From contig LXQI01000026.1 of the NCBI GenBank assembly GCA_001683845.1, positions 40,668-104,667 on the forward strand: DNA of 64,000 nt, read 5' to 3'. This stretch comes from Erythrobacter sp. ANT-B3C2. GTDB taxonomy: Bacteria; Pseudomonadota; Alphaproteobacteria; Sphingomonadales; Sphingomonadaceae. The notes beneath the pieces were generated by a model. The model saw only the letters and a list, made by a program, of their open reading frames with translations, was not told the origin of the DNA and ran no database searches. Positions 1 through 64,000 of the stretch are shown here, one piece after another. Numbering within the stretch: the stretch's first letter is position 1; each line of letters opens with the position of its first letter. The translations under genes were made by a program, and so were the position numbers.

Positions 1-984
1 TGCAACGCTCCCACCCTTGGCGGCCGAGCCAAGCTGATAAGCGGTCGACGCGCCACCCGCGACGGTCGCGGCGCCACGGACCGCGCCAGTCGCGGCCCCG
101 GCCGCCATCTTCGCGCCCGCCGCGCCGGCGACGAGCGCGCCACCGGCGGCGAGGCCGGTGCCGACCGCCGCGCCTGCGCCAAGCTGCGGTCCGCCCGATA
201 CTATGCCGTTGGCGATACCGGGGGCGAAGATGCCGAGGCCCAGCAACGATAGCGCTGCGAGAACGAGCGCCATCGCATCCTCGATGGTCGGCTCCGCCGC
301 GAACCCGGCGGTGAACTCGCCGAAGAGCGTCGAGCCGATGCCGACGATGACGGCGAGGACCAGCACCTTGACACCCGAGCTGATGACCAGCCCGAGCACG
401 CGCTCGGCCATGAACGCGGTCTTGCCGAACAGCCCGAACGGGATCAGCACGAAGCCGCAGAGCGTCGCGAGCTTGAACTCGATCAGCGAAATGAAGAGCT
501 GGATCGCGAGGATAAAGAACGACAACAGCACGACGCCCCACGCGAACAGCAGGACGACGATCTGGATGAAGTTCTCGAAGAAGCTGATGTAGCCCATCAG
601 CCCCGAGATGGATTCAAGGATCGGTCGGCCGGCATCGAACCCGACCTGCGCGACGCGACCCGGCCGCAGGAACTCGGCGGCGGTCAGGCCCGTGCCCGAC
701 GCCTTCAGGCCAAGGCCCGCGAAACTCTCGAAGACGATCCGCGACAGCGAGCCCCAGTTGCCGATCAGGAAGGCGAAGACGCCGACGAACAGCGTCTTCT
801 TGACTAGCCGTGCGAGGATGTCGTCGTCGGCGCCCCACGCCCAGAACAAGGCCGCGAGCGTGACGTCGATGACGATCAGGGTCGACGCGAGCCAAGCGAC
901 CTCGCCCTGCAAGAGGCCGAACCCGCTGTCGATGTAGCGGGTGAAGATCTCGAGGAAGCGATCAATGACGCCGGTGCCCTGCAT
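1..984 (-). CDS. trbL: P-type conjugative transfer protein TrbL, C-terminus outside window
   Basis: This is the large inner-membrane subunit of the RP4-type mating-pair apparatus (VirB6-like), which forms part of the DNA translocation path. The visible 328 codons run off the left edge. They show an N-terminal hydrophobic block, a cluster of strongly hydrophobic helices around residues 150-260, and a Gly/Ala-rich tail, which is the usual TrbL layout. The ATG at 984 overlaps the stop of the preceding trbK-alt remnant as ATGA. It sits after trbB-C-D-E-J-K, the canonical order, so trbF, trbG and trbI are expected further left. Confidence 0.9.
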   Translation of the reverse strand, partial: MQGTGVIDRFLEIFTRYIDSGFGLLQGEVAWLASTLIVIDVTLAALFWAWGADDDILARLVKKTLFVGVFAFLIGNWGSLSRIVFESFAGLGLKASGTGLTAAEFLRPGRVAQVGFDAGRPILESISGLMGYISFFENFIQIVVLLFAWGVVLLSFFILAIQLFISLIEFKLATLCGFVLIPFGLFGKTAFMAERVLGLVISSGVKVLVLAVIVGIGSTLFGEFTAGFAAEPTIEDAMALVLAALSLLGLGIFAPGIANGIVSGGPQLGAGAAVGTGLAAGGALVAGAAGAKMAAGAATGAVRGAATVAGGASTAYQLGSAAKGGSVA

Positions 985-1330
985 CAACGCGGCTCCTCTG
1001 CGTTCGGAAGCCGGTCGCCGCGGCGGACGTTCACGCTCGGCGGCTGCGTCGCGGGCGAACCGAAGAAGCGGCGGCGGTTCTCGGCCCAAGCGCTGCGGCA
1101 GGCGGGATCGTCGAGCGCGAGCGAGCCGATCGCGCCGCAGCGGACGAGTTCGGCGTGAAGCAGATCGGCGGCGCGCACGGATGCGGCGACCGCCCCGTCG
1201 GCGCTTCATCCCGGATCAGCCAGACCGCAACCAGGCACAGGAACAGGCCGAGGGCGAAGACGCCGAGCACTCGGATCGTCCGCACCTGCTCGTCGAGCTG
1301 CCGAGCCGAGAATCGCCGCCGCACGGGCAT
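984..1330 (-). pseudogene. trbK-alt entry-exclusion-like gene, apparent frameshift
   Basis: A TrbK-alt-type small membrane protein is expected between trbJ and trbL in this family of ICEs. The first frame, from ATG 1330, encodes a basic N-terminus and one membrane helix (VLGVFALGLFLCLVAVWLI). The second frame encodes the conserved C-terminal part with LLHAELVRCGAIG and WAENRRRF and ends at the ATGA overlap with trbL. The two frames meet near 1185-1195. The span is 347 bp, one base short of 116 codons, so a single-base deletion explains it. It may be a real lesion or a sequence error. Family assignment rests on position and the C-terminal motif. Confidence 0.65.
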
Positions 1331-1338
1331 CTTCGGGC

Positions 1339-2079
1339 TCAGCGGTTGTGGAACATGGTGACGGTGGTGGGCTGATAGCCCTGACCCGGCGCGAGGAAGC
1401 GGCGAAGCTGCTCACGGCCCTGGTCCTGCGCGGCGGCTCGCTGCGCTGCTTCCAAGCTCGACGCGCGGCCCTGTGCCGCGACCGCCGCCGTCAGGTCGGC
1501 GAGCTGCTGCGCCTGAAGCGCGAGGAGCTGGTTCCCGGCCTGCGTCGCCTGCAATGCGCCGGTCGCCGATTGGCTCGACGTGACCAGTGCCTGCATCTCG
1601 GCACGGTTGGTGCCGATGTTGCCGACGACGCCCGCCTGCACGCGCAGCGCGTCCTGGAAGCCGCCGACCGAAGTAGCCCAGCGCTCGCGCGCATTGCGGA
1701 TCATCGCCTCGTTCGTCTGGCCGCCCGCGGAGCCATAGGTGGTCGTGAAGGCGCGGTCGATCTGTTGGACGTCGTAGGCGACACGCTGCGCCTGTCCGAG
1801 CAACTCCTGGGTGCGGGCGACGGAGCGCTGAAGCGACTGCAGCGACGAGTAAGGCAGCGAGGCAAGGTTGCGGGCCTGGTTGACCAGCATCTGCGCTTCG
1901 TTGGTCAGGCTCTGGATCTGGTTGTTGATCTGATCGAGCGCACGCGCTGCCTGGAGCACGTTCTGGACGTGGTTGGTCGGATCCCAGACGGTGACTTGCG
2001 CCTGCGTGGGCGCGGAAGCGGCGAGCAGCGTGACGGCGGCGACGCCGGCGGTGAGCAAGGAACGGGCACGGGTCTTCAT
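1339..2079 (-). CDS. trbJ: P-type conjugative transfer protein TrbJ
   Basis: TrbJ is the VirB5-like periplasmic, pilus-associated component of the Trb apparatus. The 246-aa product starts MKTRARSLL, followed by a hydrophobic stretch and an Ala-x-Ala signal-peptidase site (APTQAQ). The mature part opens with the typical TVWDPTNHVQN and continues as a long helical region rich in Gln, Ala and Asn. The ATG at 2079 overlaps the trbE stop as ATGA, which fixes this start over upstream in-frame codons inside trbE. Confidence 0.93.
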   Translation of the reverse strand: MKTRARSLLTAGVAAVTLLAASAPTQAQVTVWDPTNHVQNVLQAARALDQINNQIQSLTNEAQMLVNQARNLASLPYSSLQSLQRSVARTQELLGQAQRVAYDVQQIDRAFTTTYGSAGGQTNEAMIRNARERWATSVGGFQDALRVQAGVVGNIGTNRAEMQALVTSSQSATGALQATQAGNQLLALQAQQLADLTAAVAAQGRASSLEAAQRAAAQDQGREQLRRFLAPGQGYQPTTVTMFHNR

Positions 2080-4517
2080 CGAACGATCTCCTGTTCGGGT
2101 TGGGCGTCGGGCATGAGGTCGATCGCCCAGGCGACGCCGCGGGCGTCGAGCCAGGCGCGGGCGAAGCCGTCGCGGCCGTGCTCGGCCAGCAGGCGGGCGA
2201 TCAGCGCCTGGTCGGTCTTCGAGGATGCGGCGGTCAGCGCCAGCGCCACTTCGCCGAGGCCGAGCTCGAACAGCCGGTTGCCGCGCCGCGACTGGCAGTA
2301 ATAGTCGCGCTTCGGCGTCGCCCGGCTGAGGATCTCGATCTGGCGATCGTTCAATCCGAACCGCCGATAGATGGAGGCGATCTGCGGTTCGAGCGCCCGC
2401 TCGTTGGGCAGAAAGATGCGGGTCGGACAGCTCTCGATGATCGCTGGCGCGATCCCGCTGCCGTCGATGTCGGCGAGGCTCTGGGTCGCGAAGATGACGC
2501 TGGCGTTCTTCTTGCGCAGCGTTTTCAGCCACTCACGGAGCTGGCCCGCGAAGCCCTCGTCGTCGAGCGCGAGCCAGCCTTCGTCGACGATCAGCAGCGT
2601 CGGACGACCGTCGAGACGCCCTTCGATACGGTGGAACAGGTAGGCGAGCACGGCGGCCGCGGCACCGGTGCCGATCAGGCCCTCGGTTTCGAACACCTGG
2701 ACCTCGGCCTCGCCGAGCCGCTCGGCCTCGGCGTCGAGCAGTCGGCCCCAGGGCCCGCCCACGCAATAGGGCTTCAACGCCTGCTTCAAAGGCTGGCTCT
2801 GGAGCAGGACCGCCAGGCCGGTCAGCGTGCGCTCCTGCACGGGCGCCGATGACAGGTTCAGCAGTGCCGACCAGAGGTGCTCCTTGACCTCGGGCGTGAC
2901 GACGACGCTCTCATGCGCGAGGATCGCCGCGACCCATTCGACTGCCCACGCGCGCTCGGCCGCTGCGTGGATTCCCGCGAGCGGCTGTAATGCGACCGGC
3001 TCGGCGGTGTCGTCGGTCAGCGAGCCGCCGAGATCGTGCCAGTCGCCGCCCATTGCGAGCGCGGCGGCACGGATCGAACCGCCGAAGTCGAACGCGAACA
3101 CCTGCGCGCCCTCGTAGCGGCGGAACTGCAGCGCCATCAGCGCAAGCAGAACCGACTTGCCCGCGCCGGTCGGACCGACCACGAGTGTGTGGCCGACGTC
3201 GCCGACATGGAGCGCGAACCGAAACGGCGTCGACCCTTCGGTCCGGGCCACGAACAGCGGTGGCGCGCCGAAATGCTCGTCCCGTTCCGGCCCGGCCCAG
3301 ACCGCCGAGAACGGCATCATGTGGGCGAGATTGAGCGTCGAGATCGGCGGCTGTCGGACATTGGCGTAGACATGACCGGGGATCGATCCGAGCCACGCCT
3401 CGATCGCATTGACGCGCTCGACCATGCAGGTGAAGTCGCGGCCCTGGATCACCTTTTCGACGAGCCGTAGCCGCTCGTCGGCGACACGGGCGTCTTCGTC
3501 CCAGACGGTGACGGTCGCGGTGACGTAGGCGGTGCCGACGAGATCCGAGCCTAGCTCCTGGAGGGCGAGGTCGGCGTCGGCGGCCTTGTTCGAGGCGTCG
3601 GAGTCCATCAGGACCGATGCCTCGTTGGTCATGACCTCCTTAAGGATCGCGGCGACGCTCTTGCGCTTCGCGAACCACTGGCGGCGGATGCGGCCGAGCA
3701 CCTTAACCGCATCGGTCTTATCGAGCGTCAGCGCGCGGGTGACCCAACGATACTCGAATGCGAGGCGATTGAGATCGTCGAGCAGCCCGGGCCAGGTCTG
3801 GCTCGGGAAGCCCATCACCGTGAGCGTGCGCAGGTGCGCGGAGCCGAGGCGCGGTTCGAGGCCGCCGGTCAGTGGCTCGTCGACCAGGATGGCGTCGAGG
3901 TGCATCGGCGTCTCGGGGACGCGGACGCGGTGTCGACGGGTCGAGGCGGTGGCGTGCAGATAGGTCAGCGTCGCTGCGTCGCCGAGCCATTCGGTCTCGG
4001 GCATGAAGCCGTCGACCAGGTTCAGGACGCGGTCGGTGCGATCGACGAAGCCGGCGAGCAACTCGCGGCCGTCGGCACCGCGTACATCGCGGCCCTCGTA
4101 GAGCCAGGCCTCGGCGCGGGCGGCGTCCTCCGCGGGCGGCAGCCAGGCGAGCGTCAGCAAGTAGGTCGACTCGAAATGCTGGCCGGCTTCCTCGAACTGT
4201 GCGCGCCGCTCGGCATCGACCAGTCCCGATATGCCGTCAGGGAATCGGCTCATCGGATAGACGCCGGCTGGATGGCGCTGCGCCTCGACGAAGATCGCCC
4301 AGCCCGAACCGAGGCGGCGCAGTGCGTTGTTGAGCCGAGAGGTCGTGGCGACCAGCTCGGCGGGCGTGGCGCTGTCGAGATCGGGACCGCGGAACCGCGC
4401 CGTGCGCTGGAGGCTGCCGTCCTTGTTCAGGACGACGCCGTCGCCGACCAGCGCCGCCCAGGGCAGGAAGTCGGCGAGCGACTGGGGCTTGTTGCGATAC
4501 TCGGCGAGGTTCAGCAC
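2076..4517 (-). CDS. trbE: Conjugal transfer ATPase TrbE (VirB4 family)
   Basis: TrbE is the VirB4-type ATPase that energises assembly of the mating channel at the inner membrane. The 813-aa protein has a CagE/TrbE/VirB N-terminal domain over roughly residues 1-400. Walker A is GPTGAGKS at 448-455 and Walker B is LLIVDE at 641-646. A downstream FATQS motif is typical of the RecA-like fold. Length is normal for the family. Its stop overlaps the trbJ start, and trbD lies 9 bp upstream. Confidence 0.97.
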   Translation of the reverse strand: MLNLAEYRNKPQSLADFLPWAALVGDGVVLNKDGSLQRTARFRGPDLDSATPAELVATTSRLNNALRRLGSGWAIFVEAQRHPAGVYPMSRFPDGISGLVDAERRAQFEEAGQHFESTYLLTLAWLPPAEDAARAEAWLYEGRDVRGADGRELLAGFVDRTDRVLNLVDGFMPETEWLGDAATLTYLHATASTRRHRVRVPETPMHLDAILVDEPLTGGLEPRLGSAHLRTLTVMGFPSQTWPGLLDDLNRLAFEYRWVTRALTLDKTDAVKVLGRIRRQWFAKRKSVAAILKEVMTNEASVLMDSDASNKAADADLALQELGSDLVGTAYVTATVTVWDEDARVADERLRLVEKVIQGRDFTCMVERVNAIEAWLGSIPGHVYANVRQPPISTLNLAHMMPFSAVWAGPERDEHFGAPPLFVARTEGSTPFRFALHVGDVGHTLVVGPTGAGKSVLLALMALQFRRYEGAQVFAFDFGGSIRAAALAMGGDWHDLGGSLTDDTAEPVALQPLAGIHAAAERAWAVEWVAAILAHESVVVTPEVKEHLWSALLNLSSAPVQERTLTGLAVLLQSQPLKQALKPYCVGGPWGRLLDAEAERLGEAEVQVFETEGLIGTGAAAAVLAYLFHRIEGRLDGRPTLLIVDEGWLALDDEGFAGQLREWLKTLRKKNASVIFATQSLADIDGSGIAPAIIESCPTRIFLPNERALEPQIASIYRRFGLNDRQIEILSRATPKRDYYCQSRRGNRLFELGLGEVALALTAASSKTDQALIARLLAEHGRDGFARAWLDARGVAWAIDLMPDAQPEQEIVR

Positions 4518-4526
4518 GGCGTCACC

Positions 4527-4799
4527 TCAAGCGCTCAGGAAGGTCGGGTAGCGGAGGTGACGGCGGACGACATCGACGAACGCCGGGTCGCGCTTGGCGG
4601 CGTAGACCGCCGCCATGTGCCCGATCAGCCAGAGCAGCAGGCCGGCGATCCATAGGCGCAGGCCAAGCCCGAGCGCCGCGGCGAGCGTGCCGTTGATGAT
4701 AGCGAGCGCGCGCGGCGCGCCGCCGAGCAGGATCGGCTCAGTAAGGCTACGACGGACCGGCGCGTAGAAGCCGACCGCGGGTTCGTCACCGACCAGCAT
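4527..4799 (-). CDS. trbD: Conjugal transfer protein TrbD (VirB3-like)
   Basis: This small inner-membrane protein partners TrbE in the mating-pair apparatus. The 90-aa product begins MLVGDEPAVGFYAPVRRSL, close to the usual TrbD opening (a short polar N-terminus ending in a PvhRSL-type motif). Two adjacent membrane helices follow at about residues 25-70. The ATG at 4799 overlaps the trbC stop. Confidence 0.93.
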   Translation of the reverse strand: MLVGDEPAVGFYAPVRRSLTEPILLGGAPRALAIINGTLAAALGLGLRLWIAGLLLWLIGHMAAVYAAKRDPAFVDVVRRHLRYPTFLSA

Positions 4800-5116
4800 C
4801 AGACCAGCGCCCCGCCGCCAAAGCTGAAGAAACTGAGGAAGAACGAGCTCGCCGCGAAGGCGATCGACAGGCCGAACACGATCTGGATCAACTTGCGCGC
4901 GCCGCCGGACGTGTCGCCGAAGGCCAGCGTCAGGCCGGTGATGATGATGATCATCACCGCGATGATCTTGGCGACCGGACCTTGGATCGACTCCAGGATC
5001 GACTGGAGCGGCGCTTCCCACGGCATGTTCGAACCCGCGGCATAGGCGGGCGCGGTCAACATCGTCAGGGTGAAGATCGAAACGGCGCCGGTCAGGCGCG
5101 ATTGCAGCTTGGTCAC
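4799..5116 (-). CDS. trbC: TrbC/VirB2-type pilin
   Basis: This is the conjugative pilin precursor. The 105-aa product has a signal-like N-terminus ending near PAYAAG, then two hydrophobic helices separated by a short Gly-rich turn (FGDTSGGARK), as in VirB2/TrbC pilins. The start is GTG at 5116, overlapping the trbB stop as GTGA. An upstream start inside trbB would add about 137 residues not seen in pilins. Confidence 0.92.
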   Translation of the reverse strand: MTKLQSRLTGAVSIFTLTMLTAPAYAAGSNMPWEAPLQSILESIQGPVAKIIAVMIIIITGLTLAFGDTSGGARKLIQIVFGLSIAFAASSFFLSFFSFGGGALV

Positions 5117-6123
5117 GCGAGGTCTCCTGCCAAAGAAACTGAAGGGGTTGTGAGGGCGTAGTCTCCGGCCGGGGTGAGCCCTGCGACCAGGGCGAGTTCG
5201 GAAAGCCGGCGGGCGGAGCCGCGGCCGGAGAGGACAGCGATGACGTCGATCGTTTCGGCGATCAGCGCGCGCGGGACGGTGACGACCGCCTCCTGCACGA
5301 GCTGTTCGAGGCGGCGGAGCGCACCGAGCGCGGACCCGGCGTGCAGCGTGCCGATCCCGCCGGGATGGCCTGTCCCCCATGCCTTGATGAGGTCGAGCGC
5401 CTCCCCGCCGCGCACCTCGCCGATCGGGATGCGGTCCGGACGCAAGCGGAGCGCCGAGCGAACCAGATCCGTCAGCGTCGCCGCGCCGTCCTTGGTGCGC
5501 AGCGCGACGAGATTGGGGGCGGCGCATTGCAGCTCGCGGGTGTCTTCGATCAGCACCACGCGATCGCCGCTGTGGGCGACCTCGGCGAGAAGAGCGTTGA
5601 CGAGCGTGGTCTTGCCGGTCGAGGTGCCGCCCGCGACAAGCACGTTCTTGCGGGTCAGGACAGCGGACCGCAGCATCTCGGCCTGGCCGGCGGTCATGAT
5701 GCCCGCATCGACATAATCGCCGAGGGTGAACACGGCGATGGCGGGTTTGCGGATGGCGAAGCTCGGCGCGACGACGACGGGCGGCAGCAGTCCTTCGAAG
5801 CGCTCGCCCGAGTCGGGCAGCTCTGCCGAAACGCGGGGCGATCCGGCGTGGACCTCGGCGCCGACATGGTGCGCGACGAGGCGGACGATGCGCTCGCCGT
5901 CAGCCGCCGACAGGCGGAAGCCGGTGTCTTCCAGCCCGCCCGACAACCGGTCGATCCAGAGGCGGCCGTCTGGATTCAGCATCACCTCGACCACGCTCGG
6001 ATCGTCGAGAAAGCCGGCGATGTTGGGCCCGAGCGCTGTGCGCAGCATCCGCGCGCCGCGTGCGAAGGACTCGGACCTGAAAGCGACTGTGGTCAAGATA
6101 TTCGATCCCGATGCGGCCAGCAC
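5113..6123 (-). CDS. trbB: P-type conjugative transfer ATPase TrbB (VirB11 family)
   Basis: TrbB is a hexameric secretion ATPase at the cytoplasmic face of the transfer channel. The 336-aa reading has the VirB11/TadA N-terminal domain ([17 protein letters not shown]), Walker A GGTSTGKT at 165-172, an Asp box (LIEDTRELQ) and the GTLHAGS His box. The drawn GTG start at 6123 has no good ribosome site. TTG at 6096, giving [14 protein letters not shown], follows GGGA and is an equally likely start. About 107 bp separate it from the copG-type gene upstream. Confidence 0.95.
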
Positions 6124-6230
6124 CGGCAGGCGGCTGGCTCAACGGGGCCGATACAAAGCGGCCGACTGGGACGAATTCAACAAGCCTGAGGGCGTAGTAG
6201 CGGGCTGGCGTGGAAAGGCAGGGGAACGCG

Positions 6231-6665
6231 CTATGCGTCTTTGGGAGGCACGCCGGGCAGATCGCGGGTCACCTCGTCCGCGAAGGTCCGGCCCTTGCCC
6301 AGGCGTCTCCCAACCGCGTCGACGAACGCCTCGAATCGCTCGCGGCCCTTCGCTTGGGCGGTCGCTTGCGCGCTGTCGGGCAAGGGAGGCGTCGAGGTCA
6401 GCCAGAACCGCACGAACAGCGCAAGAGTCTCGTTGCCGATCGTGACGTGCCGCTCCGTCCGCTCGCTCTGGCGGGTGAGCAAGTCGAGGCGACGCGACAA
6501 CGCCGCTTCAAGCCGATCGGCACCGTCCGGGGACAGGAACGAGGCGAGCGCCGCCTCAACGACGCTTGCCTGGCTCACGCGCTTGCGCCGCGCATAGTCG
6601 GCGAGATCTCGACCGATCTCGACTTGCAGACGGAAGGTCTGCTTCACACGAATGGGGCGCTTCAC
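6231..6665 (-). CDS. CopG/ribbon-helix-helix family protein of the tra locus
   Basis: A 144-aa protein with an N-terminal ribbon-helix-helix-like segment ([22 protein letters not shown], then [11 protein letters not shown]) and a C-terminal helical region. Homologues sit between traG and trbB in ICEs of this type and are presumed to regulate the transfer operon. The GTG start at 6665 overlaps the traG stop as GTGA, so it is probably co-translated with traG. No target site can be named from the sequence. Confidence 0.85.
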
Positions 6666-8683
6666 ATTGCGACTCCGTCAGCCGGGTCGAGGGCCGCCTG
6701 ACGAGCGAGGCCGATGACGCGATCGTTCAGAACCTTGGCGCGCACGCCGTCGTCGTCCGGTTCGTCAGCCAGCCCCGAGAACTCGTCGGCCGGCGACGGC
6801 GCCTCGGGCGCGACGGCTTCGTGCTCGGGAAGCATCGGCTCGCGACGAACGCCTGCATTGGCCGGGTCATCGGATGCGGACGAAGAGCCGACGACCGACC
6901 GGGTCTCACCCGCGATCAGCGCCGGCGGGGGCAACCGGCTCCAATCATCGGGCTGGGAGGGTCGGCCTCCGGAGTCGCCCTCGGGCGCGCTTCGGGGCGC
7001 GTCTCGCGAGGGATTGGGTGGCGGTGACACGCGCGACTGAAGCCGGCGGTCCGCGTAGTAGCGCGCCTTCCGCGCTCTGATCGGGGCGACGCCGGAAACG
7101 AGCACGAGCTCGTCGGTGGGCGGGAGCTGCATGACTTCGCCGGGCGTCAGCAGCGGCCGCGCGGTCTCCTGCCGCGACACCATCAGATGCCCGAGCCACG
7201 GCGACAACCGATGGCCGGCGTAGTTGCGGGCGTCGCGGATCTCGGTAGCGGTGCCGAGCGCGTCGGACACGCGCTTGGCGGTCCGTTCGTCGTTGGTCGC
7301 GAAGCTGACGCGAACGTGGCAGTTGTCGAGGATGGCATTGTTCGGCCCGTAAGCCTTTTCGATCTGGTTGAGGCTTTGGGCGATCAGGAAGGCGCGGATG
7401 CCGTATCCCGCCATGAAGGCCAGCGCCGACTCGAAGAAGTCGAGCCGACCGAGCGCCGGGAACTCGTCGAGCATGAGCAGCAAGCGATGGCGGCGGTCGC
7501 GGCTTTCCAGCTCTTCGGTCAACCGGCGCCCGACCTGGTTGAGGATCAACCTGACCAGCGGCTTCGTGCGGCTGATGTCGGACGGCGGCACGACGAGATA
7601 CAACGTGGCGGGACGCCGACTTTCGACGAGATCGGCGATGCGCCAATCGCACCGCGACGTCACCGCCGCCACGACCGGATCGCGGTAGAGGCCGAGGAAC
7701 GACATCGCCGTGCTGAGCACACCGCTCCGCTCATTCTCGGACTTGTTCAAAAGCTCGCGGGCGGCGGACGCGACGACCGGGTGAGGCCGATCGCCGAGAT
7801 GCGCGGTCGCCATCATCGCCGTCAGCGTCGTGCCTATCGGCCGCTTGGGATCAGAAAGGAAGCTGGCGACGCCGGCCAGTGTCTTGTCGGGCTCGGCATA
7901 GAGGACGTGGAGGATCGCGCCGACCAGGAGCGCGTGGCTGGTCTTTTCCCAGTGATTACGCTTCTCGAGGGCACCCTCCGGATCAACCAGAATGTCGGCG
8001 ATGTTCTGGACGTCGCGGACTTCCCAAGGACCACGCCGCACTTCGAGCAGCGGATTGTAGGCATGGCTCGCGGCGTTGGTCGGATCGAACAGCAACACGC
8101 GGCCGAAGCGAGAGCGCCAGGCGGCGGTCAGCCCCCAGTTCTCGCCCTTGATGTCGTGGACGATGCAAGACCCCGGCCAGGTCAGAAGCGTTGGCACGAC
8201 GAGTCCCACGCCCTTGCCCGAGCGGGTCGGCGCGAAGCAGAGCACATGCTCGGGGCCGTCGTGGCGGAGATAGTCGCGGCCGAGTTGGCCGAGCAGCACG
8301 CCATCGAGTCCTAGCAGGCCGGCGCGGGCGATCTCCTTGCGGGTCGCCCAACGCGCCGAGCCATAGGTGGTGACATTCTTCGCCTCACGCGCGCGCCACA
8401 CCGACATCCCGATCGCGACGGCAATCGACACGAATCCTCCTGACGCTGCGATCAGCGCGCCCTCCTGGAAGACATCGGGCGCGTAGGCGTCGAAGAAATA
8501 CCACCACCAGAAAAACGCCGGCGGCGCATAGAGCGGGTGGCCGGCAACTTCGGCCCAGGGCGCGCCGAGCTGCGCCTGATAACCGAGCCGCCACGCCGTC
8601 CACTGGGTCGCTCCCCAGATCGCGGCGAATGCGATCAGGCCGACGATCAACACCTGGCCCCAGAGAATGCGCGTGGCGGACAC
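6662..8683 (-). CDS. traG: Conjugal transfer coupling protein TraG (VirD4/T4CP)
   Basis: TraG links the relaxase-DNA complex to the mating channel. From GTG 8683 the product is 673 aa, with two or three N-terminal membrane helices, Walker A APTRSGKG at 151-158, and a Walker B stretch (LLMLDEFPALGR) in the TraG/VirD4 domain. A Ser/Pro/Glu-rich tail follows. The GTG is preceded by GGGAGG at good spacing, which favours it over an ATG at 8860 that would add 59 low-complexity residues. It heads the traG-copG-trbBCDEJKL run. Confidence 0.96.
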   Translation of the reverse strand: MSATRILWGQVLIVGLIAFAAIWGATQWTAWRLGYQAQLGAPWAEVAGHPLYAPPAFFWWWYFFDAYAPDVFQEGALIAASGGFVSIAVAIGMSVWRAREAKNVTTYGSARWATRKEIARAGLLGLDGVLLGQLGRDYLRHDGPEHVLCFAPTRSGKGVGLVVPTLLTWPGSCIVHDIKGENWGLTAAWRSRFGRVLLFDPTNAASHAYNPLLEVRRGPWEVRDVQNIADILVDPEGALEKRNHWEKTSHALLVGAILHVLYAEPDKTLAGVASFLSDPKRPIGTTLTAMMATAHLGDRPHPVVASAARELLNKSENERSGVLSTAMSFLGLYRDPVVAAVTSRCDWRIADLVESRRPATLYLVVPPSDISRTKPLVRLILNQVGRRLTEELESRDRRHRLLLMLDEFPALGRLDFFESALAFMAGYGIRAFLIAQSLNQIEKAYGPNNAILDNCHVRVSFATNDERTAKRVSDALGTATEIRDARNYAGHRLSPWLGHLMVSRQETARPLLTPGEVMQLPPTDELVLVSGVAPIRARKARYYADRRLQSRVSPPPNPSRDAPRSAPEGDSGGRPSQPDDWSRLPPPALIAGETRSVVGSSSASDDPANAGVRREPMLPEHEAVAPEAPSPADEFSGLADEPDDDGVRAKVLNDRVIGLARQAALDPADGVAM

Positions 8684-9019
8684 TCGGCCTCCCAAATACG
8701 ACGGGCAACACCCACGCGCGCGAGCTTGTGCAGTGCAAGGCTGTTGTGATGATCGTATAGCGGTGGGATACGGTGGCGCGGAGATCGGCGGCTTAGTCAG
8801 AAGCTCTGAAATCAAGCTTCGTCCGGCGACCCGACGAAGCGGACTGTCTGGTGCTTCCAATCACGTTGGGAATAGCGGCCGTTCCCGCTGCTGAAAGGTG
8901 GTCGCAGCAGCTGAAGTAAGATCAGGTCGATCCGTGCAACGGCCAAACTTCGACAAAGCCATGAGCAACGGCACACGGCGACTTTGGAACCAGCTTGATC
9001 GATTCGTGCACATCTTCCG
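8684..9019. other. Intergenic spacer upstream of traG with two perfect inverted repeats
   Basis: No gene is seen in these 336 bases. The spacer holds an 8-bp perfect inverted repeat, GCTTCGTC at 8816-8823 with GACGAAGC at 8833-8840. A second 7-bp pair is GCTGCTG at 8887-8893 with CAGCAGC at 8905-8911. They could be operators, weak terminators for the GNAT gene, or part of an oriT. No T-run follows either. Confidence 0.4.
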
Positions 9020-9895
9020 TCAGAGCGTCAGATTATAGGTTCTGAACTGTTCGTCTCTAACCCAGCCTGTCGCCTCGTAGAGCGCCCGCGCCGGGGCGTT
9101 GGCGTGTGCTGTTGCAAGTGTCAGCCGAAGGGCACCTTTTCCGCGCGCAAATGCCGCGGCCGCCTCGAGTAGCTTACCTGCCGCGCCCGACCGGCGCACC
9201 TCGGAAGCCACGAAAAGGTCATTTAAAATGTAGATGCGTTTCGCACGTGTTGATGAAAAGCTCGGGTAAAGCTGAGTGAAGCCGATCGCTTGGCCGTCCC
9301 GCTCGGCAAGGAAGATAACCGAGTCGTCGGCTGTGAGCCGCTCGGCCAGGAAATCCCGTGCGAGCGCCAAGTCGGACGATTGTTTGTAGAAAACCCGGTA
9401 GGCGTCGAATAACTCGGCGACCGCATCGACGTCGCGAACGCCAGCGCGCCGAACCATCGGCACAGTGGATGACGCTTGTGACCACCGCTCGCAATGGTGT
9501 TCTCCGCTTAGGCGCCCAAGTGCGTTGAGCGCATCGTGGCGGCGGTCCCAGGGTACAAAGATGTGATCATGGAAGTAGCCAGCTATCGGGTTGACGCTTA
9601 TGCCCTCTCGGGTGAGCGCCGCAGATACCGCGGCGATCATACCGACGGCTTCCAAGGAAGAATGAACAGCAAGCGTAATCAAAGCCCAACGTTCGGAACA
9701 TGCGATGCCTGCAGTCGCCAGCTCTTCGGCCGCCGCGATCACCGTGAGCCCTTCAGCTTCGCGGAAAGTCCCGGTCGGCTCAATGCCGGCAGGAGGGTCA
9801 GAACCCAGCGGCAGAGTGGCGAACGCGAACTCGGTGGGCGATAGGCGGGGGCGCAGTCGCCTCAGCAGCTCAGTTAGGTCAGTCTCCCCAGGCAC
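9020..9895 (-). CDS. ACT-domain/GNAT acetyltransferase fusion
   Basis: A 291-aa two-domain protein. Residues 1 to about 135 match the ACT_7 (COG3602-like) pattern: EAEGLTVIAA, ALITLAVHSSLEAVG, and EGISVNPIAGYFHDHIFVP. Residues about 145-291 are a GNAT fold with the acetyl-CoA-binding region FVASEVRRSGAAGKLLEAA and the ending ALYEATGWVRDEQFRTYNL. The substrate is unknown; the ACT part suggests an amino-acid-like ligand, which is inference. It lies between the relaxase and traG, a place where ICEs often carry cargo. Confidence 0.85.
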   Translation of the reverse strand: MPGETDLTELLRRLRPRLSPTEFAFATLPLGSDPPAGIEPTGTFREAEGLTVIAAAEELATAGIACSERWALITLAVHSSLEAVGMIAAVSAALTREGISVNPIAGYFHDHIFVPWDRRHDALNALGRLSGEHHCERWSQASSTVPMVRRAGVRDVDAVAELFDAYRVFYKQSSDLALARDFLAERLTADDSVIFLAERDGQAIGFTQLYPSFSSTRAKRIYILNDLFVASEVRRSGAAGKLLEAAAAFARGKGALRLTLATAHANAPARALYEATGWVRDEQFRTYNLTL

Positions 9896-10206
9896 AATGC
9901 CTCCATCGAATTGCTAAGGCGCGCCTTCTAAAACATTCCTTTCGAAGACGCCAAACTGCAAAGGCCCTGACGAAAAGCGATAGGTAAAGACAGCTGCGGG
10001 GGACCGCAAGATTCGAGCCTGCCGTTTCTAGAGCTGCCCGTCGGATCCCCACCTTGGTTTGTTCACTTCGTATCACAACCGGTCGGTTCTACCCACGATT
10101 TCCGGGGCTTGGCTGGTGTTAGGAGCCTGCTCGAGAATGTCCGTGACTAGGACTGACAGATCACTTGGTCACAACCGACTATGGGTCGCTGGCTGCCATT
10201 CAAGAC
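9896..10206. other. Intergenic spacer, no gene seen
   Basis: These 311 bases between the relaxase stop and the ACT-GNAT start hold no convincing reading frame or terminator. The promoter of the ACT-GNAT cargo gene should lie at the left side, but no clear -35/-10 pair could be assigned. Confidence 0.3.
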
Positions 10207-11961
10207 TTAGATCCCTAACCCCCGCGACTTGCCCATGCTCCAATCGACGCCGCCGCCCGGAAGCATAACGCCCTGGACCTGCTGGCCAAGATGACGTTCG
10301 AGCGCCGGCTTCCAAGGCACGAGCTCGAACCCGATCCCATTGTCGATCATCGCGAATCGGCCCGACGCGAGCGTGGCGCGCTGGCGATAGACACCGGCGA
10401 CGTGTTCGCCCTCGGCGCCCGGTCGATGAACCAAGCCGGTATCGCTGGCCAGGCGCGCCGTAGCCCCGTCGAGGTCGCGCCGGCGCAGCGTGTCGAGAAG
10501 GTCGCGCACGAATACCGCCCGTTGTCCCTGCCGACGCGCCAACCCCTCGGCCGCCAGATGCTCCGTCCGCGCATCGAGCGCCTGGCGCACCTCCGCGCCG
10601 AACCCACCGCCCGCCAGCGGTGGCGGCTCGCGGGAGATGAGGTGACGATCGAGCCAGGTCGCGCCGGGTGCTGTTACCTGTCCGGCAAGCGTCAGGTCCG
10701 AGCGTACCGCCAACGTCAATCGTCGCCTGCCGTCCGCACCTTCGAAGCTGCGTGCCTCTACGATGGCGCCGGGGTTAGCGTCTCCGGTCGCGTCGAGGTC
10801 GGCGAAGCGGAGGTGGTGGCTACGCCCGTCGACGCCCTCGATCACGGCATAGGCCGTGCCGGCGAGTTCGTCGTGGAGACCGCGATCGGCGAGCCGACCG
10901 ATTATGTTGGGCTGGGCGTCACCATGTATGGCGAATTCCGCGACGCTTGGTGAGCGTCCGTTTCGGGCGAGCGCTCTGTGTATGGTCTTGATGATGTCGC
11001 CGCGCTCGCCGAGAGCTTTGAGCGTCGCTTCGGCCTCGGGATCGATCGACCATTGCGCCGGTCCGAGCGGTTCGGCGAGTCCCAGGCGTTCGAGCTGCTG
11101 AGCGCGTCCGATCATCAAACGTCTCAGGTCTGGATCGGCGTCGGCCGGTGCGCCGGGCCGAAGATCGATCACGCCGCCATCTCGGTCAGCGCCGTCACGC
11201 AAGACCCGGTCGAGTTTGGTCCAGCGTTCAGCCGTTACGTCGCGCGCCAGCGCCGCGCCGATTTCCTGCTCGCTGCGCGGCCCGAGTTCCAGCGAGACAA
11301 GTTGCTCGGCTCGGCCGCGAAGCCCGCGGGTGAGGTAGTCGCGGCTGATGACGAGATCTTCGCCGGTATCGACCCGGCCTCGCACGAGAATGTGGACATG
11401 CGGATTGTCGGTGTTGTGGTGCTCGACGCCGACCCAATCCAGCTTGGCACCAAGGTCACGCTCAGCACCCGCCATCACGTCTCGTGCAAACGCCTTGAGG
11501 TCTGCCATCCGGTCTGCGTCCTCGGGTGAGACGATGAACCGGAAATGGTGCCGATCCTCCTCGCAGCGATCGGCAAAGGCTTTGGCGTCCGTCTCGTCCC
11601 GGCCCGCGTCGAACATCGCGGCAGGCGTTCCGTCGCGGGTAACGCCGTCGCGCTGAAGATAGCGGACGTGGGTCGCCAGCGGTGCCGAGCGAAATTTGCC
11701 GCCGCGATGACGTACGATGCGGGTCTTGACCATCACGCGCCGCGTCGTCGGGCTGCGAAGGGTGGCGTTGATGGAAGCCGCCCGACCGCGCCCGAAGGTC
11801 GAACGGCCGCCGTTCGATCGGCCGAAGCTCCGGCCCACGTGCCCCGCTTTCTGGGCGGCCTTCATGACCTTGCCTACGAAGCTCTGCGGCTTGCCGGCGC
11901 CCCGGCCGCCGTCCCGAACGCGACCGGGTCTGATGCGCAGCTCGTCGTCGCGGCCGCTCAT
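10207..11961 (-). CDS. VirD2-type relaxase with DUF3363
   Basis: This is the nickase that cuts at oriT and pilots the strand through the channel. The 584-aa protein has a basic N-terminus and a relaxase core containing HHFRFIVSPEDA and the metal-binding HxH motif (NPHVHILVRG). A long DUF3363 C-terminal region follows. The combination and length are usual for relaxases of alphaproteobacterial ICEs. A candidate nucleophile Tyr is in THVRYLQRDG. The start codon overlaps the stop of a possible 42-codon frame. Confidence 0.93.
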   Translation of the reverse strand: MSGRDDELRIRPGRVRDGGRGAGKPQSFVGKVMKAAQKAGHVGRSFGRSNGGRSTFGRGRAASINATLRSPTTRRVMVKTRIVRHRGGKFRSAPLATHVRYLQRDGVTRDGTPAAMFDAGRDETDAKAFADRCEEDRHHFRFIVSPEDADRMADLKAFARDVMAGAERDLGAKLDWVGVEHHNTDNPHVHILVRGRVDTGEDLVISRDYLTRGLRGRAEQLVSLELGPRSEQEIGAALARDVTAERWTKLDRVLRDGADRDGGVIDLRPGAPADADPDLRRLMIGRAQQLERLGLAEPLGPAQWSIDPEAEATLKALGERGDIIKTIHRALARNGRSPSVAEFAIHGDAQPNIIGRLADRGLHDELAGTAYAVIEGVDGRSHHLRFADLDATGDANPGAIVEARSFEGADGRRRLTLAVRSDLTLAGQVTAPGATWLDRHLISREPPPLAGGGFGAEVRQALDARTEHLAAEGLARRQGQRAVFVRDLLDTLRRRDLDGATARLASDTGLVHRPGAEGEHVAGVYRQRATLASGRFAMIDNGIGFELVPWKPALERHLGQQVQGVMLPGGGVDWSMGKSRGLGI

Positions 11962-12086
11962 GCCCGCTGGCCTTGGCGTGCAACGTGCCAGCTATCCAAG
12001 TTGCTGAAAACAAATGGGATCATGTCGGAGGCGCCAGCCATGAGGATGTCGTGCCATACGAAAAACACCCGCAACAACAACCGCAT
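11958..12086 (-). CDS. Possible 42-aa small protein before the relaxase
   Basis: A short frame from ATG 12086 ends as ATGA on the relaxase start, which is the coupling style used throughout this operon. The product opens MRLLLRVFFVWHD and has no recognisable domain. A competing 40-codon frame from ATG 12114 to 11992 has a much better ribosome site (AGGAGG, about 5 nt before the ATG) but no overlap. The two could be parts of one shifted gene. Neither can be called with assurance. Confidence 0.25.
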   Translation of the reverse strand: MRLLLRVFFVWHDILMAGASDMIPFVFSNLDSWHVARQGQRA

Positions 12087-12210
12087 AGTCCACAGACGCA
12101 GGCGTGGCTTTCATCTTGCCCTCCTAACCGCTTCACCCCCGCACCATTGCCCAACCCGACCAAATGCACGCCAGGACCCGATAGACTGCGAGGAAGTCCC
12201 ATCGGACCCA

Positions 12211-13065
12211 TCACCGCTCCCCTGTGGTTGAACGCGAAGGGAAAAGCGCGTTCGACGGGGTGGCCGATTGGTCCCTGGCTGTGATCTCACGCCGCGCCAG
12301 TCGTGAAGACCGATCATCATCATTGGCCGGCCATTCCGACAGGTTGGACGCGCTCCCAGCAGACGAACGACGGACGAACAGCTCACCACTCGACGGCACG
12401 ACAGTCGGATTGGTGGCAATGACTTGGTGCAACGAAGGCGCTTCGGTCGACGTCGGCGCTTCGCTCGTACTGCCGTTCAGCGCCACAAAGATCGGGGCCG
12501 CGAATGGCGATGGACGCGGCGCGGGTCGTTCGATTGACGGCTCGGCGGCTGCATTGGAATCCAGCATCGGACCAAGCCGGGCTAGATAGCTGACCGTCTC
12601 GCCGGGAAGCGATCGGCGGCCAGCGAGATGCTCTTCCCAGCGACCGGGACCGGCATTGTAGGCGGCCAACATACCCGTCGCGCCGTAGCGGTCAAACATC
12701 TCCCGGAGATAGGCCGTGCCCGCCAGCACGTTGTCACGAATGTCGAATGGGTTTGCGCCGAGGCCGTAGCGGGTCCGCAGTTCTGCGTAGGTCCCGGGCA
12801 TCACCTGCATGAGGCCCATGGCCCCGGCGCGCGACACGGCTGTGGCGTTTCCGGCACTTTCCACGCGCATCACCGAACGGATCCAGGACTCCGGCACGCC
12901 AAACCGGCGCGACGCTTCGCTGACAGCCGCCGAGATCGGATCAGCGGTGGCGATCGGAACCGAGCTGGATTGCGAAACGGTCTGGCTTTGAGCCGTCGAG
13001 CTGATGCCGAACGCGATCAAGAATGAGATCAGGGACGACCGTAAAGGACAGGAAAGGCGGGCCAT
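12211..13065 (-). CDS. Lytic transglycosylase of the transfer system
   Basis: A peptidoglycan-cleaving enzyme that opens the wall for the mating channel (VirB1-like). The 284-aa product has a signal peptide (about residues 1-27), an SLT domain with catalytic Glu in RVESAGN, the AMGLMQVMPGTY motif and AYNAGPGRWEEH. A Ser/Pro-rich tail of about 110 residues follows. The ATG at 13065 overlaps the stop of the S26 peptidase gene. Confidence 0.93.
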   Translation of the reverse strand: MARLSCPLRSSLISFLIAFGISSTAQSQTVSQSSSVPIATADPISAAVSEASRRFGVPESWIRSVMRVESAGNATAVSRAGAMGLMQVMPGTYAELRTRYGLGANPFDIRDNVLAGTAYLREMFDRYGATGMLAAYNAGPGRWEEHLAGRRSLPGETVSYLARLGPMLDSNAAAEPSIERPAPRPSPFAAPIFVALNGSTSEAPTSTEAPSLHQVIATNPTVVPSSGELFVRRSSAGSASNLSEWPANDDDRSSRLARREITARDQSATPSNALFPSRSTTGER

Positions 13066-13592
13066 CAGTCCGCCTCCCGTGCCCAGATGAGCGACGCGCG
13101 GCCGACGATCGCGTTGGCGGGGAGCGGACCGAAGTAGCGCCCGTCGAGCGACGAAGGCGCGTCACGGTTCAAGAGGAAAACTTCTCCGTCGACGAGCGAG
13201 CGGCAGCCGTTCCAGTGCGGAAGCGGACGGCCCATTCGGTCGCGTTCGCGAGCGACAGCCAGCGTGACGCCATCGACCGTCACCTCGCGCCCGTCGCGGC
13301 AGACGGTCTGCCCAGGAAGGGCAGCAACCCGCTTCAGGAGCGGTACGCCGAGAGGAACGTAGCCGCCGTCGGCGAGGAAAGCCGCGAGCGGTTCGGGCGG
13401 TCGCGCGAGCACCAGGTCGGCGACCTCCAGCCGCTCGATCGGGCGGATCGCATAAAGCCCGATCGGCACGCTGGCCGATGCATTCCAAACGAGCTTGGTC
13501 GGCAGATCGACGACCATGGTCGTGGCAATCACGCTGACAGCGATTTGCACCGCGATCAGCGTCCGCCAAGGAAAATGCCGGGCTTTGGTCAT
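13065..13592 (-). CDS. traF: S26-family signal peptidase, TraF type
   Basis: TraF is the conjugation-specific peptidase that matures the TrbC pilin. The 175-aa product has one N-terminal membrane helix, the catalytic Ser region SVPIGLYAI, and the Lys-containing box VPLLKRVAALPGQTVC. The C-terminal part carries GEVFLLNRDAPSSLDGRYFGP. The ATG at 13592 overlaps the DUF2840 stop. Confidence 0.93.
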   Translation of the reverse strand: MTKARHFPWRTLIAVQIAVSVIATTMVVDLPTKLVWNASASVPIGLYAIRPIERLEVADLVLARPPEPLAAFLADGGYVPLGVPLLKRVAALPGQTVCRDGREVTVDGVTLAVARERDRMGRPLPHWNGCRSLVDGEVFLLNRDAPSSLDGRYFGPLPANAIVGRASLIWAREAD

Positions 13593-14053
13593 GGGTTCGT
13601 CCTCCGTCTGAGAAGCCAGGCGCGATGACGCTCGAGGGCGTAAGCCCGCGGTGTCTCGCCGGCGGAAATGCGGTTGTGGAGGTGGCGCCAATGGTCGGGA
13701 CAGACGTCGGCCGGATCGACGTCGAGCGTCTCGACCTGATCGATCGCCTGGATGACCCGCTCGACCTTGGGCCAGCCTGACAGGCGCAGCAGGACCTCGC
13801 CGCCGGGCGTGACGCCGGGCACGGTTGTGACCGCCTCGCCAGCGGCTGCAGCGCGCAGGATGTCGATCCGCGAAACGATCGTGCCGTAGTCGTTCGACGC
13901 CCATCGGACGAAGGCAAACATTTGGCCAGGTGAAAACCACAGCGCTCGACGGCGGCGGTCGAGGATCTCTTCCTCGGCGTGCCGGCCGAAACGGATCCAG
14001 CGCTCGATCTTACCCTCAATGTGCAGGAGGTCGACTCGCGTTCGGTCAGTCAT
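13589..14053 (-). CDS. DUF2840 domain protein
   Basis: A 154-aa protein of the DUF2840 family, a conserved but uncharacterised member of this ICE backbone between parA and traF. Family-typical stretches are GRHAEEEILDRRRR, WASNDYGTIVSRIDILRA and WPKVERVIQAID. The ATG at 14053 overlaps the upstream RHH gene stop. No catalytic motif was seen. Its steady position suggests a transfer or maintenance role, but that is inference. Confidence 0.88.
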   Translation of the reverse strand: MTDRTRVDLLHIEGKIERWIRFGRHAEEEILDRRRRALWFSPGQMFAFVRWASNDYGTIVSRIDILRAAAAGEAVTTVPGVTPGGEVLLRLSGWPKVERVIQAIDQVETLDVDPADVCPDHWRHLHNRISAGETPRAYALERHRAWLLRRRTNP

Positions 14054-14292
14054 GGCACGCCCCCGGCGTCGCCAGGGAACTCGCGTTCGAGCAGCGCCCG
14101 GAGCATCTCGGCGACGGTCTGGCCGCGCTGGAAGGCCGTGACCTTGATCCGAGCGCGGAGCGCCGGCGTGACGTCGATCGTCAGCCGCGCGGTGTTGGTC
14201 TCCCCGGCCCCGCGCTTGTCCGGAGCCAGGACCCAGGCGTCCGGGGCGCTCGGCCGCGAAGCAAAAGCGCGCTTGCGATCGCCGCCGCTCAT
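14050..14292 (-). CDS. Ribbon-helix-helix protein beside ParA
   Basis: An 80-aa basic protein whose C-terminal half (ARLTIDVTPALRARIKVTAF then TVAEMLRALLERE) fits a ribbon-helix-helix fold. Small RHH partners of ParA-type ATPases act as centromere-binding or autoregulatory factors, and the overlap with parA at 14289-14292 suggests the same here. The N-terminal 30 residues are basic and probably disordered. Confidence 0.8.
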   Translation of the reverse strand: MSGGDRKRAFASRPSAPDAWVLAPDKRGAGETNTARLTIDVTPALRARIKVTAFQRGQTVAEMLRALLEREFPGDAGGVP

Positions 14293-14927
14293 GGCGCGAG
14301 CCCTTCGATCTCGGCGACGACAGCGGCGATCTCGCGGGCGGCGATCGTTCCGGCCGGCACCTCTTGAACAAGCCGTCCGGTGCGCGCCGTGTCGGCAAAG
14401 GCGACGCGCTGGCCGACGCGCGCGACCAGCGCCGGAGGATCGTGCTCGGCCAGAGCGTCGGCCGTCTCGCGCGCGATGACGGTGCGCGCGGCGCAGCGGT
14501 TCAGCAGCAAGCGGGCGCGGACCTCGGGACGAAACACGCGCGCCTCGTCCAACAACCGCAACATCTCGGCAGACGCCCAGCCGTCGAACGGCGAAGGCGT
14601 GGCGGGGATGAGCACCAGGTCGGCTGCCAGCAGCGCGGAGCGCGCGATGGCGGCGACCCGCGGCGGCCCGTCGATGACGACATGGTCATAATCCGCGGCG
14701 ATCTCGGGCAGTTCGCGATGTAGCACGTCGCGCGCCAGGCCGACGACGACGAACAGGCGGGGCAGGCCCTCACGGCCGCGCTGTTCGGACCAGTCGAGCG
14801 CGGAGCCCTGAGGGTCCGCGTCAATGACCGCGACCCGCTTTCCCTTTCCGGCCCAGTCCCCGGCGAGGTGGAGCGCTAGGGTGGTCTTGCCGACGCCGCC
14901 TTTCTGATTGAGGAGCGCGACGATCAT
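14289..14927 (-). CDS. parA: ParA-family partition ATPase
   Basis: A 212-aa Walker-type ATPase with the deviant Walker A KGGVGKTT at 9-16, the DADPQGSALDW box and DHVVIDGPP. It is the short ParA class without an N-terminal HTH. It lies between repA and the small RHH gene, overlapping both by 4 bp, and probably stabilises the excised form of the element. Confidence 0.93.
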   Translation of the reverse strand: MIVALLNQKGGVGKTTLALHLAGDWAGKGKRVAVIDADPQGSALDWSEQRGREGLPRLFVVVGLARDVLHRELPEIAADYDHVVIDGPPRVAAIARSALLAADLVLIPATPSPFDGWASAEMLRLLDEARVFRPEVRARLLLNRCAARTVIARETADALAEHDPPALVARVGQRVAFADTARTGRLVQEVPAGTIAAREIAAVVAEIEGLAP

Positions 14928-15952
14928 CGGCCAGCGACGTTGTCAGCAGACGGCCGTTTTCCAGCTAAAGAGTTAGATTCTTGGTTAGACTCTAAGTTAA
15001 GGGCGCGAATTCCTGTTTTGCGCCCGTGACTTAAACCCGGTTTGGGTTCCCGATAGCACGAGGGTCGGGTTCCTGATGGCACGATAGTGCAGGTTCCCGA
15101 TAGCACGAGCGCTTCCACAGGTTTTCCACAGGGCGCCGGCTCGAACGCGAGTAGCGTGCGACCGCGGACTTCCACCTCGATGAAGAGGGCGTAGCCGGGC
15201 AGCGGCTGGCGGCGGACGATGTCGCGCAGCTCGAAGGCGAAGCGCTTGAAGGGCGACAGCGAGCCCGACTTGAGATGAAGGTGGCGAAAGTCGAAGCGCC
15301 AGCCGGTGCGCTGACGGCCGCCGTGTTTCCTGACCAGGCGATAGAGCCAACGCTCCAGCCCACCGGTCAGCCCGAAATAGGCGCGGTCGATGGTAAGGAC
15401 GAGCGCGTCGTCCATCACCGCCGCATAGAACCAGTCGGGGACGATCAGCTCGAGGCCGAGCGGTCGGCCGTTCTGGTCAAGCCTTTCCTTCCACTCGTTG
15501 ATCCAGGAAAACCGGTGCATCCGCCGTTCGGAGAGCTGGCGGATCGAGGTGGCGATCGTGGTGGACTGGAGCCGGTCGAGCGCGGCCTTCAGGCGATGGT
15601 AGTCGCGAACCGACGTGCCACGGCCGATGAAGGTCAGGATCTCGTAGGGCGTGGCCGCCATGAGGCGCGAGGTGCGCAGACCATGGTCGCGCGCCTCGAC
15701 GATCTGTGAGGCGGCCCAGACCAGGATGTCTGCGTCCCAGATGGTCGCCATTCCGTGCTCGGGCACGGCCTCGACCCGGATGGTCACGTCGCCCGACTTG
15801 AAGTCGATCGGACGCGTGCGGTGTGTCTTGGCGAGGGAGAAGAAGGGATAAGCCATGAGGTCCTGCGCGTCGCGGGGAGCGAGTTCGCCGGGGAGCGCGC
15901 GGAAGAGGTCGAGTTGCTCACGCTCGCCAGCCTTGCCACGCGTTGCCGACAT
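14924..15952 (-). CDS. repA: Replication initiator RepA
   Basis: A 342-aa plasmid-type initiator. It has the family stretches LMAYPFFSLAKT, ATIWDADILVWAASQI, YDRLKAAL-like DYHRLKAALDRLQST, and GGLERWLYRLVRKHGG. Such genes in ICEs support theta replication of the excised circle. The last about 70 codons are less conserved and contain iteron-like DNA repeats plus a DnaA-box match, so the coding end probably doubles as origin DNA. The stop overlaps the parA start. Confidence 0.92.
   Translation of the reverse strand: MSATRGKAGEREQLDLFRALPGELAPRDAQDLMAYPFFSLAKTHRTRPIDFKSGDVTIRVEAVPEHGMATIWDADILVWAASQIVEARDHGLRTSRLMAATPYEILTFIGRGTSVRDYHRLKAALDRLQSTTIATSIRQLSERRMHRFSWINEWKERLDQNGRPLGLELIVPDWFYAAVMDDALVLTIDRAYFGLTGGLERWLYRLVRKHGGRQRTGWRFDFRHLHLKSGSLSPFKRFAFELRDIVRRQPLPGYALFIEVEVRGRTLLAFEPAPCGKPVEALVLSGTCTIVPSGTRPSCYREPKPGLSHGRKTGIRALNLESNQESNSLAGKRPSADNVAGR
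15045..15109. repeat. Three iteron-like 18-bp repeats within the repA 3' end
   Basis: On the plus strand the unit GGTTCCCGATAGCACGAG occurs at 15045-15062 and 15092-15109. A variant with four changes lies at 15068-15085. The spacing is 23 and 24 bp, about two helical turns. This is the arrangement expected for initiator-binding iterons, here inside the coding region. Confidence 0.7.
15122..15130 (+). promoter_or_regulatory. DnaA-box match next to the repA iterons
   Basis: TTTTCCACA matches the DnaA-box consensus TTWTNCACA exactly and lies 12 bp from the last iteron. Together they look like a compact origin. Confidence 0.5.
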
Positions 15953-15970
15953 CGGTTCCGGGTCCGGCTG

Positions 15971-16255
15971 TCAACGACGGGTCTGGTCGGCATAGGCCGG
16001 CGAGACGGCGGCATGGCGCTTGGCGGGCAGCACTTCCTCGCCGGTGTCGTCGCTGGTCGATTGCTTGGAGCCGCGGTCGACCCAGGCCTGGAGATCGTCG
16101 ACGCGGTAGACGACCCGGCCACCGAGCTTGGAATAGCGCGGGCCGGTGCCGTAGGTCCGGTGCTTCTCCAGCGTCCGGCCCGATAATCCAAGGAAACGCG
16201 CGGCTTCGGGGGTGCGCAGGTAGCGCGGCGGAATATTGGTGGCTGTGGCGGACAT
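15971..16255 (-). CDS. AlpA/MerR-like helix-turn-helix protein
   Basis: A 94-aa protein with an N-terminal winged HTH: YLRTPEAARFLGLSGRTLEKHR, then GPRYSKLGGRVVYRVDDLQAWVD. This is the pattern of AlpA-like or excisionase-like regulators (HTH_17). It lies 18 bp upstream of repA in the same direction, so it may regulate replication or excision. Confidence 0.85.
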   Translation of the reverse strand: MSATATNIPPRYLRTPEAARFLGLSGRTLEKHRTYGTGPRYSKLGGRVVYRVDDLQAWVDRGSKQSTSDDTGEEVLPAKRHAAVSPAYADQTRR

Positions 16256-16362
16256 GGGGACCTCCGTGAGGACGGTCGCGAAGCAGCGGCCGTTGGAGGT
16301 TACGGTGGCGGAGGAGCGGCGCGTGGGGGGAGGTCGAAGACGACGGGTCTGAAAACGACCCC

Positions 16363-17128
16363 CTAGTCGCGTCGCCGCGATCCGGGCGGTCGCAACAGGT
16401 CGCGGTAACCGCCGTTCATTAGGGCAAGACCTGCCGCAATTAGACGCTTGGTGCGGCTACGCAGGTCATGGGCTTTCCACTCCGGCCCCGACGGCACGCG
16501 CTCGGCACCGAACAGCTCAGAGGCGATCTCCCGGGTGCTCGCGCCGGCAAGTCGGGCGTCGAGCGCACGAAGCGTCTCCACCAGCCTAGCGCGTCGCTGC
16601 GGCGTCAGTGTTCCGGGTGGCTCACCCGCGCCTTGGGTGAGGCGTCGCCAGAGCCGCAGTGCGGCGTCGAGCCGTGCGGGCAGGTCCGCGTCGAGCGGTG
16701 CCAGGATGGCGAGCGTCGCGACGGACGCATCGATAGGGAACGTGAGCAGGTGCGCCCGCCCGGGCGGGCCCACCGCAAGCTGGCCTTGCTCGGTCCAGGT
16801 CGCGACGTCCTCGAGCGACCGCAGATCCCAAGCAGTCGGAAAGTCAGGCGGCGCGGGCGAGAGGGAAACCGTGAACGCGCACGCTGCGGGCGACCAGACC
16901 ACTTGCACCTCGATCGCGGAACGGCGGGGGTCCACCGCGAAAGGGTAACCCCCAGTGCCGCACGAAGACGTCGTCGGCGCGATTGATGTCGGAAGAGCTT
17001 CGGATATGACGCTGCACATCGCGGCGGTAATCGGGGCTGCGGCGCAGGAACTCCCAGGCGAAGCCAGGGGCCGTGATGTCCTGGATCGGCCTGTATGCGT
17101 CCGGCGACCGCCAATCGAACTCAGGCAT
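16363..17128 (-). pseudogene. DUF6499-DUF2285 regulator gene, apparent frameshift
   Basis: The normal family has an N-terminal DUF6499 part followed by a DUF2285 DNA-binding part in one frame. Here ATG 17128 opens MPEFDWRSPDAYR and runs in frame to RHWGLPF. The rest (AVDPRRSAIEVQ to NGGYRDLLRPPG) lies in another frame. The shift sits near 16940-16945 in a CCCTTTCG context. The span of 766 bp is one base more than 255 codons, so a one-base insertion explains it. Confidence 0.75.
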
Positions 17129-17268
17129 GGCGACCTCGATACTAGCCCGCCGGGTCGCGGCTGGCCGGACCGAAAAGTATTCTCCCTTGAGTTGCAAGTG
17201 CATAGTCCAGCACGTGCGAACGGGTGATCGCGCCACGCGATCAGTCAATCACATAGAAAATTAACGGA

Positions 17269-17547
17269 TCAATTTTGCGCGTCTTGCCGCAGAAGATGTC
17301 GATACCCGCTCCGCGTCATCCATTGAGCGCGCGCCAGATGGCTGCGCCAAGCGGCTTCCGCGCGCTGTGGCTCGCGCGCTGGATCGATGTGAAGCACGAT
17401 CGAGGCGACCTCGCGCCAGTCGGCACCGTCCGCATCGGCATCCAGTAGGCGCAGATACGTGATGAAGTGGCCCCTATCATAGTCGGTCAACGCGTGTTCG
17501 TCGGGTGCCCGGTCGGCAACGGCTGGGTCGAGGAGAGGTGAGGGCAT
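17269..17547 (-). CDS. DUF2285-type DNA-binding protein
   Basis: A 92-aa protein matching the DUF2285 (RovC-like DNA-binding) pattern: LTDYDRGHFITYLRLLDAD, WREVASIVLHIDP, RSHLARAQWMTRSGYRHLL. The ATG at 17547 follows AGGAC at good spacing and gives the usual short acidic start. An ATG at 17580 is also possible. It is divergent from the XRE gene and probably takes part in regulating the element. Confidence 0.82.
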   Translation of the reverse strand: MPSPLLDPAVADRAPDEHALTDYDRGHFITYLRLLDADADGADWREVASIVLHIDPAREPQRAEAAWRSHLARAQWMTRSGYRHLLRQDAQN

Positions 17548-17657
17548 AGGCAAGTCCTGCCACGACTGGCGATTAACCATCTCTCACTGTGCCACTACTT
17601 CACGACGCCATTAGGTCAAGCACCACGACGGGCGTTCGCGCAGCTCAGCGCAGCGGA

Positions 17658-17686
17658 TTGTCGAGAATACTCCGTGGTTAGATACT
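17658..17686 (+). promoter_or_regulatory. Candidate promoter of the XRE regulator
   Basis: TTGTCG at 17658-17663 and GATACT at 17681-17686 are spaced by 17 bp and lie just before the ATG at 17711. ATACTC occurs twice in this stretch and may be an operator half-site. The match to consensus is 4/6 for each box. Confidence 0.35.
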
Positions 17687-17710
17687 CTACAAGCGGCTGC
17701 TTTCGCGGGC

Positions 17711-18025
17711 ATGGAGATTCGCGAAGTGCTGGCGCTTAATCTGCGCTCAAGAAGACGGTCGCACGGCCTGTCGCAGGAGGAGCTGGCGCACCGCGCCGGC
17801 ATCGACCGCACCTATATCAGTGCGCTGGAGCGCAGCGTCTACAACGCCAGCATCGACGTCGTCGATCGGCTTGCGCGCGAGCTCGGCGTCGAGGCCGCTG
17901 ACCTTTTGGTGCGTCCCCAGCCGTCGCCTCGGCGTGCTGTCCCAGCTGAAGAGCCGCGGGGTGAACTCGCAAAACCTGAAGGCCGCAAAATCCGAAAAGC
18001 GCCGAACCGTAAAGCCGGATCGTAA
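17711..18025 (+). CDS. XRE-family transcriptional regulator
   Basis: A 104-aa repressor-like protein with a classic HTH_3 domain: LNLRSRRRSHGLSQEELAHR, IDRTYISALERSVYNASIDVV, RLARELGVEAADLL, over residues 8-70. A basic tail follows. It is the only backbone gene here on the plus strand and is divergent from the DUF2285 gene, the usual place for an ICE control repressor. Confidence 0.92.
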   Translation: MEIREVLALNLRSRRRSHGLSQEELAHRAGIDRTYISALERSVYNASIDVVDRLARELGVEAADLLVRPQPSPRRAVPAEEPRGELAKPEGRKIRKAPNRKAGS

Positions 18026-18074
18026 GAAGTAAGGAGCCCCGCCCGGGCGGACCCGGGCGGGGCGTCTGGCCGGC

Positions 18075-18398
18075 TCAGTCGCCGTTGCGCTTGGTAGGGC
18101 GCGACCAGATGAGGCTGTAGGTGCCTTCTTCCTCGTCGTCGAAGAGGTTGGCGTAGATGGGGGCGTTGAAGCTGGGATCGTCGAGCTTCAGGCCGAGGTA
18201 TTCGCGGCCCTCGTTCGATGTCTTGCTCCAGGCGGCGCCGATCTCCGCGCGGCCCACCATGACCCGGTGGGAAGGGGCGTTGTCGTTGGCCCGATTGGTC
18301 TCGGGGACGATGCGGACGCCCTTGGCCTGGACGCTGAGGGTGACGATGTCGCCGGTGTAGTCGTTGCCGGTCTTCTTGAAGGTGCCGATGGTCGCCAT
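18075..18398 (-). CDS. DUF736 family protein
   Basis: A 107-aa DUF736 protein, a small conserved element protein of unknown function. The N-terminus MATIGTFKKTGNDYTGDI is diagnostic, with IGAAWSKTSNEGREYLGLKLDDPSF in the middle. The ATG at 18398 follows AGGAGA. A long structured leader precedes it, resembling the one upstream of the DUF2493 gene. Confidence 0.93.
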   Translation of the reverse strand: MATIGTFKKTGNDYTGDIVTLSVQAKGVRIVPETNRANDNAPSHRVMVGRAEIGAAWSKTSNEGREYLGLKLDDPSFNAPIYANLFDDEEEGTYSLIWSRPTKRNGD

Positions 18399-18600
18399 GA
18401 TAGTCTCCTGTCTTCGTTGTCTCGAACCCGCGCCCATCGCGGCCTCGATGGCGATCGCAATGCCGGGGACGATCGACGATGCAGCCGAAGGCCCGGAGCG
18501 CAGCGGCGGACGGAAGACGAAGGGCTTTCTTGCCTCGCGAGGAATGCCGGCTTGCCGGCAGGGGAAGAAAGTTCGCACGGCTCCGTTGCGGCTCAGGCGA
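18399..18600 (-). promoter_or_regulatory. Leader family 1, copy upstream of DUF736
   Basis: This non-coding leader shares ordered blocks with 21387-21600: CCCATCGCGGCCT, GCGCAGCGG plus GGACGG, GCGAGGA, GGGGAAGAAA and CCGTTGC (plus-strand spelling). Complementary arms GCTTTCTT-region 18524-18531 and AAGAAAGT-region 18565-18572 could form a stem, with smaller palindromes inside. The inner edge is about 127 nt upstream of the ATG, as in the other copy. Confidence 0.6.
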
Positions 18601-18961
18601 TCGAGGCGAAGCCGACCCCGGCTAGATCAAGCCAGAGAGAGGACGAGTTGGGCCGCGGGCGACAACGCCTCGACAGGAGCCGTGGCGACCCCCGCAGCAG
18701 CCTGACAAGACCCAGCAACGGCCCTTCGTACAGGGAAAAGCCCTAGCGAACGAAACGGCGGCTCCGATCCCCGAACCTGTACCGGCCTCACCACGACACC
18801 AAATTGGATCGTTGTGACGCGGGCGACTGGAGTCGCCAGAGTGAACGCCTCGAACGCCGCCGCTCTTCCCGGTCACGGCTACGACCCGCGCCCAATGCCG
18901 ACCGAGTCAACGCGCGAACAGAGCGCGGCACGTCAACCGTCGTTGGCTGCGCGATGCCACG
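18601..18961. other. Non-coding stretch, no gene seen
   Basis: No supported gene. A near-palindrome GGCGACTGGAGTCGCC lies at 18822-18837 without a following T-run, possibly an operator. Confidence 0.3.
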
Positions 18962-19405
18962 CTACGGGCGGGGCCGCTGCGTCGATGCCCTGACCGGGCG
19001 GGCGGGGTGGAAGGCACTCACTCGTGACCACGCCACAAAGCCGACGATCACCGCTGCGATCACGCCGAACGCTTGTCGCCAGATCTCAGTCGTCTCGCCG
19101 ATGCCGGTCAGGCCATGCACGGCGTGGTAGCCGGCGAGCGCCGCCGGTGCGGCGAACAGGATAGCAATCATCGCCCGCAACACCGGCGAACGAACCTTCG
19201 CGAAAAGGACTTGTCCGACCACTAGCGTCACCGCACCTGCGACCAGCCCGACGACGATCGCGCCGATCGGCCCTGAACCGGTGTCGTAAGCGAACATCCC
19301 TGACGACACGTCAGCGAAGAACGGCAAGGCGTAGACGGCGAGGGTGAACAGCAGCCAACAGAAGAAGCCCAAGCCGGCGATGCTCAGGAAAGCGGTTATG
19401 AACAT
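18962..19405 (-). CDS. Small membrane protein of unknown function
   Basis: A 147-aa product from ATG 19405, which follows GGAGGA. Four hydrophobic segments are visible, at about residues 5-30, 47-70, 78-95 and 113-132, followed by a basic Pro/Arg tail. No known domain was recognised. It sits with a 54-aa membrane protein between DUF736 and DUF2493 and is likely accessory cargo of the ICE. Confidence 0.65.
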   Translation of the reverse strand: MFITAFLSIAGLGFFCWLLFTLAVYALPFFADVSSGMFAYDTGSGPIGAIVVGLVAGAVTLVVGQVLFAKVRSPVLRAMIAILFAAPAALAGYHAVHGLTGIGETTEIWRQAFGVIAAVIVGFVAWSRVSAFHPARPVRASTQRPRP

Positions 19406-19540
19406 GGCGTCCTCCCAATCGTAAGGGTTCTCGGACGCGCTTCCACCACCTCCACAGCGCGACAACGAGAATAGCAAAAGATCGGCGACGCCGGAATCCG
19501 AAATCCGACTCCGACGTCGCCAAGGTCGAGATCGGAGTGT

Positions 19541-19705
19541 TCAACGGGCGAACGGATCATATTCGTGGACGACGCTCAAGGCATCGCCGTCAAACTCCGC
19601 GGACGGCATCACGCCATAGCCGCCGCCGGTCTGGAAGAGGACGACGCAGACCATGAGGGTGGTGGCGAGGCTCCAACCGAGGGCTTGAGCGGTGGTAAGG
19701 GACAT
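19541..19705 (-). CDS. 54-aa single-pass membrane protein
   Basis: A short frame from ATG 19705 with AGGAGC before it. The product MSLTTAQALGWSLATTLMVC continues hydrophobic to about residue 28, then has an acidic tail ending YDPFAR. No family was recognised. It is upstream of and co-directional with the 147-aa membrane protein gene. Confidence 0.55.
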   Translation of the reverse strand: MSLTTAQALGWSLATTLMVCVVLFQTGGGYGVMPSAEFDGDALSVVHEYDPFAR

Positions 19706-20019
19706 CGGATCGGCTCCTGTCTTGGAGCGAGGACCGTCCCCGCTCGACAGGCGCCCGATGTGTGCGGCACGGGGCCGCAATCACCGCGACGGCGCAGCCC
19801 AAAGCGGCCGCAAGCTCTGCTTAGCGGACCCCTAGCGGGTTGATGGCGTCAGGCCCTGAGCTGGACCAAGGATCAGCGCCAATAACGAGCGGGGCGATTC
19901 CGGCCAAAAGAGCAGGAGAAGGATCGCGCCGAGCGTCTGGAACTGGTGGACTCCGGTCGGGCTGCTTTTGACATTCAGATAAGCTAAGCTGACGCGGACC
20001 CTTCTCGACGGAGCTTACC
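19706..20019. other. Divergent intergenic region, no gene seen
   Basis: This spacer lies between the leftward 54-aa gene and the rightward glyoxalase-fold gene. A TTGACA hexamer occurs near 19970, but no -10 box at proper spacing was found. Confidence 0.3.
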
Positions 20020-20370
20020 GTGGCCGTAAACCGTATCGTCCCGAATGTTGCGACAGAGCATGTGGACATCGCCAGAACCTTTTACGGGGAAGTCCTCGGC
20101 ATGACAGTGGCGATGGATCACGGCTGGATAATTACCTTCGCCGGAACCGGACAGGCGATGCCCCAGATCAGCTTTGCGACCGAGGGTGGATCGGGCACGC
20201 CAGTGCCCGACTTATCTATCGAGGTCGATGACCTGGCCGAAGTTCACCGACGCGTCGTCGAGGGTGGCTATGTCTTGGAATACGGCCCCGTGACAGAGCC
20301 TTGGGGCGTAAGAAGGTTCTTTGTGCGCGATCCCTTCGGGCGGATGCTCAACATTCTCAGTCACGTGTAA
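20020..20370 (+). CDS. Glyoxalase/VOC superfamily protein
   Basis: A 116-aa protein of the vicinal-oxygen-chelate fold: a beta-alpha-beta-beta-beta repeat with ATEHVDIARTFYGEVLGM at the start and GPVTEPWGVRRFFVRDPFGRMLNIL at the end. Such small proteins include glyoxalases, bleomycin-type resistance proteins and dioxygenase-like enzymes; the substrate cannot be told. The GTG start at 20020 follows GGAG. It is plus-strand cargo inside a minus-strand backbone. Confidence 0.85.
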   Translation: MAVNRIVPNVATEHVDIARTFYGEVLGMTVAMDHGWIITFAGTGQAMPQISFATEGGSGTPVPDLSIEVDDLAEVHRRVVEGGYVLEYGPVTEPWGVRRFFVRDPFGRMLNILSHV

Positions 20371-20441
20371 TCGATTGAATAACGGCTTGCCGGAGTGTTA
20401 GCTCGCCCGTTCTATGTCCGCCTCGGGGTCGAAGGCGGCGC

Positions 20442-21386
20442 TCACGCGCCGCCTCCTTTCGTCCGAAAGTCGAACAGCGGGATGCCGAGCTTGCGCGCCT
20501 TGTCGGCGAGGTTGTCGGAAATGCCCGAGCCCGAGAATACCACGACCCCGATCGGCAGGATGTCCAGAAGCTGATCGTTGCGCTTGAAAGGTGCCGCCTT
20601 GGCGTGGCGGGTCCAGTCGGGCTTGAACGCGACCTGCGTGACGTTGCGATTGTCGGCCCAGCAGGCGGCGATCCGCTCGGCGCCCTTCGGGCTGCCGCCG
20701 TGCAGCAGCACCATGCCCGGGTGCTTGGCGCGGACCTTGTCGAGTACGTCCCAGATGCGCGTGGTGTCGTTGCAGTCCATCCCACCGGTGAAAGCGACCT
20801 TCGGCCCTGCCGGGAGCATCACTTCCGTCTCGGCCCGGCGGCGGGCCATTAGGAAGTCGCGACTGTCGATCATCGCCGAGGTCAGCATCTTGCGGTTAAC
20901 CATCGATCCTGAGCGGGGGCGCCAGGTGTTGCGCGTGTGGACCTCGAACAGGTCGGCGGCCTGGTCACGCATGAGCTCGAAGGCGTTGCGGCGCTCGATC
21001 AGCGTCAGCCCCTCGGCTAGGAGCCGCTCCAGCTCGACCGACTTGACCTCGGAGCCGTCCTGATCGCGCTGCCCGCGTTTCTGCGCCTGCTCGTTGTCGT
21101 CAAGGTCGCGCTCGATCCGCTCGCCGGCGCGGTGGAAGATGTTGACCGTCGACCAGAGCAGGTCGTCGAGGTCGGGTTCGAGGCGCGTGTCCTGAAAGGT
21201 CGAGACCAGCGCGTCGAAGATGTCGGCGAGTGCGCCGCGGACGACGGGTTCCTCGGGGAGCGGCCGGGGATCGGGTTCGTCCTGGAAGGGACGGTGGCCG
21301 TAGAGGGCGAGTTCGTCGAGCAGTGTGGATGTCGCGGATTCGGCGTGCGGGGGCTCGTGGTTGGAGAAGTCGTGGTCGGTCGTCAT
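20442..21386 (-). CDS. DUF2493 (SLOG-like) protein
   Basis: A 314-aa protein with an N-terminal acidic and helical region (about 1-190) and a C-terminal DUF2493 domain: KVAFTGGMDCNDTTRIW, VLLHGGSPKGAERIAACWA, then VVVFSGSGISDNLADKARKLG. DUF2493 is a Rossmann-like SLOG fold proposed to bind nucleotide-derived ligands. The ATG at 21386 is preceded by a leader of family 1. Confidence 0.9.
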   Translation of the reverse strand: MTTDHDFSNHEPPHAESATSTLLDELALYGHRPFQDEPDPRPLPEEPVVRGALADIFDALVSTFQDTRLEPDLDDLLWSTVNIFHRAGERIERDLDDNEQAQKRGQRDQDGSEVKSVELERLLAEGLTLIERRNAFELMRDQAADLFEVHTRNTWRPRSGSMVNRKMLTSAMIDSRDFLMARRRAETEVMLPAGPKVAFTGGMDCNDTTRIWDVLDKVRAKHPGMVLLHGGSPKGAERIAACWADNRNVTQVAFKPDWTRHAKAAPFKRNDQLLDILPIGVVVFSGSGISDNLADKARKLGIPLFDFRTKGGGA

Positions 21387-21600
21387 GGTGGTTCGCCTCT
21401 TGGCTGGTGGCCACACCCATCGCGGCCTTCGCAGGCGACGAAGAGCGGGGGCGGACCGGGCCTGCACCGACGCGCACCAGCGCGATCGGCCGAAGCGCAG
21501 CGGAGGACGGCGAAGGCCAAGTTTGTTGCTGTGCGAGGAGGTGCGCAGCGCCGGGGAAGAAACTTGGCCGCAGCCGTTGCCGACCCGGGCCGGCTCCGGT
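21387..21600 (-). promoter_or_regulatory. Leader family 1, copy upstream of DUF2493
   Basis: The same ordered blocks as at 18399-18600. Here the arms are a perfect 10-bp pair, GGCCAAGTTT at 21515-21524 and AAACTTGGCC at 21560-21569. The distance from the ATG to the near arm is 129 nt, against 127 nt in the DUF736 copy. The arm bases differ between copies while pairing is kept, which argues for an RNA structure. Confidence 0.65.
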
Positions 21601-21668
21601 CCGATCGCCCTTTCAGAAGGCCGTGGGCGCGGTCCTCTCAAGCTCGAAGGCGAACCCTGACCGGCCCG

Positions 21669-22751
21669 TCACGCCACGCGGCCAACCCTGTCCCGCATCC
21701 GGGTCCGTCTTACGGTGACAGTGTCGAAGAAGCGCGCAACGTCCTCCGGCGCGAACTGCACCCGAATACCTGCCGCGAGTGCTTCTAGTCCGAGTTTGCG
21801 CAGATCCTCATTAAAGTCGTCGAGGGCGGCATCCAGCGGCAGCGCCTCGATCCCGGCCTCGTTCGCCCGGGTCGCCAACGTCTCCACTGCCCAGTGCCCG
21901 GCGGGATCGTCATCGCGAGCGAGATAGAGTCGGCGCAGCGTTGGCGGGAGCACCAGAGCGGCCAGGTGGTTGGCGGAGAGCGCGGCGACCATCGGCAAGT
22001 TCGGCAGCACGCATCGGAGGGACAACATCGTCTCGATGCCTTCGCCGGCCGCCATGATATCGGTCGTCACCCCGAACCGCACACCATTCCCGAGGAGCAG
22101 CCCCATCGCGCGTCGCGGCGTCGACACCGGCGCCTTGTCCAAGCCCGACGGATCGAGCCAGGTGCGATGCGCTCCGGTCAGCTTGCCGTCGAGGTCGGTG
22201 ACGCAGGCAATGAGTGCGGGCCAGGCGTCTCGGACCCGGTCACGCGGATCGTCCTCGTCACCCCGGTAGAAGCAGCGCGGGTGGTAGCGGAGCGACGTGC
22301 AGTGCCGCAAATCCGCAATGCCGCGTTCGTGCAGATACGCTTCTGCAAGCGTGCCGCCGATCGGCTTCGCCATCGCGAACAGGCGACGAGCGGCTTCGGG
22401 TGAACCTGTCGGTGCGGGCGGTTCTCGGGTTGGTGGCTCCGGTCGCGGCAGGCGCAGAAACGAGCGAGCCTCGTCGAGGATGTCGCGCAAGCTGTCGAGA
22501 TGGCGGTTGGCGGCGATGATGTCGAGCAGGTCGCCGTGTTCGCCGGTGGCGGCGTCGGTCCATTTGCCCGCCGCACCCTTGCCGGACTCAGCACCCTTCA
22601 GGCGGACATAGAGGCTGCGGCCCGACATGTTGTCGACATTGCCGACGAGCCAGTAGTGGCCTTCACGACGACCGTTGGAAAGATAGTGACGGCACACCGC
22701 CTCGGCATCGCGCGCGAGACGGTGCGCCAGGTCCGAAGCGTTGTCCGGCAT
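21669..22751 (-). CDS. Toprim-domain protein, primase-like
   Basis: A 360-aa protein with an N-terminal DUF7146-like region (GNVDNMSGRSLYVRLKG, KWTDAATGEHGDLLDII) and a C-terminal Toprim_3-like domain (VTTDIMAAGEGIETMLSL, LARDDDPAGHWAVETL). This layout is shared with P4-type and plasmid primase relatives that lack a helicase part. It lies 69 bp downstream of parB, separated by a strong terminator. Confidence 0.88.
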   Translation of the reverse strand: MPDNASDLAHRLARDAEAVCRHYLSNGRREGHYWLVGNVDNMSGRSLYVRLKGAESGKGAAGKWTDAATGEHGDLLDIIAANRHLDSLRDILDEARSFLRLPRPEPPTREPPAPTGSPEAARRLFAMAKPIGGTLAEAYLHERGIADLRHCTSLRYHPRCFYRGDEDDPRDRVRDAWPALIACVTDLDGKLTGAHRTWLDPSGLDKAPVSTPRRAMGLLLGNGVRFGVTTDIMAAGEGIETMLSLRCVLPNLPMVAALSANHLAALVLPPTLRRLYLARDDDPAGHWAVETLATRANEAGIEALPLDAALDDFNEDLRKLGLEALAAGIRVQFAPEDVARFFDTVTVRRTRMRDRVGRVA

Positions 22752-22771
22752 CGCGTGCTCCTAAACGAAAA

Positions 22772-22795
22772 GGGCCCGCCGTCTCCGGCGGGCCC
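22772..22795 (-). terminator. Rho-independent terminator after parB
   Basis: A 9-bp perfect GC stem (GGGCCCGCC with GGCGGGCCC, 6-nt loop) is followed on the minus strand by TTTTCGTTT. It lies 26 bp past the parB stop and would separate parB from the Toprim gene. Confidence 0.85.
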
Positions 22796-22820
22796 CAGGG
22801 GGAAGGGTGCGTTGCTCCTC

Positions 22821-24983
22821 CTATTCGGCTGCGATCGCGAGGGGCTCGATCTCGACCGGCTCATCCTCGACCGGAGCATCCGGTTCGTCGATGGCCGTTT
22901 CGCCGCCGTCTACCGCCGTCTCTTCGCCGAGCGGTTCGGTGCTCGGCTCGATGTCGATTCCTGACGCGTCGATGTGGGTGGTCTCGACGGCAGGCGGTAG
23001 AACGCGGCCCGGCGTGCGCAGCGGCTCGGGCAGCCAGCCCGACCCGACCAGCAACTCCTCCGCCTGTTCGGCCATCTCGACCTTCTTGAGGTGCTCGATC
23101 CGGTCGCCTGCGCGATCCCCTCTGGCGTCTCGAACCGCAGCCAAGATGCGCGCCTTGGTCACCCGGCCAAGATAGCGCTCCACAGTGGGCGTCCACCCCG
23201 CCGCGACCATGTCGAGATCGACCGCTTGGGCGAGCCGATCGGCATGGGCGAGCGCCTTGGGCTTGCGGTTGTAGGCCTCGAACATCGCGTTGACCGACTG
23301 CGAGACGCAGTGGGCGAACAAGGCTTGCCGACTGTCGCCGTCGAACGCCGCCAACGCGTCCCACAGATCCGCCGCTTCCTTAGGCAGTGCCTTGGCCCAA
23401 GACTGATGCCGTGCGGTCATCGCCGTCGCGAGCGCGCTGTCGTTCAGCCCCGGTGCCTGCGAATGGAAGCCGACGCTCTTGATGTCGAGCTCCAGGCAGG
23501 TGTCGAGCGCGTAGGGGTAGAACGCCTTGAGGCAGAGCGCGTGCAAGGCCGCGAGGAACGCGACATCGGGGTGCTCACCAAGCGCATGGCGAAGCGCCAG
23601 CGTACGGTGGGTGGTGAGCTCGGTCATTAGCCGGTCGGGGATCGGCTTGATGCCCTCGTCCTCCTCGGGCTCGGGCGCCAATTGCGGGTCAGCGTCGCTG
23701 GCGCCGTTGTCATCGCCTCCACCGGCCGGGACGGAGCGGGGCTCGCCACCGTCGATCTCGGCTTCGATCTCCGCTTCGGGCTCGGGGGCGACCGGCAGCT
23801 CGTCCTCCGGACGGACGTAGCCGCGCTCGATCCGCAGGTTGCCGCCGCCATCGATGCTGACGAACGCACCGGCGCGCGCGACCTCGGCCGGATCGAACAG
23901 GACCGGCCGCTCGTCGAAGCCCGCGAGGGCGGTTTCGATCTCGCCGATGCGCTGATCGATCTCTTCGGGCAGGTCGTCGGGACCGGCGTAGGTCTCCTCG
24001 ATCTGGTCGAGCTCGGCCCGGAGGGCGGTTCGGGTCGATTCCTCGTCGGTGGTGAGCGGCACCTCGTCGCCGCGGAGCTGACGCAGCCCGAAGACGTGGC
24101 CGTAGGCGAAGTCGGGTGCGACCTCGATCCACTTCCAGCCCTCGGCGCGGATCGTCTCGGCCTCCTCGCGCAGGCGTTCGGCGACGAGCATCTCGACGAG
24201 GCCGACGTCCTGCAGCCAGCCGCCGTCGTCGCCGAGGAACAGGTCGCGCAGGATCACGCCGCCGGCCTCCTCGTAAGCGGCGAGACCGATAAACTGCGCG
24301 CGCTTGTCGACGACGCGGACCGCACCCTCAGTCAGCATCCGCCGGATGGCGTGCGGCTGCTTGTCGTAGGACTGGGACAGCCGCTCGAACACCTGCTCCT
24401 GACGCGTGTGGTCGCCATTGACCGTGAACGCCATCAGCTGGTCGAGCGTCATGCCGTCCTCGGCGTAGACGTCGAGCAGCTTGGGGCTGACCGAGGCGAG
24501 ACGGAGCCGCTGCTTGACGACCGCGACCGCGACGAAGAACGCAGCCGCGATTTCCTCCTCGGACTGGCCCTTCTCGCGCAACGTCAGGAATGCCCGGAAC
24601 TGGTCGAGCGGGTGGAGCGGCGCGCGCTGGACGTTCTCGGCGAGGCTGTCCTCCTCGGCGATGCCCTCTTCGCGGATCACGCACGGCACCGGTGCGGTCT
24701 TGGAAAGCCGGCGCTGCTTGACCAGCAGTTCGAGTGCCCGGAACCGGCGGCCGCCGGACGGGACTTCGTACATGCCGGTCTCCACGCCATCGGCGTCGCA
24801 CACCGCGCGGACGGTCAGGCTCTGGAGGAGCGTGCGCCGCGAGATGTCCTCGGCGAGCTGCTCGATCGCGATACCGGCCTTGATCCGCCGGACGTTGGAC
24901 TGGCTGAGCACCAGCTTGTTGAAGGGGATGTCCCGGGACGCGCTCAGGACGATCTTCTGCACGTTGTTGGCTTTCGTGGCCAT
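22821..24983 (-). CDS. ParB/RepB/Spo0J-family protein
   Basis: A 720-aa protein with an N-terminal ParB nuclease-like domain: LSQSNVRR at about 27-33, SGGRRFRALE at 76-85, and the CTP-binding type box SLAENVQRAPLHP at 113-125. An HTH region follows (EEEIAAAFFVAVAVVKQRL). The rest is acidic and helical, with a Pro/Glu-rich linker near 400-440. It is much longer than chromosomal ParB and belongs to the class found in ICEs and plasmids with DUF932. The ATG at 24983 follows a leader of family 2. Confidence 0.92.
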   Translation of the reverse strand: MATKANNVQKIVLSASRDIPFNKLVLSQSNVRRIKAGIAIEQLAEDISRRTLLQSLTVRAVCDADGVETGMYEVPSGGRRFRALELLVKQRRLSKTAPVPCVIREEGIAEEDSLAENVQRAPLHPLDQFRAFLTLREKGQSEEEIAAAFFVAVAVVKQRLRLASVSPKLLDVYAEDGMTLDQLMAFTVNGDHTRQEQVFERLSQSYDKQPHAIRRMLTEGAVRVVDKRAQFIGLAAYEEAGGVILRDLFLGDDGGWLQDVGLVEMLVAERLREEAETIRAEGWKWIEVAPDFAYGHVFGLRQLRGDEVPLTTDEESTRTALRAELDQIEETYAGPDDLPEEIDQRIGEIETALAGFDERPVLFDPAEVARAGAFVSIDGGGNLRIERGYVRPEDELPVAPEPEAEIEAEIDGGEPRSVPAGGGDDNGASDADPQLAPEPEEDEGIKPIPDRLMTELTTHRTLALRHALGEHPDVAFLAALHALCLKAFYPYALDTCLELDIKSVGFHSQAPGLNDSALATAMTARHQSWAKALPKEAADLWDALAAFDGDSRQALFAHCVSQSVNAMFEAYNRKPKALAHADRLAQAVDLDMVAAGWTPTVERYLGRVTKARILAAVRDARGDRAGDRIEHLKKVEMAEQAEELLVGSGWLPEPLRTPGRVLPPAVETTHIDASGIDIEPSTEPLGEETAVDGGETAIDEPDAPVEDEPVEIEPLAIAAE

Positions 24984-25040
24984 GGTAGGTCTCCATGACG
25001 GCCTGGCCGGAGAACCTCTCTCTCGACCTTCTCACCGTCA
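24984..25040 (-). promoter_or_regulatory. Leader family 2 hairpin upstream of parB
   Basis: On the transcript strand, TGACGG and CCGTCA arms (25040-25035 and 25001-24996) enclose GGTCGAGAGAGAGG and CCGGCC. The hairpin ends 12 nt before the ATG, with GGAGA in the gap. The same element with a 7-bp stem precedes DUF932. Confidence 0.7.
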
Positions 25041-25122
25041 CGAAGCTGCGGCCCACCTCTTCCTCTGAAGGGGGTGGACCGCAGAACCGTGGATCAGGAA
25101 AGGCGCAGAGCCGGAAAGCCGC

Positions 25123-26319
25123 TCAGGCCGCGCGCTCCAGCAGCTTCTTCGCGCGGCCCTCGAGGTCGAGCCGGGCGTCCTGGTGGGTCTTGTCGCGCGC
25201 CACGGCGGTGATGCCCTGCACGAAGTCGAAGACGCTCTCGGGCTTCTTGCCTTCCTCGTTCAGCACGCGTTCGAGGATCTTCGTCGTCTCGGCCTTGCTG
25301 AAGCCGCGCTTGCGCAGGAAGTCGGCGCGGTCCTCGTCGGTACGGGCGACGATCTTCGCGCGCGCTTGGCGGATGCCGTCGATGAACGGCGCGGGCGACG
25401 AGTTGACGAACCGTGTAAGCGCCGGCGCGGCCTCGTTTGCGAACCGCGAGGCGGCATATTTGCTGTGCCGGATGGCAATCTCCTCGAAGTCCTCGACGCC
25501 CCAGAGATTGCGGTTCTGGCAGACGGCGCGAAGGTAGAAGCTGGCCATCCCGAGCGTCTTCGCGCCCACCTCCGAGTTCCAGCAGTAGAAGCCGCGGAAG
25601 TAGAGATCGGGCGAGCCGTCGGGCAGCCGCCCCGCCTCGATCGGGTTGAGGTCATCGACCAGGAAGAGGAAGACGTCGCGGTCGCTGGCGTAAAGCGTGG
25701 TCGTGTCCTGGGTGACGTCGACGCGCGGGTTGTAGATCCCCGTCGACCAGTCGAGCACGCCCGGCACCTTCCAGCGCGTGTCGCCGGTGCCGTTGCCCGC
25801 GATCCGTTGCACGGCTGCGACCAGCTCGTGGTCGTAAATGCGACCGTAGTCGGGGCCGGTGACGGCGCGAAGCTCTACCCGCCCATCGTCGGTCTCGAGT
25901 GTCTTGACCTGTTCGGCGCGATGCGAGGTCAGGCCATATTGCAGGTTGATCCCCGCCAGGGCGGCGGGGAGCTGGCGGAGATAGGCGGCAGGCGCGCCGA
26001 CCAGGCTGGCGAGTTGTCCGAAGCTCCAGTGCGTGGGCGCGATAGGCGCGTCCGAACCGGGCAGCATCAGCGACAGGCGCTCCGCGTCGTCGCGGCTTGC
26101 CTCAACCCGGACGGCGGCGCTTTCCACGGTGCGCGTGCGGCTCCGTTCACTGCGGCCCTTCACCGAAGCGAACAATTCCGTCAGCGACAGGTAGCGCTCG
26201 TCGGCCGGGCGGTTGAACCATTCGGACGAGACGCGGCCGACTCTCTCGCCGCGCGACACATCCACCTTGTAGCCGCGCCCCAAATCGGGGCGGGCGTCTG
26301 GAACTTCGACTTGGGTCAT
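25123..26319 (-). CDS. DUF932 family protein
   Basis: A 398-aa DUF932 protein, common on conjugative elements and phages; its function is not established. Family stretches include HWSFGQLASLVGAPAAYLRQLP, VTGPDYGRIYDHELVAAVQ, FLVDDLNPIEAG and YCWNSEVGAKTLGMASF. The ATG at 26319 is 12 nt after a family 2 hairpin. It is divergent from the ATPase gene of the defence-like pair. Confidence 0.92.
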   Translation of the reverse strand: MTQVEVPDARPDLGRGYKVDVSRGERVGRVSSEWFNRPADERYLSLTELFASVKGRSERSRTRTVESAAVRVEASRDDAERLSLMLPGSDAPIAPTHWSFGQLASLVGAPAAYLRQLPAALAGINLQYGLTSHRAEQVKTLETDDGRVELRAVTGPDYGRIYDHELVAAVQRIAGNGTGDTRWKVPGVLDWSTGIYNPRVDVTQDTTTLYASDRDVFLFLVDDLNPIEAGRLPDGSPDLYFRGFYCWNSEVGAKTLGMASFYLRAVCQNRNLWGVEDFEEIAIRHSKYAASRFANEAAPALTRFVNSSPAPFIDGIRQARAKIVARTDEDRADFLRKRGFSKAETTKILERVLNEEGKKPESVFDFVQGITAVARDKTHQDARLDLEGRAKKLLERAA

Positions 26320-26374
26320 GGGTCATCTCCATGACGGGCGGCCGGGAGCCTCTCTCTCGACCCTCAACCCGTCA
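26320..26374 (-). promoter_or_regulatory. Leader family 2 hairpin upstream of DUF932
   Basis: Transcript-strand arms TGACGGG (26374-26368) and CCCGTCA (26338-26332) enclose GGTCGAGAGAGAGG and CCGGCC, as in the parB leader. The stem is one pair longer. The gap to the ATG is again 12 nt and starts TGGAGA, so the stem abuts the ribosome site. Confidence 0.7.
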
Positions 26375-26540
26375 CGGCGACAGCCGCTGCCCTCTCACTC
26401 TGTCCCCTCGGGTCCATCCTGCGTCCCCAGCTCCCAGGGTCGGCGTCGACATGACGACATCTGACCAGAGGGCTGTGCCATGCCCGACCTTGGCGGGCGA
26501 GGCTGCAATCGTGGTCGCGACCTGCTAGGGCAGATGGGGC

Positions 26541-28097
26541 ATGGCGTATTTCAAGGTCTTACCGAACGGAACCCGGGTGCCTAATCAGGCGACCGATAAG
26601 GCCTTCCTGTTGAGGGACAACTGGGACGACTGGTTCAAATTCTCCACGCTTTATGTGCTGTTTATCTTCGACGAAGACGGCGAGCGGCACTCAATCGGCG
26701 GCGTGAAGATCGGTCAATTCAACATGGCAGACGATCAACGAAGCCCCTCGATCCCGGACAGCTTCGATCAGCTTGACGCTCGCTTCTTCTCCCTTGGTCA
26801 AGACGATAGCTACTATGGCGAATTGAACCAGCTTGGCGCCGCGACGCGCGACCGCGTTCTCAGAGCCTTGCAAGATGTATCCCTCGACGCCGAATTATTC
26901 GAGCGCGCATTGCAGGAGAAGGTGACTGGCACGTCACTTCTGCGCTCAGTGACGCGCGCCACGGTCGAAGGGCAGTTCCATCGCATGGCTCAGGGCGGCG
27001 CGCGCCTAACCGACTATCAGTTCAGCTACACAGCGCCTGCTCGAAGCCGCAGGAAAGCGAGCCCGCTTACGCTCTCCTTTACCGTTGCCCCTGAGTCCTA
27101 TCCGCCGACCAACGTGCACGTTCTGATCGGTCGTAACGGTGTCGGCAAAACCACGATTCTCAACAACATGACCCAAGCTATCGTCGACGCGGATTCCGAC
27201 GAGGAAGAGGTCGGTGCCTTTAAAGACGAAGTGGACGACGGTGATGAGCGACTGTTTACCAGTCTCGTTTCTGTAACCTTCAGCGCGTTTGATCCGTTTG
27301 AGCCGTTGCCAACGAGGCAGGATAAATCCGAAGGGGTGCAGTATGCCTATATTGGTCTGAAGCACGTTGGACTGGGGAAGGATGGCAAGCCGCGGCCGCC
27401 GAAAACGCCCGAGGCCCTGTCTGGTGATTTTAGCAGCAGCGTCCTGATCTGCCGTCAAGGCGCGCGTGTGAGTCGGTGGCATCGCGCGCTAGAGATGCTC
27501 CAAGCTGATCCGATTTTCCGCGACGCTGAAGTGGCGACCCTCGCTCGCTCTGGGGTTGAAGCCGACGCCGTCAAAATGGAGGCGCGCCGGATCTTCAAGA
27601 ATCTGAGTTCGGGCCACAAAATCGTGTTGCTGACGATCACTCGGCTTGTCGAGACCGTCGAAGAGAAAACGTTGGTTCTACTGGACGAGCCAGAGGCGCA
27701 TCTCCATCCGCCTTTATTATCGGCGTTCATCCGAGCGCTGTCCGATTTGCTAATCAACCGCAATGGCGTGGCCGTAATTGCGACGCACTCGCCCGTCGTC
27801 CTGCAGGAAGTGCCACAGAGTTGTGTGTGGAAGATCCGTCGGACCGGTAGTCGCGCGATAGGGGAGCGGCCCGACGTGCAGACGTTCGGTGAAAACGTCG
27901 GGCTCTTGACGCGCGAGGTCTTTGGTTTGGAGGTAACGCAGTCCGGGTTCCACAAGATGCTCCGCGAGGCAACGACTGAGCTTCCAACCTATGACGCGGT
28001 CGTGCGCAAATTTAACGGTGAACTTGGCGATGAGGCCCGCGCGATCGTGCAGGGGCTTTTGGCTGCGCGCGATGACCAAGATGAAGACGATCTCTGA
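26541..28097 (+). CDS. AAA ATPase of a Septu-like pair
   Basis: A 518-aa ABC/SMC-type ATPase resembling PtuA. Walker A is GRNGVGKTT at 197-205, the signature-like LSSGHK at 355-360, Walker B LVLLDEPE at 378-385 and the H-loop THSP at 415-418. No TOPRIM domain follows, unlike OLD nucleases. The first 190 residues are an uncharacterised N-terminal extension. The stop overlaps the HNH gene start as TGATG, so the two are coupled. GC content is lower than in the backbone, consistent with acquired cargo. Confidence 0.88.
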   Translation: MAYFKVLPNGTRVPNQATDKAFLLRDNWDDWFKFSTLYVLFIFDEDGERHSIGGVKIGQFNMADDQRSPSIPDSFDQLDARFFSLGQDDSYYGELNQLGAATRDRVLRALQDVSLDAELFERALQEKVTGTSLLRSVTRATVEGQFHRMAQGGARLTDYQFSYTAPARSRRKASPLTLSFTVAPESYPPTNVHVLIGRNGVGKTTILNNMTQAIVDADSDEEEVGAFKDEVDDGDERLFTSLVSVTFSAFDPFEPLPTRQDKSEGVQYAYIGLKHVGLGKDGKPRPPKTPEALSGDFSSSVLICRQGARVSRWHRALEMLQADPIFRDAEVATLARSGVEADAVKMEARRIFKNLSSGHKIVLLTITRLVETVEEKTLVLLDEPEAHLHPPLLSAFIRALSDLLINRNGVAVIATHSPVVLQEVPQSCVWKIRRTGSRAIGERPDVQTFGENVGLLTREVFGLEVTQSGFHKMLREATTELPTYDAVVRKFNGELGDEARAIVQGLLAARDDQDEDDL

Positions 28098-28942
28098 TGC
28101 AGCCCCTAGCGCGACCGGGTCACTCAGCGCGATCCGCCTTCACGACCTGCATCGGCCGCGTTCGTAATCCCGGACTCGCTGCTCGCTTAAGTGCGGCAAC
28201 AACCACGATCGTCAACGCGTCCGCTGCGTTCGATCGGGCGGCCGCTCAAGGCACGCTCAACCAAATCGTGCCCATAGCAACGGTGGCACCAGACATCACT
28301 ACTGAGGAGATGGGCAAGGTCTACACCCAAAGGATGGCGAAGAACGGGGCACCGGGGCGCGATATCTATGACGAAATTTTCGTATCATCGCCACAGGGGC
28401 GATGTCCGCTTTGCGCGCAGCGCTCGGTGGCTACACTCGACCACCACCTGCCAAAGGCACATTACCCCGCCCTCGCAGTCGCACCTCTGAACTTGGTCCC
28501 CGCCTGTTCTGACTGTAACAAGGCTAAGCTTGACGCGATCCCCACCTGTGCCGAGGAAGTTGCGCTCCATCCATATTATGACGATCTGGGCGGCGAAGGC
28601 TGGCTAGTCGCCCGCGTCGTGCAAACGCGGCCGACTGCTTTGCGGTTCAGGGTGGCCGTCCCGGCGGTATGGAGTCCTGTACTCGCCACCCGGGTGTTAA
28701 ATCACTTTCAAACCTTAGGCTTGGCTACGCTCTATGCGTCTGAATCTGCCGAGGAGCTCATAAACATACGGCATCAGCTTGTCACGTTGAGGGCAAGCGA
28801 CGCGGTGGCTGGGGTGAGGAATGAACTCGGACGGCGAGCGGTGAGTTGCGAAGTCGGGCGGCAAAACGGTTGGCGGGCGGCGGCCTATCGAGCCTGGCAC
28901 GAGAGCGATTGGTTCTGCGCGGGCGGTTTCGAACCGACCTAG
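28097..28942 (+). CDS. HNH nuclease of a Septu-like pair
   Basis: A 281-aa protein with a zinc-type HNH core: C103xxC106, DHHLP at 115-119, N132, and C137xxC140-N141. This is the layout of PtuB-like nucleases. The N-terminal 95 residues are helical and may contact the ATPase. It directly overlaps the ATPase gene. Known Septu pairs protect against phage; activity here is inferred from domains and arrangement only. Confidence 0.87.
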   Translation: MQPLARPGHSARSAFTTCIGRVRNPGLAARLSAATTTIVNASAAFDRAAAQGTLNQIVPIATVAPDITTEEMGKVYTQRMAKNGAPGRDIYDEIFVSSPQGRCPLCAQRSVATLDHHLPKAHYPALAVAPLNLVPACSDCNKAKLDAIPTCAEEVALHPYYDDLGGEGWLVARVVQTRPTALRFRVAVPAVWSPVLATRVLNHFQTLGLATLYASESAEELINIRHQLVTLRASDAVAGVRNELGRRAVSCEVGRQNGWRAAAYRAWHESDWFCAGGFEPT

Positions 28943-29014
28943 CGGCGAAATTTTCTGTTCTTCGTAGTCCATTTAGGTGGAAGAGGATTGCCAACGAACG
29001 CTATTCGGAACGGC

Positions 29015-29722
29015 TTACTTCTTCTTCGGCTTGAGGGTGCTGGTCGGATAACCGAACGCAAAGAAAAAATGCGACACGCGGATGGTGCCGTGGCTGGGAG
29101 CGAGCGCGGGATCACGATCGTGTTCGGTATCGAAGTCGGCGGCCGCGAACAGCGTTGACGGCTTAGCGATTGCGCCGCCGGCGGAGGCAGGCCGCAGCCG
29201 TAGCGCAGTCGCAAGACTTTTGTCCTCCAGCGCCATGCGCAGAGGAGGTACGACATCGGGCTCCGGATCGAGGAGTACGCCGACCATCGCCGCAACGGCT
29301 TGCTGGCGACTGTATATCCCGGTGACGAAGCGGCCGAGGCCTTGGTCGCGAAGGTAGTGGTTTCGATGGCTCTTCTGCCGCCCGATTCGCTTAAACTCGA
29401 ATACAAGACGCATGCCCAGTGCATCGTTGTTCCAACCGTAGACGATATCGGTCCGCCGTTCCTGTATCAGGGCTCCTGTCGCTGGATCGATCTCGCCGAT
29501 GATGTCCTCCGCCGACCACATGCCGAGCAGCCCTCGCTGTCGTGCGGTATGGTTCTCGACGTAGATCTTCAGCCGCTTGGTGAGCGCGGCTTCCTTGGTG
29601 TTCGAGTTGAATTGGGGATGGGGCCGGTCTGCGAGTTCGATCCAGCCTTGCCGAAGCGCTTCTACCGCCTCGGTGGCCGGCTGGATGGGGAAGGCCGAAA
29701 GCCAGTCGTCCGTCGAGCTCAC
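29015..29722 (-). CDS. Methylase-linked protein with possible PD-(D/E)xK site
   Basis: A 235-aa protein encoded directly downstream of the large methylase with a 4-bp overlap. No named family was recognised. Residues TDIVYGWNND (D92) and RLVFEFKR (E109, K111) sit at a spacing that fits a PD-(D/E)xK nuclease core, and a restriction role would fit the context. The C-terminal third has FFFAFGYPTSTLKPKKK, a basic end. It converges with the HNH gene. The nuclease call is inference. Confidence 0.6.
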   Translation of the reverse strand: MSSTDDWLSAFPIQPATEAVEALRQGWIELADRPHPQFNSNTKEAALTKRLKIYVENHTARQRGLLGMWSAEDIIGEIDPATGALIQERRTDIVYGWNNDALGMRLVFEFKRIGRQKSHRNHYLRDQGLGRFVTGIYSRQQAVAAMVGVLLDPEPDVVPPLRMALEDKSLATALRLRPASAGGAIAKPSTLFAAADFDTEHDRDPALAPSHGTIRVSHFFFAFGYPTSTLKPKKK

Positions 29723-32700
29723 GCGACCTCCGCAGGCATCGATGATCCGGCGCGGGCTTGAACGGTCCGCACGATGTGCTCGGCGTCACGAAAGGCCTGA
29801 CGAATAGTCCAGCTTCGCTGGGTTAAGGGCCGGACGAGATAGAGCGATCCCTCGATCCATATATGAGCATCGGGCACCAGCGTGAGGGACTCCCCAGCAG
29901 GGATGGCGCGCAATCCGGCGCTTCTGAGCTGTGCCAAAGTCGTCAGCACAAGCTCGTCGTCGATGGTGCTGTCAACCTTTGGTGCAGCAGTTGGCTGATC
30001 CGCGTAAGTAATCCGCACGATGCCGGATGGACCCGCGCGGGACGGATCGCTAGCGACTACGCCGACGTGGAAGCGACCGCGGCCCTGGGTGCGGGTGCGC
30101 CACGTGGTAAGCGCTTTGGCCAATGCTTCAGCGTAGGTCTTGAAGTCTTCGGCGGCCGCCGGGTGCTGCGCCGGCGTGTCGAGGCTTCGGAAGCTGCGCG
30201 GCCTGATCGAAGGCATCAACACCCTGACTGTCTCTTCAACTAGCGCTTGTTCCTGTGGTGTCAGCCCGAAGTAAGCGAAAATGGCCTTATCGAGTGTAAG
30301 TCGCAGCGCGCTGTAGCGAGGGCCCTGCTCCAGCTCGGTGAGCCTTGTGAGTTCGCCCATGTAACCCCTGATCTCATCGAGCGCGGCCTTGGCCGCTTCG
30401 GGGTTCGGTGCGTCCTCCGGGGCGAAGAACGGAAAGGTCTCGACGTCCGCGAGATGCACGCCGTTGCGTTCGCAAAGCATCTTCCAGCCCCGCATCATCA
30501 GAAAGTATTTCGCGAGGCTGGACCGAAGGTAGACGGCCGCGAACTGAAGGAGCGCCGCGTCTTCGCGCTTGCCTGCGATCACGCCGACGCTGTGCGTGAA
30601 GCTCGCCGGGCCATCGTAATAGGCGGCTCTTACGCTGTGGTCCTGCTTCGAGAAGCCGTCCGGAAATAGTACGCGCGGTCCATCAAAAACGGCTTTTACG
30701 CTGTCATTTAACCCGACGACAAACTTCTGATCCTTGGGCCAGGGAGTAAGCAAGTCGTAATGCAAAACGGGGGAGCCGGCGCTAAGCGCTGCGACCGGCA
30801 CAAAAGGCTTGTCGCGCAACGGTTCGGCGCTGACTGCTTCCCGGCTCTTATCATTGAGATGGATGCCTTTGCGATTCACCCAGCGGCGGAACTCGCGTGG
30901 CCCTTTCCAGAAGTCGGCAAACACTCCCCGCGCCGTCAGTCGCGCCCAGATGGCCAAGTCATTGGCGTCACCCCACATCAGAGTGACTAGGAGCTGCGGG
31001 TCCTGTGCGACCGATCGGGTCTGGAGCTGATGACGGTCTGCCGACTGCATTGTGAGACGGCCGAGCGCCAAGCTCATATCCGCCTTGGGTACGCAATAAT
31101 CGAAGGTCTCGCCAAACGGGATCGCGGGCAGTGTCGCCTTCGAGCGTTTTTCGCCAAGGAACACATGGCAGGTGTTCTCGGCGGTCGGAAACAAAAGTCC
31201 CTGAAGGTCGCCGAAGTTGATCAGGCGCTGCGGTCGGTAAGCGACAAGCAAATGCGAGACGAATGAAGCACTGGACCCGCCAAGAAACTGGCCGATGGGC
31301 AGGATAAGGCAGACTCGGCCGCCCTCGGCAAGGAATTCATGCGCGCGCAAGGCGTAGGCACCCGCAATCTGCCGCCGAACGAAGGGTGCATCTGCCCGGG
31401 TCGCCCATTCGTCCGCCGACGTGTGGGCCTCACCCTCCGGTTCGGCCCAGGGAGGGTTCGAAATGATCAACGAGAAGCGTCGACCCGCATAGGCGTGATC
31501 TTGGCGAAAGAAGTCGGCGTTGGCCTTCCCGTGGTGAAGGTTTCCCCCGTCGAGCGACGGCAGCTTTACGTCCTCACGCTCCTGCGCCTCCATTATATCA
31601 GCCGGGTCGAGACCCTCGAGGAGCGACAGGTAAAGGCTGAAGGCGGTCACGCGACACGCCATGAAGTTGATGTCGCTGCCAAAGATGCGGCGGCGCAGAA
31701 GCTCTCCGCGTTCGGCAAAGCTGAGTTGCCGCTTCTCTCGAGCTTCGGACAGCGCGATCAGACGCCGGTATGCGGTCGTGAGTAGAATCCCCGACCCGCA
31801 AGCGCCGTCGTAGATCGTCTCCTCAAGCGGGTCCGGGGAAAGGGCGAAGGCTTGATCGACCGCGAGCATCGCTAGGTTGCGCGGCGTGTAGTAGGCACCG
31901 TCCTCAGCTTGCTGCTCGGCGGAGAGGAACGATTCGTAGAGGCCGGAAAGCAACTCGACGGGAATGTAACTGAAGTCGTAGTTCCAGAAGTCGCCCTGGC
32001 CCGTCCCCATGTCCGTGCGTCTGAGGAACTCGTCGAGAAGCCCGAAACCCTGAGGGGTCAGCGCCGACCATGGTCCGTGCCGATCGTCACCCAGAAAGTC
32101 GCCGTTGAAGTCGGCGCGCAGACGATCGATCAGCGCCCCGATACCGTTTTGGTCGGTCCGCGCGACGAGGCTGTGCAGCTGGCCGACTTCACGGCGAAGC
32201 CGATAAGTCTCGCCTACGATGCCGCGATGCTCGAGATATGAGACGAACAGCACCTGCCCCATGAGTAGTTCGGCCAGCCGACGACGCGCGTTCTCCTGCG
32301 GCACGCCCTCGAAGCCACCGCTCGTCAACTTGGAGACGGCGGTGGTGAGATTGGCGAGCAGTTTGCGATCGACCCGTGCCTTTACGTCGAACCAGCTAGG
32401 GGACCGTCGCGACAGGTTGGCCGAGACGATGTCGAGCGCCGAGAACGGGCCGTCAGGCCTCGCCTCGCCGAGCGTAAGAGGTTCACCGGCGTTCTTGAGC
32501 TTCCGAGCCGGCACGGCGAGCGCCTTCTCGCCCTTTATCTCGATCACAACGGTGGCGAGGTTCTGATTCCAAATGCGCTGCCGAGCCTCGTCCAACGCCT
32601 TCGCCGTCATGGGCGCCTCATCGCCGCCTACGAAAACGACGGTCGGCACTCCTTCGACGTCGAAAACCGCCTGTGCCCGGACAGCGCCATCCGGCTTCAG

Positions 32701-32823
32701 CAACGTCTTAATCTCTAGTGCGTAAGGGTGCGTCTCGGGCACCGCCTCGCCGCGCATATGCAGAACTGCTGGCTCTGCGGCGTAGCCGAGCCTTTCAAGC
32801 CAGTTCTGCGTAGCGGATGTCAC
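29719..32823 (-). CDS. N6-adenine DNA methylase, type I/IIG-like
   Basis: A 1034-aa protein with an N-terminal region carrying a VVIEIKGEK segment (about 92-100), an N6-methylase core with motif I DGACGSG at 339-345 and motif IV NPPW at 456-459, and a long C-terminal part that may hold target recognition. No HsdS or HsdR gene is adjacent. With the 235-aa partner it looks like a two-gene restriction-modification or defence module. The EIK in the N-terminal part could mark a nuclease-like fold, but this is weak. Confidence 0.85.
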   Translation of the reverse strand: MTSATQNWLERLGYAAEPAVLHMRGEAVPETHPYALEIKTLLKPDGAVRAQAVFDVEGVPTVVFVGGDEAPMTAKALDEARQRIWNQNLATVVIEIKGEKALAVPARKLKNAGEPLTLGEARPDGPFSALDIVSANLSRRSPSWFDVKARVDRKLLANLTTAVSKLTSGGFEGVPQENARRRLAELLMGQVLFVSYLEHRGIVGETYRLRREVGQLHSLVARTDQNGIGALIDRLRADFNGDFLGDDRHGPWSALTPQGFGLLDEFLRRTDMGTGQGDFWNYDFSYIPVELLSGLYESFLSAEQQAEDGAYYTPRNLAMLAVDQAFALSPDPLEETIYDGACGSGILLTTAYRRLIALSEAREKRQLSFAERGELLRRRIFGSDINFMACRVTAFSLYLSLLEGLDPADIMEAQEREDVKLPSLDGGNLHHGKANADFFRQDHAYAGRRFSLIISNPPWAEPEGEAHTSADEWATRADAPFVRRQIAGAYALRAHEFLAEGGRVCLILPIGQFLGGSSASFVSHLLVAYRPQRLINFGDLQGLLFPTAENTCHVFLGEKRSKATLPAIPFGETFDYCVPKADMSLALGRLTMQSADRHQLQTRSVAQDPQLLVTLMWGDANDLAIWARLTARGVFADFWKGPREFRRWVNRKGIHLNDKSREAVSAEPLRDKPFVPVAALSAGSPVLHYDLLTPWPKDQKFVVGLNDSVKAVFDGPRVLFPDGFSKQDHSVRAAYYDGPASFTHSVGVIAGKREDAALLQFAAVYLRSSLAKYFLMMRGWKMLCERNGVHLADVETFPFFAPEDAPNPEAAKAALDEIRGYMGELTRLTELEQGPRYSALRLTLDKAIFAYFGLTPQEQALVEETVRVLMPSIRPRSFRSLDTPAQHPAAAEDFKTYAEALAKALTTWRTRTQGRGRFHVGVVASDPSRAGPSGIVRITYADQPTAAPKVDSTIDDELVLTTLAQLRSAGLRAIPAGESLTLVPDAHIWIEGSLYLVRPLTQRSWTIRQAFRDAEHIVRTVQARAGSSMPAEVA

Positions 32824-32923
32824 TGAATGGTTCCTTCCCGACCGATCAAGACATAACAGAACGTAATAGGAACATACAAACAGGGTTGCTTAGCCCTGGT
32901 CGCATTTAGGCGATGGATCACAA

Positions 32924-33442
32924 TCATAACGACCGCCGCTTTGCGGAGTATGATCGAGCTGCTTCCAAGCCGGCACCGCGACCGTGCACATTTGGCAGTG
33001 AGAACAAGTCGAGCTGCCCGGCACTCGCTGACGCGTCCGGGAGCGCGAAGCCATCGCGAAGCACGTGAAGATGCGGGTCGAGGCGGACCAGTAGAACATC
33101 CGCTTCGGGTGCTGCTCCTCCTTCTTCGATCAAAGCCCATTCGCCCGTAGTGCTGAGCGCCAGCCTCTGGCCCCAGAGCGCGATAAACGACCTGGCCCGG
33201 AGCTGCTTGCGAAGGTCGGCGAACGACCGCCTGTGCGCTTCCAGCTCCAAGTTGAAGCGGTCGCGCAGCAACACGGCAATCCGTAGAACCAAGATCGTCT
33301 GCCAGGTGAACTGGGCCGGCGAGCCCTTGCCCCGCGGACGCACATCCGGCGGCAGCAGCGCGCGGCGGCTCGTCCACTCGCGAAGCTTGTCTGTCGACAG
33401 GCCGGAGAGCTGGGACGCGATCGGGGCAGGAACGTAGCGCAG
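32924..33442 (-). CDS. MerR-like helix-turn-helix protein, probable CTG start
   Basis: A reading frame of 172 codons opens RYVPAPIASQLSGLSTDKL REW, a winged-HTH pattern, then RFNLELEAHRRSFADLRK and LALSTTGEWALIEE. The N-terminal HTH lies upstream of the first standard start (GTG 33343). AAGGAGG at 33448-33454 points to the CTG at 33440-33442, 5 nt downstream. Two dyads just upstream suggest autoregulation. It lies between the methylase and the resolvase scar; its function is unknown. Confidence 0.6.
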   Translation of the reverse strand: MRYVPAPIASQLSGLSTDKLREWTSRRALLPPDVRPRGKGSPAQFTWQTILVLRIAVLLRDRFNLELEAHRRSFADLRKQLRARSFIALWGQRLALSTTGEWALIEEGGAAPEADVLLVRLDPHLHVLRDGFALPDASASAGQLDLFSLPNVHGRGAGLEAARSYSAKRRSL

Positions 33443-33456
33443 GATGGCCTCCTTGC

Positions 33457-33510
33457 AGAAAGGGGGTCTTACCCGATCTTTGACTAAGAACGGGTATCAA
33501 ACCCGTTCTT
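33457..33510. promoter_or_regulatory. Double dyad operator candidate
   Basis: A perfect 10-bp inverted repeat, AAGAACGGGT with ACCCGTTCTT around a 5-nt centre, occupies 33486-33510. A degenerate copy (AGAAAGGGGGT, 3 nt, ACCCGATCTT) lies at 33457-33480, with centres 29 bp apart. Both sit just upstream of the HTH gene's ribosome site. Confidence 0.65.
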
Positions 33511-33604
33511 CTTCGTAAAGGACCAGCTGACAGGTCAGAAGTGAGCACGCCGCAGTTCATGCGGCCCATCGCTCCTCGCCAAGCGGTGTCCGCTGGGACG
33601 AAGG

Positions 33605-33850
33605 CGCGAATAACCTGGCCATCGCCGCCATTCGCAATGCTCGATCGGTTGCGTAGGTAGTCCACGCGAATCTCACCCCGTCGAGCACGCCCAGCACGTA
33701 GCGCGATCTCGTACGCCGTGAGTTTGGGCGGTTGGTCAAACTGAACGCCCAGCGCCTTGGCCGTGACCCAGGCGCTGCTGGTGCGTTGGTTGATAAATTC
33801 GCGCTCGAACTCGGCAATGCCAGCGAACACGGTCAGCACCAACCAGCTTG
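33605..33850 (-). pseudogene. Serine recombinase/resolvase remnant
   Basis: The stretch LVLTVFAGIAEFEREF is the conserved middle of resolvase/invertase proteins, and GVQFDQPPKLT resembles the start of their C-terminal DNA-binding part. The catalytic N-terminal domain with its Ser is absent, and the HTH end is degenerate. It is fused at its 5' side to a DUF5818 fragment. Confidence 0.7.
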
Positions 33851-33966
33851 GCCGCATGCCGGTCGTGATCGAGCGCCCATACGCCGCCATCGTCGATCTT
33901 CAGCACCAGTCCACGCTTCGAGTTCAGCAGAAGCCCCTCAAGCCGATGACGTGTACCCATCGGCAT
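33836..33966 (-). pseudogene. DUF5818 gene fragment
   Basis: The N-terminal part of a DUF5818 protein (MPMGTRHRLEGLLLNSKRG, then DDGGVWALD) starts at ATG 33966, overlapping the integrase stop as ATGA. After HAAKLVG, near 33840-33850, the sequence passes into the resolvase remnant. The open frame runs on to 33736 but the later residues are not DUF5818-like. Confidence 0.65.
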
Positions 33967-35216
33967 CAGGCGGCCTGCTTCAGCTTCTTGCGGTCGAAGA
34001 GGGCGCGCACGTACCGGTCCCACTTCGCCATGGCAGCCTTCTTCTCGGGCATGTAGTTCCACCGGTCGTAGTTTTTCGAGCTCACGTCCTGGAGCGAGTG
34101 ATTCTGGATGCGGTCTCGGATCTCCTTGGCGATGCCGGCCTTGCCAGCCAGCGTCTTCCACGTGCGCCTGAGGTCCCGGTTGCTGGCGAACGGGATCACG
34201 CCGCGATCCCGTTGCCGCCACGTGAACGCGTACAGCGTGCCATGGGTAACCGGCCTCTTGGGATCCTTGGCGGACGGGAAGAACCAGCCCGCCGGTGACG
34301 GCGTGATCGACTCGATGAGTTCAGCGGCGAGCGAGGGCAGGGGGATGGCGTGCGGTTGCAAGTTCTTCGTCTTGGACCAGTCGATGATCCGCTCTCTCGC
34401 GTCCCACTGGTCGACGTGCAGACTGGCGATCTCCTCGACCCGCTGACCGGTGAGCATGATAAGCTGCAGGGCGCGAGGATAGGAGGGGTGGACCGGCACG
34501 TCCGGGCAGTCGAGCCAACGGTAGAGCTTCACGAACTCGTCTTCGTCGAGCCAGCGCGTGCCCTGCACCTTGGGTTCGGTCGGGATGCCTGAGGCGGGAT
34601 TGAATGGGATGCGGAAGCGCCGGGGGGAGGCGCTGCGGTAGTCGTGCTCCGACTTCATGCCCCAGCTGTAGGCAGCGTGGAGGTAGCAACGCACGTGGTC
34701 GGCCATTGACCGGGCACCACGTTCGTAGATTGGCCGGATTAGTTCTACCAACTCCTCGGGCTCGATCTCGCGAGCAAGCCGGTTAGGCCCCAGGGTGCCG
34801 GCGATCTTGTTGAGGCCCTTCTCGGCCTCTTTCCAAGACGGCTTACCTGCGGTCCTGAGCGAAGCGACATAGCCCTCGAACAGGTCGCCCACTGTGCCCG
34901 GGCGCGCGTCGCCGCTGATCTTGATGCTGCGGCCTTTCTGGATGGCGTCCGAGAAGTCGCGCTTGAACACCTCGCGCGCCTGGGCGAGCGACATGGACGG
35001 GTACGCACCGAGCTTCTTCTTAGTGCGCTTACCGTCCCGCCATTGCTGCGCCATCCAGTCGGCGATGACGCGCCTGGGCATGGCGCGGACGATCAGCACC
35101 AGGCGACCGGTCCCGCGGCCCTCGCCATCTGTGAGGTTCTCCTGCTTGCCGGTTTGCTCCACGCGTTTGAGCGCCTGGCGTATCGCGCCGTCGGTCAAGC
35201 TGCCCATCTCTCGCAC
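33966..35216 (-). CDS. int: Tyrosine recombinase integrase of the ICE
   Basis: A 416-aa phage-type integrase. It has an N-terminal arm-binding part (about 1-100), a SAM-like core-binding domain (100-200) and a catalytic domain with R259 (TGQRVEE), K284 region, R350/R351 (RDLRRTWK), H373 (QNHSLQ) and Tyr383 (KNYDRW). All catalytic positions look present. It lies at the element edge, reading away from the truncated radC, as expected for an ICE integrase. ATG 35207 is an alternative start. Confidence 0.93.
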   Translation of the reverse strand: MREMGSLTDGAIRQALKRVEQTGKQENLTDGEGRGTGRLVLIVRAMPRRVIADWMAQQWRDGKRTKKKLGAYPSMSLAQAREVFKRDFSDAIQKGRSIKISGDARPGTVGDLFEGYVASLRTAGKPSWKEAEKGLNKIAGTLGPNRLAREIEPEELVELIRPIYERGARSMADHVRCYLHAAYSWGMKSEHDYRSASPRRFRIPFNPASGIPTEPKVQGTRWLDEDEFVKLYRWLDCPDVPVHPSYPRALQLIMLTGQRVEEIASLHVDQWDARERIIDWSKTKNLQPHAIPLPSLAAELIESITPSPAGWFFPSAKDPKRPVTHGTLYAFTWRQRDRGVIPFASNRDLRRTWKTLAGKAGIAKEIRDRIQNHSLQDVSSKNYDRWNYMPEKKAAMAKWDRYVRALFDRKKLKQAA

Positions 35217-35339
35217 TCCCGACCCGTTGAGAACACCGCTGCGCTGGGGTCAGTATGCGGGTGCTGTACAGCTCCCGATCCCCCAACAACCGCCCCCAAT
35301 ATGCGCACAACACCCCAACCCACGCAAGGCGAAAAAAGC

Positions 35340-35416
35340 TCAGTGCATCAGGGGTATCTAGCGTGATCAAGCGTGATCGAATGAGGGTAATAAGGGTGGT
35401 TGTGGACCAGGATCAG
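35340..35416. other. Candidate attachment site at the ICE/radC junction
   Basis: RadC homology stops after HNHP (codons around 35397-35408). Just outside it, GCGTGATCAA and GCGTGATCGA form a 10-bp tandem repeat at 35361-35380, which may be an integrase-binding site. The exact core cannot be set without the other end of the ICE. Confidence 0.5.
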
Positions 35417-36733
35417 CGCGCTGGCGCCGGTTGTGAGGGCGTGGCTGATCACCTCGCGCGGGTGCACCGAGGCCTCGTCGATCGTGCCATCGCTGATGTG
35501 TTCGTCCTTGATCAGCCGGTTCTTGCTGTCGAGGTAGAGCACCCGCACGCGTTCGCGGGTGAGGTGGGCCATGTCGATCGAGAGGTAATCGATCAGCAGG
35601 TTCCAGGTGCCGAGCACGGGCTGATCGCGGATCTGCGCGCGCGCCATACGCTTGGCGGACACCGCGGCGATCATGATCATTCCCACGCTGTGCCGGCCGA
35701 TGCCCTGCACCTGCATCAGCGCATCCGGGCTGGCGTTGAGCACTGCGGGCAGCGAGCCGAAGCGCTTGATCAGCGCCTTGGCCAGCGGCTTGGTATCGCC
35801 CTTGCGGCGGGCGCCGAACAGCAGGAATTCCAGCACCTCATAATCGGCCAGCGCATCGGCGCCGCCTTCGAGCAGGCGATCGCGCAGCCGCTCGCGGTGG
35901 CCGATGCCATGAAAATCCGGACTGGGCTCGCGCCGCTCGCGCTGGAACGGCCGCGACGGGCGCGGATTGGGGGGCGCGCCTTGCCATGTGGCGGGGCTCT
36001 CCCGGGGTGGGGAGTCGAACTGCTGGCGCATTTCCCTCACGGCCGACGACTGCTTCGGCGGCTGGCGCTCCGGATAGGTTGGTGGCGCGACCGGCGGCGG
36101 GGGAACGATCGGGACCAGCGCTGGATCGTTGCCCGCTGCTGGCGGGGTCGGTTTTCGGCCGAGGCCGACCACTCGCTTCCAGAACGGCTCCTGCGCCGCC
36201 GGCTGTTCCGGTTCGGGCGCGCTGCGTTCCGCTTTCAGCCGGGCCAGCAGCTTGATCAGGCTTGCCGGCGCGAGGACCGGGCCGGCGCCCGCCTCAAGCG
36301 CTTCCGCCTCCTGGGCTTGCGGGCAGATCAGCCCCTTTTCGCTTTCGCTGGCAAAGACGGCGGCGCGCGCCACGCCCGGCGCGGCGAGAATCCGCCCATC
36401 GGGCGCCACCGCGCCCAGCACGACCCAGCCGCTTAGCTGGGCGGGATCGATCACCCCCATCGCCGCCAGCAGCGCGAGCGCGATCGGCAGATCGTAATGC
36501 GAATCCTCGTTCGGCGCGTCGACCGGCGAGAGGGTGATCTCGATGCGCTTGGGTGGCAAAGACAGCCCGATGGCGGACAGCGCGGCCTTCAGCCGTTCGC
36601 GGAGGCTTTCCGCCGCCGCATCGGGCAGGCCGGCGACGGAGATGCGGGCCATGCCGGCCGTGAGCTGGCAGCGGATTTCGGCGGGGCACGCCTCCTGCCC
36701 GCGAAAACCCATCGTGGATATGGTTGCGACCAC
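35348..36733 (-). CDS. radC: ComM N-domain/RadC fusion, RadC end truncated by ICE
   Basis: A 461-aa product from GTG 36733, which follows AAGGAG. Residues 1 to about 165 match the N-terminal ChlI-like domain of ComM (ATISTMGFRGQEA, EDSHYDLPIALALLAAMGV) but no AAA+ ATPase follows. A Pro-rich linker of about 100 residues leads to RadC (GHRERLRDRLLEGGADALADYE, then VLYLDSKNRLI). The JAMM motif is cut after HNHP and the frame ends in 14 unrelated residues. RadC's remaining about 45-50 residues are missing here. Confidence 0.75.
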   Translation of the reverse strand: MVATISTMGFRGQEACPAEIRCQLTAGMARISVAGLPDAAAESLRERLKAALSAIGLSLPPKRIEITLSPVDAPNEDSHYDLPIALALLAAMGVIDPAQLSGWVVLGAVAPDGRILAAPGVARAAVFASESEKGLICPQAQEAEALEAGAGPVLAPASLIKLLARLKAERSAPEPEQPAAQEPFWKRVVGLGRKPTPPAAGNDPALVPIVPPPPVAPPTYPERQPPKQSSAVREMRQQFDSPPRESPATWQGAPPNPRPSRPFQRERREPSPDFHGIGHRERLRDRLLEGGADALADYEVLEFLLFGARRKGDTKPLAKALIKRFGSLPAVLNASPDALMQVQGIGRHSVGMIMIAAVSAKRMARAQIRDQPVLGTWNLLIDYLSIDMAHLTRERVRVLYLDSKNRLIKDEHISDGTIDEASVHPREVISHALTTGASALILVHNHPYYPHSITLDHARYP

Positions 36734-36959
36734 GTCGTCTCCTTGCGGAGACATTGTGTTAGCAAGCGTGCTCCGCTTGTCGAGAGCCGCTCGCAACGTG
36801 GCCGCGCAGCAGCAGTTCACTTCATGCTGAACCAACGGACGGGTGGATCGTTGACGCTCACACGGGCAGAGCGTCTGCGCGTGCCCGAACGAGTACCGTG
36901 TTCCGCCGGGCCTCACTCTCACCGGCTCCTTTCCGGTCACCGCTCGTTAGAGTGCCGTC

Positions 36960-38036
36960 CTGAAGAAAGTTTTTGATCTGCCTGCCTTTCTCGAAGCCAT
37001 CGGCACCGCCGTCCCTAGCCACGATGTGCACCCCGCGTTCCTCGACTGGGCCCGCCAGCAGCTGACCGGGCCGCGCGAGGCGGCGCTGTTCGAGCGCATG
37101 GCGGCGCGATCGGGCATCGGACACCGCTGGTCGGTGCTCGCCGAGGACCGCTCACCCACCGGTGCCGGCGGGTTCTACGATGCCGCCAACTGGCCCGGTA
37201 CCGCCGCCCGCATGGAAGTTTACGCGAGCGAGGCGCCAGCGCTGGCCTGCGCGGCGATCGAGCAGCTCTCCGCGCAGGTATCGCTGGAGGGGATCACCCA
37301 TCTGGTGCTGGCGAGCTGCACCGGCTTCGTCGCGCCGGGTGTCGACCAGATTATTGCGCGGCGGCTTGGGCTGGCGCCGTCGGTCGAGCGGCTGCTCGTG
37401 GGGTTCATGGGCTGCTATGCCGCGGTGGCGGCCCTGCGCTCGGCCCGGCACATCGTGCGCTCCGAACCTGCGGCACGGGTGCTGGTGGTGACGGTGGAGC
37501 TTTCCACGCTCCATCTGCAGCAGACCAGCGATCTGGAGGCAATGCTGGCGATGCTCCAGTTCGGCGATGGCGCCGCGGCCGCGCTGGTGACGGGCGATCC
37601 TGCCGGTTTTGCGCTGGGCCAGCCCTTCGCCGCCACCCTGCCGGACAGCCACGAGCTGATCCGCTGGGCGATCAGCGATACGGGCTTCGTCATGCATCTT
37701 TCCGGCGAGGTGCCGGGCCGGATTGCCGAGGCGCTGGCCGGCGAGGCGTTTTCCGCCGCCGCGATGGGCGGCCATGCGCCGGGCGAGATCGACGGCTGGG
37801 CCGTGCATGCCGGGGGGCGCTCGATCCTCGATGCGGTGGAGCGCTCGCTGGCATTGCCGCCCGCTGCACTCGACCATTCGCGCGGGGTGCTGGCGGAGTG
37901 CGGCAACATGTCGTCCGCCACGCTGATGTTCGTCCTCGCCCGGTTGCTCGCCGGGCCGCGGGTCTCGCGCGGGGTGGCGCTGGCCTTCGGTCCGGGGCTC
38001 GCCTCCGAGGGCTTTGCCTTCGAGAGCGCCGTATGA
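36960..38036 (+). CDS. Type III polyketide synthase
   Basis: A chalcone/stilbene-synthase-like enzyme that condenses malonyl-CoA onto an acyl starter. Counting from GTG 37026, the triad is C98 (ASCTGF), H261 (VHAGGRS) and N294 (ECGNMSS). The conserved N-terminal IGTAVP motif lies upstream of that GTG in the same frame, so the protein probably starts earlier. CTG 36960 is the most upstream near-start after an in-frame TAG at 36948. The gene overlaps the methyltransferase gene by 4 bp. The product is unknown. Confidence 0.9.
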   Translation: MKKVFDLPAFLEAIGTAVPSHDVHPAFLDWARQQLTGPREAALFERMAARSGIGHRWSVLAEDRSPTGAGGFYDAANWPGTAARMEVYASEAPALACAAIEQLSAQVSLEGITHLVLASCTGFVAPGVDQIIARRLGLAPSVERLLVGFMGCYAAVAALRSARHIVRSEPAARVLVVTVELSTLHLQQTSDLEAMLAMLQFGDGAAAALVTGDPAGFALGQPFAATLPDSHELIRWAISDTGFVMHLSGEVPGRIAEALAGEAFSAAAMGGHAPGEIDGWAVHAGGRSILDAVERSLALPPAALDHSRGVLAECGNMSSATLMFVLARLLAGPRVSRGVALAFGPGLASEGFAFESAV

Positions 38037-38749
38037 GCCTTGCCGTGCGCGCGAATGGCCCTGAACTGATGGATGCCGCCGATCTGCCCGAGGAGACCTA
38101 CACGGCGGTGGTCGGCGATCTGGCGCGGGTCAATGCTGTCACGCTGGCGGCACGCCCGACGCTGCGGTTCCTCGGGCGTGCGGCGCAGGGGCGCGCATCG
38201 CTCAAGGTGCTCGATGTCGGCTTTGGTGATGGGGACATGCTGCGCCGTATCGAGCGCTGGGCGCTTCGGCGGGGGCTGAAGGTCGAGCTGGTGGGCGTCG
38301 ATCTGAACCCGCGCAGCGAGGCGGCGGCGCGGGCGCACACGCCACCGGGCTCGGCGATTCGCTGGATCACCGGCGATTATGCGGCGCTTGCGGGTGAGCC
38401 TTGTGATGTGGTCATCTCCAGCCTCGTCGCGCACCATATGAGCGAGGCCGAGCTGGTCGCTTTCCTCCGCTTCATGGAGGCACAGGCCAGCGCCGGGTGG
38501 TTCGTCAACGATTTGCTGCGCCATCGCTTCGCCTATGCCGGCTTCCCGCTGCTGGCGAGCATCGCGCGCTGGCACCCGATCGTGCGGCACGACGGCACGC
38601 TGTCCATCGCCCGCTCCTTCCGGCCGGCCGAGTGGCTGCCGATCCTGGCAGCGGCCGGCGTGACCGATGCCCGCGTGTTTCGCGCCTTTCCGTTTCGCCT
38701 GTGCGTCGAGCGCCTCTGTGGCGAACGCCAATGCGTCGAACGCCAATGA
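38033..38749 (+). CDS. Class I SAM-dependent methyltransferase
   Basis: A 238-aa methyltransferase with motif I VLDVGFGDGDM, the acidic loop VGVDLNPRSE and a DVVISSLVAHHM post-motif. It probably methylates the polyketide made by the upstream enzyme, given ATGA overlaps on both sides. The last codons fall in short repeats of the type CGAACGCCAATG (38722-38749) that also contain the next gene's start. Confidence 0.9.
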   Translation: MSLAVRANGPELMDAADLPEETYTAVVGDLARVNAVTLAARPTLRFLGRAAQGRASLKVLDVGFGDGDMLRRIERWALRRGLKVELVGVDLNPRSEAAARAHTPPGSAIRWITGDYAALAGEPCDVVISSLVAHHMSEAELVAFLRFMEAQASAGWFVNDLLRHRFAYAGFPLLASIARWHPIVRHDGTLSIARSFRPAEWLPILAAAGVTDARVFRAFPFRLCVERLCGERQCVERQ

Positions 38750-39909
38750 GCCGAACGCCCGCGCTGATCGTGGGCGGTGGCCCGGCCGGGGCGACGCTCG
38801 CGCTGCGCCTGGCGCAGGCCGGGCTGCCGCATCTGCTGGTGGAGCGCACACGCGAAACGGGCGATGCGCTGTGCGGCGGCTTCCTCAGCTGGCGGACGCT
38901 GGCGGCGCTGGAGCGGATCGGGATCGCGGGCGATCGACTTAACCGGGCCACGCTGAGCCATGTGCGCCTGTTCGCTGGCGGCGTAGTGGCGGAGGCGCGG
39001 CTGCCGCAGCCCGGCCGGTGCGTTTCGCGGCGGCGGCTCGACCGGTTGCTGCTGGCGGCGGCCGAGCGCGCGGGCGCCCGCGTGGAGCGAGGCGCCGGCG
39101 TGCGCAGCATCGAGGGCCGCACCGCGCGGCTCGAGGATGGCGCGCTGCTCACGGGCGAGGCGCTGTTCCTCGCCAGCGGCAAGAGCGACGTGCGCGGGCT
39201 GGCGCGGCCGGCAGCTGCGCGGGGCGCAGACCCCACGATCGGCCTGCGCGTGCGGCTCTCTCCCGCGGCGGCGCTCGATCGGTCGATTGGCGGTGCGGTC
39301 GAGCTGCACCTGCTGGATCGCGGCTATGGCGGGCTTTCGCTGATGGAGGACGGCACGGCCAATTTGTGCATGGCGGTCCATCGCTCGCGGCTGCGCGAAG
39401 CGGGCGGGCTGGAGCCGCTGCTATTGGCGCTGGCGGCCGAATCGCCTGCATTGGGCGAGCGGCTGGCCTATCGCGCCAGCGGCTCGCCAATCGATGCCAT
39501 CGCCAATGTTCCCTACGGCTGGCGGGCAACGGAGAGCCTGACGGGGTTGTTCCGGCTGGGCGATCAGGCGGCGGTGATCCCCTCGATTGCCGGTGAGGGC
39601 ATGGGCATTGCCATCGCTAGCGCCATGGCGGCGGGTGACGCTTACGTCCGGCAAGGCGCGGCCGGGGCAGAGACGTTCCAGGCGGGGTTCGCAGCGCAAG
39701 CGCGGCGGCCGATCGCGGTCGCCGCCGCAGTTTGGCACATGGCCGAACGCCCGGCCGTGGCGCAGGCGGCCTTGCGGCTGGCGCGGACCGCTCCGCCGCT
39801 GGTGGCGCTGCTTGCGCGGATGACACGGATAGATGGGCCGCGGCCGGATGTTAGGCCGCCGCCCGACGAGGTCGCGATCGGCGGATGGAACCCGCGTATC
39901 GCCCGATAG
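38746..39909 (+). CDS. FAD-dependent oxidoreductase of the polyketide operon
   Basis: A 387-aa flavoprotein with the N-terminal dinucleotide-binding motif VGGGPAGATLALRLAQAG and the C-terminal FAD box GLFRLGDQAAVIPSIAGEGMGIA. It belongs to the geranylgeranyl-reductase/aromatic-monooxygenase-like group. The third gene of the operon, it likely oxidises or reduces the methylated polyketide; this is inference from context. The ATG at 38746 overlaps the methyltransferase stop. Confidence 0.9.
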   Translation: MSRTPALIVGGGPAGATLALRLAQAGLPHLLVERTRETGDALCGGFLSWRTLAALERIGIAGDRLNRATLSHVRLFAGGVVAEARLPQPGRCVSRRRLDRLLLAAAERAGARVERGAGVRSIEGRTARLEDGALLTGEALFLASGKSDVRGLARPAAARGADPTIGLRVRLSPAAALDRSIGGAVELHLLDRGYGGLSLMEDGTANLCMAVHRSRLREAGGLEPLLLALAAESPALGERLAYRASGSPIDAIANVPYGWRATESLTGLFRLGDQAAVIPSIAGEGMGIAIASAMAAGDAYVRQGAAGAETFQAGFAAQARRPIAVAAAVWHMAERPAVAQAALRLARTAPPLVALLARMTRIDGPRPDVRPPPDEVAIGGWNPRIAR

Positions 39910-39947
39910 ACCCGGCGAACGGCCGAGCCTGGCCGGCAGTGCTGCGC

Positions 39948-41276
39948 TTACCGGGCGGCCTGCGGCTCGGCCACGGCCCGATCGGCGGGGCTGGCAGACA
40001 GCGCCACGCGGGTGATCTTGAGCCCGTCCATTTCCTCGACGCGCAGCTGAAACCGGTCCCGCTGGATCGTCGCGCCCGGCTGCGGCAGGGTACCGTCCAC
40101 CGCAAGGAACAGGCCGGCGATGGTGACGACGTCGGGCTCTTCCATGTCGATCCCGTGGTCTTCAGCCAGCTCTGCGAGGGTGACTTCGCCATCCAGCAGC
40201 AGGCTGCCATCGGGCATGCGGCGGAGCCAGTCGGTCGACTGCCCCTCGTGCTCGTCGATCAGATCCTCGATGATGTCGTCCAGCGTCACGAAGCCCAGCG
40301 TGCCGCCGAACTCCTCCACCACCAGCGCGGCATGGACGCGCTGCTTCTTGAACAGCGCCAGCAGTTCGGTGGCCGAGGTGGTCGCCGCGACGCGGGCGAG
40401 CGGGCGCACGATCTGGCGCAGGTTGCGCAATTCACCGGCCTGGCGCGTGCGGATGAAGTCCTTCACGTGCAACACGCCCAGGATCTCGTCGAGCGAGCCG
40501 GCATAGACCGGATAGCGGGTCTGCCGGCTGTCGGTGATCAAGGCGGCGACTTCTTCGAGGTCGGTCTCCACCTCGATCGCGGAAAGGCGCGCGCGCGAGC
40601 TCATCAGCTCTTCGGCGGTGCGGTCTTCCATTTCGAAGATGTTGTCGATCAGCACGCGCTGCGCCTTGTCGAGCTGACCGCTGGCGGCGACCTCCTCGGT
40701 GGCGATCGCCAGTTCCTTGGCGCTGTAGAGCGATGCGTTCTTGCCCGGATCGGGGATGCCGAGCAGCCGCATCAGGTTGAACGCCATCCAGTTGAGCACG
40801 ATGGTCATCGGCCGGAACAGAAAGCCGAACACGCGCATCACCGGGTTCACCGCGATGCTGACATTCTCGGGCAGCTGGAGCGCCAGCGCCTTGGGGATCA
40901 TCTCGCCGAACACCACGTGCAGATAGGTGATCGCTCCCAGCGCGATGATGAAGCCCACCACGTGCGACTGGTCGTAGGAGAGGCCCCACCGTTCCAGCGT
41001 GGGGTAGAGCCAGGCGGCCACGGCGGGCTCGCCGTACATGCCCAGCCCGATCGAGGCGAGCGTGATACCCAGCTGGGCGATGGCGATGTAGCCGTCCTTG
41101 CCCATCGGACGGTCGAACACGCCGACCAGCCAGCGCGCGACGCGGTTGCCGCCTTGCGAAAGCGTCTCCAACCGGCTGCGGCGTGAGCCCACGAGCGCGA
41201 ATTCGGCGGCCACGAACACGCCGTTGGCGACGATCAGCAAGATAATGACGAGGATGGGGATGAGATATTCGGTCAC
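39948..41276 (-). CDS. CNNM/CBS hemolysin-family membrane protein
   Basis: A 442-aa protein with a CNNM (DUF21) membrane domain (about 1-190), a CBS pair (about 205-330) and a CorC_HlyC domain at the C-terminus (about 345-430). The family includes Mg2+/Co2+ efflux proteins such as CorC/YfjD relatives. The GTG start at 41276 overlaps the stop of a second protein of the same type, forming a two-gene operon. Confidence 0.92.
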   Translation of the reverse strand: MTEYLIPILVIILLIVANGVFVAAEFALVGSRRSRLETLSQGGNRVARWLVGVFDRPMGKDGYIAIAQLGITLASIGLGMYGEPAVAAWLYPTLERWGLSYDQSHVVGFIIALGAITYLHVVFGEMIPKALALQLPENVSIAVNPVMRVFGFLFRPMTIVLNWMAFNLMRLLGIPDPGKNASLYSAKELAIATEEVAASGQLDKAQRVLIDNIFEMEDRTAEELMSSRARLSAIEVETDLEEVAALITDSRQTRYPVYAGSLDEILGVLHVKDFIRTRQAGELRNLRQIVRPLARVAATTSATELLALFKKQRVHAALVVEEFGGTLGFVTLDDIIEDLIDEHEGQSTDWLRRMPDGSLLLDGEVTLAELAEDHGIDMEEPDVVTIAGLFLAVDGTLPQPGATIQRDRFQLRVEEMDGLKITRVALSASPADRAVAEPQAAR

Positions 41277-42583
41277 AGCGCCCCCTCCTCCTCTTCCACG
41301 GGGGTGGGCACCACCAGCACGCGGCGCACCGCGTGGCGATCCATCACCTCCACCACCAGCGAATAGGGCGCGCCGGGCACCTCCATCCGATCGCCCTTTT
41401 GCGGCAGCCGGCCGACGAGGTGCCATACCAGCCCGCCGATCGTATCGGCGCGATCATCCGGCAGCTCCATGTCGTAGCGATCGGCGAGGGTGGAAAGCGA
41501 GACGTCGCCGCGCACGCTATCGCCATCATCGCGTGCGATGACCAGTTCTTCCTCCTGGTCGAACTCGTCCTGCAACTCGCCGAAGATCTCCTCCAGCGCG
41601 TCTTCCAGCGTGACCAGCCCGGCCACGGTACCATATTCGTTGATGACGATGGCGCTGCGGCGGCCGGTGTTACGCAACGTGCTCCACAGCTTGGGAACGC
41701 TCATGAACTCGGCCACGATCAGCGGCTTGCTCATGATCGCCTCCACCCGCACGCCCGGATCGCGTTGGGCTGCGGCGAACAGCGAGCGCAAATGGACGAT
41801 GCCGACGATCTGATCGGCATTCTCGCCCCGCACCGGGAAGCGCGAGAAGGGCGATGCGGCGCCCACGGCGATGGCGGCGGCGACATCGTCGTTCATGGAG
41901 ATCGTCGTCATCCGGATGCGCGGGGTCATAATCTCGCGCACCCGCGTATCGTCGACGCCCAGCGCGCCGGCCAGCATGTCGCGTTCCTCGGCATCGATCA
42001 GCCCGCCCGCGGCACTGTCGCGATACAGCCCCTCCAGCTCGTCGGGGGAGTGCACGTGGAGATGGCTGTGATCGCCATGCAGGCCGAACAGCCGCATCAG
42101 CGAGAAGGCGGTGCCGTTCATCACCCAGATCAGCGGCTTGAACAGCAGCAGACTGACGCGCATCGGCATCATCGTGGCCATCGAGAGCCGCTCGGGATAG
42201 CGCAGCGCGATGGTCTTGGGCAGCAATTCGCCCAGCACCACCTGCACCATCGTCACCGCCAGCAGCACGATCAGGATCGCGGTCGCCTGCCCGCCCACTG
42301 CGCCCAGCACCGGGGTGAGCAGCGGGGTCAACTGTGCCTGGCCATAGGCACCGGCCACCAGGCTGCTGATGGTGATGCCGATCTGGCAACCGGCCACGTA
42401 ATTGTCGAGCCGGGCGGGACTCTTGAGGATGGCGAGCAGCCCGACCGCCACGCGATTGCCGCCTTCGGCCGCTTCCTGCACCCTGGACTTGCGCGCGCCC
42501 ACCGTGGCGAACTCCGCTGCAACGAACAGCGCATTGGCGGCCACCATCACCAGAATGACGGCAAGCGGAATAAGAACATCCAA
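41273..42583 (-). CDS. CNNM/CBS hemolysin-family membrane protein, paralogue
   Basis: A 436-aa paralogue of the next gene. It has the same DUF21-CBS-CorC_HlyC order: N-terminal helices, CBS region (EIMTPRIRMTTISMNDD) and VLVVPTPVEEEEGAL at the end. The His-rich segment HGDHSHLHVHSPDELE at about 170-185 is not in the neighbour and could bind metal. The two may form a heteromer, since they are co-translated. Confidence 0.92.
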   Translation of the reverse strand: MDVLIPLAVILVMVAANALFVAAEFATVGARKSRVQEAAEGGNRVAVGLLAILKSPARLDNYVAGCQIGITISSLVAGAYGQAQLTPLLTPVLGAVGGQATAILIVLLAVTMVQVVLGELLPKTIALRYPERLSMATMMPMRVSLLLFKPLIWVMNGTAFSLMRLFGLHGDHSHLHVHSPDELEGLYRDSAAGGLIDAEERDMLAGALGVDDTRVREIMTPRIRMTTISMNDDVAAAIAVGAASPFSRFPVRGENADQIVGIVHLRSLFAAAQRDPGVRVEAIMSKPLIVAEFMSVPKLWSTLRNTGRRSAIVINEYGTVAGLVTLEDALEEIFGELQDEFDQEEELVIARDDGDSVRGDVSLSTLADRYDMELPDDRADTIGGLVWHLVGRLPQKGDRMEVPGAPYSLVVEVMDRHAVRRVLVVPTPVEEEEGAL

Positions 42584-42693
42584 GTTAATGGGCCATTTCG
42601 GTGGTGGGGAAGAAGCGGCGCTCTACCAGCGCCCGGCGTGCATAACAATGAACTCTCGCGGGCCGCGGGTGGTCTTCGCCGCGCGCGAGCGCA

Positions 42694-43011
42694 CTAGTGG
42701 CACACCGAGGTGGAGACGACGGGTGCGCCGGTAAAGGCGGTGGAGACGAGGCCGACCACGGCCATGGCAAACGCCATGCGGCCGAGGAAGGAGCCTTCTT
42801 GCCAATCCTGCCGGAAGCGCCAGCTCATCCAGCCGAGCAGCGCTACGAAGCCCAGCCACAGCACAATGAGCAGCAGCCGGCCGAGGCTGACCGGCCCGAG
42901 CGATACCGCCTGCCAGCCCAGCGCGCAGACCAGCCCCTGCAGGCCGTAGATGGCGGAAAAGGCCACCGCCCACACGATCAGCCCGGCCACCGCACGCAGC
43001 AGGGCGATCAT
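42694..43011 (-). CDS. Small membrane protein downstream of the caa3 oxidase
   Basis: A 105-aa protein with three hydrophobic segments, at about residues 5-28, 42-62 and 78-95. It overlaps the oxidase subunit I-III stop by ATGA. A subunit IV-like or accessory role is likely from position, but no family was recognised. It ends SVCH. Confidence 0.7.
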   Translation of the reverse strand: MIALLRAVAGLIVWAVAFSAIYGLQGLVCALGWQAVSLGPVSLGRLLLIVLWLGFVALLGWMSWRFRQDWQEGSFLGRMAFAMAVVGLVSTAFTGAPVVSTSVCH

Positions 43012-45488
43012 GCGAGCAGCGCCGGAACATGGGTGACGAGCAGCACGATGGCGCCGGTTGCCACGCCGTAATCGGTCCACAAAGTGGCGATGCGAAGCGC
43101 TGCGCTGCGGCTCGGCGAATGGTACCCCGCCCTATCGCGCACATGGACGAAGGCCTGCACCACCAGCGCCAGCGCGGTGTGGAAGATGCCATAGCCGAGC
43201 ATCACCGCGACGATGGCGTGATAGGCATGCGAGGTCGGCGGGTAGGAGCGGAAGGCGACGGTGGCGATCAGCGCCAGCAGCAGCAGGGCCAGCCCGGCGA
43301 GGGGCACCAGCGCCGCCGCAGCGCCGCCATCGCGGACCTTCCGCGCAGACCAGCGCGTGCCGAGCACCGCCAGCGCTCCTCCTGCCAGCCCGATCGCCAC
43401 CTCGATCAACGACCCGTCGAGCAGCTGGGGCGGCGGCCAGGCGGGTGCGATCGTCCACAGATAGGCATAGCCGAACAGCAGCGAGCCGAAGAACGCCGCA
43501 TCGGCGGTGAGCACGAACACGCTGCCCCACCAGCCGGGCGGATCCTGCACCTCCCAATGGGTCAGCGCCGTTTCCCCATGGCCGATCGGCAGTGGTCCGA
43601 TATCCTCCTTCTGCCCCAGCGCTGCCGCCCAGCGCCAGCCGAGCACGACGAGGCCGATCAGCGGCAAGGGCGTGAACCAGTAGAGCTTGAGCAGCATCAT
43701 GACGAAGAAAGTGCCGGTCACCAGCGCGGTCCAGAGCGGCAGGCTGGTATTGCCGGGCACGATCATGATGTGATCGAGGCGCCCGCTCGTCGTGTTCACG
43801 GCCAGCGTCTCGCGCCAGCCGTAGCGCGGCTCGGCCAGATAGCCCTCGCCCCGCGCCAGCTTGAGCGCGAGATCCGGCTGGCTTTCGAGCGGATCGCGAT
43901 CGTCCACCCGGGGCAGGCTGGCGATATTGTACGATGGCGAGGGCAGCATCATCGCCCATTCCAGCGTGCCCGCCTTCCACGGGTTGCGCCGGGTCTTGGG
44001 GGCGTGGAAATATTGCAGGCTGAGATCGATGATGAACAAAGCGATGCCCATCGCCAGCACGAAGCTGCCGACTGAGGAGAGCAGATTGTAGCCCGTCCAG
44101 CCGAGCCCTTCGGGATAGGTCTCGATCCGCCGCGGCTGGCCCAGCAGCCCCACGACATGCATCAGGAAGAAGGTGAGGTTGAAGCCGATGAAGATCAGCC
44201 AGAAGGCGGTGACGCCGAGCCGGTACTGGCGCTGGCGCCCGGTGAAATGGCCCAGCCAGTAATAGGCGGCGGCCAGCATCGGGAACACGAACCCGCCCAC
44301 CAGCACGTAATGGAGGTGAGCGACCACGAAATAGGTATCGTGCGCCTGCCAGTCGAACGGCACCACCGCCACCATCACCCCGGTGAGCCCGCCCATCACG
44401 AACACGAAGAAGAAGCCCATCAGGTACAGCATCGGCAGGTGCATCTGCGGCCGCCCGGCCCACAACGTGCCGATCCAGGCGAAGATCTGCACCCCCGTGG
44501 GGATCGCCACCAGCGTCGATGCGGCGGAGAAGAACGCCAGCGCCATGTGCGGGATGCCGACGGTGAACATGTGGTGCACCCACAGGCCGAAGCTGAGGAA
44601 CCCCAGCGCCAGCACCGCGCCCACGATCCAGCCGTAACCCAGGATCTTGGTGCGGGCCATCACCGGCAGGATGGTAGAGACCACGCCGGCAGCGGGCAGG
44701 AAGATGATGTACACCTCCGGGTGGCCGAACAGCCAGAACAGGTGCTGCCACAGCAGCGAATCGCCACCGCGCGCCGCATCGAAGAAGGGCCAGCCGAACG
44801 CCCGTTCCAGTTCCAGCAGGATGGAGCCCAGGATCAGCGGCGGGAATCCAAGCAGCATCATCATCGCCGTCACCAGCATGTACCAGGCAAACAGTGGCAT
44901 CTTGTCGAGCGACATGCCCGGCGCCCGCACCTTCAGGATCGCCGTGACGATATCGACCGCGGTCACAATCGCCGAAATCTCGACGAAGGTGATGCCCAGC
45001 AGCCAGAAATCCGAATTGATCCCGGGTGAAAACGGCTTGGACGAGAGCGGCGTGTACATGAACCAGCCCGAATCCGGCGCCACGCCCAGCACCATGGAAA
45101 CGAGCAGCATGATGCCGCCGAACAGATAGCACCACCAGCCCAGCGCAGTCAGCCGCGGGAAGGGAAAATCGCGCGCGCCCAGCAGCTTGGGCAGCATGTA
45201 GATCGCAAAGCCCTCGAACATCGGAATTGCGAAGAGGAACATCATGATGCTGCCGTGCATCGTGAACAGCTGGTTGTAGACCTCGGGCCCGGCAAAGGCG
45301 CTGCCCGGCGTCGCCAGCTGCGCGCGGATCACCATAGCCAGCAGCCCGCCGATCAGGAAGAAGATGAACGCGGTGATCATCAGCCGCTTGCCCAGCGTGG
45401 TGTGGTTCACCGTGGTCAAGGTGCCGCGCCAGCCTTTCGGCGAGCCCCAGATTTGCTCGAAGGCGCGGTGCAGGCGCAGCGCCTTCAT
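43008..45488 (-). CDS. Fused cytochrome c oxidase subunits I and III
   Basis: An 826-aa fusion as in caa3-type oxidases. Subunit I has the heme ligands H78 (TMHGS) and a HLHYV pair, the crosslinked GHPEVY at 255-260, and H305-H306 (VHHMF), so the heme-copper site is intact. Subunit III is the last about 220 residues. The D-channel entry Asp is present at D107, but the position of the conserved Asn is Thr114. ATG 45488 overlaps the subunit II stop. Confidence 0.93.
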   Translation of the reverse strand: MKALRLHRAFEQIWGSPKGWRGTLTTVNHTTLGKRLMITAFIFFLIGGLLAMVIRAQLATPGSAFAGPEVYNQLFTMHGSIMMFLFAIPMFEGFAIYMLPKLLGARDFPFPRLTALGWWCYLFGGIMLLVSMVLGVAPDSGWFMYTPLSSKPFSPGINSDFWLLGITFVEISAIVTAVDIVTAILKVRAPGMSLDKMPLFAWYMLVTAMMMLLGFPPLILGSILLELERAFGWPFFDAARGGDSLLWQHLFWLFGHPEVYIIFLPAAGVVSTILPVMARTKILGYGWIVGAVLALGFLSFGLWVHHMFTVGIPHMALAFFSAASTLVAIPTGVQIFAWIGTLWAGRPQMHLPMLYLMGFFFVFVMGGLTGVMVAVVPFDWQAHDTYFVVAHLHYVLVGGFVFPMLAAAYYWLGHFTGRQRQYRLGVTAFWLIFIGFNLTFFLMHVVGLLGQPRRIETYPEGLGWTGYNLLSSVGSFVLAMGIALFIIDLSLQYFHAPKTRRNPWKAGTLEWAMMLPSPSYNIASLPRVDDRDPLESQPDLALKLARGEGYLAEPRYGWRETLAVNTTSGRLDHIMIVPGNTSLPLWTALVTGTFFVMMLLKLYWFTPLPLIGLVVLGWRWAAALGQKEDIGPLPIGHGETALTHWEVQDPPGWWGSVFVLTADAAFFGSLLFGYAYLWTIAPAWPPPQLLDGSLIEVAIGLAGGALAVLGTRWSARKVRDGGAAAALVPLAGLALLLLALIATVAFRSYPPTSHAYHAIVAVMLGYGIFHTALALVVQAFVHVRDRAGYHSPSRSAALRIATLWTDYGVATGAIVLLVTHVPALLA

Positions 45489-46156
45489 GCGCCCTCTCCG
45501 CTCTGGAATTGCACCCAACCGGCGGCATCGTGGGCGATCACGCGGAAGACGTGCCCCGAATGGCCGATGCCGCAATATTCGGCGCACATGCCGGAATAGG
45601 TGCCCGGCTCGCTCGCTTCGATCCGCAGCACGTTGCGGTGGCCTGGAATGGCATCGAGCTTGCCCGCCAGCCGTGGCACCCAGAAGGAATGGATCACATC
45701 GCTGGTGGTCAGCGCCACGTCCACCGGGCGACCGGCCGGGATGTGCAGCACGTTGCGCGTGCGGATCGCGCCGCCGCCGGCGGCCGGTTGGGTGAAGATC
45801 CACTCGTACTGGCTGCTGTGCGCGGCCACCTGCAACGGCGATCGCTCGTCGGTCGGCAGCAATTGCTCGCCGGTGACGAGAGCATAGACCAGCAACGCGG
45901 TGAGCACGGTACCGGGGAAGACGAGCCCGCCGCCGATGATCCACCAGCGGACCGACGCCTCGCCCGCCTCGCCCCGGCGGAACGCCAGCAGCAGCAGCGC
46001 GGCCACGAACAGGAAGATGGCCATGGCTCCGGCCAGCATCACCCACCAGATGGTGTTGATCGCCTCTGCCGCGGGCCCGGCCGGGTCCATCGTCGAGAGC
46101 GGGCCCGTGCAACCGGTTGAAACAAACGGCAGCCCGAGCGTTAGCCCTGCAAGCAA
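45485..46156 (-). CDS. Cytochrome c oxidase subunit II with altered CuA motif
   Basis: A subunit II protein with a lipoprotein-like N-terminus (FVSTGC), two membrane helices and a CuA domain. CuA ligands are H156, C191, E193, C195 and H199, but the axial Met position is H202 (CGIGHSGHVF). No fused cytochrome c domain is present. No ATG or GTG gives a sensible start; TTG 46156 is used here and gives 223 aa. It is divergent from the DUF2231 gene by 21 bp. Confidence 0.88.
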   Translation of the reverse strand: MLAGLTLGLPFVSTGCTGPLSTMDPAGPAAEAINTIWWVMLAGAMAIFLFVAALLLLAFRRGEAGEASVRWWIIGGGLVFPGTVLTALLVYALVTGEQLLPTDERSPLQVAAHSSQYEWIFTQPAAGGGAIRTRNVLHIPAGRPVDVALTTSDVIHSFWVPRLAGKLDAIPGHRNVLRIEASEPGTYSGMCAEYCGIGHSGHVFRVIAHDAAGWVQFQSGEGA

Positions 46157-46177
46157 CCGACGAACAAGGAGCCCCCG

Positions 46178-46690
46178 GTGACCACCACCGAGAAGCGCGA
46201 GAACCAGCTTACCGATCCGATCAGCAGCAACCCCAGTTTCGATGATTCCGAATCCAAGATCGCGGTTGCCGGCCACCCGATCCATGCGATGCTGGTGGCC
46301 TTCCCCATCGGCCTCACTGCCTGCGCATTGGGTGCGGACCTGTTCTACTGGTGGACGGGCGATATCTTCTGGGCGCGCGCGGCGCTGTGGAGCGCGGGCA
46401 TGGCGTTCCTGATGGGGCTGCTGGCGGGGCTTTCCGGCACGATCGAGCTGCTCGCCGTGCCGGGCATCCGCGCCCGTGCGGCGAGCTGGACCCATTTCAT
46501 CATCGCGATGACGCTGCTGGCGGTGCTGGGCGCCAATTGGGGCTATCGGCTGTATGGCTATGAACAGGCGCTGCTGCCCTATGGGCTGCTGCTTTCCATG
46601 CTGTCGGCCGCGATGGTCGCCTTTACCGGGTGGCACGGCGGCAAGCTGGTGTTTGATTATCAACTCGGCACCTCGTCCAGCGGCAAGTAG
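46178..46690 (+). CDS. DUF2231 membrane protein
   Basis: A 170-aa membrane protein of the DUF2231 family: HPIHAMLVAFPIGLTACALGAD, then four hydrophobic helices and GWHGGKLVFDYQLG. Such genes often neighbour respiratory oxidases. The GTG at 46178 follows AAGGAG. Its last 31 bp overlap the end of the convergent CopD-like gene. Confidence 0.9.
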   Translation: MTTTEKRENQLTDPISSNPSFDDSESKIAVAGHPIHAMLVAFPIGLTACALGADLFYWWTGDIFWARAALWSAGMAFLMGLLAGLSGTIELLAVPGIRARAASWTHFIIAMTLLAVLGANWGYRLYGYEQALLPYGLLLSMLSAAMVAFTGWHGGKLVFDYQLGTSSSGK

Positions 46691-47160
46691 CGGTTCCGCG
46701 GGCTCAGCAGCCATTCGGGGATGATCTCCACGCCGATCACCGGCTTGGTGAGCACCAGCAGCAGGATGATCAGCAGCAGCACGAACCCGCCGATCACCAG
46801 CGGGAGCGTGGGCGATGGCTGCTCTTCATTCGTATGCTCGCCCATATGCACCACCAGCCCGCCGATCCACGCATGCAGCGCCACCAGTGCCGCCACGAAT
46901 ACGAGCTTGGCGAACATCCACGGCACGAACACGCCGCGCAGGAACAGCAGTGCCGTGCCGGCCGCCACCGCGATCACCGCGGCGGGCGTGAGCAGATGCG
47001 TGTAGCCGTAATGCGTGAACCGGCGGATGCGCTGGTATTGGAACTGCCCGTCCTGCTCCTTGTGTTGGGCCAGCATCAGCGGCAGGGCAATCAGGCCCGC
47101 GCTCCACAGGAGGATACCGGCGATATGCAGGATCTTCAGCAGGACGATCGCCTGCATCAT
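46660..47160 (-). CDS. CopD/HemJ-like membrane protein
   Basis: A 166-aa protein with four hydrophobic helices and the opening AIVLLKILHIAGILLWSAGL, like CopD-type copper or HemJ-type heme proteins. It overlaps the ctaG stop by ATGA, so it probably takes part in copper or heme supply to the caa3 oxidase. The C-terminus is polar (LLSPRNRYLPLDEVPS). Confidence 0.85.
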   Translation of the reverse strand: MMQAIVLLKILHIAGILLWSAGLIALPLMLAQHKEQDGQFQYQRIRRFTHYGYTHLLTPAAVIAVAAGTALLFLRGVFVPWMFAKLVFVAALVALHAWIGGLVVHMGEHTNEEQPSPTLPLVIGGFVLLLIILLLVLTKPVIGVEIIPEWLLSPRNRYLPLDEVPS

Positions 47161-47789
47161 GCCTTTTGCGGCGCCCAGCCCGCCATCCAGGCCCGCCGGG
47201 CGATCCAGCCCGCGATGACCGCATAGGGCAGCATCGCCGGCACCCACATGATCAGGCCGCCGAGCTGCTGGTCTTCCAGCGGCGTCAGGCCATAGGCGAG
47301 CGGGGCGGTGAAGTGGTGCGCATAGAGCGCGCGCGGGGCGAAGGTGAGGATGGCGCCCAGCAGGCCCATCTGGCCGACCGCCGCGGCGATGGTCACCAGC
47401 GCGGTGGGGAGCGTGGCCCGGGCCGCGAACACCGCGCGCCAGAACCACCATGCGGTGCCCAGCAGCGAGAGCTGCATCAGCCAGTACAGCGCCACCTGCT
47501 CCAGCGCAGCGGTGTAAAACGAAGGGACGTGCCACAGCCACAGCGTCATCGTCGAAACGGCGAGCGGCAGGCCGACGCCCTGCTCGCGGGGCTGCTCGCG
47601 CGGGGCGGGCGTGGCAAGCGCCAGCAGCGGCGCGGCGCAGGCGACGAGCAGCACGTGATGGAGCACCCGGGCCGAGAACAGCGCGCTGCTGAGCGCGCAG
47701 AGCGGCGAGACGAAGACGATCAGCAGGACCAGTGCGCCCGCAGCCAGCATCCTCCGCTCGCCCGGGTCCGCCCTCCGGGCGAGCAGCAT
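47157..47789 (-). CDS. ctaG: caa3-type oxidase assembly factor CtaG
   Basis: A multi-helix copper-assembly protein of the caa3_CtaG family (LWLWHVPSFYTAAL, PLEDQQLGGLIMWVP). ATG 47789 gives 210 aa. Typical family N-terminal sequence (AYCGAAPAPAELLGRWNFDP) continues in frame upstream to an in-frame TGA near 47928, but no standard start exists there. An ATC after GAGGAGGAG could serve, or the 5' end is damaged. Confidence 0.88.
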   Translation of the reverse strand: MLLARRADPGERRMLAAGALVLLIVFVSPLCALSSALFSARVLHHVLLVACAAPLLALATPAPREQPREQGVGLPLAVSTMTLWLWHVPSFYTAALEQVALYWLMQLSLLGTAWWFWRAVFAARATLPTALVTIAAAVGQMGLLGAILTFAPRALYAHHFTAPLAYGLTPLEDQQLGGLIMWVPAMLPYAVIAGWIARRAWMAGWAPQKA

Positions 47790-48110
47790 CGTCGCCAGCG
47801 CCAGCCCGACCAGCAGCCACGGATCGAAATTCCACCGCCCCAGCAGCTCGGCTGGCGCCGGGGCCGCCCCGCAATAAGCGATCGCTAGCGAGATCTGCTC
47901 CTCCTCTTCGCTCGGCTGAACGGGTCAAGCCGAATTCCCGCGCTCGAGTTGCTCTGCAGGGCGCGTTGCATGCTCTTGAATTCCACTGAATGGCGCGCGG
48001 GGGCCCTTGAGCGACAAATGGCCCACCACCATTTTGGTGCCGAAATAGGCGCCTCCCTGCGAGGGAATGCTGCGAGGCAGCCGGACACGCCGGCAGACAT
48101 GCTCCGGCGT
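47790..48110. other. Region upstream of ctaG
   Basis: About 140 bp carry the unstarted N-terminal ctaG coding sequence. The remaining bases up to the tandem repeat show no gene. Confidence 0.35.
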
Positions 48111-48172
48111 TGGCGCTCGGGCCTGGGCGCTCGGGCCTGGGCGCTCGGGCCCTGGCGCTCGGGCCCTGGCGC

Positions 48173-48179
<7 letters not shown>
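48111..48179. repeat. Five tandem repeats of 13-15 bp at the antiporter stop
   Basis: The unit TGGCGCTCGGGCC recurs five times with 0-2 extra G or C. The array runs across the stop codon of the K+/H+ antiporter gene (48173-48175). Confidence 0.8.
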
Positions 48180-49399
<1,220 letters not shown>

Positions 49400-49585
49400 G
49401 CGGCCCTAAAAGGCGCTCGGGCAACTCTGCGCAAGCTGCGTTGCAACAATGGGGAGCGTTGATGCCGTAAAAGCGAACCTTCGGCCGCGGCAGGCGCTTG
49501 CCGACCACGCGCCGTGCCCCGGCGCAGAGCGTGAACAGGTGATCCCGCCATACGTTGGCCCATTGGCCTTGCACGAAGGGGTGGT

Positions 49586-51085
49586 ATGCACTGGCCGATG
49601 ATCGTCCGGAACGCCGCTCGCCCCGCTCTCTGGCTGCTCACAGCGATGCTGGGGTCCGCGGCATGGTCCGCGCCCGTGCTCCCGACCGGCGGGCTGCATC
49701 TCCGGCAGGTGAGTATTGCCGCGCAGGGCTCGCTGCCGTCCGCCGGTTCCGCTGGCCTCGAAACCGCCAGCAGTCCCCACGTTCCGGCGACGAAGGACCA
49801 CGAGAGTGGAATACGGCACCAGATCATTCTGCCCGCGCCCGCTCCCGCCGCGTCGGTGAGCACAGCCCTGCCCCCCGGCACGGCCGTTGCGCTCACTGCC
49901 AGCCGCCCGGAAGTCGCCGCCGCGCTCGCGGAGGCGCCCCGGCTCGAGGCGGAATGGGCCGTGCAGCGCCTGGTTACGCTGACCGAGATTCCCGCGCCGC
50001 CGCTCGAAGAGGCCGCGCGGGCCAGCGCCTATGCGCAAATGCTGCGCGAGATCGGCGGGCTCGATGTATCGATCGATGCCGCCGGAAATGTGCTCGCGCG
50101 CCGCGCCGGACGGGGCGGCGGGCCGACGGTGCTCCTCGCGGCGCATCTGGACACCGTCTTCCCCCATGGCACCGACCTGACCGTGCGACGCGACGGAAAC
50201 CGGTACATCGCCCCCGGCATCGGCGACAACAGCCGCGGCCTCGTGTCCCTGCTGGTGGTGGCGCGGCTGATGCAGGAGCACGGGATCGAGACCGATGGCG
50301 ACATCGTCTTCGCCGGCACGGCCGGGGAGGAGGGTATCGGCAACCTCGCCGGGATGCGCCACCTGTTCGCGAGCGCGGACCACGGCTTCGACCGGGTCAT
50401 CGCGGTCGATGGTGGCGAGATCGGGCGGATCGTGACCACCGCTGTGGGCTCGAATCGCTACCGGGTGATGATCAAGGGTCCGGGTGGGCACAGCTATGGC
50501 GCCTTCGGAACGGCCAACCCGCACCATGCTTTGGCAGCGGGTCTCAGCCGGTTTGTCGCGCTGGCAACGCCCGTGACCCAGGAGGGCATCAAATCGACCT
50601 TTTCGGTGGCCCGGTTGGGTGGCGGAACAGGGGTCAACGTAATCCCCAGCGAGAGCTGGTTCGAGATCGACCTACGCTCGGCCGATGCCGCGCGCCTGGA
50701 AACGCTCGACACCCTGCTGCACCAGTCGATTGCAGAGGCAGTCGAGGCCACGAATGCCGCGAGCACCCGCGGCGAGAAGCTGACGGTCGAATGGACCAAT
50801 TTAGGACAGCGGCCAGCCGGGACTAACCCGCCCGATGCGCCGATCGTCGCCGATGCGATGGCCGCGCTGCGCCACCTCTCGATAGAGCCAGAGCTGGCCG
50901 AGGCCTCGACCGACGCCAATGTCCCGATCGCACTCGGCATTCCGGCGGTGACGATCGGCCGCGGTGGACGGAGCAATCATGCCCACGCACTGGAAGAGGA
51001 ATGGATTGCCGATCAGCCGTGGCTCGGCCCGCAGCTGGCGCTGCTGCTCGCTATCGCGCGGTCTCAGGCGCCCACCCGGCCCTAG
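49586..51085 (+). CDS. M20-family metallopeptidase, secreted
   Basis: A 499-aa zinc peptidase. Metal ligands are in AAHLDTVFP (H187, D189), GIGDNSRG (D214) and TAGEEG, with the dimerisation-region box GPGGHSYGAFG. A signal-like N-terminus (residues 1-28) is followed by about 70 residues of low complexity not typical for the family. The substrate is not predictable. It is divergent from the antiporter gene. Confidence 0.9.
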   Translation: MHWPMIVRNAARPALWLLTAMLGSAAWSAPVLPTGGLHLRQVSIAAQGSLPSAGSAGLETASSPHVPATKDHESGIRHQIILPAPAPAASVSTALPPGTAVALTASRPEVAAALAEAPRLEAEWAVQRLVTLTEIPAPPLEEAARASAYAQMLREIGGLDVSIDAAGNVLARRAGRGGGPTVLLAAHLDTVFPHGTDLTVRRDGNRYIAPGIGDNSRGLVSLLVVARLMQEHGIETDGDIVFAGTAGEEGIGNLAGMRHLFASADHGFDRVIAVDGGEIGRIVTTAVGSNRYRVMIKGPGGHSYGAFGTANPHHALAAGLSRFVALATPVTQEGIKSTFSVARLGGGTGVNVIPSESWFEIDLRSADAARLETLDTLLHQSIAEAVEATNAASTRGEKLTVEWTNLGQRPAGTNPPDAPIVADAMAALRHLSIEPELAEASTDANVPIALGIPAVTIGRGGRSNHAHALEEEWIADQPWLGPQLALLLAIARSQAPTRP

Positions 51086-51104
51086 AGAGTGCCCGGTGAA
51101 ATAG

Positions 51105-52060
51105 CGGGCAGGGTGTCGGCTGTTCAGCCGACCGCGAGGATTTCAGGGCTGCTCGTCCTGCAGCACCGCAACCAGCTGCGGTGGCGGCGGCGGATCCTGT
51201 GCCCAGGTAGACGGCGCGGGACCCATGGAGAACCGGCCGACCGCGGCGCGCCTGCTCCACGCTCACGAAGAAGACCGCAAGCCTCATCGAGACCTCGCGA
51301 TCACTCCGCGTGTCGAACGTGGCCCAGGTGCCAAGGCTATTGGCAAGGTTCTCGCGCGTATCGCCGCCGGTAGAGGTGCCGGGGCCGGGGCTGCGATCAT
51401 GCCGTCCGGGCGCGGAGCTCCAGCCGCTGAAGTCCAGCGCCGGGCGGCTGAACTCGCCGTGGTAGTGCAGCGTGTAGGCGCCGCTGCTCCAGCCGCCGGT
51501 GAACGACGCCGGGGCGGGGAACCGGCGGGAATCGATCACATTTACAGTGGCGCTAGTACTGCGCGGACCGCCCCCGCGGAGCGGCACGGTGGCGCTGGCA
51601 TCGAGGATCAGCCGGGCCTCGGGGGAGGGGGAAAGGTGAACCGCTGGAACCCGGCAGGCCGGCTCGCGGTCAGTTCGACGCCCATCTCCTTCGCCGGCCG
51701 CCCGCTGGTCACCAATTAGCATCCGGGGCTCGCCTTCTCATCGGCGCGGGGGAAGGCCAGAGTGCGCGAGGCATCGCTGCCGATCGCCGGCGTCACCCGG
51801 AAATTGCCGTTTTTGCCGCCCGGCCGGTGCCGCTAACATGCGTGGGGTCAGCACCGGCCCGGCAGAATCATAGCCGCTGGCATGGCGCGCGACATATGCG
51901 GGCTGAGCGAGACGAAGCCGAACGGAACGGAGGCGCCGGGCACCGTATTGCCGCCCGCCTCGGTGCCGTCGAACGGATCGACGAGCTCCACAGCTTCCAC
52001 CGGCTCGGCCCACTCCTCCGCCGCGGCGGGCGGCACGAACACCAGGGAAAGAACGAGCAC
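51105..52060 (-). pseudogene. Decayed GH92 alpha-mannosidase gene
   Basis: The 5' part shows a signal peptide and VDPFDGTEAGGNTVPGA SVPFGFVSLSP, the hallmark N-terminus of GH92 exo-alpha-mannosidases. Further fragments in other frames match later family regions (TFDTRSDREVSMRLA VFFVSVEQAR, and ALDFSGW). At least two frameshifts and a large internal deletion are needed to join them, and the C-terminal catalytic half is missing. Confidence 0.75.
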
Positions 52061-52197
52061 TGCGCTCTAGCGTGCGAGGCGGAACCGCCGATGGTCGCTG
52101 ATGCTCAAGAACGTGGCCTCCCTGCCCTGTTTACGCTCAGCCCTATCACGCGCTCCGGGGCGTGGCACCATTCCCGGCTGCCGATCATGAGGCGTGA

Positions 52198-53340
52198 TCA
52201 GCTGCGCCTCTTGGCAAGAAAGAACCGCACCATCTCCCGCGAGGCCTCGGGGCCGCTCGGATCGGTGTAGGAGCCCGCCGCATTGCCACCTGACCAGGCG
52301 TGGCCGGAGCCCTCGATGGTCCATTGCTCGATCAGCACCCTGCCTGCTGCATCCACGCTCGATTGGTGCGTGTACGCACGGCCGGAATTGCTGCGGCCTT
52401 CCTCGACGCGCACCTCGAGCGGCACGCCCGCCGCCGCCGATGCCGCGGCAATGATCTCGCGGCTGTTCACCTCGTGCACGGTAGCATCCCGGTCGCCGTG
52501 AAAGGTGATCACGGGCACGAACCGCCGCTTGCCGCTCGAGCTGGCGGCCCCACCCCCGCGCTTCATCGCCATCAGCGCGCTCGGCAGATCCCGCGCAGAG
52601 CCGCAGGCAAGGCCCGAGTGAATGCCGATGGCGGCGTAAAGATCGGGATATTCGGCGCCCATGATCGCCGCCGCCGCCCCGCCTGCCGAAAGCCCGGCGA
52701 CATAGACCCGCGCGGCATCGACGCCATGCTCGGCGATCACCTGACGCGTGACGCCGGCCAGCAGCGCCGGCTCGCCGGCATCGCGGCGCTGGTCGCCCGG
52801 CTTGAACCAGTTCCAGCACTTCTGCGGGTGGGCGCCCTGGCTCTGGCGCGGATAGGCGACCAAGAAGCCGAGCTCCTCCGCCAGCCGGTTCATCCCCGTA
52901 CCGCGGGCGAAATCCTCGGGCGATTGCGTGCAGCCATGCAGCATCACCACCAGCGGCATGCCCGGCGCGGTATGGGCCGGGCGGTAGAGCATATAGCCCA
53001 CCGAGCCAGCGCTCCCACGATAGACCTGCTCCTCGAAGCGGGCTCCGGCCGGGATCTCATCCGCCTTACTCCGCGGCATTCCGAAACCGGGAGCGAAGGG
53101 AGCAGCAGCGGGGCCAGAAGCGGTGTTGGCTGGTGCCTTCGGCCGCCAGACGCCGTCCACGGAGACGAGGTCGATCAGCCCTTCAGCCTTGCCGGCCGGC
53201 GGAGTGGCCGCGGGCTCGCCGATGCCAAAGGCCCCCTGAAGCAGGGCGGTCGCCTCCATCAGATTGCCCGAACGCGTGAGGCGCAGCGCCTCTACCATTG
53301 ACGAATTCAGTGCCATGTCATTTCCTAGTTTGAAGGTCAT
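52198..53340 (-). CDS. PHB-depolymerase-family esterase
   Basis: A 380-aa alpha/beta hydrolase of the LpqC/PHB-depolymerase class. The nucleophile is S218 in GLSAGG, with an Asp in HGDRD (about 282-285) and H347 in GSGHAWSGG. The oxyanion region is MLHGCTQS. No signal peptide is seen, so an intracellular PHB or polyester role is possible. The first ATG overlaps the upstream gene's stop; ATG 53316 is an alternative. Confidence 0.9.
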   Translation of the reverse strand: MTFKLGNDMALNSSMVEALRLTRSGNLMEATALLQGAFGIGEPAATPPAGKAEGLIDLVSVDGVWRPKAPANTASGPAAAPFAPGFGMPRSKADEIPAGARFEEQVYRGSAGSVGYMLYRPAHTAPGMPLVVMLHGCTQSPEDFARGTGMNRLAEELGFLVAYPRQSQGAHPQKCWNWFKPGDQRRDAGEPALLAGVTRQVIAEHGVDAARVYVAGLSAGGAAAAIMGAEYPDLYAAIGIHSGLACGSARDLPSALMAMKRGGGAASSSGKRRFVPVITFHGDRDATVHEVNSREIIAAASAAAGVPLEVRVEEGRSNSGRAYTHQSSVDAAGRVLIEQWTIEGSGHAWSGGNAAGSYTDPSGPEASREMVRFFLAKRRS

Positions 53341-53750
53341 TGGGTGCGATCGGCCAGGGCTGCCTTCACGGCGGCGCTGGCATGAAAGGCACCCAGAACA
53401 TTGAGCGAAGCGATTGCCGCCCGGGCGAGTTCGGGGGAGACATCGGCATCGATCGTGGCAAGGCCCAGCACCCGGATCTCCAGCACCTCGCCCGCCGCCG
53501 CCACGGCTTCGAGCTGTGCCTTGGTAAAATGGCTGATCCCCAGATCCAGCTGCTTGCGCACGACCGAACGCTCGGCCGCCTCGCGATGCCGCTCGAGCTG
53601 ATTGCGGATCGCTGTGCGGATGAAATCGGTGCGGTTCGAGAAAAAGCCGTCGCGCACCAGCAAATCGATATGGCCCAGATCCACATAGCCGAGATTGATC
53701 GTGATTTTCTCGCTCTCCGCCTTAGGCTTCAGCTCCTGAACCGCACCCAT
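53337..53750 (-). CDS. CopG-like protein upstream of the esterase
   Basis: A 137-aa protein with a ribbon-helix-helix-like section (TINLGYVDLGHIDLLVRDG, then NRTDFIRTAIRNQLERH) and a C-terminal helical domain. It is co-translated with the esterase gene through a 4-bp overlap and may regulate it. Confidence 0.82.
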   Translation of the reverse strand: MGAVQELKPKAESEKITINLGYVDLGHIDLLVRDGFFSNRTDFIRTAIRNQLERHREAAERSVVRKQLDLGISHFTKAQLEAVAAAGEVLEIRVLGLATIDADVSPELARAAIASLNVLGAFHASAAVKAALADRTQ

Positions 53751-53965
53751 TTACCGCTCCACCATCTGTCTGGATGGTATATGGATGGTTGACGGCTGGT
53801 TTACAAGTGGTCCCAAGTTCCGTGTAGCTTTCTCGGCGTGGCAACACCGCCAAGGTCAGCGCTTGCGCCGTGCGATGAGCGGCTCAGCACGTAACCAGTC
53901 CAGCGACACCAGCCACTCCGCCAACAATTGCAAAAGGCAGCGCCCGCACGCGCCGCTCCGGCGCT

Positions 53966-54352
53966 TCAGCGCGGCGCGGCGCCGATCTTGCGACGGCCCA
54001 GCAGCCGCAGCGCCAGGTTGCGCCCCGAACGCAGGATCGGATAGGCGATCCGCGCCCGCCGCCGGTCCTTCAGCAGCCAGGCCATGGCCCCGTTCAGCCC
54101 TGCCGAGGGGGTGGACATCAGCGAAAGCCAATGGATTGCCGCATCGCCATGGTGGATCACCCCGTCCACCTTCACCGCCATGCCCTCGTTCAGATCGAGA
54201 CCCCGCGCGATCATCTCGCGCACAAGCGGATGGTCGCTGCGCGCATCGACCATTTCGATCGCACCCAGCGAGCGGCGCAGGCGCAGCATTTTCACATAGG
54301 CACTGCAGAAGGGGCATTCGCCATCGTAGACGATGATCACCGGCTCGCTCAT
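53966..54352 (-). CDS. DCC-family thiol-disulfide protein
   Basis: A 128-aa protein of the DCC (DUF393) family with the diagnostic YDGECPFCSAYV (CxxC at 13-16). An ATG at 54391 is possible but would overlap the upstream gene by 29 bp. It follows a vitamin-K-carboxylase-like membrane protein gene, a usual pairing. Confidence 0.9.
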   Translation of the reverse strand: MSEPVIIVYDGECPFCSAYVKMLRLRRSLGAIEMVDARSDHPLVREMIARGLDLNEGMAVKVDGVIHHGDAAIHWLSLMSTPSAGLNGAMAWLLKDRRRARIAYPILRSGRNLALRLLGRRKIGAAPR

Positions 54353-54362
54353 CGCAGCATCC

Positions 54363-55928
54363 TCATGGAAATACCCTGTCGTTCGCCGCATCGTACACCG
54401 GGCGGTAAGTGCGCTTCAGCAGGCGACGCTCCAGCCGGCCATCGGCCAGGCCCAGGCACACGCTGTCCAGCACGTAGGCATAGCGGGCAATTTGCCTCAG
54501 ATCGGTGGCGGCAAACGCATCGGGCATCAGCGGGCTCGGGACATGGTGGTGCGGCACCAGATAGTAATTTACCCGCCCCCTGTCATCTGCCCGCGCCAGC
54601 ATCTGCCGGTGCTGCGCCTGCATGAACCGCCCGATCGCCTCGGGCGGGCCATACAGCGGCTCGGCCGGTTCGGTGAGATCGGGCGGCGTGCAGCGTCGGC
54701 CGGCCTCGAGATCGGCGTGTGGCAGCACCGAGCCCCAGATCGAATGGTTGAAATGGCCCGCCTCCCCCGGCCACCAGATGCGCCCCTGCGAGACCTGATA
54801 GGAGGAGGAGAGGAAGAAGGCGTTGGGGATGCGCTGCTGCGAGCCGTCCTTCATCTCGGCCACGAAAAACGGCGAGGCGAAGCCCGGGCTCTCGTACCAG
54901 GCCAGCGTCGCGGTGCGGAACAGGGCGATGCCGGCGAGGGTGAAAACGAGCGTGGTCACCTGCACCGTGCGGTTCCAGTCCAAGTCGCGCAGCACCGCCA
55001 CGGCAAACAGGATGATAAGATTGAGCGCGATCCACTTCCAGAACAGCAGCCCGAGCGAGAACCACACCAGGAGGTGGAAGATATCGAACGCCACCACCGC
55101 CGCAATCAGCCAGCGCCGCCGCCACGGTGCGACGATGGCGCTCAGCTGCACCAACCATGAGGCCAGGTTGATCGGGATCACCAGCCAGCGCAGCGCAAGA
55201 TCGAGCGCCATCACCGCGGCCGGGAAGGCCGCCAGCGGCAGCGTGCCTTTTTCGAGCGCGGCGGGAATGCCGTCGTACAGCCGGTTGTCGAACAGCCAGG
55301 AACCCGCGCCCCCGTCCAGCCACAGCTTGGCCAGGGCAGACCAGAAGTAATTCGCCAGATGCGCGCCCAGCCCGGCGGCAAACACCATCAGCCCGGCCTG
55401 GAACTGCGCCTCCGGGTGCAGCCCGATCGCCGCGCGCAGCCGCGGCAGCCGCGCGCCCACGGCGATAAACACGAAGCCGATCGCCCAGAAGCCCGCCACT
55501 TCGGCCACGTTGCGCATATCGAGCGAGGAGAAATAGAAGCCGGTGAGGCCGGTCTGCAGCTCGCGGACCATCCACAGCACCATCGCCGCGGCGAACACCG
55601 GGCTGGGTCGCCAAAACCCGGCCAGCGCCAGCGCCAGACCGATCCAGCGGCCATTCTGGTGGAACAGCACAGCCGGATGGCCCGGCTCCATCGCGGCATA
55701 GGGAATGGCGAAGGGCTCGACCAGGAAGTAGAAGGCGAGGAACGCGGCGGACCCTTTCAGCGCGCGCCGGCCGACCGGCGGCATGTCGGCATAGCGCGCC
55801 GGCAGGAAAATCGCCGCCAGCAGACCGACCACCGCGCTCCACAGCCAGACCTGCCCGGGCTCGTCCTCGGCGACGAAATCGGTCCCGTGCTGCAGCAGCA
55901 CGAAGCCCAGCAGCGCGGCCACCAGCAC
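54363..55928 (-). CDS. HTTM/vitamin-K-carboxylase-like membrane protein
   Basis: A 521-aa protein with about ten hydrophobic segments and a C-terminal soluble part. It resembles HTTM-type membrane proteins associated with DCC proteins; the reaction is unknown. The start is uncertain: GTG 55928 lies within hydrophobic sequence, and the frame is open further upstream without ATG or GTG. Confidence 0.65.
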   Translation of the reverse strand: MLVAALLGFVLLQHGTDFVAEDEPGQVWLWSAVVGLLAAIFLPARYADMPPVGRRALKGSAAFLAFYFLVEPFAIPYAAMEPGHPAVLFHQNGRWIGLALALAGFWRPSPVFAAAMVLWMVRELQTGLTGFYFSSLDMRNVAEVAGFWAIGFVFIAVGARLPRLRAAIGLHPEAQFQAGLMVFAAGLGAHLANYFWSALAKLWLDGGAGSWLFDNRLYDGIPAALEKGTLPLAAFPAAVMALDLALRWLVIPINLASWLVQLSAIVAPWRRRWLIAAVVAFDIFHLLVWFSLGLLFWKWIALNLIILFAVAVLRDLDWNRTVQVTTLVFTLAGIALFRTATLAWYESPGFASPFFVAEMKDGSQQRIPNAFFLSSSYQVSQGRIWWPGEAGHFNHSIWGSVLPHADLEAGRRCTPPDLTEPAEPLYGPPEAIGRFMQAQHRQMLARADDRGRVNYYLVPHHHVPSPLMPDAFAATDLRQIARYAYVLDSVCLGLADGRLERRLLKRTYRPVYDAANDRVFP

Positions 55929-56038
55929 CAGCAGCGCCGGCGCCAGCCAGCCGGGGGCCAGCTCGGCAGGGGCACGGGGAGCGGCGCTTAAGCCGTCAGG
56001 GCGTGGATCGAGCAGGATCGCCGCCGCCCGCGCGCGGC

Positions 56039-56590
56039 CTAGCCGTCGACCGGCGCGAAGCCCAACCCGCGCAGATATTGCATCGTCACCGTGCGGGTGG
56101 TCACGCCGCTGCCGATCGATACGGTCGCCTTGTCGACCGGGGGGCGCCGCCGGCCGAGGCGCTCGGGCCCAGGCACGCCGATCCCGTCGCGCATCACGCC
56201 GAACTTCCCGTTGCCGTCACGATCGTGGAGCACGGCCACCGCATAGACACCCGGCCCCGGAGCGCGGATGCACAGGCCCGGGTTGCCGCTGGCCGGAACC
56301 GCGGCATCGACCCGCTTGAAGAGCTTGCCGGCGGCAATCAGCTCCTTGTCCGGAGCGAGGAAATCCTGTTCGTTCGCCGGATAGAGCTCGATCCGCAGCT
56401 GCCCGGCCCGGTCCTTCAGCCCCAGCACGGTCACCCGCAACGCCGGGCCCGCCTCGCCCGCACGGCAGGCGGCGTCTTCCTTGCCGCGCAGGTGCTTCGG
56501 CGGAACAGGGTTCGCGGCCATCAGCATGAAGGCGGCGGGTATGGCGCACAGCGCCGCCAGTCGGTTGGAAATCACGAAATGTCTACTCAC
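56039..56590 (-). CDS. DUF2141 domain protein, exported
   Basis: A 183-aa protein with a signal-like N-terminus (RLAALCAIPAAFMLMAA) and a DUF2141 domain (LRIELYPANEQDF, GVYAVAVLHDRDGNGKF, IGVPGPERLG). The GTG start at 56590 overlaps the stop of the glycosyltransferase gene as GTGA. Confidence 0.88.
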   Translation of the reverse strand: MSRHFVISNRLAALCAIPAAFMLMAANPVPPKHLRGKEDAACRAGEAGPALRVTVLGLKDRAGQLRIELYPANEQDFLAPDKELIAAGKLFKRVDAAVPASGNPGLCIRAPGPGVYAVAVLHDRDGNGKFGVMRDGIGVPGPERLGRRRPPVDKATVSIGSGVTTRTVTMQYLRGLGFAPVDG

Positions 56591-57369
56591 CTGTTGCGGG
56601 CCCAGGGCTGTTGGCGCAGCACGGTGTCGCCCAGCCGGCGCGCTGCGAAGCGCGGGCCCAGAAATTGACCGAAGAAGCGTGTCTTCAGCCTGAACGGGGT
56701 GAGATGATAGAGGATGCGCTCGCTCAGCGTCCAGCGCACCCCGGTGCGGTTCTCGCGCCGTTCGGAAGGCACGCACCAAAAATCGCGTGCAAAGGCTTGA
56801 CGGCCGCGCAGCAACAGGCGGTGCATCAGCTCGTGGTCCTTGACCACATAGGGCCACAGCTTCGCATCATAGCTGCCGGCCGCGCGCAGGGCCTTCAGCC
56901 GGTAGCAGTGCCCCGCCCCGCTGGTGTGGTTCTGCAGCGGCAGCAGGGTCATCGCGGCGAGCTGGTGGAACGCCCGCCAGCGCGCCCACGCCCCATCCTG
57001 TTTCTCCGGGAGCAGATAGGCCGAGGTGGCGACGCATCCGGAGCCATAGCGGTCGAACAGGCGCTCGGCCCGTTCGAGATATTCCTGCGGGTACCAGGTA
57101 TCGGCATCGCAGATCGCGACGAACTCGCCCGCGGCTTCGGCGATCCCGGTCTGGAGGGCATGGACCTGGCCGGGGGTCGGCTCGTGGATAATGGCGGCGT
57201 CGATGCCGGCTTCCTCGATGATCGCGCGGGCCTCCTTGATGCACCCATCGGTGGAGCCATTGTCCACCAGCACCAGCCGGAAGCGCCGCGTCTGCCGGGC
57301 AAGCGAGTGCAGCGTGCGCGGCAGGAACGCGCGCTCGTTGAACACCGGGATGACCACTGACCAGCGCAT
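56587..57369 (-). CDS. Family 2 glycosyltransferase
   Basis: A 260-aa GT2 enzyme: SVVIPVFNERAFLPRTLHSL at the start, VDNGSTDG, and CDADTWYP as the DxD. Upstream in-frame codons (to 57576) precede a domain start with no good ribosome site, so ATG 57369 is preferred. It is divergent from the LPG-synthase-like gene and faces a GT4 gene cluster. Confidence 0.9.
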   Translation of the reverse strand: MRWSVVIPVFNERAFLPRTLHSLARQTRRFRLVLVDNGSTDGCIKEARAIIEEAGIDAAIIHEPTPGQVHALQTGIAEAAGEFVAICDADTWYPQEYLERAERLFDRYGSGCVATSAYLLPEKQDGAWARWRAFHQLAAMTLLPLQNHTSGAGHCYRLKALRAAGSYDAKLWPYVVKDHELMHRLLLRGRQAFARDFWCVPSERRENRTGVRWTLSERILYHLTPFRLKTRFFGQFLGPRFAARRLGDTVLRQQPWARNR

Positions 57370-57633
57370 CGTCGTCACGTCGTTGAACAATTGTTCCTCA
57401 TCCCGGCGATCGCGCGCGCATCGCACGGTGCAGGGCCTGCGCCAAGAGCGATGTGCCAGCCTTTCGATGCCTTGCCGCTTGCCGAGCAGCCCCGCTGCGC
57501 CCATCTTGCACGCTGGGATTGGTCTGCTTGTCGCTTGAAAATGGGTGACGCGGCTGTTCTCTGGTGTATGCGACACCGGCTTTGTTGGTGCGCAAGTTCT
57601 TGTGATTGGCCGCAGTTTCTTTGGGAGTGCGAT

Positions 57634-58629
57634 GTGACAGCTTCGGTCGGGCCGTCGCCCGCTTCGGCGCAGATGCCGCCCGCAATTGCCCTCGATCCCG
57701 ATCCGCTGATCAGCCGGGGCGGCTACAAATGGCTCGGCTGGGCAGCGCCGCTGATCTCGCTTGCGGTGCTCGGCGCGGCGCTGTGGCAGTGGTCGCAGCT
57801 CGATACGGCCTCGCTACTGGCGCTGGTGCCGGTGGCTCCGGCATTCTGGCTGGTCTACCTTGTCTATTATTTCATCGGCCCAGCCAGCGAATGGCTGATC
57901 TTCCGTCGCCTGTGGCGTCTTCCCCCCGCCGGCATCGTGCCGCTGCTGCGCAAGAAGGTCAGCAACGAGCTGATCGTCGGCTATCTGGGCGAGGTTTATT
58001 TCTACCTCTGGGCGCGCCGCAACAGCCAGATCAGCGCCGCGCCATTCGGGGCGATCAAGGACGTAGCGGTGCTCTCCGCCGTCTGCGGCAATGGCATCAC
58101 GCTGATGATGCTGCTGCTCGGCGCCCCGCTGGTGGGCGGTGCGGTGCTCGCAAGCGGGCTGCAGCTCGACCAGACCGCGCTGCTGCTGTCGATTATCGCC
58201 ATGGGGGTGACCTCCACCGCGTTGGTGGTGCTGCGCCGCCATGTGCTGAGCCTGCCGGGGCGCGAGCTGGTGTTCGTTACCCTGCTGCACTGCGCCCGGA
58301 TTATTCTAGGCGTGGTGCTGCTGGCGTTGATGTGGCACCTGGCGTTGCCGCAGGTGGCGCTGACCTGGTGGATTCTGCTTTCGATGCTGCGCCAGCTGGT
58401 CGGGCGCCTCCCATTCGTCGCCAACAAGGACGTGGTGTTCGCCGGAATGGCGATCTTCCTCGTCGGCGAGGACGAGAGCATTGCCGGGCTGATGGCGCTG
58501 GTGGCCGGCATCGTGCTGGCGACTCACGTGATCGTGGGCATCCTCGCGGCGCTCAGCGAGTGGCTGCCGGGCGCGGCCCCGACCAATGACAGGTACGAAG
58601 GCGAACCTGCGGCCAATGCGGATCGTTGA
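57634..58629 (+). CDS. LPG-synthase-like (TM0938/UPF0104) membrane protein
   Basis: A 331-aa multi-helix membrane protein in the style of lysylphosphatidylglycerol synthase N-terminal domains (LVYLVYYFIGPASEWLIFRR, NELIVGYLGEVYFYLW). It lacks an aminoacyltransferase part. The GTG at 57634 follows GGGAG. The gene's end overlaps the GT4 gene's start; the two glycosyltransferases nearby suggest a lipid or exopolysaccharide role. Confidence 0.75.
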   Translation: MTASVGPSPASAQMPPAIALDPDPLISRGGYKWLGWAAPLISLAVLGAALWQWSQLDTASLLALVPVAPAFWLVYLVYYFIGPASEWLIFRRLWRLPPAGIVPLLRKKVSNELIVGYLGEVYFYLWARRNSQISAAPFGAIKDVAVLSAVCGNGITLMMLLLGAPLVGGAVLASGLQLDQTALLLSIIAMGVTSTALVVLRRHVLSLPGRELVFVTLLHCARIILGVVLLALMWHLALPQVALTWWILLSMLRQLVGRLPFVANKDVVFAGMAIFLVGEDESIAGLMALVAGIVLATHVIVGILAALSEWLPGAAPTNDRYEGEPAANADR

Positions 58630-59791
58630 CGTCTGCGGCTTCTACACCCCGCTGGGTGGCGGGGTGAAAACCTATGTCGACCGCAAGCTGAAAGCGGTCG
58701 GCGGTTACGGTCACGAGCTGGTGGTGATCGCTCCGGCCGAGGCGGAGAGCTGGCAGGAGGTGGCGCCCGGCGCTCGGCTGCGCAACATCCCCGGCCCTGC
58801 CTTCCCGCTCGACCCGCGCTACCGCTATTTCGACGACGAGGCGCGGCTTCACGCCGAGCTGGATTCGCTGGAGCCGGACATCGTCGAGTGCGCCACGCCC
58901 TGGAGCAGCGCCGGCATGGTCGAGCGCTGGCCCGGCCGAGCGCCGCGCACGCTGATCATGCATCTCGATGTGTTCGCCACCTATCCCTATCGGTGGCTGG
59001 GCGGCATCGCCGATACGCGCACCATCGACGTGCCCTTCGCCTTCTTCTGGCGGCGGATGCGGCGCTTCGGCTCCAGCTACGATGCGATCGTCTGCGCCAA
59101 TCGCGGGCTGGTGGAGCAGCTCGCCAGCCACGAGGTGCCCAATGTGGTGTTCGAGCCGATGGGGGTCGATCCTGGGCGCTTCTCCCCCGAATTGCGCGAC
59201 GAGGCCCTACGCGAAAGCCTGCTCGCCTCGCTCCATTTGCCACCCGATGCCACGCTGCTGCTGGGCGTGGGCCGCTTCTCGCCCGAGAAGCGCTGGCCGA
59301 TGATCGCGCAGGCAGTCACCGCCGCGGGTTATGCGCAGAAGCTGGGCTTCGTGCTGCTCGGCGAGGGCCGCCACCGCCCGCAGATCGAGCGCGCGATGGC
59401 CGGCAACCCGCACCTCAAGGTGCTCGGCCGCACCAGCGATCGCGGCGAACTCGCCCGGCTGATGGCGAGCGCCGATGCGCTGGTCCACGGCAGCGAATCG
59501 GAAAGCTTCGGCATGGTCGGGGTCGAGGCGCGGGCGAGTGGGCTGCCGGTGATCATGCCCGATCGCGGCGGCTGCGCCGAGCAGGCGGCGAACGGCATGG
59601 GCTGGACCTACCCCGCGGGCGACGGTCGCGCGCTCGCCACCCTGCTGGGCGAGATCGTCGGCGAGCCGCTGGCCGAAAGCCGCGCACGCAGCGTGGCCGC
59701 CTCGGGCACGGTGCGCACGATGGACGAGCACTTCGCCGATCTGTTCGCCCGCTATGAACGGATCGTCGAAGGCCGCCGCCGAGCCGCCTGA
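58616..59791 (+). CDS. Family 4 glycosyltransferase
   Basis: A 391-aa GT4 enzyme. The N-terminal GT-B domain opens IVDVCGFYTPLGGGVKTYVDRK and the C-terminal domain has VGRFSPEKRWPM, then GSESESFGMVGVEARASGLPV, the conserved E-x7-E nucleotide-binding region. ATG 58586 would lengthen it by 10 residues; 58616 is favoured by domain start. Confidence 0.88.
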   Translation: MRIVDVCGFYTPLGGGVKTYVDRKLKAVGGYGHELVVIAPAEAESWQEVAPGARLRNIPGPAFPLDPRYRYFDDEARLHAELDSLEPDIVECATPWSSAGMVERWPGRAPRTLIMHLDVFATYPYRWLGGIADTRTIDVPFAFFWRRMRRFGSSYDAIVCANRGLVEQLASHEVPNVVFEPMGVDPGRFSPELRDEALRESLLASLHLPPDATLLLGVGRFSPEKRWPMIAQAVTAAGYAQKLGFVLLGEGRHRPQIERAMAGNPHLKVLGRTSDRGELARLMASADALVHGSESESFGMVGVEARASGLPVIMPDRGGCAEQAANGMGWTYPAGDGRALATLLGEIVGEPLAESRARSVAASGTVRTMDEHFADLFARYERIVEGRRRAA

Positions 59792-59919
59792 TCCGGGCGG
59801 CCGGGCTGCACCAGTCCTGCCTCGCCAAGCGCCTTGCCGCTGCCCCGGCGGGCGTCTATCTGCCGCCCAACTCCCCACACCCCCGATAACCAGTATCCGA
59901 TCGACGACAGGACCCAACG

Positions 59920-61593
59920 ATGGCCGCCCAATACGCATACGTCATGAAGAACATGACGAAGACCTTCCCCGGCGCGCCCAAGCCGGTGCTCAGCGACATC
60001 AATCTGCAATTCTACCAGGGCGCCAAGATCGGCATCGTCGGCCCCAACGGCGCGGGCAAGTCCACGCTGATGAAGATCATGGCCGGGGTGGACACGGATT
60101 TCACCGGCGAGGCGTGGCCGGGCGAACACATCACCGTCGGCTATCTGGAGCAGGAGCCGGAGCTGGATGCCAGCAAGACCGTGCTCGAGAACGTCAAGGA
60201 CGGGGCGCGCGAGACGGCCGATCTGGTCGAGCGGTTCAACGCCATATCGGCGGAAATGGCCGAGCCCGATGCCGATTTCGATACACTAGGCACTGAAATG
60301 GCCGAGCTGCAGGAGAAGATCGACGCAGTGGACGGCTGGACGCTCGACAACCAGCTGGAGATCGCGATGGAAGCGCTGCGCTGTCCGCCCTCCGATTGGG
60401 CGGTGGACAAGCTATCGGGCGGCGAGAAGCGCCGCGTGGCGCTCACCCGCCTGCTGATCCAGAAGCCCTCGATCCTGCTGCTGGACGAGCCCACCAACCA
60501 CCTCGATGCCGAAAGCGTGGACTGGCTGGAGAACCACCTAAAGGAATATGCCGGCGCGGTGCTGATGATCACCCACGATCGCTACTTCCTCGATAATGTG
60601 GTCGGCTGGATCCTGGAGATCGATCGCGGCAAGTACTTCCCTTACGAGGGCAATTATTCCACCTACCTGGAAAAGAAGTCCAAGCGCCTCTCGCAGGAGG
60701 AGCGCGAGGAAAGCGGCCGGCAGAAGGCGCTGCAGCAGGAGCTGGAGTGGATTCGCCAGACCCCCGCCGCCCGCCAGACCAAGAGCAAGGCGCGGATTCG
60801 CAAGTTCGAGGCGCTGCAGGATGCGCAGGACAACCGGCGCGTGGGCAAGGCGCAGATCGTGATCCAGGTACCCGAGCGGCTGGGCGGCAAGGTGATCGAG
60901 GCCAAGGGCCTCACCAAGGCGTTTGGCGACAAGCTGCTGTTCGAGGATCTCTCCTTCCTGCTGCCGCCGGGCGGCATCGTGGGTGTGATCGGTCCGAACG
61001 GCGCGGGCAAATCGACCCTGTTCAAGATGATCACCGGTCAGGAAGAGCCGAACGAGGGCAAACTCGAGATTGGTGAGACGGTGCGCCTCGGCTTTGTCGA
61101 CCAGAGCCGCGACCATCTCGACCCCAAGAAGAACGTCTGGGAGGAGATCTCCGACGGGCTGGATTACATGAAGGTCAACAAGGAAGATCTGAGCACGCGC
61201 GCCTATGTGGGCGCGTTCAACTTCAAGGGGCAGGACCAGCAGAAAAACGTCGGCAAGCTTTCGGGCGGCGAGCGCAACCGCGTGCATCTGGCCAAGATGC
61301 TGAAGGCGGGCGGCAACGTGCTGCTGCTCGACGAGCCGACCAACGATCTCGATGTCGAGACGCTGGGCGCGCTGGAGGATGCGATCGAGAACTTCGCCGG
61401 CTGCGCGGTGGTGATCAGCCACGATCGCTTCTTCCTCGATCGCCTCGCCACCCACATCCTCGCCTTCGAGGGCAACAGCCATGTCGAATGGTTCGAAGGC
61501 AATTTTGCCGCCTATGAGGAAGACAAGCGCCGCCGCCTGGGCGACGCGGCCGACCGCCCCACCAAGCTGGCGTATAAGAAGCTGACGCGATGA
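59920..61593 (+). CDS. ettA: ABC-F energy-dependent translational throttle EttA
   Basis: A 557-aa ABC-F protein with two nucleotide-binding domains, each with GPNGAGKS (41-48 and about 359-366) and LSGGE. The family-typical arm and linker segments (WTLDNQLEIAMEALRC, and EWIRQTPAARQTKSKARI) are present. EttA binds the ribosomal E site and responds to ADP/ATP ratio. Full length. Confidence 0.95.
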   Translation: MAAQYAYVMKNMTKTFPGAPKPVLSDINLQFYQGAKIGIVGPNGAGKSTLMKIMAGVDTDFTGEAWPGEHITVGYLEQEPELDASKTVLENVKDGARETADLVERFNAISAEMAEPDADFDTLGTEMAELQEKIDAVDGWTLDNQLEIAMEALRCPPSDWAVDKLSGGEKRRVALTRLLIQKPSILLLDEPTNHLDAESVDWLENHLKEYAGAVLMITHDRYFLDNVVGWILEIDRGKYFPYEGNYSTYLEKKSKRLSQEEREESGRQKALQQELEWIRQTPAARQTKSKARIRKFEALQDAQDNRRVGKAQIVIQVPERLGGKVIEAKGLTKAFGDKLLFEDLSFLLPPGGIVGVIGPNGAGKSTLFKMITGQEEPNEGKLEIGETVRLGFVDQSRDHLDPKKNVWEEISDGLDYMKVNKEDLSTRAYVGAFNFKGQDQQKNVGKLSGGERNRVHLAKMLKAGGNVLLLDEPTNDLDVETLGALEDAIENFAGCAVVISHDRFFLDRLATHILAFEGNSHVEWFEGNFAAYEEDKRRRLGDAADRPTKLAYKKLTR

Positions 61594-61624
61594 AGCATCA
61601 TCGCTTTGGCAAGAAGCTAACCCG

Positions 61625-61900
61625 TTGAGCGAAAAGGCTGCCCTGCGCGTGACGGTCCACGGCCGCGTGCAGGGGGTCTTCTATCGCGACTGGACGGTCG
61701 AGACGGCGCGCACGCTCGGCCTCGCGGGCTGGGTCCGCAACGAAGCCGACGGCACCGTCGCCGCGCTGCTGGAAGGTGAACTCGGCGCGCTTGACCAGAT
61801 GGTGGAGCGAATGCGCCGGGGGCCGCCCGCGGCACAGGTCGAGCGGACCGAGCAGCAGCCCTGCCCTCCAGAGGGGATCGTTGGCTTCAAACAGCGCTGA
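61625..61900 (+). CDS. acyP: Acylphosphatase
   Basis: A 91-aa enzyme that hydrolyses carboxyl-phosphate bonds. The signature VHGRVQGVFYRDW contains the catalytic Arg, and GWVRNEADGTV holds the catalytic Asn. The start is TTG 61625. Confidence 0.93.
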   Translation: MSEKAALRVTVHGRVQGVFYRDWTVETARTLGLAGWVRNEADGTVAALLEGELGALDQMVERMRRGPPAAQVERTEQQPCPPEGIVGFKQR

Positions 61901-62025
61901 TCTGCGCCACTCGATCCATTCTGTTAAGGTAACTCGCCCGTTCACTTAACGGACAGCACGACTCGGCTAAGCAGATCCGAGGCCGCAGCCACTCAGCGGC
62001 AACAGATGAGTTGGGAGATGCGGCG

Positions 62026-63069
62026 ATGAAGATGGTTAACTTTCTCAAGTCCACCGGCCTCGCGGCCCTCGCCGCGGCGCTGCTGGTTCCTCCGATGGCC
62101 GCACAGGCGCAGGACGGCGAATGGCGCAACCGTGGCGAACGCGCTTCGGAGCACCGTGCCGAGCGGGAGCACCGGGAGGTCAGCAACGAAGCCCTACAGC
62201 GCGTCGAGCGCGCCGAGCCGGCCCAGCGGGCCGAACGCGCCCAGCGGATCGACAATCGCAGCGAGCGGCGCGCTGCCCGCATCGAGCAGGGCGGCGATCG
62301 TGCTGCTCGGCAAGCCACGCGCCAAGGCCAGTACGACCGCGCTGCCCGGATTGACCGTCAAAGCGAGCAGGCCGCCCGCCAGGTGGAGCGCCGCGGCGAT
62401 CAGCGCGCCGCACAGGTACGGCAGGGGCGCGACTGGAACGCCGATCGCGGACGCGAATGGCGCAACGATCAAACCGAGCGCGGCGCCGATTGGCGCAACG
62501 ATCGCCACCGCGGCGAGGGTGACTGGCGCAATGATCGCGAGCGGGGCGCAGGTGACTGGCGCAACGATCAAAACCGCGGCGAGGGTGACTGGCGCAACGA
62601 CCGCAACCGCGGCGCAGGCGACTGGCGCAACGATCGGAACCGGGACGATCGTGGCTGGGACGAGCGCAACCGCGGCTGGGACGATAACCGCTATCGCGAG
62701 TCCCGGCGCGACTATCGCGAAGATCGGCGCGACTACCGGCAGGATCGCCACCAGGCCCACCGGTGGGATCGTCGCTGGCGCGACAACAGCCGCTACGATT
62801 GGCATCGCTACCGTGAGGCCAATCGCCACCACTACAACGTCGGGCGTTACCATTCTCCCTATCGCAATTATAATTACCGCCGCCTGTCGATCGGGTTTCG
62901 AATAGACAGCCTGTTCTTTAGCAATCGCTACTGGCTCAACGATCCGTACCAGTACCGCCTGCCCGAAGTCTACGGCCCCTATCGCTGGGTCCGCTATTAC
63001 GACGACGTGATGCTGGTCGATCTGCACACCGGCGAAGTGGTCGACGTGATCCACGACTTCTTCTGGTAA
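62026..63069 (+). CDS. RcnB-like periplasmic protein with 33-bp repeats
   Basis: A 347-aa exported protein: signal peptide (about 1-28, MAAQAQ), a long Arg/Asp/Asn-rich middle, and a C-terminal RcnB-like domain (WLNDPYQYRLPEVYGPYRWVR, DLHTGEVVDVI). RcnB homologues are linked to Ni/Co homeostasis. The ATG at 62026 follows GGGAG. Six 33-bp repeats lie in the middle. Confidence 0.82.
   Translation: MKMVNFLKSTGLAALAAALLVPPMAAQAQDGEWRNRGERASEHRAEREHREVSNEALQRVERAEPAQRAERAQRIDNRSERRAARIEQGGDRAARQATRQGQYDRAARIDRQSEQAARQVERRGDQRAAQVRQGRDWNADRGREWRNDQTERGADWRNDRHRGEGDWRNDRERGAGDWRNDQNRGEGDWRNDRNRGAGDWRNDRNRDDRGWDERNRGWDDNRYRESRRDYREDRRDYRQDRHQAHRWDRRWRDNSRYDWHRYREANRHHYNVGRYHSPYRNYNYRRLSIGFRIDSLFFSNRYWLNDPYQYRLPEVYGPYRWVRYYDDVMLVDLHTGEVVDVIHDFFW
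62455..62652 (+). repeat. Six 33-bp tandem repeats within the RcnB-like gene
   Basis: Consecutive 33-bp units, beginning GAYTGGCGCAAYGAYC, occupy the whole range and encode the 11-residue motif DWRNDRNRGxG with small changes. The variation is mostly third position, suggesting protein-level selection. Confidence 0.92.
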
Positions 63070-63212
63070 GCAAATCAGTTCTGCCGGAATGAGTGGCCCG
63101 GCGGGGCGGAAGCTCCTGATCTTCATCGCAAGGTCGGGAGCTTTTGCCTTCCCGCCTTTTGCTTGCCCCGTTTTGCTTGCCAACGCCGCGGCGGAGTGGA
63201 ACATCGCCGGCC

Positions 63213-63905
63213 ATGAGCACCGCCTCCGTCCCCGATGTGCCTGTCCCCGGCGACAACCCCGATCGCGTGCGGATGAAGCGCACAGGCCGACAGGTGCGCG
63301 AGCGGCTCGCGGCCAACCCTGCGGTATATGCAATCCCGGCCGAGCAGGCGGAGTTGTTCGCCGTCGGCGATTTCCTCGATGCCGACGAATGCGCCCGGCT
63401 GATCGCGCTGATCGACGTTGTGGCGCGGCCCAGCACCGCTTACGATCTGGACTATTCCAGCGGCTACCGCACCTCATACTCCGGCGATCCGGACCCGACC
63501 GACCCTTTTGTAAAGCGCATCCAGCGCCGCTTCGACGATTTGCTCGGGATCGAGCCGAGCCATGGCGAGACGATCCAGGGCCAACGCTACCTCCCCGGGC
63601 AGCAGTTCCAGCCGCACACCGACTGGTTTCCGGACGGCACTCAATATTGGAACGAGGAAAAGGTGCGCGGCGGGCAACGCTGCTTCACCGCCATGGTGTT
63701 CCTGAACGCGGTCGAGGAGGGCGGCCACACGCAATTCCCCCGGCTCGGCCTCTCGATCGAGCCCAAGCCGGGTGCCCTGCTGCTCTGGAACAACGCCGAT
63801 CGCAAGGGCGTGCCCAACCCCTGGACGATCCACGCCGGCATGCCGGTGGTGAGCGGAGTCAAATACATCGTCACCAAATGGTACCGAACCCTGCCCTGGG
63901 CTTGA
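63213..63905 (+). CDS. 2OG-Fe(II) oxygenase, prolyl 4-hydroxylase type
   Basis: A 230-aa dioxygenase with iron ligands H135 and D137 (QPHTDWF), distal H207 (WTIHAGMPV) and the 2-oxoglutarate-binding K217. The C-terminal end YIVTKWYRTLPWA is typical of the P4Hc family. Substrate unknown. Confidence 0.92.
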   Translation: MSTASVPDVPVPGDNPDRVRMKRTGRQVRERLAANPAVYAIPAEQAELFAVGDFLDADECARLIALIDVVARPSTAYDLDYSSGYRTSYSGDPDPTDPFVKRIQRRFDDLLGIEPSHGETIQGQRYLPGQQFQPHTDWFPDGTQYWNEEKVRGGQRCFTAMVFLNAVEEGGHTQFPRLGLSIEPKPGALLLWNNADRKGVPNPWTIHAGMPVVSGVKYIVTKWYRTLPWA

Positions 63906-63915
63906 CCCGCCCGGT

Positions 63916-64000
63916 TCAGCCTTTCGCCAACGCCTCTGCGATCAGCTTGCGCGTGGCGGCAATCCCATAAAGCGCGATGAAGCTGCCCATCCGCGGCCCC
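63916..64000 (-). CDS. C-terminal fragment of an unknown gene
   Basis: A frame entering from the right edge encodes GPRMGSFIALYGIAATRKL and a few more residues, then stops at 63916. It converges with the dioxygenase. Too short to name. Confidence 0.35.
   Translation of the reverse strand, partial: GPRMGSFIALYGIAATRKLIAEALAKG

Follow-up and report, generated by a model that had tools for sequence, protein, structure and literature searches.

A structured leader with a predicted Shine–Dalgarno lock precedes ArdC, ParB-like and DUF932 genes on alphaproteobacterial conjugative elements

Two genes of different families on a conjugative element of Erythrobacter sp. ANT-B3C2 are each headed by a copy of one structured leader, which belongs to a family of ~90 nt of which we examined 190 distinct copies (202 model matches less 2 cut at a locus end and 10 repeats). 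Judged from sequence comparison, the leader is an RNA element that folds as the sense strand, and its Shine–Dalgarno sequence (SD) is predicted to be held within the fold. We think it probable, though by no means assured, that this SD-locked mRNA leader is read by a factor acting in trans and governs how a few genes on conjugative plasmids and integrative elements of Alphaproteobacteria are translated.

The window, that is, the whole stretch of DNA analysed, comprises 64,000 nt of assembly GCA_001683845.1 (contig LXQI01000026.1, positions 40,668-104,667, forward strand). Both leaders lie on its minus strand, each directly 5′ of its gene, with the following parts.

24981-25072, minus strand: parB leader, whole (AGAG repeats, hairpin, SD, start codon)
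25056-25066, minus strand: tandem AGAG repeat of the parB leader, AGAGGAAGAGG, upstream of the hairpin (sequence; family-conserved position)
25042-25045, minus strand: parB anti-SD CUUC, predicted partner of GGAG (fold and family register test)
25035-25042, minus strand: parB outer stem, 5′ arm CGTGACGG (sequence, fold, family alignment)
25005-25028, minus strand: parB inner hairpin (sequence, fold, family covariation)
24995-25001, minus strand: parB outer stem, 3′ arm CCGTCAT (sequence, fold)
24991-24994, minus strand: parB SD GGAG, predicted paired (fold; opening cost 7.5 kcal/mol)
22821-24983, minus strand: ParB-like protein, 720 aa (profile and fold matches)
26317-26406, minus strand: DUF932 leader, whole (AGAG repeats, hairpin, SD, start codon)
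26392-26401, minus strand: tandem AGAG repeat of the DUF932 leader, AGAGTGAGAG, upstream of the hairpin (sequence; family position)
26368-26376, minus strand: DUF932 outer stem, 5′ arm CGTGACGGG (sequence, fold)
26340-26362, minus strand: DUF932 inner hairpin, AGAGG loop at 26349-26353 (sequence, fold, family covariation)
26331-26338, minus strand: DUF932 outer stem, 3′ arm CCCGTCAT (sequence, fold)
26327-26330, minus strand: DUF932 SD GGAG, GG predicted paired (fold; opening cost 3.5 kcal/mol)
25123-26319, minus strand: DUF932 protein, 398 aa (Pfam PF06067, E 9.3e-4, under its cut-off)

Re-reading of the sequence recovered, on the minus strand, the stems, the coordinates, GGTCGAGAGAGAGG, CCGGCC and the 12-nt gap from TGGAGA to the ATG that an initial annotation had reported for both leaders, and added a second shared block that it had not described, the tandem AGAG repeat (AGAGGAAGAGG and AGAGTGAGAG) upstream of each hairpin. 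The pattern GTGACGG-N28..46-CCGTCATGGAGA had exactly two occurrences in the window and none in any of 100 shuffles, while the shared 14-mer alone was unremarkable (14 occurrences with up to 3 mismatches in the window vs. 10.5 expected). Each leader's fold beat all 200 of its shuffles (z = −3.80 and −3.48). An 8-copy covariance model (R1), outside which the AGAG repeat lies, matched the parB leader at 24981-25042 (48.5 bits, E 2.2e-9), a copy outside the R1 seed, and the DUF932 leader at 26317-26376 (78.6 bits); a longer model (R2) gave 66.1 bits at 24981-25071 for the parB copy, which was inside its seed, and 92.5 bits for the DUF932 copy, which was inside both seeds. Within the parB inner hairpin the family loop AGAGG occupies 25015-25019, and RNAfold of the single copy moves the loop by one pair.

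Across the family, the order is 5′-AGAG-NN-AGAG, ~13 nt ending in pyrimidines, an outer stem of CGTGACGGG with CCCGTC(AU or GC)G, a 5′ internal loop, a variable inner stem, an AGAG(G/U) loop, the SD, mostly 7-9 nt, and the start codon. A single nested two-tier hairpin, with stems of 13 and 9 pairs separated by the internal loop, accounts for the conservation of the leader. Pairing in the inner stem was assessed with an anchored test that did not assume that stem, in which the AGAGAGG core and the SD served as fixed points for 166 distinct sequences. Counting from the loop, positions 4-8 paired in 81, 96, 93, 96 and 85% of sequences, compared to 49, 86, 73, 75 and 70% when 3′ arms were shuffled among sequences, figures that, like those of the alignment below, are not probabilities because the sequences are related. 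Observed pairing exceeded the maximum of 200 shuffles at every one of these positions, and the result was the same for the 147 of 166 sequences from loci found by BLAST or by pattern, where the model was not used. A model-fitted alignment of 138 distinct rows, which leans towards the model, had 96.3% of cells paired and double changes in 12 of 17 pairs, with 0 of 500 shuffles equal to it; a covariation test on sequences without GAGAGAGGCT had n = 6 and carries no weight. Inner pairs 3-8 held 170 U-G or G-U combinations vs. 36 A-C or C-A, with A-C at position 4 making up 23 of the 36, and outer pairs 2 and 3 had 51 G-U and 71 U-G among the 138 rows. Since U-G and G-U are common and A-C and C-A rare, the mRNA-sense strand is the strand selected to fold.

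These results bear out the earlier proposal of one structured RNA leader common to genes of different families, for which the evidence is covariation among homologous copies. The initial annotation had also allowed that the stem might not covary and that similar blocks might occur by chance elsewhere in the genome; homologous copies do covary, and only four copies were found in the ~91% complete assembly, all before two DUF932-ParB pairs. The second of these pairs, on contig C43 of the same genome (L166:4464-5852), has its own leader on each gene and seems to be a further, related element or a copy that has diverged. The sharing of blocks within the stem by the two window copies is partly coincidence: the GAGAGAG core proved to be family-wide, and the GGTC part varies freely. 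Leaders of the same locus had the same identity as leaders in shuffled pairings (24 ArdC-ParB and 19 DUF932-ParB pairs, 150 rows of alignment A3). Because same-locus leaders are no more alike than different-locus ones, the stem sequence appears free to drift and recent duplication is disfavoured; chance or duplication as the origin of the shared leader is thus ruled out by the window shuffles, the covariation and the lack of special within-locus similarity.

The hairpin had been described as abutting the ribosome site, but the SD is instead predicted, and conserved, inside the hairpin base, paired to pyrimidines that form a run immediately 5′ of CGTGACGGG. Of the 190 leaders, 140 could be placed in register, and in these the mean predicted unpaired probability was 0.09 and 0.11 for G1 and G2 of the SD, with 0.91 for the AUG, 0.96 for the loop and 0.69 for the AGAG repeats. 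At least three of the four anti-SD pairs were present in 121 of 149 leaders vs. 0-67 in 17 shifted registers, and shuffling of the 13-nt spacer lowered the mean SD opening cost from 6.58 to 4.24 kcal/mol, the native value being higher in 80 of 100 leaders. Costs were spread widely (0.03-15.3 kcal/mol): leaders of a 182-aa family were weakly locked (median 2.6 kcal/mol), and in the window the DUF932 copy was only moderately locked at 3.5 kcal/mol, with 7.5 for parB. Predictions give good support to closure of the SD by the outer-stem base, and prediction and conservation together would place the leader among SD-sequestering leaders, in which the SD is paired within a conserved structure.

Within 34 nt upstream of the hairpin, 153 of 190 copies carried AGAGNNAGAG and 31 more had one AGAG, whereas none of 188 control stretches carried it; in 143 of the 153 it lay 24-26 nt ahead of the hairpin. 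The letters of the repeat recur in the AGAG(G/U) loop. Conservation of the loop and SD across all copies is inflated, as the search pattern GAGAGAGGCT...CGTCRYGGAGA is present in 104 of 190 and the others were favoured by the models; among 60 aligned copies outside this pattern the loop started with AGAG in 54, with G as the fifth letter in 40 and U in 16. Genes of a 130-aa family at L029:1945-2004, L030:1501-1561 and L066:3501-3559 had the AGAG loop replaced and the outer stem and SD kept. The pooled profile of 80 nt upstream had nothing prominent beyond −25, though ArdC and 182-aa copies showed some family-specific conservation farther upstream. Many ArdC leaders (e.g. L012, L014, L060) and some DUF932 leaders (L015, L017, L019) carried a GC-rich inverted repeat, TGCGGGG...CCCCGCA, located 5′ of the AGAG repeats. 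No conserved upstream ATG was seen among the copies, since CGTCATGG is swapped for CGTCGCGG in many of them.

Genes at the ATG of the 190 copies were ParB-like (82), ArdC (46), DUF932 (28), the 182-aa family (11) and the 130-aa family (4), along with 6 singletons and 13 copies left out of the clustering. Of these 13, two had no ATG and eleven had frames shorter than 40 aa, several of them clearly truncated or frameshifted. ArdC identity was assigned to one member by Pfam (MPTase-PolyVal, ArdcN) and to the remaining cluster members by BLAST. The 77 successive copy pairs included 29 ArdC-ParB, 19 DUF932-ParB and 9 ParB-182-aa pairs, an order in which ArdC and DUF932 seem to substitute for each other in the leading position. 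In loci chosen for bearing leaders, a strict hairpin pattern preceded 100 of 115 ParB genes, 64 of 70 ArdC genes (4 more were cut off), 40 of 48 DUF932 genes and 11 of 14 matches to the 182-aa family, and many genes failing the pattern had diverged hairpins by eye. Three Rhizobium-type DUF932 genes lacked the leader by eye (L010 at ~9969, L076 at ~388 and L116 at ~3320) and instead had another inverted repeat, rich in CG, close to the SD, which may be a substitute control. The window DUF932 protein was 43-87% identical to 20 relatives, themselves chosen from leader-bearing loci, and its predicted structure (mean pLDDT 44) gave no usable fold. Its ParB-like neighbour had a Pfam ParB_N match under the cut-off, a profile match to Spo0J/ParB chains (best E 1.2e-16) and, in the N-terminal part, a fold match to Noc/ParB/KorB; we infer that both are establishment genes.

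As the initial annotation had anticipated, a covariance-model search found the leader in other genomes: R1 at E up to 0.01 matched 21 of 289 alphaproteobacterial genomes, or 20 of 289 after removal of G063, whose match (L031) lacked the stem-SD-ATG unit and is therefore not a leader. Two to four copies were present in 14 of these 20. In a phylum-wide sample 27 of 299 genomes matched, or 25 once G063 and G333 were dropped as non-leaders, and no true leader was found outside the class in that sample, the sole outside match being among the two dropped. R2 matched 1 of 274 genomes of another class (G784) with a strong score; this leader is decayed and a ParB remnant follows it by eye, while a protein search of G784 yielded no ParB at E 1e-10. 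A sequence-pattern search of GTDB genomes gave at least 118 stretches. Of the 80 listed, we take 75 to be Alphaproteobacteria of several orders from their titles and names, four were labelled Proteobacteria only and one was a MAG labelled Gammaproteobacteria. The 38 beyond those 80 (L121-L158) were absent from the 190-copy model search and present in the anchored-pairing and gene-hairpin counts.

Among 72,556 plasmid records, BLASTN with the DUF932 leader as query matched 268 (42 over at least 80% of the query) and a consensus-like query matched 325 (209 over at least 80%), counts in which the weakest matches are due to chance as E was allowed up to 10. The commonest genera in the two lists, which include many near-identical strains, were Rhizobium (71, 67), Pseudosulfitobacter (31, 72) and Mesorhizobium (29, 28). 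Plasmids that carry the leader and are typed as conjugative include pEJ01 of Rhodobacter xanthinilyticus and pKvSKV1 of Ketogulonicigenium vulgare. One weak partial match was found in 50,697 phage records, and one IMG/VR contig had two copies, which by eye stand before an ArdC gene and a gene of the 130-aa family. The leader is almost confined to Alphaproteobacteria, with almost nothing outside. No Rfam 15 family reached its gathering score in the window or at the leaders in L003-L005, and none at E up to 10 overlapped a leader in the window region, L005, L011, L012, L018 or L060.

A loop, outer stem and AGAG repeats that are kept while same-locus leaders are not especially alike make a common controller of both window leaders, as initially suggested, a plausible candidate. 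Conserved loop, repeats and outer stem combined with a drifting stem form the pattern that one trans-acting reader would cause, and we infer such a factor for the family. On this reading, the SD would be held shut by the base of the outer stem, and one factor encoded by the element or the host would recognise the least-varying parts, namely the AGAG repeats, outer stem and loop, and would either keep the leader closed in an established host or open it. ArdC, ParB-like, DUF932 and small proteins would thereby be produced jointly, the likeliest moment being establishment in a new cell. ArdC of R388 is required in the recipient and not in the donor (PMC7213743). Translational operators such as those of phage coat proteins and ribosomal-protein leaders are hairpins around the SD in which one protein reads loop and stem and translation is repressed; the present leader has a similar SD hairpin but no known binding protein, and it serves several unrelated gene families.

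A narrower version of the trans-acting reading, which strikes us as rather doubtful, is zygotic induction at the RNA level. An RNA-binding protein of the resident element, or a tuned host factor, would clamp the AGAG repeats and loop and shut the SD of ardC, parB, DUF932 and their partners in the donor, and a fresh recipient without the clamp would translate all of them at once until the factor accumulates. If true, this would be a post-transcriptional counterpart of establishment regulons based on repressors and ssDNA promoters, and a regulon across conjugative elements of many orders of one class.

Several candidates for the reader were considered and rejected as general factors. CsrA was present in 4 and ProQ/FinO in 0 of the 20 leader-bearing genomes, and DUF736 in 16 of 20, being missing from G060 and the single-contig G066, both with strong leaders. 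ParB as an autogenous controller is possible. Across the 289 genomes, the leader was present in 16 of the 17 whose ParB match reached at least E 5e-97 and in 1 of the 11 whose match was weaker; at E 1e-20 the match was missing in 3 of the 20 leader-bearing genomes (G065, G096 and G247, in 200, 30 and 230 contigs). The recognisable domains of ParB are DNA-binding, and no RNA-binding fold was seen among the ParB fold matches listed.

An explanation that dispenses with a controller is, in our estimation, somewhat unlikely: the hairpin would be a built-in damper, reducing the translation of genes that may be harmful and shielding them from read-through, with the AGAG purines as a ribosome standby site. 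The predicted closure of the SD in most copies fits this, as do AGAG repeats that are SD-like and mostly unpaired (0.69), and the EGeRS1-B region of pLS20 stops read-through into its downstream gene (PMC8708921). Yet a damper would need neither a conserved loop nor such constant spacing of the repeats, and AGAG opens the loop in 54 of the 60 aligned copies that lack the search pattern, while the repeats sit at −24 to −26 in 143 of 153.

Less likely still, AGAG-NN-AGAG could be a DNA operator beside a promoter, bound for example by a ribbon-helix-helix repressor, with the hairpin acting separately to stabilise or damp the RNA. The p576 operator for Reg, TTATCCC-nn-TTATCCC, is also a tandem direct repeat with a 2-bp gap, and Reg represses establishment genes in donors (PMC8708921). 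Against this, no promoter-like site was found on either strand in 24900-26700 (sigma-70 consensus only, which is weak for this class), so transcription of the leaders is assumed; the pooled upstream profile is flat beyond −25, apart from the family-specific conservation in ArdC and 182-aa copies; and the repeat lies at a near-fixed distance from the hairpin and recurs in its letters in the RNA loop.

That the hairpin works as folded ssDNA during strand entry, as a promoter or priming site of Frpo or ssi type, is very improbable. Genes of conjugative-plasmid leading regions can be transcribed from folded ssDNA (PMC11541004) and the leader genes are of establishment type, but the wobbles favour the sense strand, the stems of 13 and 9 pairs are too short to contain −35 and −10 boxes, and the SD and start codon belong to the conserved unit. 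The transferred strand would presumably be the template strand. Frpo and ssi hairpins likewise drive early establishment-gene expression on conjugative plasmids, but Frpo folds as DNA and has promoter boxes (PMC11541004), whereas the leader folds as sense RNA and contains an SD, and no −35 or −10 boxes matching the sigma-70 consensus were found in 24900-26700, in folded double-stranded parts or elsewhere. The RNA switch proposed initially found no support as a thermometer or ligand-binding riboswitch, which we regard as scarcely credible despite the predicted sequestration of the SD, since predicted SD opening is near-constant from 20 to 60 °C (unpaired probability 0.15 at 20 °C and 0.21 at 60 °C in 60 sampled leaders), no complex ligand pocket is present and the identified genes are not metabolic. 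Two further mechanisms were judged unlikely: antitermination, by reasoning, because the leader recurs ahead of successive genes, and translational coupling of DUF932 to an upstream gene, because its upstream neighbour (26541-28097) is divergent.

The closest likeness is to EGeRS1 and EGeRS2 of the Bacillus pLS20 family, where several conserved copies sit just 5′ of the ribosome sites of ardC and further establishment operons, a fold is predicted for EGeRS1, and the common upstream sequences restrict expression of ardC and partner operons (PMC8708921). The leader resembles them in its multiple copies before ardC and other establishment genes, with 48 of 77 successive pairs being ArdC-ParB or DUF932-ParB. 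It is set apart by size and host: EGeRS1 is a Bacillus sequence of 420-750 bp for which the sections consulted describe no SD lock, and EGeRS2 is a promoter with repressor sites (PMC8708921), whereas the leader is ~90 nt, alphaproteobacterial and covarying, with its SD in the stem. EGeRS1 copies of one plasmid also mostly cluster (PMC8708921), while same-locus leader copies are not especially alike. STAXI is a structured motif near SSB, antirestriction and integrase genes, for which RNA and ssDNA roles were weighed, but it is a pseudoknot repeated two or three times in tandem (PMC2864571), and the leader is explained by one two-tier hairpin. The radC RNA motif (RF01754) is similarly structured; the leaders tested match no Rfam 15 model. 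A search of titles and abstract beginnings yielded no description of the leader, and an earlier description under another name is possible; a 2017 survey reportedly produced 224 candidate RNAs.

To our knowledge, the timing of anti-restriction and establishment genes in conjugative elements is known mainly for some enterobacterial and Bacillus plasmids, through promoters. The leader would give Alphaproteobacteria a translational scheme of their own, on plasmids of Rhizobium, Mesorhizobium, Paracoccus, Pseudosulfitobacter, Sphingobium and others. It also serves as a genomic tag that singles out DUF932 and the families of 182 and 130 aa as probable establishment genes, and through its conserved loop and repeats the binding protein could be sought directly by experiment.

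The window element encodes TraG/coupling proteins, a relaxase-like DUF3363 protein, a TrbC pilin, a replication initiator, a ParA-type ATPase, DUF736 and others. At 26541-28942 on the plus strand, divergent to the DUF932 leader, an ATPase and its partner match PADLOC PtuA1/PDC-M01A and PDC-M01B and are a candidate anti-phage pair. A Type IIG restriction enzyme-methyltransferase lies at 29719-32823 on the minus strand (PADLOC E 7e-251), so that the element has defence cargo near its leader-bearing genes.
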